From Clostridiaceae bacterium (GTDB lineage: Bacteria > Bacillota > Clostridia > Clostridiales > Clostridiaceae), in assembly GCA_014380625.1 (NCBI GenBank), contig JACMJL010000113.1, positions 1 through 37,016 on the forward strand: a stretch of 37,016 bases of DNA, given 5' to 3'. A program made the translations under genes and the position numbers. Below, piece by piece: positions 1 through 37,016 of this stretch. Positions within the stretch are counted from its first letter, which is position 1. Every line of letters begins with the position of its first letter. Under the pieces are notes generated by a model. The model was not told the origin of the DNA. It searched no databases and saw only the letters and a list, made by a program, of their open reading frames with translations.

Positions 1-5
1 AAAAA

Positions 6-37
6 AATACTAAGCTTAAAGCTTAGTATTTTTTTAT
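6..37. terminator. Bidirectional terminator, sir2 end
   Basis: Twelve-bp inverted repeat (6-17 with 19-30) containing AAGCTT, with A-run on one side and T-run on the other, so it can work on both strands. It lies just past the stop of the minus-strand sirtuin at 50. Confidence 0.75.
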
Positions 38-49
38 TTTTGTATCTAA

Positions 50-772
50 TTATAAAATATTGGACAATACTTTACCAATGTTTTCATGAATTACTATATC
101 AGCTTTAGAATCAAAAGGAGTTGAAGACTTATTTATAAGGATAAGCTTATTTCCATTAAAATATTTAATAAGACTTGTAGCTGGATATACATTTAAAGAA
201 GTTCCTCCTATTATTAATACCTCTGAATTTTGAATATATGAGATAGCCTTACTTAATATATCCATATTAAGATTTTCTTCGTAAAGTACTACATCAGGTT
301 TTATAACACCTTGGCAGATATTACATTTAGGAATAACAGAAGAATTAAGGATATATTGTAGATTAAAAAATTTATTACATTCAGTACAGTGATTTCTGTG
401 AACTGACCCATGTAGTTCTAGAACCTCTTTAGAGCCACCAGCTTGATGAAGACCATCTATATTTTGTGTTATGACTGCTTTTAGCTTGCCTAGTTTCTCC
501 ATGGCTGCTAGTGCTAAATGAGCAGCATTTGGTTTCACAGATTTATAAATCATATTAGTTTTATAAAATTCATAGAAATCTTCTGTATTTTTTATAAAGA
601 AACTGTGACTTAACATGGTTTCAGGTGGATAATGAAAATTGTTTTTAGTTTTATACAAACCTGTGGAGGATCTAAAATCAGGGATACCACTTTCCGTTGA
701 TACACCAGCTCCACCAAAGAATACGATATTATTACTAGTTTGAATAATAGATTTTAAATTTTCTATACACAT
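50..772 (-). CDS. Sir2-family NAD-dependent protein deacylase
   Basis: A 240-residue sirtuin that would remove acyl groups from protein lysines, using NAD and releasing nicotinamide and O-acyl-ADP-ribose. The NAD-binding motif GAGVSTESGIPDFRS is at residues 21-35, TQNIDGLH at 102-109, the catalytic His of HGS at 121, and zinc ligands CxxC at 129/132 and 150/153. The length is normal for a minimal bacterial sirtuin. The N-terminal motif (ESGIPDFRS rather than ESGIRTFR) favours the deacetylase type over CobB class III, but substrate specificity is inferred. An AGAGGTGA ribosome site precedes the ATG. It is a single gene, convergent with nothing visible on its left and divergent from tRNA-Cys. 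Confidence 0.93.
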   Translation of the reverse strand: MCIENLKSIIQTSNNIVFFGGAGVSTESGIPDFRSSTGLYKTKNNFHYPPETMLSHSFFIKNTEDFYEFYKTNMIYKSVKPNAAHLALAAMEKLGKLKAVITQNIDGLHQAGGSKEVLELHGSVHRNHCTECNKFFNLQYILNSSVIPKCNICQGVIKPDVVLYEENLNMDILSKAISYIQNSEVLIIGGTSLNVYPATSLIKYFNGNKLILINKSSTPFDSKADIVIHENIGKVLSNIL

Positions 773-822
773 AAAATCACCTCTATAATTATTGTAACAT
801 AACTTTAAGCTTTAATTTAGAG

Positions 823-851
823 TTGACATAATAAATGAATCATGATATTAT
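823..851 (+). promoter_or_regulatory. Sigma-A promoter of tRNA-Cys
   Basis: TTGACA (823-828), 17-bp spacer, TATTAT (846-851). It lies about 29 bases upstream of the tRNA, as expected for a short tRNA leader. Confidence 0.8.
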
Positions 852-879
852 AATAAAGTTGTGTTTTTGGACATAATAT

Positions 880-953
880 GGCGCTATAACCAAGTGGTAA
901 GGTACGGGTCTGCAACACCCTCATCCCCAGTTCAAATCTGGGTGGCGCCTCCA
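880..953 (+). tRNA. tRNA-Cys (GCA)
   Basis: Cloverleaf read by eye: acceptor arm 880-886 pairs with 943-949, followed by discriminator U and an encoded CCA at 951-953. The anticodon loop CTGCAAC holds GCA (Cys). The T arm is a CCCAG/CTGGG stem around TTCAAAT, and the D arm is ACC/GGT. The outermost anticodon-stem pair is a C-U mismatch; the other four pairs form. It stands alone between its own promoter and terminator. Confidence 0.95.
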
Positions 954-962
954 TAATATTAA

Positions 963-1014
963 AATAGCTTAAACAGTAACTTCTACGTGAGGTTATCGTT
1001 TAAGCTATTTTTTT
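963..1014. terminator. Terminator of tRNA-Cys and, on minus strand, the glycosyltransferase
   Basis: Perfect 12-bp stem AATAGCTTAAAC (963-974) with 998-1009, an inner GTAAC/GTTAT pairing, and a 3' T-run. It sits between the tRNA and the minus-strand gene ending at 1016. Confidence 0.85.
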
Positions 1015-1015
1015 A

Positions 1016-2176
1016 TTAAATTACTCCTGTTTTGGGATTCAAAATTATTGCTTTGAAAAATTCGTTTGTATATTGTTTTGCCACCGTATCCCAATACATG
1101 GTTTCTCCAAGTTTAAGTGTATTTGTCTCCATTCTTAACTTTTCTTCTGGATTCTGTATGATATATTTTAAACCATTAAAAAGAGACGCAGGGTTCTCAA
1201 ATTTTGCTAGTAATCCACGTTCTTCAGCAAGCATCTCTTTAGCATACATATAAGGTGTGGAGATAATGGCTTTACCATAACCCACCGCATAAGCTAGAGT
1301 ACCACTAACTGCAAGATCTCTTGATAAGTAAGGTGTCAAATAGATGTCTGACATTTTTAAATAATTAATAATTTCATCTTTTGAAAAATATTTATTAACG
1401 AATTGTACATTATCTTGAAGATGAAGTTTATTAACAAGTACCTGTAACTTTTCTCTATAGGATTCATCCTTTTGATCTGGATGGGTTTCTCCAAGAATCA
1501 AATAGAGAACATTTTTGTCTATAGCTGAAAGTTTCGATATGGCTTTAATAGCAGATTCAATACCCTTACTGGGACTTAGAAGACCTAAAGTAATTATTAA
1601 TTGCTTATTCTCATATCCAAATTGAGTTTTTAAGGTCTCTCTGCTAGGTAAAGGTCTAAAGCGTACACCATGATTAATTACTTCAACCTTATAGGGAGAA
1701 ACTCCATATAACGTTTTTAATAATTTGCTTGTATTCTTTGCCATAGTGATGAGTTTAGCGCTTTTGTCGCCTAGAAGCTTAATTATTAATTTTTGTTTAT
1801 CGCTGGGTTCTTTTAAAATTGTATGAAGAATAGTCACTACTGGAATCTCTATATTATTTACTAAATCTAATATATATTCACCATTATCTCCACCAAAAAT
1901 ATCATATTCATGTTCTATTACTAATAAATCAATGTTTGAATTATTTAGTTTATGGGCAAGGTCTACATAATCTTGTTGATTATCTTTCTCAATAGCATAA
2001 ATAACTTTGCTACTATAGTCTGTGGGTATACCATTATTTATGGCTATAAAATTAGTATCTACTATACCTATGGTATCAATGGCATCCATAAGGTCTTCAC
2101 TAAATGTGGCAAGTGCGCATTCTCGAGGTAAATAAGTGCTTAGAAAAGCGATATTTAAAAGTTTATTTGTTGCCAT
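1016..2176 (-). CDS. GT-B glycosyltransferase, family 4-like
   Basis: A 386-residue cytosolic glycosyltransferase of the GT-B fold, without signal peptide or membrane segments. The N-terminal Rossmann domain begins with IAFLSTYLPRECALATF. The C-terminal donor domain carries the family-4 pattern SPSKGIESAI, followed by the loop AVGYGKAIISTPYMYAKEML, which in this family binds the sugar nucleotide. Donor and acceptor cannot be told from sequence. It is monocistronic, shares a terminator with tRNA-Cys, and has an AAAGGTAGG ribosome site. It is preceded by a leader with a predicted promoter, an operator-like dyad and a terminator-like hairpin (2228-2371), which suggests transcriptional control. 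Confidence 0.85.
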   Translation of the reverse strand: MATNKLLNIAFLSTYLPRECALATFSEDLMDAIDTIGIVDTNFIAINNGIPTDYSSKVIYAIEKDNQQDYVDLAHKLNNSNIDLLVIEHEYDIFGGDNGEYILDLVNNIEIPVVTILHTILKEPSDKQKLIIKLLGDKSAKLITMAKNTSKLLKTLYGVSPYKVEVINHGVRFRPLPSRETLKTQFGYENKQLIITLGLLSPSKGIESAIKAISKLSAIDKNVLYLILGETHPDQKDESYREKLQVLVNKLHLQDNVQFVNKYFSKDEIINYLKMSDIYLTPYLSRDLAVSGTLAYAVGYGKAIISTPYMYAKEMLAEERGLLAKFENPASLFNGLKYIIQNPEEKLRMETNTLKLGETMYWDTVAKQYTNEFFKAIILNPKTGVI

Positions 2177-2227
2177 TTAATATTCCCGCCTACCTTTCAT
2201 TTTATGTTTATTTTGATTTTAGTACAT

Positions 2228-2282
2228 ATAAAAAAGCCCCTTAACTAATTATAAAATGTGATATCTAAATCAGTCAGGGCTT
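2228..2282 (-). terminator. Terminator-like hairpin in the leader of the glycosyltransferase gene
   Basis: Read on the minus strand, AAGCCC (2282-2277) pairs with GGGCTT (2239-2234), extended by TGACT/AGTTA, and is followed by six Ts. It lies about 55 bases before the glycosyltransferase start and after a predicted promoter. It could be an attenuator, or the end of a roughly 100-nt small RNA. Confidence 0.55.
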
Positions 2283-2332
2283 CGATCATTAAAAATATGC
2301 AATTTTACTGTAATATCTTCACTATTTAATAC

Positions 2333-2371
2333 TACTATACTAAGTGTAGTATAGTAAATTTTTATTGTCAA
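2333..2371 (-). promoter_or_regulatory. Promoter with overlapping operator-like dyad
   Basis: On the minus strand: TTGACA (2371-2366), 17-bp spacer, TACACT (2348-2343). A dyad with 10-bp arms (TACTATACTA at 2333-2342, TAGTATAGTA at 2347-2356, 4-bp centre) covers the -10 box, the usual geometry of a repressor site. The cognate regulator is unknown. Confidence 0.6.
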
Positions 2372-2462
2372 GTTTTTGCGGGTTAAAACAGCAAAATACA
2401 ACAAAAAACTACAACTATCTACAATATATTCTTATAATTTATATTGTGTTAATTTATATTAT

Positions 2463-2499
2463 AAAAAAAAGCTTGTAAATTTTTTATTTACAAGCTTTT
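2463..2499 (-). terminator. Terminator of the LD-carboxypeptidase gene
   Basis: Fourteen-bp stem AAAAGCTTGTAAAT (2467-2480) with 2486-2499 around a five-base loop. On the minus strand it ends in a T-run (A-run at 2463-2470), just past the stop at 2503. Confidence 0.85.
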
Positions 2500-2502
2500 A
2501 AA

Positions 2503-3420
2503 TTACCTTACTACAGCTTCAGTTACATGAATAACTCCAGCTTCAGAATCCATTTTAACTATTGCTCCTATTGGAAGGGTTAGTTTCGGATAATCATGAC
2601 CAGAGCAAAACCCTGAAAATATAGGAATATCTAAATTATATAACCTATCCTGAAAAACTTCTTGAAGAGTGAGACTCTTTTCATAATGAGGTAAATCACA
2701 ACCTTTAAATTGTCCCAAAATGATTCCTTTACATTGTTGAAGTTTTTCAGCTAATAGGAGTTGCGTTAGTATTCTATCAACTCTATAAGGCTCTTCACCC
2801 ACTTCTTCTAAGAAGATTATTTTATCTTTCATATCAATTTCGTAGGGAGTACCAAGGGAGTTACATATTAATCCAAGGTTTCCACCTATAAGATTACCCT
2901 CAACCACGCCCTTTACGATACATTGAGTAGTAAATTCAGGTGGGTTCTTAATAGTGTAGGGTTTATATCCCTCCATAAGTGTGAACATAAAACTCTTGAA
3001 AGTTTCAATATCTTCTAGTTTCGAACTTCCCATGGGGCTATGAAAGGTAGTGAGTTCACATTTTTCATAAAATGAATTTAAAAAAACTGTTATATCGCTA
3101 AATCCTGCAAATATCTTTGGATGTGTTTTTATCATATCATAATCTAAATAAGGGAGTAGTCTACTTGATCCATATCCACCTCTTATGCAGAGTATCATAT
3201 CTACATCTTGATTTTTAAACATTTCCATAATGTCAGAGGCCCTGTCTTTATCCTTACCAGCAAGATAGCCCCAATTGTCGTATAGATGGGTACCTTCAAT
3301 TATATTAAAGCCTTGGTTTTTTAAAAATGAAATCCCCTTTTGTATTGATTCAATATTTTCAGGGCTGGCAGGTGAAATAAGTCCAATGGTATCTCCTAAA
3401 CACAGTCTTTTTCCCAGCAT
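2503..3420 (-). CDS. S66 family LD-carboxypeptidase (LdcA/MccF-like)
   Basis: A 305-residue serine peptidase of family S66. Members cleave the L,D bond before the terminal D-Ala of muropeptides (LdcA) or inactivate microcin C-type compounds (MccF). Visible features: IRGGYGSSRLLPYLD (79-93), nucleophile Ser108 in GFSD, the Glu region FLEEVGE (203-209), and His275 in SGHDYP, completing the Ser-Glu-His triad. There is no signal peptide, so it is cytosolic, fitting murein recycling. The ATG at 3420 is chosen because AGGAAG lies 9 bases upstream; the GTG at 3429 falls next to that ribosome site. It lies 59 bases downstream of the M20-like gene on the same strand and may be cotranscribed. LdcA versus MccF type is undecided. 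Confidence 0.88.
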   Translation of the reverse strand: MLGKRLCLGDTIGLISPASPENIESIQKGISFLKNQGFNIIEGTHLYDNWGYLAGKDKDRASDIMEMFKNQDVDMILCIRGGYGSSRLLPYLDYDMIKTHPKIFAGFSDITVFLNSFYEKCELTTFHSPMGSSKLEDIETFKSFMFTLMEGYKPYTIKNPPEFTTQCIVKGVVEGNLIGGNLGLICNSLGTPYEIDMKDKIIFLEEVGEEPYRVDRILTQLLLAEKLQQCKGIILGQFKGCDLPHYEKSLTLQEVFQDRLYNLDIPIFSGFCSGHDYPKLTLPIGAIVKMDSEAGVIHVTEAVVR

Positions 3421-3479
3421 TAATAACACTTCCTAAAATTAATTATTAAGTATATCATATCAAATAATAGGAATAAAGA

Positions 3480-4589
3480 CTAGTTACTCTGAACTATTAG
3501 CTCAGACTTTGCTTCAATAATTAAATTCTGTTTCTCCATTAAATCAAGGCCGGTGAAGGCTAGTGCTTGAGCAGCTTTTAAGCCAATCTCTTGGGCATAT
3601 TCAGAAAGAGTTTCCTTAGCAAATTCAGAAGAAGGATAGGGGATAGATTTATCTTTTAATATAGAGATATATGAATTTACACAGGGTATGGTATTGCTAA
3701 TACACCCAAGTGTGGAACCAGAAGTAACACATTTATCAGTTTCTAATTCTATAATTCCACATTCTTTTAAATTGTGGGCGAAGAGTCTATTTAAGGTTTT
3801 GCATGTTTTTATTTCAGCACATGGAAGTTCTGCCAGGGTAACTTCATGGTTTAGTCCGATTAATTCGCCAAGGGTATTTGTTAATATTTCAATTTGATGT
3901 CGAATCTCGGCTGCGGTGTCAAAGGAAGGTGCCTTAAGTGAAATGACACAAACTTTATCCGAGATAGAAAAGTTCTCTATGGTACAGCCCGGTTTAAATC
4001 CCTTAGCTAACTGGCAGAGAAGATTAATAGTCATGATATAAGCATCCATGGATGTGAGATTGCCGCTTAAGTTATCTTCGAACACTATTTTTAATGGAAG
4101 AATTGCAGGACACTTTGGGTTTTCGATATTATATATATGAGGTTTAGAAATCAATATAGCGTCAATATCTTCAAAAGCGCCTTGCTTGCACATAGTTATT
4201 TTTGACCCACCATTTAATTCTCCTGGTGTACCAATGACTATAACAGATCCTGAAATTTTTGATACAACTTTAGCAAGAGAAATGGCTGCAGTAATTGAAA
4301 TACTGGTAGAGAGGTTATTTCCATAAATATGTCCTTTTTTAATATCTCCATCATACTCACAAATGAAACATATTTTGGGATGTCCTTCTCCAATCTGAGC
4401 ATGAAAGGCTGTGGGGATATCCATATAGTTCTTTAAAACTGTAAAACCTTTATCTAAAAGCAATTTTGTAATATAGTCTTGGGCTTTTTTTTCTTTAAAA
4501 CTCTCCTCTGGATTATCGTAGAGGAATTTAGTTAATTGATACATTTCATTTTTTATTGTGGAAAGATAACTAGTTATTTCTTGTCTCAT
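3480..4589 (-). CDS. M20 amidohydrolase-fold protein lacking metal ligands
   Basis: A 369-residue protein with the overall pattern of the M20 AbgB/PM20D2-like amidohydrolases (an FLYDNPEESFKE start, a CEYDG strand, GTPGELNGGSKITM, and a GSTLGCISNTIPCVNSY ending). The residues that bind the two metals in that family are replaced: the CGHN motif reads Y89-G90-N91-N92, the EE pair reads E124-L125, the inter-domain His reads N177, and the C-terminal SH...H reads S298-N299...N305. From family knowledge this should not hydrolyse amides; a binding or regulatory role is inferred. The start at 4589 is set by AAAGGAGAAG just upstream; a longer reading frame to 4670 has no ribosome site. The frame is intact, so it is not a simple pseudogene. 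Confidence 0.75.
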   Translation of the reverse strand: MRQEITSYLSTIKNEMYQLTKFLYDNPEESFKEKKAQDYITKLLLDKGFTVLKNYMDIPTAFHAQIGEGHPKICFICEYDGDIKKGHIYGNNLSTSISITAAISLAKVVSKISGSVIVIGTPGELNGGSKITMCKQGAFEDIDAILISKPHIYNIENPKCPAILPLKIVFEDNLSGNLTSMDAYIMTINLLCQLAKGFKPGCTIENFSISDKVCVISLKAPSFDTAAEIRHQIEILTNTLGELIGLNHEVTLAELPCAEIKTCKTLNRLFAHNLKECGIIELETDKCVTSGSTLGCISNTIPCVNSYISILKDKSIPYPSSEFAKETLSEYAQEIGLKAAQALAFTGLDLMEKQNLIIEAKSELIVQSN

Positions 4590-4755
4590 TTGAACTTCTC
4601 CTTTAGATATAGTTTTAATTAAGTATTCCCCTTTTATTGAAATATTATTATTTTTTAATTTAGTGGACAAAATAAATATAAAGGGGTTGTTGAATAAAAT
4701 ATAATATCAAGTCAATAATTACAATTAGAGTAAGCATAATATAGGAGGGAAATTT

Positions 4756-4968
4756 ATGAAAAAACATGATTGTACCATATGTGGTAAACATTTAAATGGT
4801 GGTATAATTGTTAATGGAATAGGAATCTGTAGGAGTTGTGAGGAAAGACTTATAAATACGGAGGTAGATACTGATTTTTACACCTATTATAAGGATTGTA
4901 TAAAGAAAACAATAGTTCCATCATTGATAAAGGAGGAAGAGATTAATTGTCAAAATTACCACTTGTAG
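4756..4968 (+). CDS. csfB: Gin, anti-sigma-G factor (CsfB)
   Basis: A 70-residue zinc protein with Cys6-x2-Cys9 and Cys25-x2-Cys28 and the conserved run GGIIVNGIGICRSCE. In Bacillus, Gin/CsfB inhibits sigma-G, and also sigma-E, so that forespore genes are not activated early. It opens the conserved cluster csfB-yaaO-tmk-yaaQ-holB-yaaT, and that context strengthens the call. TAGGAGGG precedes the ATG. Its last 22 bases overlap the start of the next gene, which suggests coupled translation. Confidence 0.9.
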   Translation: MKKHDCTICGKHLNGGIIVNGIGICRSCEERLINTEVDTDFYTYYKDCIKKTIVPSLIKEEEINCQNYHL

Positions 4969-6386
4969 AAGGAGTTTTAAGATATATAAAAGAAGATAAT
5001 ATTGCCCTATCCATGCCAGGCCATAAGGCGGGGCTAGGCTTTAAGGAAACATCTATAGGGCAGGAACTTTATGAGAATTTTATAAAATGTGATATTACTG
5101 AGGTTGATGGTGTAGATAATCTTCATTTGCCTCAGGGTATAATAAGAGAAGCCCAAGAGCTTTTAAGAGAATATTATAAAAGCAAGAAAGCTTATTTTTT
5201 AGTGAATGGTAGCACTAGTGGCAATCTTGTTATGATATTTTCTTGTTTAAATGAGGGTGATAAGGTCTTAGTAGAGAGAAATTGTCATAGGTCAATTCTA
5301 AATGCCATAATACTAAGAAAATTAAGACCTGTATTTATTAAAAATAAAATTCATCCTGAATATGATGCACCTATGTCCATAGATATAGAGCATCAATTAC
5401 ATACGATTAGCCTAAATACTGATGCAAAGGGGATAATAATAACATATCCTAATTACTATGGAATTTGTACCAATTTAGAATTAATCATTAGAGAATGTAA
5501 AAAGTACAATATAAAGGTTTTAGTTGATTCTGCTCATGGCGCTCATTTTGGAGTACATAATCTTTTGCCTGAAAGTGCAGTGAAGCTTGGGGCAGACCTT
5601 GTAGTTATGAGTGCACATAAGACATTACCAACTCTTAATCAAGGATCTTTTTTACATGTTAATGATGAAAGTCTTATTGAAAAAGTAGATTTTTATGTTA
5701 GTGCATTTTTAAGTACAAGCCCCTCTTATATGATTATGTGCTCTATGGATTATGCTAGGTATTATCTTCAAGAGTTCGGTGGACAAGCATATTTTAACCT
5801 TTTATTTTGTTCCTCAAAATATAGAACATTAATAAATGAAATTCTCCATGTACATGTTCTAGATAAGGAAGATATGGAAAGCATAGATTTAACTCGATAT
5901 GTTATTAATATAGAAAAAGGCTATAGTGCGGAATTAGTATATGAGTATTTAAAAAGCAAAAAAATTCAGCCTGAAATGTGTGATGGTAGAAATATAGTTC
6001 TAATTTTTTCTCCTTTTAATAAGGAAGAAGATTTTAATATGCTGTACGAGGCTATGAAAAGTTGTCCAATTGAAACTATGAAAGAAGAATATTGTGAGAT
6101 AATATTAAATGAAATACCCAACCTTATCTTTCAGCCCTATGAAGTAATGGCTAAAAACAAAGTATGGATAAGGGTAGAAGACTCTATTGGTAAAGTATGT
6201 GCAGGGGCAGTGGTACCGTATCCACCTGGAGTACCACTTATATCTTTAGGAGAAAAAGTGGAAGAAAACCTAGTAAATGTGGTAAAATATTATGTGGAAA
6301 AAGGAAATACGGTTTTAGGTATAAAGAATAGTAAAATACTTGTATTGGAGGATGAACATGAAAAGGGGATTACTTATAACGTTTGA
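4947..6386 (+). CDS. Orn/Lys/Arg decarboxylase family PLP enzyme (YaaO-like)
   Basis: A 479-residue fold-type I PLP enzyme, the size of Bacillus YaaO. Visible: SMPGHKAG (22-29) typical of the family, substrate-side NGSTSGN (87-93), the PLP-binding DSAHGAHFG (194-202), and the Schiff-base lysine K225 in SAHKTLP. The C-terminal domain has the usual VPYPPGVPL motif near the end. It would decarboxylate a basic amino acid (lysine or arginine) to a polyamine precursor; the real substrate is not known. The start is TTG at 4947, 10 bases after AAAGGAGG and inside the end of csfB. Its own end overlaps the tmk start. Confidence 0.88.
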   Translation: MSKLPLVEGVLRYIKEDNIALSMPGHKAGLGFKETSIGQELYENFIKCDITEVDGVDNLHLPQGIIREAQELLREYYKSKKAYFLVNGSTSGNLVMIFSCLNEGDKVLVERNCHRSILNAIILRKLRPVFIKNKIHPEYDAPMSIDIEHQLHTISLNTDAKGIIITYPNYYGICTNLELIIRECKKYNIKVLVDSAHGAHFGVHNLLPESAVKLGADLVVMSAHKTLPTLNQGSFLHVNDESLIEKVDFYVSAFLSTSPSYMIMCSMDYARYYLQEFGGQAYFNLLFCSSKYRTLINEILHVHVLDKEDMESIDLTRYVINIEKGYSAELVYEYLKSKKIQPEMCDGRNIVLIFSPFNKEEDFNMLYEAMKSCPIETMKEEYCEIILNEIPNLIFQPYEVMAKNKVWIRVEDSIGKVCAGAVVPYPPGVPLISLGEKVEENLVNVVKYYVEKGNTVLGIKNSKILVLEDEHEKGITYNV

Positions 6387-6978
6387 GGGACCGGATGGTT
6401 CGGGAAAGTCAACACAAGTTGAATTATTAAAGAAATATTTAAAGGATAGAGGTTACGAGGTTATTTTCACTAGAGAACCTGGAGGCACTTTTATTGGAGA
6501 AAAAATTAGAAATATAATTCTTGATAACAAGAATGCGGATATGAACGCAATGTGTGAGGCTTTACTCTATGCGGCTTCAAGAGCACAACTTGTTAGTGAA
6601 ATAGTTAAGCCAGCTATTAACGCTGGAAAAATAGTGATTTGTGATAGATTTGTACATTCATCTATTGTTTATCAAGGAATAGCTAGAAACCTTGGAATAG
6701 AGAGAATAAAAGGCATAAATGATGCAGCACTTGATGGGCTTGAAGCAGATCTGATCTTCATGTTAAATATATCTTTTGAGGAGGGTCTAAAAAGAAAAGC
6801 ATTACAAAAGGAATTTGATAGACTTGAAAATAGTGGAGATGAATTCCATAAAAATGTTTTTTTAGGCTATGAAGTTATTGGCAAAACATATAGCAATATT
6901 AATAATATAGATGCTAGTAAAGACGAACACCTTATACATGAAGATATTATTAAGATTCTTCAATCTAAATTGAATTAA
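6358..6978 (+). CDS. tmk: Thymidylate kinase
   Basis: A 206-residue dTMP kinase making dTDP for DNA synthesis. P-loop GPDGSGKST at 11-19, TREPGGT, the DR motif in CDRFVHSSIVYQG, and a C-terminal NIDAS segment are all present. The ATG at 6358 is chosen because TTGGAGG ends 6 bases before it; ATGs at 6340 and 6352 lie too close to or upstream of that site. The gene starts 29 bases inside the decarboxylase gene, in another frame. Confidence 0.95.
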   Translation: MKRGLLITFEGPDGSGKSTQVELLKKYLKDRGYEVIFTREPGGTFIGEKIRNIILDNKNADMNAMCEALLYAASRAQLVSEIVKPAINAGKIVICDRFVHSSIVYQGIARNLGIERIKGINDAALDGLEADLIFMLNISFEEGLKRKALQKEFDRLENSGDEFHKNVFLGYEVIGKTYSNINNIDASKDEHLIHEDIIKILQSKLN

Positions 6979-7060
6979 TAGATACCAATTAAAAAGTATG
7001 ATAAAATAAAGAATATATGATTAGACTATAATAATATATTTATTGAGAGGAATGATTGTA

Positions 7061-7390
7061 ATGAAATTAATTATTACTATTGTCCAAGATGATGATGCGG
7101 CAGATTTACTTGAAGAGTTAACTGATAAGGGATTTAGAGTGACTAAGTTGGCAACAACTGGGGGATTCCTCAGATCAGGTAATACTACCCTAATGATTGG
7201 TGTAGAAAAAGATAAGGTAGACGATGTTCTAGCTGTAATAGAAGAAGTTTGTAGGACCCGTGAACAAGTTGTAACATCACCCTCACCAGTGGCTGGGTCA
7301 ACGGGAGTTTATATACCCTATCCTGTTGAAGTGGAAGTTGGTGGAGCCACTATATTCGTAGTTGATGTAGACAAGTTTTTAAAAATATAG
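7061..7390 (+). CDS. darA: DarA/PstA, cyclic-di-AMP-binding P-II-like protein (YaaQ)
   Basis: A 109-residue member of the YaaQ/DUF970 family, a P-II-like trimer that binds c-di-AMP. Diagnostic features: KLIITIVQDDDA at the start, the ligand-binding run TTGGFLRSGNTTL at 32-44, and a short B-loop in place of the long P-II T-loop. The cellular target of this receptor family is unresolved. The ATG at 7061 follows GAGAGG by 10 bases; an upstream in-frame start at 7043 lacks a site. It lies in the conserved order tmk-darA-holB. Confidence 0.93.
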   Translation: MKLIITIVQDDDAADLLEELTDKGFRVTKLATTGGFLRSGNTTLMIGVEKDKVDDVLAVIEEVCRTREQVVTSPSPVAGSTGVYIPYPVEVEVGGATIFVVDVDKFLKI

Positions 7391-7414
7391 ATTTTTAGGA
7401 ATGGAGAGTTTGAG

Positions 7415-8359
7415 GTGAGCTTTGAAAATATTATTGGACATGAGGAAGTAAAAAAACAACTTTATAATTCATTAAGTATGGGAACTATCTCTCATGCCCA
7501 TATATTTTGTGGGGAAGATGGCATAGGGAAAAGTATAATATCAAAGGAATTTTCCATTAATATAATTGGTAAAAAAGAAGTTAAAGATTATGTTGATATT
7601 ATACAGCGAAGAATTGCCAAGGGGAAGCAGTCTATTGGTATTAGTGAGGTTTTAAATATAATTGACGAGATAAATAAGAAACCTTTCGAAGGTGATAGAA
7701 AGGTTATAATTGTTCATGAAGCGGATCGAATGACCGTGGATGCGCAAAATGCTTTTTTAAAGACTATTGAGGAGCCTCCGAAAGGCGTTTTTATTATACT
7801 TCTTTGTAAAAGCCAAGAAGGTATTTTAGATACCATAAAATCTAGGTGCCAGATTCATAACTTAAAAAGATTAAATAGTAAAGATATAAGATTTTTCTTA
7901 AATAGAGATTTTCCGGAGCTTGATAAGGATAAACTAGAAATAATGATTTCCTTTTGTGACGGTATTCCTGGTAGAGCCATGAGTTTCTTCAATGATGCTT
8001 TATTTATGGAAATAAGGAGCACTGTCCTAGATATCTTGAAAACTTGCCAGTATGACAAAAAACAAGAAATATTAAAATATCAAGAGTTTTTCTTGAAAAA
8101 TAAGTTGATTTGGAGAGACGTTTTAATATGTCTTTTGTATTACATAAGAGACTTAATTATATATAAAGAAACAAGGGATGAGACATTGGTAATAAATCGC
8201 GATAAAATTTTAAATATAAAAGAACTAGCTGACGTATTTTCATTTAACAAACTCAGTGGTATGATAGAAGTTGTAAATGATACAGCACAAAATTTAGCGA
8301 AGAATGTAAATATTGCATTAGCAGTAGATTCCATGCTTTTAAATATACAGGAGGTATAG
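7415..8359 (+). CDS. holB: DNA polymerase III subunit delta' (HolB)
   Basis: A 314-residue clamp-loader subunit. Seen: FENIIGHEEVKKQL (RFC box), a P-loop-like GEDGIGKS, EADRMTVDAQNAFLKTIEEPP (sensor-1 region), and the SRC motif in KSRCQIH. The four-cysteine zinc module usual between P-loop and Walker B is absent; that segment is shortened to about 40 residues without cysteines. The GTG start at 7415 follows GGAGAG. It is followed one base later by ricT. Confidence 0.9.
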   Translation: MSFENIIGHEEVKKQLYNSLSMGTISHAHIFCGEDGIGKSIISKEFSINIIGKKEVKDYVDIIQRRIAKGKQSIGISEVLNIIDEINKKPFEGDRKVIIVHEADRMTVDAQNAFLKTIEEPPKGVFIILLCKSQEGILDTIKSRCQIHNLKRLNSKDIRFFLNRDFPELDKDKLEIMISFCDGIPGRAMSFFNDALFMEIRSTVLDILKTCQYDKKQEILKYQEFFLKNKLIWRDVLICLLYYIRDLIIYKETRDETLVINRDKILNIKELADVFSFNKLSGMIEVVNDTAQNLAKNVNIALAVDSMLLNIQEV

Positions 8360-8360
8360 A

Positions 8361-9269
8361 ATGGTAGCAGTTGTAGGAATACGTTTCAAGAAGGCTGGTA
8401 AAATATATTACTTCAGCCCTGGAGATTTAATTATAGATAAGGAAAATTGTGTTATTGTGGAAACCGCTAGAGGAGTAGAATTTGGAACTTGTGTTATCGC
8501 AAATAAACAGGTGGATGAGATTGAGATAATACAACCTCTGAAAGGCGTAATCAGAAAAGCAGATTCTGAGGATGTAAAAAGACATTTTGAAAATAAAGAA
8601 AAAGAAAAGCAAGCAATAGAGATTTGCCTTGAGAAGGTAAATAAACATAATCTTAATATGAAACTTATTGATGTGGAGTATACCTTTGATAATAATAAGG
8701 TGATTTTTTATTTCACTGCAGACGGAAGAGTGGACTTTAGAGAGTTAGTAAAAGACTTAGCAGCAGTATTTAGAACCAGAATTGAGTTAAGGCAGATTGG
8801 GGTAAGAGATGAGGCTAAGATGATTGGTGGAATAGGACCTTGCGGAAGACCTTTATGCTGTTCATCATATCTAGGAGACTTTGCACCTGTATCAATAAAA
8901 ATGGCTAAAGAACAAAATCTTTCACTAAATCCAACAAAGATATCAGGGATTTGTGGAAGGCTTATGTGTTGTCTAAATTATGAGCAGTCAACTTATGAAT
9001 ATACAAGAAAGAGATTGCCTAGAGTTTTTTCAATAATTGATACCCCTTTTGGTAGAGGAGAAGTCATTGCAAATAGTGCTGTTAAGGAATCTGTTAGGGT
9101 TAAGCTTCAACTTGAAGGAGAGGAAGTAATTAAAGACATTAATATTGCAGAGGTTACTTTAGTTTCTGGTGGATTTGAAGGCGCTATAAGTGAAGAAGAG
9201 ATTAAAATTGAAGTTGAAAATGTGAATATAGATCAAAATGTTATTAAGGATTTATTAAAAGAGGACTGA
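8361..9269 (+). CDS. ricT: RicT (YaaT), PSP1-domain subunit of the RicAFT complex
   Basis: A 302-residue PSP1 protein. The cysteine-rich signature GPCGRPLCCSSYLGDF, then GICGRLMCCLNYE, is intact. In Bacillus, RicT with RicA (YmcA) and RicF (YlbF) forms a complex carrying iron-sulfur clusters that promotes phosphorylation of Spo0A and RNase Y-dependent mRNA maturation. The acidic C terminus (EEEIKIEVENVNID) is typical. It starts one base after holB, with AGGAGG inside the holB end. RicA and RicF are not in the window. Confidence 0.93.
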   Translation: MVAVVGIRFKKAGKIYYFSPGDLIIDKENCVIVETARGVEFGTCVIANKQVDEIEIIQPLKGVIRKADSEDVKRHFENKEKEKQAIEICLEKVNKHNLNMKLIDVEYTFDNNKVIFYFTADGRVDFRELVKDLAAVFRTRIELRQIGVRDEAKMIGGIGPCGRPLCCSSYLGDFAPVSIKMAKEQNLSLNPTKISGICGRLMCCLNYEQSTYEYTRKRLPRVFSIIDTPFGRGEVIANSAVKESVRVKLQLEGEEVIKDINIAEVTLVSGGFEGAISEEEIKIEVENVNIDQNVIKDLLKED

Positions 9270-9279
9270 GGGGGATACC

Positions 9280-9483
9280 ATGAAATCTTTATTTAAAGTT
9301 AGCAGTATGAAAACCCTAGAGGATGTTTCGAACGTAAGAAATGCTATTTCAAATATGGAAGGGGTTATTGCCTGCCAGGTGAGCCTTGAAAAAGGAGAGG
9401 TTAATGTAGTTTATGATGACTTCTTTATAAAGGAAGATGATTTAATACTGTCAATTGAAGATTCAGGGTATTCTGTTTTGTAA
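9280..9483 (+). CDS. HMA-fold small protein without metal-binding cysteines
   Basis: A 67-residue protein matching the ferredoxin-like HMA domain of copper chaperones: predicted beta-alpha-beta pattern, NAISNMEGVIACQVSLEKGEVNVVYDD, and the closing SIEDSGYSVL. The metal motif MxCxxC reads M9-K-T11-L-E-D14, so both cysteines are missing; the only cysteine (in IACQV) is elsewhere. Copper or mercury transfer is therefore unlikely, and the function is unknown. It starts 10 bases after ricT with a GAGGGGG ribosome site, so it is probably in the same operon. Confidence 0.75.
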   Translation: MKSLFKVSSMKTLEDVSNVRNAISNMEGVIACQVSLEKGEVNVVYDDFFIKEDDLILSIEDSGYSVL

Positions 9484-9491
9484 AAATAACC

Positions 9492-9520
9492 TTTAAAAAA
9501 ATAGTGAAACGTGGTAAAAT
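9492..9520 (+). promoter_or_regulatory. Probable promoter of the ferredoxin gene
   Basis: TTTAAA (9492-9497), 17-bp spacer, TAAAAT (9515-9520) preceded by TGG. A small stem-loop, TTGGAC/GTCCAA (9526-9541), follows at the mRNA 5' end and might protect the transcript. Confidence 0.5.
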
Positions 9521-9564
9521 ATCAATTGGACGCTTGTCCAAAACTTTAAGGAGGTGCAGTAATT

Positions 9565-9735
9565 ATGGCTTATAAAATTATAGATACCTGTATTAGCTGT
9601 GGAGCTTGTGCATCAGAATGTCCAACTAACGCTATTACTCAAGGAGATACTCAATTCGATATTGATGCAGCAGCTTGTATTGATTGTGGAAGTTGTGCTA
9701 ATGTTTGTCCTGTTGGTTCACCAGTTCAGGAATAA
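9565..9735 (+). CDS. 2[4Fe-4S] clostridial-type ferredoxin
   Basis: A 56-residue low-potential electron carrier. Two CxxCxxCxxxCP motifs: Cys9, 12, 15, 19 and Cys38, 41, 44, 48. MAYKI at the N terminus and an acidic middle are classic for clostridial ferredoxin. In anaerobes it links pyruvate oxidation to hydrogenase and other reductases. AAGGAGG lies 9 bases before the ATG. It has its own predicted promoter and a strong terminator, so it is probably monocistronic. Confidence 0.97.
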   Translation: MAYKIIDTCISCGACASECPTNAITQGDTQFDIDAAACIDCGSCANVCPVGSPVQE

Positions 9736-9744
9736 CTTTAGTCT

Positions 9745-9779
9745 AAAAAGACCATCCTATTGATGGTCTTTTTTATTTT
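9745..9779. terminator. Terminator of ferredoxin, shared with patatin gene
   Basis: Twelve-bp stem AAAAAGACCATC (9745-9756) with 9762-9773, five-base loop and T-run. The leading A-run lets it also stop the minus-strand gene ending at 9783. Confidence 0.9.
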
Positions 9780-9782
9780 TCA

Positions 9783-10634
9783 TTAGTATGCATTAAGCCA
9801 TTCATTTAGTTCTCCACAACATTTTTCTGCATCAGAGTAACCTTGATTGAATAGGTCCTCCAGTTTTTGTTTGTTTTTTTCAAGCCTACCAACATTAAGG
9901 AGCTCACTTGGGCGTATAACAAAAACTTGTTTATTTGCCTCTAACATCTCTATATAATCAAGGGTTTCATTATAAACTTTATATCTATTGTTAATTGCTT
10001 CTATTAAACAATCATAGTTTTTATATATCTTTCTGGAAATAAAATTTCCCTTGGTAGGTTTTTTTCTATAACCTTTATTTCTAGTTAATATAATTACATT
10101 TCGCTTAGTGCCATCTTCTATGGCTTTTTTTATTGGAATGGAGTCTGATATACCTCCATCTAATAGTTTCATTCCGTTGATAGTTATAATTGGGGATAGA
10201 AAGGGAAGACTGCAAGAAGCTTTTAATTGATTAAGTATGTCATGGCCCTTTTTTTTATAAAAATACACGGGTTTTCCTGATATACAGTCGGTTGCCACTA
10301 TAACAAAGGTAGTCTCTGACTTGTTATAAGTAGCATAGTCAAAGGGAACCAGTCTATTTGGAAGCTCATCAAACATAAACTTCATTCCAAAAATACTCCT
10401 TTCCTTTAATAAATTTCTAAAACTTAGATACCTGTGATCATTAATAAATCCTATATTAATTTCTTTACTTCTTCCCTTTTGTCTTGAAAGGTAGGAGGCA
10501 GCATTACAGGCTCCCGCTGAAACCCCTATAACATAGGGGAAATAAATATCCTTATCCATAAAAAGGTCTAGAACTCCAGCGGTATACACACCTCTCATAC
10601 CGCCACCTTCAAGGACAAGACCTATATTCTTCAT
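9783..10634 (-). CDS. Patatin-like phospholipase
   Basis: A 283-residue acyl hydrolase. The oxyanion hole GGGMRG (10-15), nucleophile Ser39 in GVSAG, and catalytic Asp159 in LLDGGISDS form the Ser-Asp dyad. There is no signal peptide, so it is probably cytosolic; it resembles the YjjU-like patatins of Firmicutes, whose lipid substrates are undefined. A GAGGAGG-type site precedes the ATG. It is a single gene, divergent from motA. Confidence 0.9.
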   Translation of the reverse strand: MKNIGLVLEGGGMRGVYTAGVLDLFMDKDIYFPYVIGVSAGACNAASYLSRQKGRSKEINIGFINDHRYLSFRNLLKERSIFGMKFMFDELPNRLVPFDYATYNKSETTFVIVATDCISGKPVYFYKKKGHDILNQLKASCSLPFLSPIITINGMKLLDGGISDSIPIKKAIEDGTKRNVIILTRNKGYRKKPTKGNFISRKIYKNYDCLIEAINNRYKVYNETLDYIEMLEANKQVFVIRPSELLNVGRLEKNKQKLEDLFNQGYSDAEKCCGELNEWLNAY

Positions 10635-10831
10635 AGTAATACCTCCTCATATATACAGATAAATAAATAATAATTTTGCCATTTACAAATTATTATAGCA
10701 TTATAGGATTTTTAATTAAATAATGAATTTAATGATTAAATTATTATATTATTTTTTTAAAAGTCGAAAGTTGTATTTATTAGTGATTTCATATATACTA
10801 AAATATGAGAATTATGTCAAAGATATAATTA

Positions 10832-10882
10832 TTGACATGAAAAAGATAACAATCTATACTTATATCTATGTAGATTGTCGAA
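10832..10882 (+). promoter_or_regulatory. motAB promoter with dyad and Spo0A-box motif
   Basis: TTGACA (10832-10837), 17-bp spacer, TATACT (10855-10860). An inverted repeat, ACAATCTA (10849-10856) with TAGATTGT (10871-10878), spans the -10 box. TGTCGAA, the Spo0A-box consensus, is at 10876-10882, just after the expected transcription start. No sigma-D type motility promoter was seen. The rest of 10635-10831 is AT-rich with nothing recognisable. Confidence 0.65.
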
Positions 10883-10927
10883 TAGTATTTTAATAATATA
10901 GTATATTTCTGATTGGGGGAATTAAAT

Positions 10928-11719
10928 TTGAGTTCTTTAATAGCCATGATATTGAGTATTGTTGCAGTAATAGGTGCTTTTATTTTAGAAGGTGGACATA
11001 TTAACGGGCTGGTGTCTTTAACTGCTGCTATAATAGTTTTTGTGGGTACAGCCTGTGCTGTTTTTGCATCATTTCCACTGGAAAGTATAAAAAAAACGCC
11101 TAAAATGATGAAAATTGCTTTTGGTAATAAAAAAAATGATTTACCTAAGCTTATTTATTATTTTAAAGATGTTTCAACAAAAACTAGAAGAAATGGTCTT
11201 TTAAGTTTGGAATCTGAAATTTCTGGTAACGCTGAAGTAGATCCTTATATTAAAAAAGGGCTACAAATGGTAGTTGATGGTTTAGAACCTCAGTCTGTAA
11301 AGAGCACTTTAGAACTTCAGATGGAGATGATGTCTGAAAGGCATCATTCAGGGGCTGAAATATTTGGAGCATCAGGAGGGCTTTCACCAACATTAGGAAT
11401 TATAGGTACAGTTTTGGGGTTAATTCATGTTTTAGGCAATTTAGGTGGAGACTCTAGTAATTTAGGTGAAGTTATAGCACCTGCATTTATTTGTACTTTC
11501 TATGGACTTGCTTATGCAAATTTGTTTGCTATTCCTATAGCTGCAAAGCTTAAGGCTTTGGATGCTGACGAAGTGAAAGAAAAGATGCTCATAATTGAAG
11601 CTGTAACACTTATACAGGAAGGGGTTAACCCTAATGTAATAGGGGAAAAGCTTAAGAGTTTCTTGGATGGAAAGCAACTACGTGAATATGAACAACTTGA
11701 TAAGGGAGCTGAAGTTTAA
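10928..11719 (+). CDS. motA: Flagellar stator protein MotA
   Basis: A 263-residue MotA/TolQ/ExbB-family membrane protein with four predicted membrane helices: the first pair near residues 1-45, the second pair in GLSPTLGIIGTVLGLIHVLGN and APAFICTFYGLAYANLFAIP. With MotB it forms the ion-driven stator of the flagellar motor. The TTG at 10928 is chosen: GGGGGAA lies 6 bases before it, whereas the TTG at 10913 overlaps that site. The stop overlaps the motB start (TAATG). Confidence 0.92.
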   Translation: MSSLIAMILSIVAVIGAFILEGGHINGLVSLTAAIIVFVGTACAVFASFPLESIKKTPKMMKIAFGNKKNDLPKLIYYFKDVSTKTRRNGLLSLESEISGNAEVDPYIKKGLQMVVDGLEPQSVKSTLELQMEMMSERHHSGAEIFGASGGLSPTLGIIGTVLGLIHVLGNLGGDSSNLGEVIAPAFICTFYGLAYANLFAIPIAAKLKALDADEVKEKMLIIEAVTLIQEGVNPNVIGEKLKSFLDGKQLREYEQLDKGAEV

Positions 11720-12471
11720 TGAAAAAGAGGGTGGAGAAGGAAAATGGAGAAAGATGGCTTCTAAGTTATGCTGATTTCATTACTCTGCTTATGATATTTT
11801 TTTTAGTTATGTATGCAATGAGTAATGTTGATAGTAAGAAATATGCTCAAGTAGCTGCTTCTTTAAATTCAGCCCTTGGAGATGGACAAGGAGCCGCACT
11901 CATGCTTGGGCAAGGTGGGACTAGTAACGATATAATTGCTCCTGTTGACAATCCTTCTGTGCAGGCTGACTCAACTAAAGCTGAGGAGAACAAGCTGAAA
12001 GATTTAAAAAATCAAGTTGATAAGTATTTAGAAAATAATGGCATAAAAGCAAGTGCTTCAGCTGTTATCCAAGAAAGAGGTTTGGTTATAAGTATTAGTG
12101 ATACTCTTATCTTTGATAGTGGACAAGCTGATTTGAAACCAAATTCTGAAAGTAAGCTTGTTGAGATTGGTAAAATGCTTAATACTATTAATAATTATGT
12201 TGTAATAGAAGGAAATACTGATAATGTTCCTATTAGCACCTACCAATTTAAAGATAATTGGTCCCTAGCATCAGCTAGAGCGGATAATGTAACAAGAGCA
12301 CTTATAAATAAAGCGAACATACCACCTGTAAGGATTGCTTCAAGGTCTAACGGCGAGTATAGACCTGTAGCAGCAAACAGCTCTGAGTCCGGAAGGGCTG
12401 CAAATAGAAGAGTTGATATAGTTATTTTGGATAATAAGTACAGCTCTACTGAAAGTAATCAAACCAAATAA
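11719..12471 (+). CDS. motB: Flagellar stator protein MotB
   Basis: A 250-residue protein with an N-terminal membrane helix holding the ion-carrying Asp19 in SYADFITLLM, a plug/linker (about 50-95), and a C-terminal OmpA/Pal domain (NTDNVPISTYQFKDNWSLASARADNV, then NRRVDIVIL) that binds peptidoglycan. It is translationally coupled to motA by a one-base overlap. Proton versus sodium use cannot be told from this sequence. A terminator follows directly. Confidence 0.93.
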   Translation: MKKRVEKENGERWLLSYADFITLLMIFFLVMYAMSNVDSKKYAQVAASLNSALGDGQGAALMLGQGGTSNDIIAPVDNPSVQADSTKAEENKLKDLKNQVDKYLENNGIKASASAVIQERGLVISISDTLIFDSGQADLKPNSESKLVEIGKMLNTINNYVVIEGNTDNVPISTYQFKDNWSLASARADNVTRALINKANIPPVRIASRSNGEYRPVAANSSESGRAANRRVDIVILDNKYSSTESNQTK

Positions 12472-12477
12472 AGTATT

Positions 12478-12515
12478 AAAGGCTTTTCTGATGGCAGAAA
12501 AGCCTTTGGCTTTTG
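12478..12515 (+). terminator. motAB terminator
   Basis: Perfect 13-bp stem AAAGGCTTTTCTG (12478-12490) with 12495-12507 around ATGG. The T-rich tail is interrupted (GGCTTTT), so termination may be partial. Confidence 0.75.
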
Positions 12516-12552
12516 TAAACCGTAGTATATAATAAATGTAAAAGCGAGGGTT

Positions 12553-13293
12553 ATGATGGATTTTATAATGGATGATGAGACTATAGATGATTTAGATTTA
12601 AATGGAATTAAGGTAATTCAAAAGAAGGATGCCTTTAGATTTGGTGTAGATGCAGTTCTTTTGGCAAATTTCGCTAGAATTCCTAAGGGTGCAAACGTAA
12701 TAGACTTTTGTACTGGAACAGGCATAGTTCCCTTCATTCTAGCGGGAAAAACTAACGCTTCCTATATTACTGGAATTGAGATTCAAGAAAGTATGGTTGA
12801 AATGGCTCAAAGATCAATTAGGTATAATAAGCTTGAGACTAGAATAGGATTTATTAGTGGGGATCTAAGAGATAAAGAACTCTTAAAGACACTTCCTAAG
12901 GCTGATGTAGTAACTGTTAATCCTCCATATAAATTAAAGGACTCAGGAATAATTAATTTAGATGACAAAAATGCCATTGCTAGACATGAAATATGCTGTA
13001 CTCTTGAGGATGTAATTATTGCAACTGTGAAGGTACTTAAGGATAATGGCAGAATGTATATAGTTCACAGACCGGAGAGATTAGCAGATATATTTTGTAC
13101 TATGCGAAAGCATCGCATGGAGCCTAAAGTTATAAAAATGGTTTATCCATCTATAGGAAAGGCTCCTAATATTGTGCTCATTGAGGGGCAAAAGTATGGC
13201 GGACAATTTTTAAAATGGGAGACATCCTTATATGTGCATGATGAAGATGGAAGTTATAGTGATGAAATTAATAAAATATACGGTAGAAAATAA
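12553..13293 (+). CDS. tRNA1(Val) A37 N6-methyltransferase-like (TrmN6/YabB)
   Basis: A 246-residue class I SAM methyltransferase. Motifs: FRFGVDAVLLANFA typical of TrmN6, the SAM-binding VIDFCTGTGIVPF, acidic IEIQESM, and the N6-adenine catalytic NPPY in VTVNPPYKLKDSG. It probably methylates A37 of a tRNA. In Bacillus yabB also precedes rsmI near abrB, and the same order is seen here, but yazA (GIY-YIG) is missing. Either of the two ATGs, 12553 or 12556, could be used. Confidence 0.88.
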   Translation: MMDFIMDDETIDDLDLNGIKVIQKKDAFRFGVDAVLLANFARIPKGANVIDFCTGTGIVPFILAGKTNASYITGIEIQESMVEMAQRSIRYNKLETRIGFISGDLRDKELLKTLPKADVVTVNPPYKLKDSGIINLDDKNAIARHEICCTLEDVIIATVKVLKDNGRMYIVHRPERLADIFCTMRKHRMEPKVIKMVYPSIGKAPNIVLIEGQKYGGQFLKWETSLYVHDEDGSYSDEINKIYGRK

Positions 13294-13315
13294 ATAACGT
13301 AAGGAAGGTAAAGAC

Positions 13316-14161
13316 ATGGAGTACGGAAAGTTATATTTAGTAACAACACCAATTGGAAACTTAAAGGATATTACCTTAAGAGCTCTTGAAACTTTAAAAT
13401 TTGTTGATATTATTGCAGCTGAGGATACGAGAAATAGTTTAAAACTACTTAATCATTTTGAGATTAAAAAAACCCTGATTAGCTATCATATGCATAATGA
13501 ATTAGGGAAAAGTGATGAATTGATTGGAAAGCTTAAGGCAGGGTTAAATATTGCATTGGTAACAGATGCAGGGATGCCTGGGATTTCAGATCCAGGAAGT
13601 ATCATCGTAAAACGATGTATTGAAGAAAACCTCCCTTTTGAAGTTTTGCCAGGGGCTACGGCCTTTGCTACAGCTTTGGTTTATTCAGGGCTAGATACAA
13701 CTAAGTTCGTATTTAAAGGGTTCCTACCTAGGGAAGATAAAGATAGGAGACCTATAGTACAAGAAATGAAGGATCGAACTGAAACTATAATAATCTATGA
13801 GGCTCCTCATAGATTATTAAATACATTAAACTTTCTTAAAGATAACTTGGGAAATAGAAAAATCTCAATTTGTAGAGAGCTCACAAAGCATTATGAACAG
13901 GTCCTACGAACAGATATTGAGGGGGCTTGTGAATATTTTATAAATAATGCTCCTAGAGGAGAGTTTGTAATTGTTATTCAGGGCAAACCGTTAGAAGAAA
14001 TTGAAGAAGAAAGAATCTCTAAATGGGATATGCTAACAATAGAAGAGCATATTAAAAAGTATATAGCCGAAGGAATTGATAAAAAAGAGGCCATCAAGAG
14101 GGTCGCAAAGGATAGGAGGATTACAAAGTCTGAGATATATAGGCATTCTATTGAACTCTAG
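13316..14161 (+). CDS. rsmI: 16S rRNA C1402 2'-O-methyltransferase RsmI
   Basis: A 281-residue tetrapyrrole-methylase-fold enzyme. Signatures: GKLYLVTTPIGNLKDITLRA at the N terminus, AAEDTRNS, VTDAGMPGISDPG, and PGATAFATALVYSGL. It adds a 2'-O-methyl group to C1402 in the ribosomal P-site. The C-terminal part (ITKSEIYRHSIEL) is the usual RsmI helical end. It lies 22 bases after the methyltransferase gene with an AAGGAAGG ribosome site, so the two are probably cotranscribed. Confidence 0.95.
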   Translation: MEYGKLYLVTTPIGNLKDITLRALETLKFVDIIAAEDTRNSLKLLNHFEIKKTLISYHMHNELGKSDELIGKLKAGLNIALVTDAGMPGISDPGSIIVKRCIEENLPFEVLPGATAFATALVYSGLDTTKFVFKGFLPREDKDRRPIVQEMKDRTETIIIYEAPHRLLNTLNFLKDNLGNRKISICRELTKHYEQVLRTDIEGACEYFINNAPRGEFVIVIQGKPLEEIEEERISKWDMLTIEEHIKKYIAEGIDKKEAIKRVAKDRRITKSEIYRHSIEL

Positions 14162-14204
14162 AAAGCCAAAATGTTACTATTCTATTAACATGTACCTATT
14201 TACG

Positions 14205-14234
14205 TTGTTGATTCCTACAATTTAGTGATATAAT
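14205..14234 (+). promoter_or_regulatory. Promoter of the NlpC/P60 gene
   Basis: TTGTTG (14205-14210), 18-bp spacer, consensus TATAAT (14229-14234), about 50 bases before the start codon. Confidence 0.55.
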
Positions 14235-14282
14235 AAAAAAAGAATTTGAAAGAATCTATTGTTATTTAAAGGGGGGACTAGT

Positions 14283-15371
14283 TTGCGTAAGAAGGTATTG
14301 ACTAGTGTTATTGCTTTTAGTATGTTGTTTTCATTAAGCACAACCATATTTGCTGATCCTGTTTCAGATAGACAACAACAACAAGATATTATTGATAAAA
14401 ACAACAACATGATTAATCAATCAAAAGAAGCAACAGAGTCAATTGAAAGTAAGATAGAGGCTCTAGATGAAAGCATTAGCATTGCGGAAGGAAATATTGC
14501 TAGTAACAAAGTTCAAATCTCTAATTCTAAAATTCAAATTGAAAAGGTTGAGAAAGATATTGCTGCAGCTCAAACTTTGATGAATGAAGAACAAGAGCTT
14601 TTTGATGAAAGAATGCGAGCAATTTATATTAACGGAAATGATGGAGCAGCAGGATATTTAGGAGTACTTTTTGAGTCAAAGGGCATGTCCGATTTTTTAG
14701 CTAGAATTGATACAGTTAAGAAATTAGCAGAACTTGATAATAAAATATTAGCAGATTTAAAGATTCAACAAGATATTGTAAAAAATACCAAAGCTGTTTT
14801 AGATAAAGATAAGGCTAAGTTAGAAGCCTTAGTGAAAGATAGTGAAACAAAATTAGCCAAGCTTACTAGTGATAGAAAAGTACAACAGACATTCATAGTC
14901 CAAGCTAAAAGTGAACAAAGTAAATTTGAGGCTGATATAAATCGTGCAAAGGCTTTAATTGCACAGATGACTGCGGGACTACCTGCTTCAAATAATTCAA
15001 GAGGAGCAATTCCTATTTCCTCTAATGCTATAGTTTCATATGCTTATCAATTTATGGGCAGACCATATGTGTATGGAGCTAATGGCCCGGCAACCTTTGA
15101 TTGCTCAGGTTATACAAAATATGTTTTTGCACATTTTGGAGTAACTTTAAATAGAGTTGCAGTTGACCAAGCATCTCAAGGTAGTAGTGTTTCTAGAGAT
15201 AATTTACAACCAGGAGATTTAGTTTTCTTTGGAAAAACCATGAGAAGTATACATCATGTAGGGATATATGTAGGTGAAGGTTGCTACATTCATGCACCTC
15301 ATACAGGAGATGTTATAAAAGTATCTGCTATGGGTCGATCTGATTTTATATGTGCTAAAAGAGTATATTAG
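14283..15371 (+). CDS. Secreted NlpC/P60 peptidoglycan hydrolase with coiled coil
   Basis: A 362-residue exported protein. A signal peptide at 1-24 (cleavage after TIFA) is followed by a long coiled-coil region (about 30-230, CwlO/PcsB-like) and a C-terminal NlpC/P60 domain with Cys274 in FDCSG, His325 in HHVGIY, and His337 in IHAPH. Such enzymes cut the D-Glu to diamino acid bond in stem peptides during growth; the coiled coil in CwlO/PcsB homologues interacts with FtsEX, which is inferred here. The TTG at 14283 is chosen because GGGGGG ends a few bases upstream; 14259 lies before that site. Confidence 0.92.
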   Translation: MRKKVLTSVIAFSMLFSLSTTIFADPVSDRQQQQDIIDKNNNMINQSKEATESIESKIEALDESISIAEGNIASNKVQISNSKIQIEKVEKDIAAAQTLMNEEQELFDERMRAIYINGNDGAAGYLGVLFESKGMSDFLARIDTVKKLAELDNKILADLKIQQDIVKNTKAVLDKDKAKLEALVKDSETKLAKLTSDRKVQQTFIVQAKSEQSKFEADINRAKALIAQMTAGLPASNNSRGAIPISSNAIVSYAYQFMGRPYVYGANGPATFDCSGYTKYVFAHFGVTLNRVAVDQASQGSSVSRDNLQPGDLVFFGKTMRSIHHVGIYVGEGCYIHAPHTGDVIKVSAMGRSDFICAKRVY

Positions 15372-15384
15372 TAGATTAATATTT

Positions 15385-15416
15385 AGGCTTCTGGTTATAA
15401 TACCAGAAGCCTTTTA
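15385..15416 (+). terminator. Terminator of the NlpC/P60 gene
   Basis: Ten-bp stem AGGCTTCTGG (15385-15394) with 15403-15412 and TTTT tail. Confidence 0.85.
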
Positions 15417-15439
15417 AATATGTCTCTAAATTCAAAAAT

Positions 15440-15468
15440 AAAAAACCACACAGTTACCTGAATGGTTT
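15440..15468 (-). terminator. Terminator of abrB
   Basis: Stem of ACCACACAG (15445-15453) with CTGAATGGT (15458-15466), one mismatch and a wobble pair. The A-run at 15440-15444 gives a T-run on the minus strand. Confidence 0.65.
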
Positions 15469-15488
15469 TTTTATTAATTAAAATCAAT

Positions 15489-15737
15489 TTATTCTTTTTC
15501 AGCTCTAATATCTGCTAAACAAGCCTTACAAATATTTTTTCCTCTGTAATTAATTACATCTCTTGCATCTCCACAGAAAATACAAGCTGGCTCATATTTT
15601 TTAAGGATTATTTGCTCGCCGTCTACATAAATTTCTAATGCATCTTTTTCAGCGATATCTAAAGTTCTTCTCAATTCTATTGGAATAACAATTCTTCCTA
15701 ATTCATCTACTCTTCTTACAACACCGGTTGATTTCAT
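15489..15737 (-). CDS. abrB: AbrB transition-state regulator
   Basis: An 82-residue DNA-binding protein. The N-terminal swapped-hairpin domain is MKSTGVVRRVDELGRIVIPI through LEIYVDGEQIILKKY. The C-terminal part has Cys52-x2-Cys55 and Cys70-x2-Cys73, a zinc-like pair found in clostridial AbrB. AbrB represses post-exponential genes until Spo0A-P lowers it. AGGAGG lies 8 bases before the ATG. The position next to rsmI and the methyltransferase matches Bacillus. Two promoters and a Spo0A box are visible upstream. Confidence 0.93.
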   Translation of the reverse strand: MKSTGVVRRVDELGRIVIPIELRRTLDIAEKDALEIYVDGEQIILKKYEPACIFCGDARDVINYRGKNICKACLADIRAEKE

Positions 15738-15763
15738 TTAATATTCCTCCTTATATTACATTG

Positions 15764-15770
15764 TTCGACA
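15764..15770 (-). promoter_or_regulatory. Spo0A box in the abrB leader
   Basis: TGTCGAA on the minus strand, about 7 bases past the expected start of the proximal promoter. Spo0A-P represses abrB in Bacillus through boxes downstream of the promoter, so position and sequence agree. Confidence 0.65.
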
Positions 15771-15783
15771 TACTGTCAATTAA

Positions 15784-15812
15784 ATAATAGCAAATATTAC
15801 ATATAAAGTCAA
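15784..15812 (-). promoter_or_regulatory. abrB proximal promoter
   Basis: On the minus strand TTGACT (15812-15807), 17-bp spacer, TATTAT (15789-15784). Confidence 0.7.
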
Positions 15813-15874
15813 TATGTAATTTAATTATTTTTTGGTTAAGCTACATATTTCTTGCTAACTTCCATCTAATAGTT

Positions 15875-15903
15875 AATATACTACCATATTATTCAAATGT
15901 CAA
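15875..15903 (-). promoter_or_regulatory. abrB distal promoter
   Basis: On the minus strand TTGACA (15903-15898), 17-bp spacer, TATATT (15880-15875). It lies 91 bases upstream of the proximal promoter; two promoters also drive abrB in Bacillus. Confidence 0.65.
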
Positions 15904-16219
15904 TAGATTTACACCCGTATTTCCCTAGGAATGCATATTTAATAAAATAGTAAGTTTATGGATAACGTAAAATTAATGTCGAAAAGCTTGTACAATAAAT
16001 ATAAATATTTCAAATTCAAATTGAAATTTAGGATTAAAGAAACTTTATAATAAGAACTTTCAAGCAATTAAGGAAATATGTGTAAAAGAAATATAAGATT
16101 TAATATATATTATATAGATTATAAAGCCAATACTTATAAAGAAGGAAAAATTTATAAATTTTTTTAAATAATTAAATAGAGAAATAAATTGGTTGAGAAA
16201 AAGGGATTTTAAACTAAAA
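15904..16219. other. Noncoding AT-rich stretch between abrB and the DUF624 gene
   Basis: No credible gene. It contains one more TGTCGAA (Spo0A-box) at 15977-15983 on the plus strand. Nothing else was recognised. Confidence 0.5.
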
Positions 16220-16249
16220 TTGTTTTAGAATATATTAATGTGATATAAT
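16220..16249 (+). promoter_or_regulatory. Promoter of the DUF624 gene
   Basis: TTGTTT (16220-16225), 18-bp spacer, TATAAT (16244-16249) preceded by TGA (extended -10). Confidence 0.55.
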
Positions 16250-16301
16250 AAAAATGTTGTTTAAACACACGTAAATTTAATATGAAAATGGGGAGAGTAA
16301 G

Positions 16302-17000
16302 ATGGCGAGTAAGAAGGAATTTGGAGAAGGCCCAATGTATACTTTGTTTAATTATATAATGTGGATTTTTGCAAGTAATATGTATTTCATGTTGTGTAAT
16401 ATTTTATTGGTAATATATTTACTGAGTTTTGGCAAGGACATTAGTAGCACCTATGTACTATTATATTTAGCATTACTGCCTATGGGTCCTGCTTTAGCTG
16501 CTATTTATGCAACTGTTGGCAAGATCATAAGAGAAAAGGATATATCGATAACATCCTATTTTTTTAAGTCTTATAAAAGTAATTTTAAACAAGCCTTTAT
16601 TTTAGGGTTTATTGAATGTACAGCAATACTAGTATCTATTGTAGATATAAAATATTTTTCTGCCATGAAGTATGGTAATTACTTTACACCTTTCTTCATA
16701 GCTTTAATTGTATTGATATTTATCATTGGATTATATGCGTTCCCTTTACTTTCAAGATTTTATTTGAAAACAACTGATATAATAAAATTCTCTTTTGTTT
16801 ACTCAATAAAAAAAATACATATTACTTTTTTTATCTTGACTTCAATTGTTTGCGCCGGATTTATTTTGTACACAATTCCTAACATAGCCATATTTTTTAT
16901 ATTTGGTGGGATTTGTTATGTAATTATGTTTTATGAAATAAAGATATTAAATGAATTAGAGAGCAAAAGTACAAAAACTGAAAGTGAAGAAGAGCTATAA
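16302..17000 (+). CDS. YesL/DUF624-family membrane protein
   Basis: A 232-residue integral membrane protein with about five hydrophobic segments (near 14-45, 52-75, 105-125, 135-157, 175-215). The pattern of an N-terminal FNYIMWIFASNMYFMLCN, then LLPMGPALAAIYATVGKIIREKD, fits YesL/DUF624. Members often sit beside carbohydrate ABC transporters, but none is here. Function is unknown. GGGGAGAG lies 5 bases before the ATG, and it has its own promoter and terminator. Confidence 0.75.
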   Translation: MASKKEFGEGPMYTLFNYIMWIFASNMYFMLCNILLVIYLLSFGKDISSTYVLLYLALLPMGPALAAIYATVGKIIREKDISITSYFFKSYKSNFKQAFILGFIECTAILVSIVDIKYFSAMKYGNYFTPFFIALIVLIFIIGLYAFPLLSRFYLKTTDIIKFSFVYSIKKIHITFFILTSIVCAGFILYTIPNIAIFFIFGGICYVIMFYEIKILNELESKSTKTESEEEL

Positions 17001-17006
17001 AATTCT

Positions 17007-17045
17007 AGTACTTTGGTTTATTATATCCCAAAGTACTTTTTTTAT
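17007..17045 (+). terminator. Terminator of the DUF624 gene
   Basis: Ten-bp stem AGTACTTTGG (17007-17016) with 17028-17037, then seven Ts. Confidence 0.9.
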
Positions 17046-17085
17046 TTACATAAAGGTGTTTATTTCACTTTGGTAGTTATTGGGG

Positions 17086-17332
17086 TGTTGATAATTTTCA
17101 TGGTTATTAAATATTTGGTCAAAGTTGACTGAAATTAATTCCAAAATATGTATTGAAAATCTATTAAAAAATCATTACTAACAGCTAGTCCACAAATATT
17201 TTACAAGTTATCAACAGGGCAACTGTGGGTAATGTGGATTAAAATATTGAAATGTTTAACAGAATGAAAATATAGCGATATTTAAGGGTTATCCACAGAA
17301 ACTGTGCACAATAAATTTGAAACTGTGGACAA
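17086..17332. other. DnaA-box cluster 1
   Basis: Seven 9-mers that match or nearly match the DnaA box TTATCCACA. On the plus strand: TTATCAACA 17208-17216 and a perfect TTATCCACA 17289-17297. On the minus strand (read as complement): 17086-17094 (TTATCAACA), 17224-17232 (TTACCCACA), 17234-17242 (TAATCCACA), 17303-17311 (TTGTGCACA, two mismatches), 17324-17332 (TTGTCCACA). There is no gene in the surrounding 900 bases. DnaA binding is inferred. Confidence 0.7.
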
Positions 17333-17383
17333 CTGCTAATACTAGGGCGGAATATTAGTACAAAAGGGTAAAAGGCCAATTTA

Positions 17384-17424
17384 TGTCGAAATAAGTTGTA
17401 TGTTAAATTTTGGAATTATTTTAT
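17384..17424 (+). promoter_or_regulatory. Possible promoter with upstream Spo0A box, no gene behind it
   Basis: TGTCGAA (17384-17390), then TTGTAT (17396-17401), 17-bp spacer, TTTTAT (17419-17424). Weak -10 box. The only feature downstream is the orphan terminator at 17585. Confidence 0.3.
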
Positions 17425-17584
17425 GCGATTATTTATGATAAAGTTCAAAATAAACTTATAAAAATTATGAGTATACATGAATTTTCAGGGGTTCATCAAT
17501 ATGTAACCAATAGTTAATAGTTTATTAACAAACTGGTGATAACATAAGTATATAAGGTTTTCCCCTTTAGAAAACTATATATAT

Positions 17585-17620
17585 AATAAAGCGTTAATTA
17601 GATTAGCGCTTTATTTATTT
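17585..17620 (+). terminator. Orphan terminator
   Basis: Fourteen-bp stem AATAAAGCGTTAAT (17585-17598) with 17602-17615, including one wobble pair, a three-base loop and a T-rich tail. The preceding gene already has its own terminator 540 bases back, so this one has no coding partner. From 17620 to 17800 nothing further was recognised. Confidence 0.7.
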
Positions 17621-17803
17621 TATAATAATGATAGGGAATAAAAAACATAATAAATTTTTCGAATTATATTCAACATTTATATATAATTATGCAGTAATAT
17701 GGAGGACAACAAGCAGATTTTAGTGTGCTTTTTAAAGTTGATGTTTTATTGAGTTTACTATGCTTAACTAAATTGAATATATAATGGAGTATACTTAAGA
17801 ATA

Positions 17804-17862
17804 TTTATGCAAAAACTATGAATGTAGCAAGTGTTGACAATGCATAAAATGGATAGTACTAT
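17804..17862 (+). promoter_or_regulatory. arc operon promoter with paired inverted sites
   Basis: TTGACA (17834-17839), 17-bp spacer, TACTAT (17857-17862). TTTATGCA (17804-17811) and its complement TGCATAAA (17841-17848) lie 37 bp apart centre to centre, the second inside the spacer. They may bind a regulator such as ArgR or a CRP/FNR protein, though neither consensus fits. Confidence 0.6.
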
Positions 17863-17909
17863 AATAATGCAAAAGAAGAAAAATACTATGATTAAGGGGG
17901 GTTATCTGG

Positions 17910-18860
17910 ATGAAAATTGTCTTAGCTCTAGGTGGAAATGCTTTGCAGTCAAACCCAAAGGATGCAAGTCCACAAGCTCAATTATTGACATGTAAAGAAA
18001 CAGCTAAATCTATAATAGAATTAATTAGAGAAGGACACACTGTAGTAGTTGTTCATGGTAATGGACCACAAGTTGGTCAAATACTTAATACCGTGGAATC
18101 TGGGCATAGATTTAATGAATCGAATATATTGTTCCCATTTGATGTTTGTGGAGCATTTTCTCAAGGTTATATAGGATATCATCTTCAAAATGCAATAGAA
18201 GAAGAACTTAAGCGTTTTGGAGTAAAGAAATCTGTAGGAACTATAGTTACTCAGGTAGTTGTTGACAAGGATGATCCGGGTTTTCAAAATCCTACTAAGC
18301 CTATTGGCTCCTTTTATAGTGAAGAGGATGCATTAAAGTTAGAACAAGAACAAGGTTATGTAATGAAAGAAGATGCAGGCAGAGGTTTTAGGAGAACAGT
18401 AGCTTCCCCAAAGCCTATAGATGTTATTGAAAAAGATATAATAAAAACATTAATAGACGCTGGCGTTATAGTTATTTCTTGCGGTGGGGGTGGTATTCCT
18501 GTTATAGTAGAAAATGATAGTATTAAAGGCGTAGCAGCTGTAATAGATAAAGACTTTGCTGCAGAAAAACTTGCTGAAATTATAGACGCTGATGTACTGT
18601 TAATTTTAACCGCAGTGGATAAGGTATTTATTAATTATAACAAACCCGAGGAGAAAGCCTTAGACGTTTTAAATATAGAAGAAGTTGAAAGATATATAAG
18701 TGAAAATCAATTTGCTCCAGGCAGTATGCTTCCTAAAGTGGAGGCTTGCAAGAAATTTGTTGAATGTGGTAAGGATAAAATAGCCATAATAGCATCGCTT
18801 AGCAGTGCAAAAGCTGCACTTAAAGGAACTTCAGGAACTCGGTTTATTAATGAACGTTAA
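17910..18860 (+). CDS. arcC: Carbamate kinase
   Basis: A 316-residue amino-acid-kinase-fold enzyme. It converts carbamoyl phosphate and ADP to ATP, CO2 and ammonia, the energy-yielding step of the arginine deiminase pathway. Signatures: ALGGNALQ at the start, VVVHGNGPQVGQ, and AEDAGRGFRR-type KEDAGRGFRRTVASPKP, then CGGGGIPV. Length is normal. It is first in the operon, with an AAGGGGGG ribosome site. The usual gene order puts arcA first; here arcC leads. Confidence 0.95.
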   Translation: MKIVLALGGNALQSNPKDASPQAQLLTCKETAKSIIELIREGHTVVVVHGNGPQVGQILNTVESGHRFNESNILFPFDVCGAFSQGYIGYHLQNAIEEELKRFGVKKSVGTIVTQVVVDKDDPGFQNPTKPIGSFYSEEDALKLEQEQGYVMKEDAGRGFRRTVASPKPIDVIEKDIIKTLIDAGVIVISCGGGGIPVIVENDSIKGVAAVIDKDFAAEKLAEIIDADVLLILTAVDKVFINYNKPEEKALDVLNIEEVERYISENQFAPGSMLPKVEACKKFVECGKDKIAIIASLSSAKAALKGTSGTRFINER

Positions 18861-18907
18861 TATAGAAAGGCTATTTGAAATTATAGCTTTAATTAAGGGG
18901 GGGAGAA

Positions 18908-20116
18908 ATGGTTAAGAGAAATATTCAAGTTTACTCAGAAATTGGGGATTTAGCTACTGTGTTGTTACACAGACCTGGCCAAGAGATTGAAAATCTTACA
19001 CCAAATTACTTAAGCCCACTACTCTTTGATGATATTCCATATTTAAAGGTAGCGAGACAAGAACATGATAACTTTGCCAAAGTTTTAAGAGATAATGGGG
19101 CAGAAGTTTTATATTTGGAGAATCTAGTAGCGGAAGCAGTAAAGGAGTCGGCTGTTAAAGAGAGGTTTCTTAGAGAAGTTATACTTGAGAGTGGAATAAG
19201 AGAAGTAGGTTTGCACTCCGCCTTAAGGGAACTTTTAGTTTCTATGCCTGTAAAAGCTATGATCGATAAGATTATGGCAGGGGTCAGAAAAAAGGACTTA
19301 GATCTAAGTGAAGATGGGGACGATTATCCCTTCTTAATGGACCCTATGCCTAATCTTTATTTTACTAGAGATCCCTTTGCTACCATAGGATCAGGGATAA
19401 GTATTAATTCAATGAGAACGCAGACTAGAAAACGTGAAACTATTTTTGGAAAATATATTTTTCAATATCATGGTGAATTTAAGAACTCTAATATCAAAAC
19501 ATGGTATGATAGAGAGGAAGTATATTGTCTTGAGGGCGGAGATGAGCTGGTTCTATCCAAGGATGTGCTAGCTATTGGACATAGTGCAAGAACTGATTCT
19601 GAAGCAGTTTTAAAAATGGCTAAAAATATCTTTGAGGCTGGAGAAAGTTTTAAGACGGTATTAATTTTTGAAATTCCAAAGGCAAGGGCTTTTATGCATC
19701 TTGATACGGTTTTTACAATGATTGATTATGACAAGTTTACTGTGCATCAAGGAATTGAAGGCTCTTTAAAGGTTACTTCAATAACCTATGATTATGAAAA
19801 CAAACATTTACTAGTAAATGAAGAGATGGATACCTTAGAGAAGATACTTTCAAAGTATTTGAATAAAGACATAACACTAATTAGATGTGGTGGTGGAGAT
19901 AAGGTAATTGCTGGTAGAGAGCAGTGGAACGATGGATCAAATACTTTGGCAATTTCTCCAGGCAAGGTTATTACTTATGAAAGAAACTATGTAACAAATG
20001 AAATTTTAGATAAACATAATGTATTAGTTTATGCGATTCCCTCTGGAGAACTCTCTAGAGGTAGAGGTGGTCCGAGATGTATGTCTATGCCTTTATATAG
20101 AGAAAATATAGAATAA
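18908..20116 (+). CDS. arcA: Arginine deiminase
   Basis: A 402-residue guanidino-group hydrolase that turns arginine into citrulline and ammonia. Family motifs: [16 protein letters not shown] near the N terminus, [33 protein letters not shown], and the nucleophile Cys391 in [13 protein letters not shown]. It starts 47 bases after arcC with TTAAGGGGGGAG upstream, and lies 15 bases before argF. It acts in the cytosol. Confidence 0.96.
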
Positions 20117-20131
20117 TCAGGAGGAATGCAC

Positions 20132-21130
20132 ATGTATAATTTAAGAAATAGAAGTTTTTTAACACTTTTGGATTTTACTCCAAAGGAAATTAATCATTTT
20201 CTTCAACTTTCAGAAGATTTAAAGAAGGCTAAGTATGCAGGGACAGAGCAACAAAAATTAAAGGGTAAAAATATAGTCCTATTATTTGAAAAAGATTCAA
20301 CTAGAACACGCTGTGCCTTCGAAGTAGCAGCTCTAGACCAAGGAGCACATGTTACATACCTTGGGCCAACAGGAAGCCAAATGGGTAAAAAAGAATCTAT
20401 AGAAGATACTGCTAGAGTGCTTGGAAGAATGTATGATGGCATTGAATATAGAGGATATGGTCAAGAGGTTGTTGAAACCTTAGCAGCATATTCAGGTGTT
20501 CCAGTATGGAATGGACTTACGGATGCAGATCATCCAACCCAAGTATTAGCTGATTTTTTAACAATTAAAGAACATATAAATAAGCCACTTAATAAAATTG
20601 TATTTGTGTATTCTGGAGATGGAAGAAATAATGTGGCTAATGCACTTATGATTGGTGCAGTTAAGATGGGAATGGACTTTAGAATGTTGTCCCCAAAAGA
20701 ATTGTTTCCAACAGAAGAACTTCTTGCTAAATGTAAAGCAGTTGCGCAAGAAACTGGTGCAAAGATTACATGCACTGATAATGTGGCTGAAGGTGTTAAA
20801 GATGCAGATGTTATATACACTGATGTATGGGTTTCTATGGGAGAACCAGAGGAGGTATGGGAGAGTAGAATAAATCTTCTAAGACCATATCAGGTTAATA
20901 TGGAAATGATTAAACTAACAGGAAATGATAAGGTGATTTTTGAACACTGTTTGCCAGCCTTTCATGATCTTAAAACAAAAGTAGGAATGGATATATATAA
21001 AAAATACGGGTTAAAGGGATTGGAAGTAACTGATGAAGTATTTGAAAGCAGCCATTCAGTAGTATTTGATGAAGCTGAAAATAGAATGCATACAATTAAG
21101 GCAGTTATGGTAGCAACCTTAGGAAGTTAA
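20132..21130 (+). CDS. argF: Ornithine carbamoyltransferase (catabolic)
   Basis: A 332-residue enzyme. In this operon it would run from citrulline and phosphate to ornithine and carbamoyl phosphate (arcB role). Carbamoyl-phosphate site S56-TRTR-60, HPTQ in [27 protein letters not shown], and ornithine-site HCLPAFHD are intact. The ATG at 20132 lies 7 bases after AGGAGG; the one at 20126 is too close. No arginine/ornithine antiporter (arcD) is present in the window. Catabolic use is inferred from context. Confidence 0.95.
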
Positions 21131-21137
21131 GGCATGT

Positions 21138-21172
21138 AAAAAAAATAGACACTGAGTTGTCTATTTTTTTTA
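21138..21172 (+). terminator. arc operon terminator
   Basis: A/T-flanked stem AATAGACA (21144-21151) with TGTCTATT (21158-21165), extended by A-run/T-run pairing, and followed by Ts. Confidence 0.88.
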
Positions 21173-21197
21173 TAACAATTGATTATATAATTAATTG

Positions 21198-21226
21198 TTG
21201 ACCATAATATAAATAGTTGTTATTTT
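21198..21226 (+). promoter_or_regulatory. Candidate promoter of the AI-2E family gene
   Basis: TTGACC (21198-21203), 17-bp spacer, TATTTT (21221-21226). Confidence 0.4.
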
Positions 21227-21290
21227 CTAATAAAATTAGTGCATGAATGTTAATTACAGTATATAATATTTAAAAGGGGGCTGGTCGAAA

Positions 21291-22337
21291 GTGGAATTTT
21301 TTAAGGAATTTTTTAAGAAAGATATTACAAAAAGGCTACTTGTGCTATTGGTGTTAATATTTTTCATGTATTTATTAAAAGGAATGCTTAATTTGTTTTT
21401 AATGACATTTTTATTTACCTATATAACTTACAGTTTACAAAAGGCTGTTACAACTAGGCTGGATAAATATATTAAAGTTAATCAAGTCTTAGTTACTACT
21501 ATTTTGTATGCTTTAATGTTTGTAGCTATAGTGATTGTAGTTTATAATTATATACCTGTAATGATTAAGCAAATAGGTGAAATTGGAACAGAAATCTCAA
21601 AGTTTGATATTGATTCTATAGATGAAGGATTTATTAAAGATTATATTGTGCCATATGTACATGATATTAATTTTACATCCATATCAAAGGGTATCGGATG
21701 GGACCAGTTTATGAAATATGCAACAAATGTAGGTACATGGAGTTTTAACATATTTGTTTCTTTGATTTTAAGCCTTTTCTTTATGGTTGAAAAGGATAAA
21801 GTAAAAAAATTTGTAGTGAAATTTGATAACAGCAGAGTCTCAGGTATGTATAAATATATTAGAGATTTTGGCAGGAACTTTCTGAATTCCTTTGGAAAAG
21901 TTATTCAGGCACAAATACTAATAGCCTTTGCTAATAGTGTTCTTTCAACTATTGCTCTATTTATAATGAATTTCCCATCAGTATTAGGCTTAGGGGTTAT
22001 GATTTTTATATTTAGTCTAGTTCCGGTAGCTGGAACCATAGTATCTTTGATACCACTTTGTATAATAGCTTATACTGTTGGTGGAGTGAAAATGATTGTA
22101 TATGTTATAATTCTTATTGCTGTATTACATTCTCTTGAAAGCTACGTATTAAACCCTAAATTTATGGCAGATAAAACTGAACTTCCAGTATTCTTTATCT
22201 TTATAACACTTTTAGTATCAGAACATTTCATGGGGGTTTGGGGATTGTTATTAGGAGTTCCTCTCTTTATGTTTATTTTAGATTTATTAAATGTAAAGGC
22301 AAGTCCAGAAAAGGTTGAATTAAAGTTAAGAAAATAG
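21291..22337 (+). CDS. AI-2E family transporter
   Basis: A 348-residue polytopic membrane protein of the AI-2E exporter superfamily. Two hydrophobic pairs at 15-45 and 60-90 precede a soluble middle (90-140); the C-terminal half has the signature VPVAGTIVSLIPLCIIAY, then ESYVLNPKFMADKTELP and GVWGLLLGVPLFMFILDL. Members export diverse solutes or act as sodium/proton antiporters; substrate is unknown here. The GTG start at 21291 follows AAGGGGG. The stop codon lies within the terminator stem. Confidence 0.85.
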   Translation: MEFFKEFFKKDITKRLLVLLVLIFFMYLLKGMLNLFLMTFLFTYITYSLQKAVTTRLDKYIKVNQVLVTTILYALMFVAIVIVVYNYIPVMIKQIGEIGTEISKFDIDSIDEGFIKDYIVPYVHDINFTSISKGIGWDQFMKYATNVGTWSFNIFVSLILSLFFMVEKDKVKKFVVKFDNSRVSGMYKYIRDFGRNFLNSFGKVIQAQILIAFANSVLSTIALFIMNFPSVLGLGVMIFIFSLVPVAGTIVSLIPLCIIAYTVGGVKMIVYVIILIAVLHSLESYVLNPKFMADKTELPVFFIFITLLVSEHFMGVWGLLLGVPLFMFILDLLNVKASPEKVELKLRK

Positions 22338-22364
22338 CGCACAGTAATGTGTGCTATTTTTTTT
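22334..22364 (+). terminator. Terminator of the AI-2E family gene
   Basis: Stem ATAGCGCACA (22334-22343) with TGTGTGCTAT (22348-22357), one wobble pair, then eight Ts. It includes the TAG stop codon. Confidence 0.9.
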
Positions 22365-22442
22365 AGATTTGTAAGAGGAATTTAGAGACTTTTGTAGAAA
22401 TTAGTAAGTAGGCATGTTTAATTTGTAGAAGGATGTGATTTT

Positions 22443-23522
22443 ATGAGAGTAAAAAAAAGAGTAATTTTTTTATTGATAATTTTTACCTTTGGATTACTAA
22501 ATGGTTGTGGAAAGTCCACAAAAAAAGTAAACGAAGAACTTACTAATAAGATAAATGCATATGTAGATACACTTTCAAAGGATAAGAATTTTAGTGGTGC
22601 TGTGCTTGTTGCTAAAAAAGGCACAATATTAACCAATAAAGCTATAGGAAATGCAAACTATGAATTAACTGTTAGCACTAATTTAGATACTAAATTTAGA
22701 ATTGGAAATATAACTAATAGTTTTACTGCAGCAGCTATACTACAAATGGAACAAAAGGGCGTTTTGAGTGTGGAGGATACTGTAGTCAAATATATTCCTA
22801 GTTATCCTAAGGGAGATAAAATCACTATTAGCCAGCTTTTGAATCATACTTCTGGAATACCAAACTATACGACTTTAGATGAGTTCAATAGTGTGGCTAG
22901 ATTAAATTATCCTTTGCAGAAGGTAATAGATAGCTTTAAAAGTAAGCCCTTAGAATTTGTTCCTGGTAGTAAGAATAAATATAGTGATTCAAATTATATT
23001 TTGCTTGGATTTATAATTGAAAAAATATCAGGTAAAAAATATTTTGATTATATTAATGAATATTTATTAAAACCACTTAAAATGAATAACACAGGACTTA
23101 TTGAAAATGAAGTAATTATAAAAAATAAAGCAAATGGATATAATGTAAATGAGGAAGGCAAGTTAGAGAATGTAATATATCAAGATCCATCTAGATGGTT
23201 CTCCTCTTCAGGTATGTATTCAACTATCGGAGATTTATATTTATGGGATAGAGCCTTATATGGCGAAAAAATTATTGATAAAAAACAAATTAATAAATTT
23301 TTTAATGCTGAGGAAGGTAAGGATTATGTTAATGGTTGGTCTTTAGACAGTTATGCAGGGCACAAGGTTATATTTCAAACTAATAATGTTAGTGGATTTT
23401 CAGGCTCCATTTCTAGATTTATAAAAGATGATTCAACTATTATAGTACTATCTAATATAACTATGAGCAAAGATGAAATGGATAAAATAGTAAGTAATAT
23501 TTCTGTGTATTTGTTTCAATAA
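22443..23522 (+). CDS. Lipoprotein with beta-lactamase/PBP4* fold lacking catalytic residues
   Basis: A 359-residue predicted lipoprotein: hydrophobic signal 5-20 and lipobox LNGC with Cys22. The rest follows class C beta-lactamase-like serine hydrolases (KFRIG, ITISQLLNHTSGIPNY, YILLGFIIEKISGK, PLKMNNTG, WFSSSGMYSTIGDLYLW). The catalytic SxxK, expected as SITK, reads N89-I-T-N92; the second motif YxN reads Y180-S-D182; and the C-terminal HxG reads TNN. Both the nucleophile and general base are therefore gone. Hydrolysis is not expected; a surface binding role is inferred. The frame is open throughout. AAGGATGTGA precedes the ATG. Confidence 0.8.
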   Translation: MRVKKRVIFLLIIFTFGLLNGCGKSTKKVNEELTNKINAYVDTLSKDKNFSGAVLVAKKGTILTNKAIGNANYELTVSTNLDTKFRIGNITNSFTAAAILQMEQKGVLSVEDTVVKYIPSYPKGDKITISQLLNHTSGIPNYTTLDEFNSVARLNYPLQKVIDSFKSKPLEFVPGSKNKYSDSNYILLGFIIEKISGKKYFDYINEYLLKPLKMNNTGLIENEVIIKNKANGYNVNEEGKLENVIYQDPSRWFSSSGMYSTIGDLYLWDRALYGEKIIDKKQINKFFNAEEGKDYVNGWSLDSYAGHKVIFQTNNVSGFSGSISRFIKDDSTIIVLSNITMSKDEMDKIVSNISVYLFQ

Positions 23523-23527
23523 AAATA

Positions 23528-23572
23528 AAAGGGGCAGTCTGAAAGTAATTTTATTTTAGACGGTCCCTTTCT
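23528..23572 (+). terminator. Terminator of the beta-lactamase-fold gene
   Basis: AAAGGG (23528-23533) with CCCTTT (23565-23570) and inner GTCT/AGAC pairing; weak T tail. Confidence 0.6.
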
Positions 23573-23738
23573 TATTGGGTTACATTTGACAATTTATAGA
23601 GGTGGCTTTGATGGTAACCTTTTTAATAATGGGAGTAAGTCCAAGGGATTTTCATATGTAAAGCAATACTTAGAATGTATTTTTTCAGAGCTGTTGTTTA
23701 ATAATAGAGTTAAAGTGTGGTTTTTGGAGGACTGTAAT

Positions 23739-24347
23739 TTGAATAAATTAGAACGAAGTTTTTATAGAAAATCTTCTATTCAGTTGGCACAAGACTTGGT
23801 CGGAAAGGTATTAGTTCATAAGATTAATGGACAAAAGGTCAGCGGAAGAATTGTTGAGGTAGAAGCCTATATGGGAATAGAAGATAAGGCAGCTCATTCT
23901 TATGGTGGAAAAAGAACAAAAAGAACAGAAGTAATGTTTGGTATGCCTGGAATCCTTTATGTTTTCTTAATATATGGTATGTATAGTTGCGTAAATATTG
24001 TTGCAGGAGAACTAGAGGAACCTCAGGCTGTATTAATAAGAGGTATTGAGCCCCTAGATGGAGTTGATAAGATGGCCTTTAATAGGTATGGAAAAACCTT
24101 CGAGGAACTATCTAAAAAGGAAAGGGTGAACATCACCAATGGGCCTGGAAAGTTATGTATAGCTATGGGTATAGATAAAACAGCCAATGGAGTTGATTTA
24201 TGTAAGGATGATTTTTTTGTGGAAGATGATAAATGTAGGCCTGAAATTGTAAGTAGTAAAAGAATTGGAATTGATTATGCAGAGGAAGCGGTAGATTTTC
24301 TTTGGCGGTATCATATTAAGGATAATAGGTATGTTTCAAAAGGATAA
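23739..24347 (+). CDS. Alkyladenine DNA glycosylase (3-methyladenine, AAG/MPG family)
   Basis: A 202-residue base-excision repair enzyme that removes 3-methyladenine and other alkylated purines. Family landmarks: RSFYRKSSIQLAQDLVGKVL, catalytic Glu in VEVEAYMG, DKAAHSYGGKRTKRTEVMFG, YVFLIYGMYSCVNIV, and NGPGKLCIAMGI. The TTG at 23739 is chosen: GGAGG ends 8 bases before it, and the conserved family start (LxxxFY) begins there. The open frame extends back to 23586 but that part has no ribosome site or homology. It has no operon partner. Confidence 0.9.
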   Translation: MNKLERSFYRKSSIQLAQDLVGKVLVHKINGQKVSGRIVEVEAYMGIEDKAAHSYGGKRTKRTEVMFGMPGILYVFLIYGMYSCVNIVAGELEEPQAVLIRGIEPLDGVDKMAFNRYGKTFEELSKKERVNITNGPGKLCIAMGIDKTANGVDLCKDDFFVEDDKCRPEIVSSKRIGIDYAEEAVDFLWRYHIKDNRYVSKG

Positions 24348-24350
24348 GTT

Positions 24351-24485
24351 TTATTAAGAAACTTTCTCTAATATACAAATCCTGCCTCATGGCATTTGAA
24401 GTTGGTGGATTACTCGCTGGAATAATCTCTGCACATCAAATTCCATGCTGCAGGAAATAGTACTTTCGAGAAATTATCTTGATTA
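24351..24485. repeat. 135-bp imperfect palindrome, possible mobile or structured RNA element
   Basis: Outer arms TTATTAAGA (24351-24359) with TCTTGATTA (24477-24485) and TTTCTC (24363-24368) with GAGAAA (24468-24473). Inner arms of 20 bases (24380-24399 with 24436-24455) pair at 17 positions, leaving a 36-base loop. It lies between convergent genes. It has no transposase and no T-run, so it is not an ordinary terminator. Copy number elsewhere is unknown. Confidence 0.55.
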
Positions 24486-24512
24486 GGAAATTAGTTGATA
24501 AGGCTGAGAGCT

Positions 24513-24989
24513 TTATTTAATCTCTTCTAAAAGGCAAATACTCTGAGAAGAAATACCTTCTTGCCGTCCTGTAAAGCCTAATCCTTCTTCAGTGGTAGCT
24601 TTAACATTTACTTTGTCAATATCAATGTGTAGGGCTGAAGCTATATTTAACCTCATCTCATTAATATAGGGTGCCATCTTTGGCTTTTCAGCTATTATAG
24701 TTGAATCAATATTAACAATAGTATAATGATTTGCACTCAGAAGAGTGCCTACTTCCTTCAATAAAAACACACTAGAAATACCCTTGTATTTTTCATTGTT
24801 ATCGGGAAAGTGTTTACCGATATCACCTAAGCTAGCAGCTCCCAGTAAACTATCCATTATAGCATGAAGCAGAACATCGGCATCAGAGTGACCAAGTAAT
24901 CCTTTCTCATAAGAAATATTAACTCCGCCAATTATCAGTTTTCTATTCTCAACTAATCTATGTACATCGTATCCCATACCAATTCTCAT
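24513..24989 (-). CDS. ispF: 2-C-methyl-D-erythritol 2,4-cyclodiphosphate synthase
   Basis: A 158-residue enzyme of the MEP isoprenoid pathway, forming the cyclic diphosphate from CDP-ME 2-phosphate. Zinc ligands Asp8, His10 and His42 are present in [12 protein letters not shown] and [16 protein letters not shown]. Also [13 protein letters not shown], and the C-terminal [13 protein letters not shown]. Length is standard for a homotrimer subunit. GAGGTGAG lies before the ATG. Its usual partner ispD is not adjacent. Confidence 0.96.
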
Positions 24990-25041
24990 TTTTACTCACC
25001 TCAGTATTATTATAAACCTGTATTGAACAAGTTGAAATAAA

Positions 25042-25097
25042 AAAATGAATAGACTTTATTTTAGATGCCTAAGCATCTAAAGTCTATCCACTTTTTT
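25042..25097 (-). terminator. Terminator of the 55-codon gene
   Basis: TTAGATGC (25061-25068) with GCATCTAA (25073-25080), extended by ATAGACT (25049-25055) with AGTCTAT (25081-25087) past a 5-base bulge. The A-run near 25040 gives a T-run on the minus strand. Confidence 0.75.
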
Positions 25098-25264
25098 TAT
25101 AAAATGTGTTTCTTCTCAAAAGCTTGAATTCTGATAACCTCTTTTGATTTATATTTAGGAACAGGTTTGGTTGAGTTTCTATTGAAAAGTCTTTCCAATA
25201 GGGTTATAAATCTTTTCTTTTTATATTGATAGGAAAAGTTAATATAAATAACATTATCTTTCAT
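25097..25264 (-). CDS. Small basic hypothetical protein, 55 residues
   Basis: The open frame begins MKDNVIYINFSYQYKKKR and ends EKKHIL. AGAGGTGAG lies 5 bases before the ATG, and a terminator follows the stop immediately, so it looks like a complete one-gene unit. It is rich in Lys and Arg and has no signal peptide or membrane segment. I do not recognise a family. It is divergent from the sortase gene, with a perfect palindrome between them. The strong ribosome site and terminator argue for a real gene. Confidence 0.6.
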   Translation of the reverse strand: MKDNVIYINFSYQYKKKRFITLLERLFNRNSTKPVPKYKSKEVIRIQAFEKKHIL

Positions 25265-25352
25265 ATAACTCACCTCTATAATTAATAGAATATTCTGTAT
25301 AATATTATTATGACATAAACTAAGAAAACTTGCTATAGTTTAAAAAATAAAT

Positions 25353-25366
25353 AACTTACGTAAGTT
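25353..25366. promoter_or_regulatory. Perfect 14-bp palindrome between divergent genes
   Basis: AACTTACGTAAGTT. It ends two bases before the -35 box of the sortase promoter, and so could be an operator or activator site for either gene. Confidence 0.5.
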
Positions 25367-25368
25367 TC

Positions 25369-25398
25369 TTGTATTGTTATTTTTAGGTATGATATAAT
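25369..25398 (+). promoter_or_regulatory. Sortase gene promoter
   Basis: TTGTAT (25369-25374), 18-bp spacer, TATAAT (25393-25398) with TGA directly upstream (extended -10). Confidence 0.65.
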
Positions 25399-25442
25399 TT
25401 TAGTATTAATTTTACATTTTTAATATTAAGGAGAAATTGCTT

Positions 25443-26087
25443 ATGAAAGGTATAGGGAAAAAAATTATAACAACTAGAACTATTGGAATGCTTTTAGTTA
25501 TTACAGGGATTGCAATAGTTCTAGTTGCTTTTGGAATGCGGTATTACGGAGAAACAAAGCAACGAAACATGATGAATGATTTTGAAAAAAGCATTACAAA
25601 TTATAAACAGGAAGATAGTGCTGAAAGTCCTGAAAGTCCTGAAAGTACCAGAAGTCAACAAGATAATGTTCCTAAAGACAAAGAACCCATTGAGGGACTT
25701 GGTACAATAGGCATAATTAGAATCCCTAAAATAGATCTTAAAGTTGCCATCGGAGAAGGCGTAGATATGAATACTTTAAAATATGGAGTAGGTCATTTTC
25801 CACAAACAGCCATGGCTGGCCAAAAGGGTAATTTTTGTGTTGCTGGTCATAGGAGTTACACCTATAGTGAATATTTTAACCGATTAGAAGAGATAAATAA
25901 GGGGGATGAAATTTATGTTAAAACAAGAAAGGGGGAATATAAGTATATTGTCTATGATAAAAAGGTAGTAGAGCCATCGGAATACTCTGTTTTAGACGCT
26001 ACTCAGGATGCTACCTTGACCTTAATAACTTGTACACCTATAAGAGCAGCAACTCATCGGTTGATAATTAAGGCAAGAATGCAATGA
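25443..26087 (+). CDS. Class D sortase
   Basis: A 214-residue membrane-anchored transpeptidase. The N-terminal helix is about residues 14-33. A low-complexity linker with repeated SPE units (encoded by three near-identical 9-base repeats at 25622-25648) leads to the sortase barrel: GTIGIIRIPKIDLKVAI, His136 in VAGHRS, Cys197 in LITCTP, and Arg206 in THRLII. It would link LPXTG-type proteins to the wall; no such substrate is encoded in the window. The ATG at 25443 is chosen because AAGGAG is 8-9 bases away; the TTG at 25437 is too close. Confidence 0.9.
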   Translation: MKGIGKKIITTRTIGMLLVITGIAIVLVAFGMRYYGETKQRNMMNDFEKSITNYKQEDSAESPESPESTRSQQDNVPKDKEPIEGLGTIGIIRIPKIDLKVAIGEGVDMNTLKYGVGHFPQTAMAGQKGNFCVAGHRSYTYSEYFNRLEEINKGDEIYVKTRKGEYKYIVYDKKVVEPSEYSVLDATQDATLTLITCTPIRAATHRLIIKARMQ

Positions 26088-26104
26088 ATTAATTAAAATA
26101 AAAA

Positions 26105-26405
26105 CTATCCACAAACTATCCACAAAACTGTGGATAATGTTAGTAATGAAAATTATTAATAGCTCAAATTCTCATTAAAAATATTTATTGTATGCTAATT
26201 CATATAAAATATAGCACAAATAAATGTATAATATTGTCTAATAACATAAGATTCACAAGTTATCAACAGGCATTCTGTGGATAATGTTAATAATGTGTAT
26301 AAGAATAATAAAACAATTTGATATATTCTGAATTATTAAGGCGAAATTTAGATAAAACCTCTTAGCTAATATGTATTATTAAATGAAAGTAACAAGTTAT
26401 CAACA
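26105..26405. other. DnaA-box cluster 2
   Basis: Seven DnaA-like 9-mers. Plus strand: CTATCCACA 26105-26113 and 26116-26124 (an 11-bp tandem repeat), TTATCAACA 26260-26268 and 26397-26405. Minus strand: perfect TTATCCACA at 26129-26137 and 26276-26284, and TTATACACA at 26294-26302. The block ACAAGTTATCAACAGG also occurs in cluster 1 (17203-17218) and occurs here twice (ending 26270 and 26407, the latter beginning with the same ACAAG). The rest of 26088-26490 is AT-rich and noncoding. Confidence 0.7.
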
Positions 26406-26493
26406 GGAAAACAGAAGTTTATGTTAATAATGTTAATAAGCTTTAGGGAGCCCTTTGCAGGATGATTTAAGGAAGAACAAAACTCACAAAGAG

Positions 26494-26527
26494 ACAAGCC
26501 TACCATAGAGGCTTGTTTCTTTTTTAT
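26494..26527 (+). terminator. Orphan terminator upstream of the efflux operon
   Basis: Perfect 8-bp stem ACAAGCCT (26494-26501) with AGGCTTGT (26509-26516), then TTCTTTTTT. It lies 400 bases after the sortase stop, so it may end a long sortase transcript or a small RNA. Confidence 0.75.
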
Positions 26528-26529
26528 TA

Positions 26530-26568
26530 TCACACAAAGTTCACACAAATCTTTGATATTAGTACCAT
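26530..26568 (+). promoter_or_regulatory. Direct repeats and candidate promoter of the efflux operon
   Basis: TCACACAAA at 26530-26538 and again at 26541-26549 (11-bp period), the pattern of response-regulator sites. TTCACA (26540-26545), 17-bp spacer, TACCAT (26563-26568) is a possible promoter. A second -10-like TATAAT lies at 26579-26584. Confidence 0.4.
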
Positions 26569-26651
26569 AATCCTTCCTTATAATTGTAAATATAGAAACC
26601 AAACATGAAGGACCAATATGAAATTCTAGAGTTGAGAGGAAGGTTAATGTT

Positions 26652-28376
26652 ATGAAAATTAAGTTGTTCAAAAACAAGAAGGTTAAAAATTCAGTAATAG
26701 GCGGTATTATAGTGGTATTATGCGGCGGAGGGCTTACCAGTTATATTCTTTATAATAATGCTAAAAAAAATGCACCTAATACTAAATTTACAACTACAAC
26801 CGTAAAGTTAAGCACTATCAGTACAAGCATAAGTGCAAGTGGAACAGTAAGCAATAGTGCTCAGATTGATCTTATACCTTCTTCTGGTGGAACCTTAGAT
26901 ACTTTAAATGTTAAAGAGGGCGATGCAATTAAAACGGGAGACCTTTTAGCAAAAGTAACAGATTCTAATTCAGCTTTAACAATACAATCCGCAAAAAATG
27001 CTGTTTCTAATCAGACACAAGCTTTGGCTAAACTTGTGAAGAGTAAAACTAGTCTTTATACTAAGGCAGCTACAGCTGGAAGAGTTAAAAATGTAAATAT
27101 TGCTGTTGGGGATGATCTAGCAAATGCAAAGAGTTTAGGAAGTATAATGGTGATTTCAACAGATGGTAATCTAAAAGCCAGTGTTAACTATGATTCAACT
27201 AAAATTACATTAGCTCAAAGTGATGTGGTGGATGTTAGTATAAAGGGTGCAGTTGTTGCTCAAGGAACTATTGCAAGTATTAATCAAGGACAAGGATCCT
27301 CTTCAATAAATGTTTTAGTACCCGATACTCTAACAGTAGGAGTAATAGCAACTTTTTCAAAAGCTGGTACAACTATTGGATCTGCGGCCCTTTCGGTAAA
27401 CGCTCCGGTAGAAGTACAGGGTACAACAGGTACAATTACTAATCTTTATGTATCTGAAAATTCCACAGTTAGTAAAGGCTCTAACTTATTTAAGATAGAT
27501 GGCACTGAACTAGACAATAATATTGCATCACAAACTCTATCTGTTACTCAGGCAGAAAATGACCTTGCGGCTAAGCAGGCTAGTGTTGGTAAAAATAGTC
27601 TTACAAGTCCAGTAACGGGTATTGTAGCAACAATTAATTATAATCTAGGAGACAGTATTCCTGCTACTAAAGCAGTTTTAACGGTTTTAGACCCAAATAA
27701 AATGCAGACTGTAGTTTCTGTTGATGAACTTGATATTGGAAAAGTTAAAATGGGACAAGCGGCTACAGTAACTCTTGATGCTATACCAGGTAAAACCTTT
27801 AATGGAACTGTTACAAGGATCTCTAATGTAGGAACTGTGGCTAGTGGTGTTACTACATATAGTGTAACTATAGCAATCGACAAAGGTGATGCTGTAAAAG
27901 TAGGCATGACCTCTAGTGTTTCCATAATAGTCGAGAAAAAAGAAAATGTACTTGTTATTCCCGTTAGTGCTCTCGCTAGCACAAAATCAGCACAGGGTTC
28001 AAAGGCTGTATATATATCAACTGGACTTACAGCAACTACTAGTACTTCTGGTAATGTTAGTGCTGGAGCACCAAGATCCAACGCAGCTACATTAAATAGT
28101 AGTTTAAAAACTCAAAGCCAGGTAGCGGCGGCTATGGTAAAGAATATAACTACAATAAAAACAGGTATGCAAACTTCTACATTAATTGAAGTTACTAGTG
28201 GACTTAAAGAAGGTGATATAATTGCTATCCCTGTAGTAACTAAGGCAACTACTACAGCAGCAGCTACAACCGCTACAACTAAAACTACAACCAAAACAAG
28301 TAATGCTACAGGCGGCTTTGGAGGTGGAGATATGGGTGGACCTCCAACTGGTGGTGTGAGACCTAGTGGAAACTAA
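26652..28376 (+). CDS. HlyD/MacA-like efflux adaptor with two barrel-sandwich modules
   Basis: A 574-residue membrane-anchored protein: helix at about 15-34, then extracytoplasmic. Two lipoyl-like half motifs (GGTLDTLNVKEGDAIKTGDLLAKV near 88-112 and TGTITNLYVSENSTVSKGSNLFKID near 255-280) each lead into a helical stretch and a second half motif, so the module appears twice. Beta-barrel and proximal domains follow (VVSVDELDIGKVKMGQAATVTLD; VLVIPVSAL). The C terminus is Thr/Ala-rich, then Gly/Pro-rich. This is longer than the usual 350-420 residues. It would couple the ABC pump to its substrate at the cell surface. GAGAGGAAGG precedes the ATG. Confidence 0.85.
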   Translation: MKIKLFKNKKVKNSVIGGIIVVLCGGGLTSYILYNNAKKNAPNTKFTTTTVKLSTISTSISASGTVSNSAQIDLIPSSGGTLDTLNVKEGDAIKTGDLLAKVTDSNSALTIQSAKNAVSNQTQALAKLVKSKTSLYTKAATAGRVKNVNIAVGDDLANAKSLGSIMVISTDGNLKASVNYDSTKITLAQSDVVDVSIKGAVVAQGTIASINQGQGSSSINVLVPDTLTVGVIATFSKAGTTIGSAALSVNAPVEVQGTTGTITNLYVSENSTVSKGSNLFKIDGTELDNNIASQTLSVTQAENDLAAKQASVGKNSLTSPVTGIVATINYNLGDSIPATKAVLTVLDPNKMQTVVSVDELDIGKVKMGQAATVTLDAIPGKTFNGTVTRISNVGTVASGVTTYSVTIAIDKGDAVKVGMTSSVSIIVEKKENVLVIPVSALASTKSAQGSKAVYISTGLTATTSTSGNVSAGAPRSNAATLNSSLKTQSQVAAAMVKNITTIKTGMQTSTLIEVTSGLKEGDIIAIPVVTKATTTAAATTATTKTTTKTSNATGGFGGGDMGGPPTGGVRPSGN

Positions 28377-28398
28377 TATAAGGAAGGAGGCATAATCA

Positions 28399-29088
28399 AT
28401 GATAAAGCTTACTAATTTAACAAAATCCTATGAGATGGGTGGTAACACAGTACTCGCTCTTGACAATATTTCAGTGGAAATTAAAGCTAAGGAGTTTGTT
28501 GCCATTGTAGGACCTTCTGGTTCTGGTAAATCAACACTTATGAACATTATTGGTTGCCTCGATATTCCTACCAGTGGTAGTTATATACTTGATGGAAAAG
28601 AAATTAGCACCTACAATGAAAATATGTTGGCAGAATTCAGAAATCAAAAGATAGGGTTTATCTTTCAAAGATTCCACCTTTTAAGTAAACTTACCGCTCT
28701 TGCAAATGTGGAGTTACCATTAATATATATGGGTGTTTCAGCAGCTCAAAGGAAGGCAAGATCAATTGCAGCCTTGAGAAGTGTAGGTCTTGAAAGTAGA
28801 ATGTACCACAAACCCATGGAACTTTCCGGTGGACAGCAACAAAGGGTAGCCTTTGCAAGGGCCCTTATAACAAAACCTCCTGTTATTTTAGCCGACGAGC
28901 CTACAGGAAATTTGGATAGTAAAACAGGTGTAGAAGTATTGAAACTTCTCACGGATCTTCATAAGATGGGGAATACAATAGTACTAATCACCCATGATAT
29001 GAAGGTTGCAAGCACAGCTAATAGAATTGTAAAGTTAATGGATGGAAAAATTGTGTCCGATGAGGAGTTGGAAAAGTATGAAGATTAG
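28399..29088 (+). CDS. ABC transporter ATP-binding protein (MacB/LolD type)
   Basis: A 229-residue ATPase. Walker [10 protein letters not shown] (38-46), Q-loop Gln91, signature LSGGQ (143-147), Walker B VILADE (163-168), H-loop His200. The CLDIPTSG segment and overall size are typical of the MacB/LolD/FtsE group, which drives mechanotransmission rather than substrate passage. It starts 22 bases after the adaptor with AAGGAGG, and overlaps the permease start by 11 bases. Such systems export antibiotics, peptides or lipoproteins. Confidence 0.95.
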
Positions 29089-30256
29089 TCAAGGACTTAT
29101 TATGGCTCTTAGTTCTATATTGTCAAATAAGATGCGTTCCTTTCTAACCATGCTAGGAATAATAATTGGAATATCCTCAGTAATTATCCTAATAGGAATA
29201 GGGGAGGGCACTAAAAAGGATGTTTCTGATTCCATTTCCAGCATGGGAACCAATCTTATAACTATAAGCATAACTGGAGGGCGAGACGTAACTGTAACTA
29301 CAGCAGAACTTGAAGCTCTTAAAACGGAACCGGGCATTAAGGAGATAGCTCCAACTATAACTAGTAATGTTACAGCTAAGTTGGGAAGTAAAAATGCAAC
29401 TACTAACATAGAATCATCTTTGCCTTCTTATGAAGAGATAAAGGATATCCATGCACAGTCAGGACGGTTTATAACCCAGGATGATGTGGATAATAGATAC
29501 AGAGTAGCCGTGGTGGGAACGGAGGTTCTTGACACTCTTGCTGAAGGGACAGCCTATGATAGCTTTCTTAATCAGACAATAACACTAAATGGTACTAGCT
29601 TCACAATAATTGGAATACTTGAATCTAAAGGAAGTACTTCTATAGGTTCTAGTGATAATAGAATAATTATTCCTATAACTACGGCGCAGCGGCTATTAAA
29701 GAACAAAAGTATACGAACCTTTTATGTGGAGGCTCAGTCACCAGAAATGGTGGATACCGCTGTAGAAACTTTAAACGCCTTTATGCTAAGCAAATCCAAT
29801 AATAAAGCAAGCACTTTTAAAGTTTTCAATCAAACAGACCTTCTGGCAACACAAACAGCCGCAGCAGATAATTTAACAACTATGCTAGCCGGTGTGGCAG
29901 CTATATCTTTATTAGTTGGTGGTATTGGTATAATGAACATAATGTTAGTTACCGTTACTGAACGAACTGGAGAAATAGGGATAAGAAAAGCTATCGGTGC
30001 CAAGAGAAAAAATATACTAATCCAATTCTTAATCGAGGCAATTACCATAAGTGGTATTGGAGGAATCATAGGAGTTATAACTGGAGTAGTAGGGGGAAAT
30101 CTCTATGGAAAGTTCATGACAAAAACAGTAATAATAGAGCCTAATATAGCTGTTCTAGCCTTTGCCTTCGCAGCTACAGTCGGTGTAATCTTCGGGTTAT
30201 ATCCTGCCAATAAAGCTTCAGGCTTAAGACCAATAGAGGCTTTAAGGTACGACTAA
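29078..30256 (+). CDS. ABC transporter permease (MacB-like, FtsX fold)
   Basis: A 392-residue permease with one N-terminal membrane helix (about 18-42, FLTMLGIIIGISSVIILIGIG), a large extracytoplasmic MacB_PCD domain (about 45-265), and three C-terminal FtsX helices (VAAISLLVGGIGIMNIMLV, ISGIGGIIGVITGVVGG, VLAFAFAATVGVIFGLYPA). The GEIGIRKAIGAK coupling motif and C-terminal PANKASGLRPIEALRYD are standard. The ATG at 29078 lies within the ATPase gene, after GAGGAG; earlier in-frame codons lie inside the ATPase and lack a site. It forms a tripartite pump with the two genes upstream. Confidence 0.94.
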   Translation: MKISQGLIMALSSILSNKMRSFLTMLGIIIGISSVIILIGIGEGTKKDVSDSISSMGTNLITISITGGRDVTVTTAELEALKTEPGIKEIAPTITSNVTAKLGSKNATTNIESSLPSYEEIKDIHAQSGRFITQDDVDNRYRVAVVGTEVLDTLAEGTAYDSFLNQTITLNGTSFTIIGILESKGSTSIGSSDNRIIIPITTAQRLLKNKSIRTFYVEAQSPEMVDTAVETLNAFMLSKSNNKASTFKVFNQTDLLATQTAAADNLTTMLAGVAAISLLVGGIGIMNIMLVTVTERTGEIGIRKAIGAKRKNILIQFLIEAITISGIGGIIGVITGVVGGNLYGKFMTKTVIIEPNIAVLAFAFAATVGVIFGLYPANKASGLRPIEALRYD

Positions 30257-30286
30257 GGTTTGGTGAGAGTCACGTGAGTTATGAGT

Positions 30287-30326
30287 AAAAAAAAGGGCCG
30301 TCTCAAAATTTTGAGATAGTCCATTT
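30287..30326. terminator. Terminator between efflux operon and rluF
   Basis: TCTCAAAA/TTTTGAGA (30301-30316) extended by GG(G)C/GTCC pairing. The A-run at 30287-30294 gives a good T-run for the minus-strand gene; the plus-strand tail is weaker. Confidence 0.75.
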
Positions 30327-30346
30327 TCCTATTTTGTTCCATATAT

Positions 30347-31111
30347 CTAAACTGAAGCTTCTTTTGTTTTTACTGAGTCTGAAATTAAAATATTAATTTT
30401 TAATAGCTCAGAACTTGAAAGATATCTCCATTTGCCAATTGGCAAGGACGCCAACTGTACATTCATTATCCTAATACGTACTAGTTTGGTTACCTTGTAC
30501 CCTAGGGTTTCTGCCATTCTTCTTATTTGTCTATTTAATCCTTGAGTAAGTATAATACGAAAAACAAATTTACTTTCTTTATTAACGGTACAAGGTTTAG
30601 TTCTTGTATCTAGAATGTTAACGCCAGTGGACATGGTTTTAATAAATTCATTTGTAATTGGTTTATCTACAGAAACAATATATTCTTTTTCGTGATTGTT
30701 GCCAGCCCTAAGAATCTTATTAACAATGTCTCCATCGTTAGTTAGAAATATCAGACCTTCAGAGTCCTTGTCCAATCTCCCAATTGGAAATATTCTTTTA
30801 GCATGATTAACAAAATCAACTATATTACCCTTAACTCCACTTTCTGTAGTACAGGTTATTCCCTTAGGTTTGTTTAGGGCTATATAGACTAGTTCCTCGG
30901 TATAGTTAATATGTTTGCCATTTAAAAACACCTTATCTTCAGAAGTCACACGAGTTCCAACTGTAGCTACCACACCATTAACCTTTACCCTGCCGGCCTC
31001 TATAAACTTATCAGCCTCTCGTCTAGAACAAATACCTTTCTCACTTATAAATTTATTTAATCTAGTATCACTTTTTCCTGTAATTTCGTTATGAATTATA
31101 TTTTTTGTCAT
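30347..31111 (-). CDS. RluF-like pseudouridine synthase
   Basis: A 254-residue RsuA-family enzyme. The N-terminal S4 RNA-binding domain is about 12-60 ([21 protein letters not shown]). The catalytic domain has the Asp of [18 protein letters not shown] and the closing [25 protein letters not shown]. The sequence [12 protein letters not shown] favours RluF (23S rRNA U2604) over RsuA or RluB. The ATG at 31111 is chosen with GAGGTG just upstream; the ATG at 31123 precedes that site. It is divergent from the glutaredoxin gene. Confidence 0.87.
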
Positions 31112-31126
31112 AAGACACCTCATCTA

Positions 31127-31156
31127 TTGATAAATATTATTAAAAAGGACTATAAT
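31127..31156 (+). promoter_or_regulatory. Glutaredoxin gene promoter
   Basis: TTGATA (31127-31132), 18-bp spacer, TATAAT (31151-31156). Confidence 0.7.
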
Positions 31157-31204
31157 AATATTATAACCAATAATTAAAATTAATAAAGTATATGAGGTGA
31201 TTTC

Positions 31205-31432
31205 ATGAAAAAAGTTGTAATCTATAATTCGGATACTTGTTCCTTTTGCAGAGAAGCGGAAGCGTACATGAAGGATAATGGAATAGAATACGAAGGTAAG
31301 AATATTAAGGTTCCAGAATTCAGAAAAGAACTTATGGCTTTGGGTTATAGGAGTGTTCCTGTAATTCAGATAGATGGAGAAAATATTTTGGGATTTGATG
31401 TTGAACTTATTGAGGAAAAACTTAAGGTTTAA
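31205..31432 (+). CDS. Glutaredoxin-family thiol oxidoreductase
   Basis: A 75-residue thioredoxin-fold protein. Active site Cys12-S-F-Cys15, and cis-proline in SVPVIQIDGENILGFD. It is short, like NrdH-redoxins and the clostridial glutaredoxins, which reduce ribonucleotide reductase or other disulfides. GAGGTGAT lies before the ATG. It has its own promoter and terminator and no reductase nearby. Confidence 0.92.
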   Translation: MKKVVIYNSDTCSFCREAEAYMKDNGIEYEGKNIKVPEFRKELMALGYRSVPVIQIDGENILGFDVELIEEKLKV

Positions 31433-31435
31433 CAA

Positions 31436-31480
31436 ATAAAAATAGCCTGGCACAGTAACTACTATGCCAGGCTATTTTTA
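31436..31480. terminator. Bidirectional terminator, glutaredoxin and nitroreductase
   Basis: Perfect 12-bp stem AATAGCCTGGCA (31441-31452) with 31465-31476, A-run before and T-run after. Confidence 0.93.
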
Positions 31481-31481
31481 T

Positions 31482-32348
31482 TTATTTCTTTACCCAACTA
31501 ATTACGTATTCAGTTGAAGGTGGAAGTTCTTTAATATTAGTTTTTAGCTGTTGCCAGTTACCGGCAAGTCCTAATTCTATAGAGGTTAACTCAAAGTGAC
31601 ATAAAGCAATACCCATGTCCACCATTTGTATATCATAGCTAAAAGCTTTTCCATAACCTTTAGTATGCTCTAAATAAAAATCATAGGTATCCCCATTTTT
31701 CACAATTCTCCAAGGTTGTTTGTTAGAGGCTGATGGGGCTAACCTTAACATTTCCAGGGGAATAGAGTATTCTTCGGCAAGAGCTTCTGTTAAGGGCTTT
31801 GAAAAATTATTATTAAAAAACATCTCTGACCAAGGTTTTCTGTTTTTTGAACCAGCAGTTAATCGTATAAAGGAGTCCATGAGTCTTCGCGATTCACTAG
31901 AATATCCTATGGGAGTAATGATAGGAAGAATTTCATCTTCTTTAAGGTTCATTACCTTAGCAAATTCACCCTTTTTAAAGGTACCACCTAACCAACAAGT
32001 GCCTAAGCCTAGTGAAGTAGCATATAATATACCTTTTTCTAGTTTATACCCCAGTTCTATTAGACTAGTAGAAGTATTTTTGACAGCTGAAGCTATAAAC
32101 CAAGACGTACCTTTTATTACCCCATAGGTCCCTAACTTTAGGTTAGAATCTATGTGATCAAGATTAGCATTAACTAGGTTAAATCTAGTATCAATATCAA
32201 AAGGACCCTTGCTTTCATTTAACAAATGGATTACCTTGTCTGCCACAGTGGAATCTAGTGGCTGGCTATTATAAGATCTTATTGAAGTTCGTTCTTTAAT
32301 AATTTGTGTAATAGGCTTTTCAAACAATTGAGTATTATTAAATTCCAT
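31482..32348 (-). CDS. Nitroreductase-family protein (TM1586-like)
   Basis: A 288-residue protein with two related halves, as in the TM1586-type nitroreductases. Visible: ITQIIKERTSIRSYNSQPLD (FMN-phosphate-binding Arg-Ser-x-Arg region), GILYATSLGLGTCWLGGTF, and a second half LRLAPSASNKQPWRIVK with SxxNxQPW, then MVDMGIALCHFELTSIELG. It likely binds FMN and reduces nitro- or quinone compounds with NAD(P)H; the true substrate is unknown. The ATG at 32348 follows GAGGTG; a GTG at 32357 lies within that site. Confidence 0.85.
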   Translation of the reverse strand: MEFNNTQLFEKPITQIIKERTSIRSYNSQPLDSTVADKVIHLLNESKGPFDIDTRFNLVNANLDHIDSNLKLGTYGVIKGTSWFIASAVKNTSTSLIELGYKLEKGILYATSLGLGTCWLGGTFKKGEFAKVMNLKEDEILPIITPIGYSSESRRLMDSFIRLTAGSKNRKPWSEMFFNNNFSKPLTEALAEEYSIPLEMLRLAPSASNKQPWRIVKNGDTYDFYLEHTKGYGKAFSYDIQMVDMGIALCHFELTSIELGLAGNWQQLKTNIKELPPSTEYVISWVKK

Positions 32349-32390
32349 TTCTTTCACCTCATAATCATTTATCTGTACTACTTTAACTCT

Positions 32391-32419
32391 ATTATCCCAC
32401 TTAAATGAATTATTTCCAA
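32391..32419 (-). promoter_or_regulatory. Nitroreductase gene promoter
   Basis: On the minus strand TTGGAA (32419-32414), 17-bp spacer, GATAAT (32396-32391). Confidence 0.5.
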
Positions 32420-32437
32420 TTTAATTATTTATAGATT

Positions 32438-32485
32438 AAAATAAAATAAAACAATGCTATAGGAAAGTAATCCACAAGCATTGTT
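32438..32485 (-). terminator. Terminator of glnN
   Basis: AACAATGCT (32450-32458) with AGCATTGTT (32477-32485); minus-strand tail TTATTTTATTTT. Confidence 0.8.
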
Positions 32486-32498
32486 CTTAATTGAAAAA

Positions 32499-34592
32499 CT
32501 ATAGTTTAAATAACAAATCTCCGTAAGTTGGGAAGGGCCATAAAGCCTTATCAACTAGGGTTTCTAGCCTGTCAGCAGCTGCTCTAACGAGTGACATCTT
32601 TTCAAATACGTCAAACCTATAAGTATAAGCTTGTTCATAAGGATCCACCTGTAAACTTGCAGTTTTAGTTACTGATTCTTCAAGTATTAAAATATTTTTC
32701 TTTAAGGATGCGGTTAGAGCGGAAACCTCCAATAGTAAATCCGTCTGAACAGAGGTATCTGCACCGCTACCAGTTGAATAAATTGTGTTAATTGATTCAG
32801 CCATTTTTGTGGCAAACTTGATAGCAGCAGGTAAGATCTCGCGCTTGGCTATTTGAATAGTTGTAAGAGCCTCGATATTTACCACCTTTGTATAATTTTC
32901 TAAAGAAATCTCATAACGGGATTGCATTTCAACCCTACTTAATACAGCGTGCTTTTCCATTAAAGCAAGGTTTTTTTCATCAATTAAAGCCTTTATAGAC
33001 TCTACGGTAGTTTTTATATTAGGTAAACCTCTTCTCTTAGCTTCAGTAATCCATTCATCAGAATATCCATTTCCGTTATAGATAACTCTTTTATGGTTCT
33101 TAACAGTTTCGGTAAGAATGTTTTGAACTTCAACGGTGATATCTGTAGCCTTTTCTAGCCTTTCTGCCACCTGACATAAGGTTTCTGCAACAATAGTATT
33201 TAAGGTGAAGTTTGGTGCTGCAATGGAGGCTGAAGAGGGAACCATTCTAAACTCAAACTTATTTCCTGTAAATGCAAAAGGAGAGGTTCTGTTTCTGTCT
33301 GTTGCATCCTTTGGAAGGGGCGGGAGTGTAGTAACGCCTATCTTTAATTTACTAGTTGACTTTGAACTGGTTGCGTTACCATTTTCTAATTGCTCTAAGA
33401 TATCTTGTAATTGGTCCCCAACAAAAATAGATATTATTGCAGGAGGAGCTTCATTTGCACCTAATCTATGGTCATTACCTGGGTTTGCAGCAGCTACTCT
33501 CAAAAGTTCCGCATATTCATCTACAGCTTTTATAACAGCTGTAAGGAATACTAAAAATATTTCGTTGTCATGAGGTGTATGACCAGGTTCTAAAAGATTT
33601 ATTCCGTCATCAGTAGCCATGGACCAATTATTATGTTTTCCAGATCCATTTATCCCTGCAAAAGGTTTCTCATGAAGTAGGCAAACCATGTTATTTCTAA
33701 GAGCTACCTTTTTCATGATTTCCATGGTAAGTTGATTATGATCAGTTGCTATATTAGTTGTTGTAAATATAGGAGCTAATTCATGTTGTGCTGGTGCAAC
33801 TTCATTATGCTTCGTTTTTGCAAGAATTCCTAGCTTCCAAAGTTCTTCATCGACTTCCTTCATAAAAACAGAGACTTTGTCTTTAAGAACGCCAAAATAA
33901 TGATCATCAAGCTCTTGGCCTTTCGGAGGCATAGCACCAAATAGGGTTCTCCCTGTGAATAATAAATCATTTCGTTGGTCATACAATTTTTTATCTATTA
34001 AAAAGTATTCCTGCTCTGGGCCCACGGTTGTAATTACTCTTTTAGTTGAGGTGTTTCCAAGTAGTTTCAATACACGAAGAGCCTGAATTGAAAGCGCCTC
34101 CATGGAACGAAGTAAAGGTGTTTTTTTGTCTAAGGCCTCCCCGTTATAGGCACAGAAGGCAGTTGGAATACAAAGGGTTCCATCTTTAATAAAGGCTGGA
34201 GAAGTACAATCCCATGCAGTGTAACCCCGAGCTTCAGAGGTATCTCTGATCCCGCCAGAGGGAAAGGAAGATGCATCTGGTTCTCCTTTAATTAATTCCT
34301 TACCTGAAAACTCTAATATTATATTTCCATCTGAAGTTGGAGAGATAAATGAATCATGTTTTTCAGCAGTAATGCTGGTTAAAGGCTGAAACCAATGTGT
34401 AAAGTGAGTTGCTCCTTTGTCTACAGCCCAATTCATCATGGCTTCAGCTACTATATCTGCTATACTCGGGTCAAGAGATAATCCATCATCTATAGTTTTT
34501 TTAATAGCCTTGTAAGTGGTCTTAGGAAGACGTTCCCTCATTACAGCATCATTGAATACATTTGAACCAAAAATTTCAGTAAGTTTACTCAT
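32499..34592 (-). CDS. glnN: Type III glutamine synthetase
   Basis: A 697-residue GSIII enzyme (about 700 is usual), making glutamine from glutamate, ammonia and ATP. The N-terminal GSIII-specific region ([53 protein letters not shown]) is followed by the catalytic domain with [37 protein letters not shown], and [23 protein letters not shown]. The ATG at 34592 is chosen with AAAAGGAG upstream; the frame extends further without a ribosome site. It is last in the P-II/amtB operon, behind a perfect intergenic hairpin. No adenylylation-based control is expected for type III. Confidence 0.95.
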
Positions 34593-34632
34593 TTCTACAC
34601 TCCTTTTATTAGAAATATTTGAAGAAGAGAAA

Positions 34633-34674
34633 GGGGTTATCTCAAAATAATTAACTTTATTTTGAGATAACCCC
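34633..34674. repeat. Perfect 18-bp stem between amtB and glnN
   Basis: GGGGTTATCTCAAAATAA (34633-34650) pairs completely with 34657-34674 around a six-base loop. On the minus (sense) strand it is followed by CTTTCTCTTC rather than a clean T-run. It may act as a partial terminator or an mRNA-processing or stability element that sets glnN level apart from amtB. Confidence 0.7.
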
Positions 34675-34713
34675 AATTTTAAAAAATTTAATTATTGATT
34701 GATGTGTTAACTA

Positions 34714-36276
34714 TTAAATTTTCATTGAAGATATATCTGAACCAGGAGTATAGAAGTCAGGATAAGCTAGAATACCCATTTCAGGAATATCAAGTCCCAT
34801 CATTTCTACTTCTTTAGTAACTCTTAAACCCCAGAATTTATCTAATACTTTATAGAATACATAAGATAATCCAAAGCCCCAAACTACAAGCACTCCTACG
34901 CAGATAAGCTGAGCCCATAATTGACTGAAGCCGCCGCCATAGAATAATCCAGTTACACCACCAGCTACTCCGTTTATTCCATCACCATACTTACCATCAG
35001 CAAATAGACCTACACATATAATTCCAAACACACCATGTACAGCATGTACTGCAGAGGCTCCAACAGGATCGTCAAGTTTCAATTTGTTTTCAATAAATGA
35101 AACTGCTAAGCAAACTGTGATGCCTGAAATGGAACCTATTAAAGCAGAAACAGGAGCATTTACAAAGGCACAAGGGGCAGTTATAGCAACAAGACCAGCC
35201 AAAGCACCGTTGATCGTCATAGATGGGTCTGGTTTCTTAAATCTAAGCCACATATACATCATTGCAAAGAATCCACCGAAGGCACCTGCAATCATAGTAT
35301 TAGTAACAACAATAGCTAATCTGAAGTCTGTACCATTCATTGTACTTCCTGCATTAAATGCAAACCAACAGAAGAATAGAATTATAGTTCCGAGGATAGC
35401 CATTGGTATATCATGGCCTGGAATAGCTACTGCAGTACCGTCTTTTTTAAACTTTCCTATTCTTGGTCCGATAACCATAGCACCTGCAAGAGCCATCATA
35501 CCACCCATAGCGTGAACTACTGAAGAACCTGCAAAGTCAACAGCGCCATGGCCTAAGCCTGCTTTAGTACCAAGTTGTGCAAGCCATCCACCGCCCCACA
35601 TCCAGTTTCCGAAAAGAGGGTAATAAATCATAGATATAAAGAAGGAATTAATAACCACAGCTGAATACTTTACTCTTTCAGCTAAAGCACCAGTTGGTAT
35701 AGTACAGGTTGTATCCATGAATACCATCTGGAAGAAGAATAATGCATAAACGCCTACATCATAAGTTCCGCCTGTAGTTAAAAAGAAACCTTTTGTTCCA
35801 AAGAGCCCCCAACCATTAATTGCTACTTCGTGGCTTAATGTACCTATACCACTTCCTAAGGAGGCCCAGCTACCTACACCTCCAAACTGAAGGGCAAATC
35901 CTACGGTAAAGTAACCTACAGCTCCTACCAAAAACACCATAAAGTTCATTGCCATGGTATGCATTGCATTTTTTGCTCTAACAAAACCTGTTTCAACTAA
36001 AGCAAAACCTGCCTGGAAAAAGAATATTAACATACCGGTCATAAACACCCATACGTAGTTAATACCTAATTTATTTTTGCCTATTTGCGTTAATATTTCA
36101 TCCTGCGTAGGCTGACCTGGTGTTGCAGCTGTAATGTCATTTACGGTTCCTATAGTGGAACCATTAGGATCACCTACAGGAGCGGTTGTAGTGTCAGCGA
36201 AAGCCAAGGTTGAAAACATTGATATAAATAAGAATACTATCAATAATATAACGGATCCTTTAGTAAATTTTTTCAT
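34714..36276 (-). CDS. amtB: Ammonium transporter AmtB
   Basis: A 520-residue Amt/MEP/Rh channel. A signal-peptide-like N terminus (1-27) and a Thr/Pro-rich linker precede 11 membrane helices starting near INYVWVFMTGMLIFFFQAGF. The pore histidines lie in DFAGSSVVHAMGG and in ASAVHAVHGVFG; PTGALAERVKYSA and FCWFAFNAGSTMNG are family signatures. The longer C-terminal tail (VTKEVEMMGLDIPEMG) is the P-II contact region. The ATG at 36276 follows GGGGG. It sits between the P-II module and glnN, so P-II should gate it. Confidence 0.95.
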   Translation of the reverse strand: MKKFTKGSVILLIVFLFISMFSTLAFADTTTAPVGDPNGSTIGTVNDITAATPGQPTQDEILTQIGKNKLGINYVWVFMTGMLIFFFQAGFALVETGFVRAKNAMHTMAMNFMVFLVGAVGYFTVGFALQFGGVGSWASLGSGIGTLSHEVAINGWGLFGTKGFFLTTGGTYDVGVYALFFFQMVFMDTTCTIPTGALAERVKYSAVVINSFFISMIYYPLFGNWMWGGGWLAQLGTKAGLGHGAVDFAGSSVVHAMGGMMALAGAMVIGPRIGKFKKDGTAVAIPGHDIPMAILGTIILFFCWFAFNAGSTMNGTDFRLAIVVTNTMIAGAFGGFFAMMYMWLRFKKPDPSMTINGALAGLVAITAPCAFVNAPVSALIGSISGITVCLAVSFIENKLKLDDPVGASAVHAVHGVFGIICVGLFADGKYGDGINGVAGGVTGLFYGGGFSQLWAQLICVGVLVVWGFGLSYVFYKVLDKFWGLRVTKEVEMMGLDIPEMGILAYPDFYTPGSDISSMKI

Positions 36277-36299
36277 ATATAAAACCCCCATTTTAATTG

Positions 36300-36569
36300 T
36301 TATTTTTGTGCCTTAGTAAAGTTTTTCCAAGAAAAAGATAAGTTGGAATCAGATATTTTTTTATTTAAAGTCTGTAAAGATCTATAATTACGAAATCCGA
36401 AGTAGATCACTGTTAATCCAAACACAAAGGCTGGAAATTTTGTGTTTAGTACTTTAAAGGTAATGTTGAAATATAAGCTATAAACTATAAATAAGATACC
36501 AGATAAAACTATTATTAAATTAAAGATAAATAGTGCAATTATTGGTTTTTGTGTGTTTTTAGTTTTTAT
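36300..36569 (-). CDS. Small two-TM membrane protein, apparent AUA start
   Basis: An 89-codon open frame lies between the P-II gene and amtB. Two hydrophobic helices are near 9-31 and 46-60 (FPAFVFGLTVIYFGF), and the tail is polar with SFSWKNF. I do not recognise a family. No ATG, GTG or TTG exists in frame: the first plausible codon is ATA at 36569-36567, 8 bases after AAGGAG and overlapping the TAA stop of the P-II gene. If that base were G, the overlap would be the classic ATGA (TGA stop, ATG start). So it either starts at AUA, or has lost its start by one mutation. The coding look of the frame supports a real or recently real gene. Confidence 0.55.
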   Translation of the reverse strand: MKTKNTQKPIIALFIFNLIIVLSGILFIVYSLYFNITFKVLNTKFPAFVFGLTVIYFGFRNYRSLQTLNKKISDSNLSFSWKNFTKAQK

Positions 36570-36904
36570 ATTGCTGCATCTCCTTCTTCACCGGTTCTTA
36601 TTCTTATAGCATTTTCAACGTTAAATACAAATATTTTTCCATCTCCAACCATACCTGTACTTATACTTTCTCTTATTTTTTTAACTACTTTGTCTAATAC
36701 ATCGTCGGATATTACAGTTTCAATTTTAACCTTATGAAGAAGATTTATAGTTATTTCAGTTCCTCTATACATTTCTAGCCTGCCCTTTTGATTACCGCAA
36801 CCCATTACTGTACTAACGGTTAACCCTTTGATGCCAATTTCATTTAAAGCTTCTTTTAAGGTCTCCATTTTTTCCGCTCTAATGATAATTTCAAGTTTTT
36901 TCAT
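36566..36904 (-). CDS. P-II nitrogen regulatory protein (GlnB/GlnK family)
   Basis: A 112-residue trimeric signal protein that senses ATP/ADP and 2-oxoglutarate and controls AmtB. T-loop region about 37-55 (GCGNQKGRLEMYRGTEIT), B-loop TGMVGDGKIFV (83-93), and C-loop RIRTGE (102-107). Position 51, the uridylylated Tyr in proteobacteria, is Ile, so uridylylation at that site is excluded. The ATG at 36904 lies 8 bases after AGGAGG; the ATG at 36910 is too close. It heads the operon with amtB and glnN; a strong dyad lies upstream. Confidence 0.93.
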   Translation of the reverse strand: MKKLEIIIRAEKMETLKEALNEIGIKGLTVSTVMGCGNQKGRLEMYRGTEITINLLHKVKIETVISDDVLDKVVKKIRESISTGMVGDGKIFVFNVENAIRIRTGEEGDAAI

Positions 36905-36943
36905 ATTCATAACCTCCTAAAAATATTAATAATAAAAACATTC

Positions 36944-36977
36944 TATACGGTATACCTTTATACCCCTATACCGTATA
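36944..36977 (-). promoter_or_regulatory. Operator-like inverted repeat upstream of the nitrogen operon
   Basis: TATACGGTATA (36944-36954) and its exact complement TATACCGTATA (36967-36977), 23 bp apart centre to centre, about 40 bases before the P-II start codon. Each arm is itself nearly palindromic. It fits neither the GlnR/TnrA consensus (TGTNA-N7-TNACA) nor any other I know. A weak minus-strand promoter (TTGCTA, 19-bp spacer, TATTAT at 36980-36975) would place it at the transcription start. Confidence 0.6.
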
Positions 36978-37016
36978 ATACGTTACTTAATTATTAATAT
37001 AGCAATTATCATGCCA

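Follow-up and report, generated by a model that had tools for sequence, protein, structure and literature searches.

Paired DnaA-box arrays, non-coding and close to oriC, are widespread in the Clostridiaceae, where they are probably ancestral, and both members of the pair, here called type A and type B, lie downstream of rsmI in the window, i.e. the whole 37,016-nucleotide stretch analysed (contig JACMJL010000113.1 of the Clostridiaceae bacterium assembly GCA_014380625.1). We consider it fairly probable that these arrays are clusters which titrate DnaA near oriC and delay re-initiation, as in Bacillus subtilis. The features of the window on which the analysis is based are as follows.

13316..14161, + strand: rsmI, encoding a 16S rRNA methyltransferase (PF00590), the positional anchor upstream of both arrays.
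17086..17094, − strand: outlying box TTATCAACA, 114 bp ahead of the type A array.
17203..17332, + strand: type A DnaA-box array (cluster 1), with boxes 17208+, 17224-, 17233-, 17289+, 17303- (two mismatches) and 17324-.
24513..24989, − strand: ispF (PF02542), which often adjoins type B arrays in relatives.
25437..26087, + strand: sortase gene (PF04203), directly upstream of the type B array and the same neighbour in some relatives.
26105..26302, + strand: type B DnaA-box array (cluster 2), with boxes 26105+, 26116+, 26129-, 26260+, 26276- and 26294-.
26105..26124, + strand: tandem double box CTATCCACA-AA-CTATCCACA at 11-bp offset, kept as '+11+13-' in type B.
26255..26296, + strand: ACAAGTTATCAACAGG-CATT-CTGTGGATAATGTTAATAATG, a facing pair at 16-bp offset with an upstream ACA half-site and a downstream degenerate abutting box.
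26392..26407, + strand: third exact copy of the 16-mer, containing box 26397+, an extra outlying box.

A preliminary description of this DNA had reported seven boxes, two of them perfect, at 26105-26405, and the box scan confirmed this: seven DnaA boxes with at most one mismatch from TTATCCACA are present, with 26129(-) and 26276(-) perfect. The 11-bp tandem pair noted there was likewise found, its two CTATCCACA copies starting at 26105 and 26116, and the separation of about 9 kb between the clusters amounts to 8.8 kb when taken to the nearest edge of cluster 1, which as a whole spans 17086-17332. Dinucleotide shuffles of the whole window (n=500) reached a maximum of three boxes per 301 bp vs the seven observed, and the maximum was also three in shuffles of the local 700 bp (n=5000). 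Written as box orientations and start-to-start offsets, the geometry is +16-9-56+14-21- for cluster 1 and +11+13-131+16-18- for cluster 2. Fixed-offset templates of the two architectures scored 48/54 on cluster 1 (shuffle maximum 35) and 55/63 on cluster 2 (shuffle maximum 38), type B scores of 40-48 overlapping in part with type A and therefore to be read with care. When the window sequences were left out of profile building, the profiles recovered both clusters (E=1.1e-20 for cluster 1, E=4.8e-23 for cluster 2).

The exact 16-mer ACAAGTTATCAACAGG occurs at 17203, 26255 and 26392 only, the whole 4.37-Mb assembly having been searched, in agreement with the earlier count of one copy in cluster 1 and two in cluster 2; the sole other match with a single mismatch in the source genome (contig C303) lies outside any cluster. 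A common repeat or mobile element was rejected as its source, since no exact copy lies outside the window. A repeat that appears unrelated, ACAAGTTATCAACAAG, is scattered over contig C1 of genome G133 in seven copies. The spacer between the 16-mer and CTGTGG, described as five bases, is actually four (GCAA in cluster 1 and CATT in cluster 2), and five only if counted to TGTGG.

What the 16-mer shares beyond the box became clearer from 55 type A elements, in the choice of which half-sites played no part. Of the 55, 44 carry ACA at −5 relative to the first box and 26 carry it at −16. In the facing pair with the 14-bp offset, a TGT lies 11 bp past the start of the second box in 35 elements; counts at most other offsets were close to zero. 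Given these peaks at fixed offsets, ACAAG-TTATCAACA consists of a box preceded by the last bases of a degenerate one, which lies 11 bp upstream. Judged from the sequences, the TGT after TGTGGATAA is the start of an abutting box, and what the copies have in common outside the box belongs to half-sites of adjacent boxes, with no separate module. Types A and B do share a sub-motif, in which two boxes face each other at a 16-bp offset and a further (degenerate) box comes next. The claim of a defined repeated module as opposed to chance therefore held in part: the arrays are real and defined and their shared sequence is meaningful, but they are not one module in two copies, because each cluster is an array of its own kind with its own conservation.

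This conservation emerged from a survey covering about 20 kb (less at contig ends) of each of 120 Clostridiaceae genomes, anchored on rsmI, a gene found in 145/147 genomes of the family, and with an array taken as at least four boxes downstream of it. In 90 of the 120 genomes, an array was present no further than 17 kb downstream of rsmI, vs 0/600 shuffles, and 28 genomes had two; arrays at rsmI were seen in 29/36 genera, and some genera are without a detectable array there. Two architectures recur, i.e. +16-9-(~50-75)+14-21- for type A and +11+13-9-(~105-130)+16-9- for type B, and of about 680 boxes in the arrays 233 are perfect. The orientation of type A relative to rsmI is the same in 89/90 loci. 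The preliminary description had proposed a search of the genome and of related clostridia, where absence from close relatives would speak against the element; array counterparts are in fact present in relatives, and in named Clostridium species the counterparts of both clusters lie between rsmI and the ispF/rluB region, with differing intervening genes. No arrays were found at 22 non-clostridial rsmI loci (363 kb), and among 291 Clostridia genomes type A matches above 40 bits were confined to the Clostridiaceae, with weaker and in part partial ones elsewhere, in a search with Infernal's stricter filters, which lose weak matches.

Nearly all arrays (118/120) are intergenic, and their neighbouring genes fall into 38 families, among which a DUF1836-like protein, transaldolase, ispF and a deacetylase recur (names from reading of the sequences). 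Flanking genes turn over while box spacing and orientation stay. Between genera, boxes are 83 % identical vs 31-42 % for gaps, spacer and flanks, the box figure being inflated by the use of the boxes for selection.

Intergenic location and recurring neighbours would fit DnaA acting as a transcription factor for the adjoining genes. In B. subtilis it does so at sda or ywlC, for example, and it regulates genes at several DnaA-box clusters (PMC4447404). Nevertheless, we regard this explanation as unlikely: neighbours vary widely, with 17 neighbour pairs for type A alone, the common ones do not include those of the window, i.e. arcC at cluster 1 and a gene of the HlyD type (beginning at 26652) downstream of cluster 2, and near both window clusters promoter-like matches stayed at shuffle level. 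A strong terminator-like hairpin is located at 26488-26522, between the type B array and the HlyD-type gene. Other genes of the window include tmk, a c-di-AMP receptor gene, holB, a PSP1-domain gene and a trmN6-like gene, in addition to rsmI.

The source assembly consists of 338 contigs, one of which is the window. Its dnaA gene is on a different contig, together with a recognisable oriC in which boxes flank dnaA on both sides and a GC-rich stretch plus the DnaA-trio CCCCTACTACTACTATTACTA stand ahead of dnaN. All profile matches at E<=1e-6 in the source genome fall inside the two clusters, both models in this case including the window sequences, and none of 30 perfect-box loci elsewhere in that genome is in a cluster (0/30). 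Facing-box pairs also occur outside the window at C83:16220 and C313:10947, where the profile searches report no array. A second, weaker Bac_DnaA-domain match (46.6 bits) lies in a 330-aa frame at C185:4133-4495 and probably represents a helicase-loader-type ATPase.

A DnaA-trio was found within 150 bp of 0/118 arrays, including both window clusters, and at 28/29 dnaA loci. The offsets in clostridial oriC (facing 11/12, tandem 12, 37-38 and 53-54, divergent 30) differ from those in the arrays as well. A second origin was therefore ruled out.

The chromosomal position of the arrays is constrained. In 21 complete or nearly complete relatives with an array, rsmI lies downstream of dnaA without exception and on its strand, i.e. 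on the right arm, at distances computed from the listed positions as 79-492 kb in 20 of them and 856 kb in one (G086). When whole genomes of 15 relatives were searched for the facing-pair pattern TTATCMACA-N0-30-TGTKGATAA, we counted 39 places in the resulting list, of which 19 are within 20 kb downstream of rsmI and six at oriC. One genus (G055, G078, G095 and G134, four complete genomes) has rsmI on the left arm, yet its best A- or B-like matches, which are weak (28-39 bits), remain on the right arm at 60-375 kb from dnaA, as if the array had kept its oriC side while rsmI moved. A further facing-box element (TTATCCACAGTGTnnATA...AACAnTGTGGATAA) recurs at G089:C1:51057, G116:C1:5034490 and G130:C1:1904138, approximately 50, 423 and 472 kb from dnaA, and may be a third conserved array.

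Because the arrays are intergenic, have diverse neighbours, lack a DnaA-trio and keep to one arm, we favour a position-linked assembly of DnaA over the control of single genes or a second origin. We infer that DnaA would bind the arrays and influence initiation. DnaA would assemble cooperatively on an array which, lying near oriC, would be duplicated soon after initiation; the duplicated array would then draw free DnaA from oriC and thereby delay re-initiation (initiator titration). Precedents exist in B. subtilis, in which deletion of six DnaA-box clusters led to early initiation (PMC5295017, PMC13220808), and in E. coli, in which enrichment of boxes near oriC has been proposed to titrate DnaA (PMC12371093). 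Both window clusters also agree with the definition of DnaA-box clusters (DBCs), i.e. at least three boxes with a mean spacing below 100 bp, away from dnaA. The array at about 860 kb from dnaA in G086 and the genera without a detectable array at rsmI count against titration. Moreover, simple titration needs many good boxes and not a base-pair-exact geometry, so that spacing as strict as this suggests a more specific role than that of a passive sink.

The arrays might instead be DARS-like sites, in which facing boxes would hold ADP-DnaA head to head, speed up nucleotide release, regenerate active DnaA and promote initiation, an explanation that we rate as distinctly improbable. In the E. coli K-12 sequence, DARS2 and DARS1, which we take to lie upstream of mutH and uvrB, share the arrangement +14-12- (L297, 636/650/662; L298, 1608/1622/1634), and from location and number we infer these boxes to be the published core boxes I-III; boxes I and II have opposing orientations (PMC8682772). 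Type A ends in +14-, followed by the conserved TGT half-site at 11 bp and a box at 21 bp, has the same polarity as the E. coli core, and in some genera reads +14-11- outright. However, clostridial oriC (oriC1) also has +11/12-12-, so that this topology is not exclusive to the arrays, and according to a review B. subtilis is without DARS (PMC13220808). The resemblance is therefore suggestive only, as judged from box layout. If at least one of the arrays were DARS-like, the Clostridiaceae would have a dedicated pair of fixed-geometry DnaA-regulatory arrays, and the nucleotide state of DnaA in Gram-positive bacteria would be set by DNA sites, convergently with E. coli, which we likewise hold to be improbable.

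A positional or structural element, such as DnaA-bridged looping to oriC or an origin-domain anchor, would account for the constant arm, orientation and position and for the rigid array geometry, yet the distance to dnaA varies from 79 to 856 kb, and we consider this explanation very unlikely. That the facing pairs, being near-palindromes, are sites of a different DNA-binding protein reading a similar palindrome, or a mobile repeat, is extremely unlikely, as most boxes match the DnaA consensus exactly or nearly so, the arrays are not dispersed and the spacers, unlike those of a mobile element, cannot be aligned.

Compared with these alternatives, titration of DnaA near oriC remains our preferred explanation. 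Regardless of mechanism, the family-wide, base-pair-exact spacing despite changing neighbours points to selection on the nucleoprotein structure itself. The arrays bear on whether Gram-positive bacteria control replication via DnaA-binding sites outside oriC, and with two sites of approximately 130 and 200 bp they provide a compact target on which clostridial models of titration, reactivation or looping can be tested. In the open-access literature, we found neither an account of conserved DnaA-box arrays outside oriC in Clostridiaceae nor one of a fixed DBC geometry common to several genera; subscription journals may hold some on the former.

Among known systems, the DBCs of B. subtilis (Okumura et al. 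2012, as presented in PMC5295017 and PMC13220808; binding map in PMC4447404) resemble the arrays in having 4-11 boxes outside oriC (4-8 in the surveyed arrays by the scan used), several on the origin side and mostly intergenic, but in these presentations they are located at ywcI, gcp, trmE, ywlC, sda and yydA, with none at rsmI. Clostridial oriC1 and oriC2, known from work on C. difficile (PMC7561715), contain the same 9-mer boxes, clustered and intergenic as in the arrays, at other spacings, and oriC2 has the DnaA-trio that the arrays lack. In E. coli, where DnaA-box pairs have been studied (PMC11317965), datA and the oriC-proximal boxes are likewise non-coding clusters, for which titration of DnaA shortly after initiation has been proposed (PMC12371093), although datA is IHF-dependent and its box layout is unlike that of the arrays. 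Finally, while DARS2 needs IHF and Fis (PMC4245941), and the third box of DARS1 and DARS2 follows at 12 bp vs 11 or 21 bp in the arrays, both partly resemble type A in that two facing boxes of the same polarity stand at a 14-bp offset with a third box in tandem behind them.
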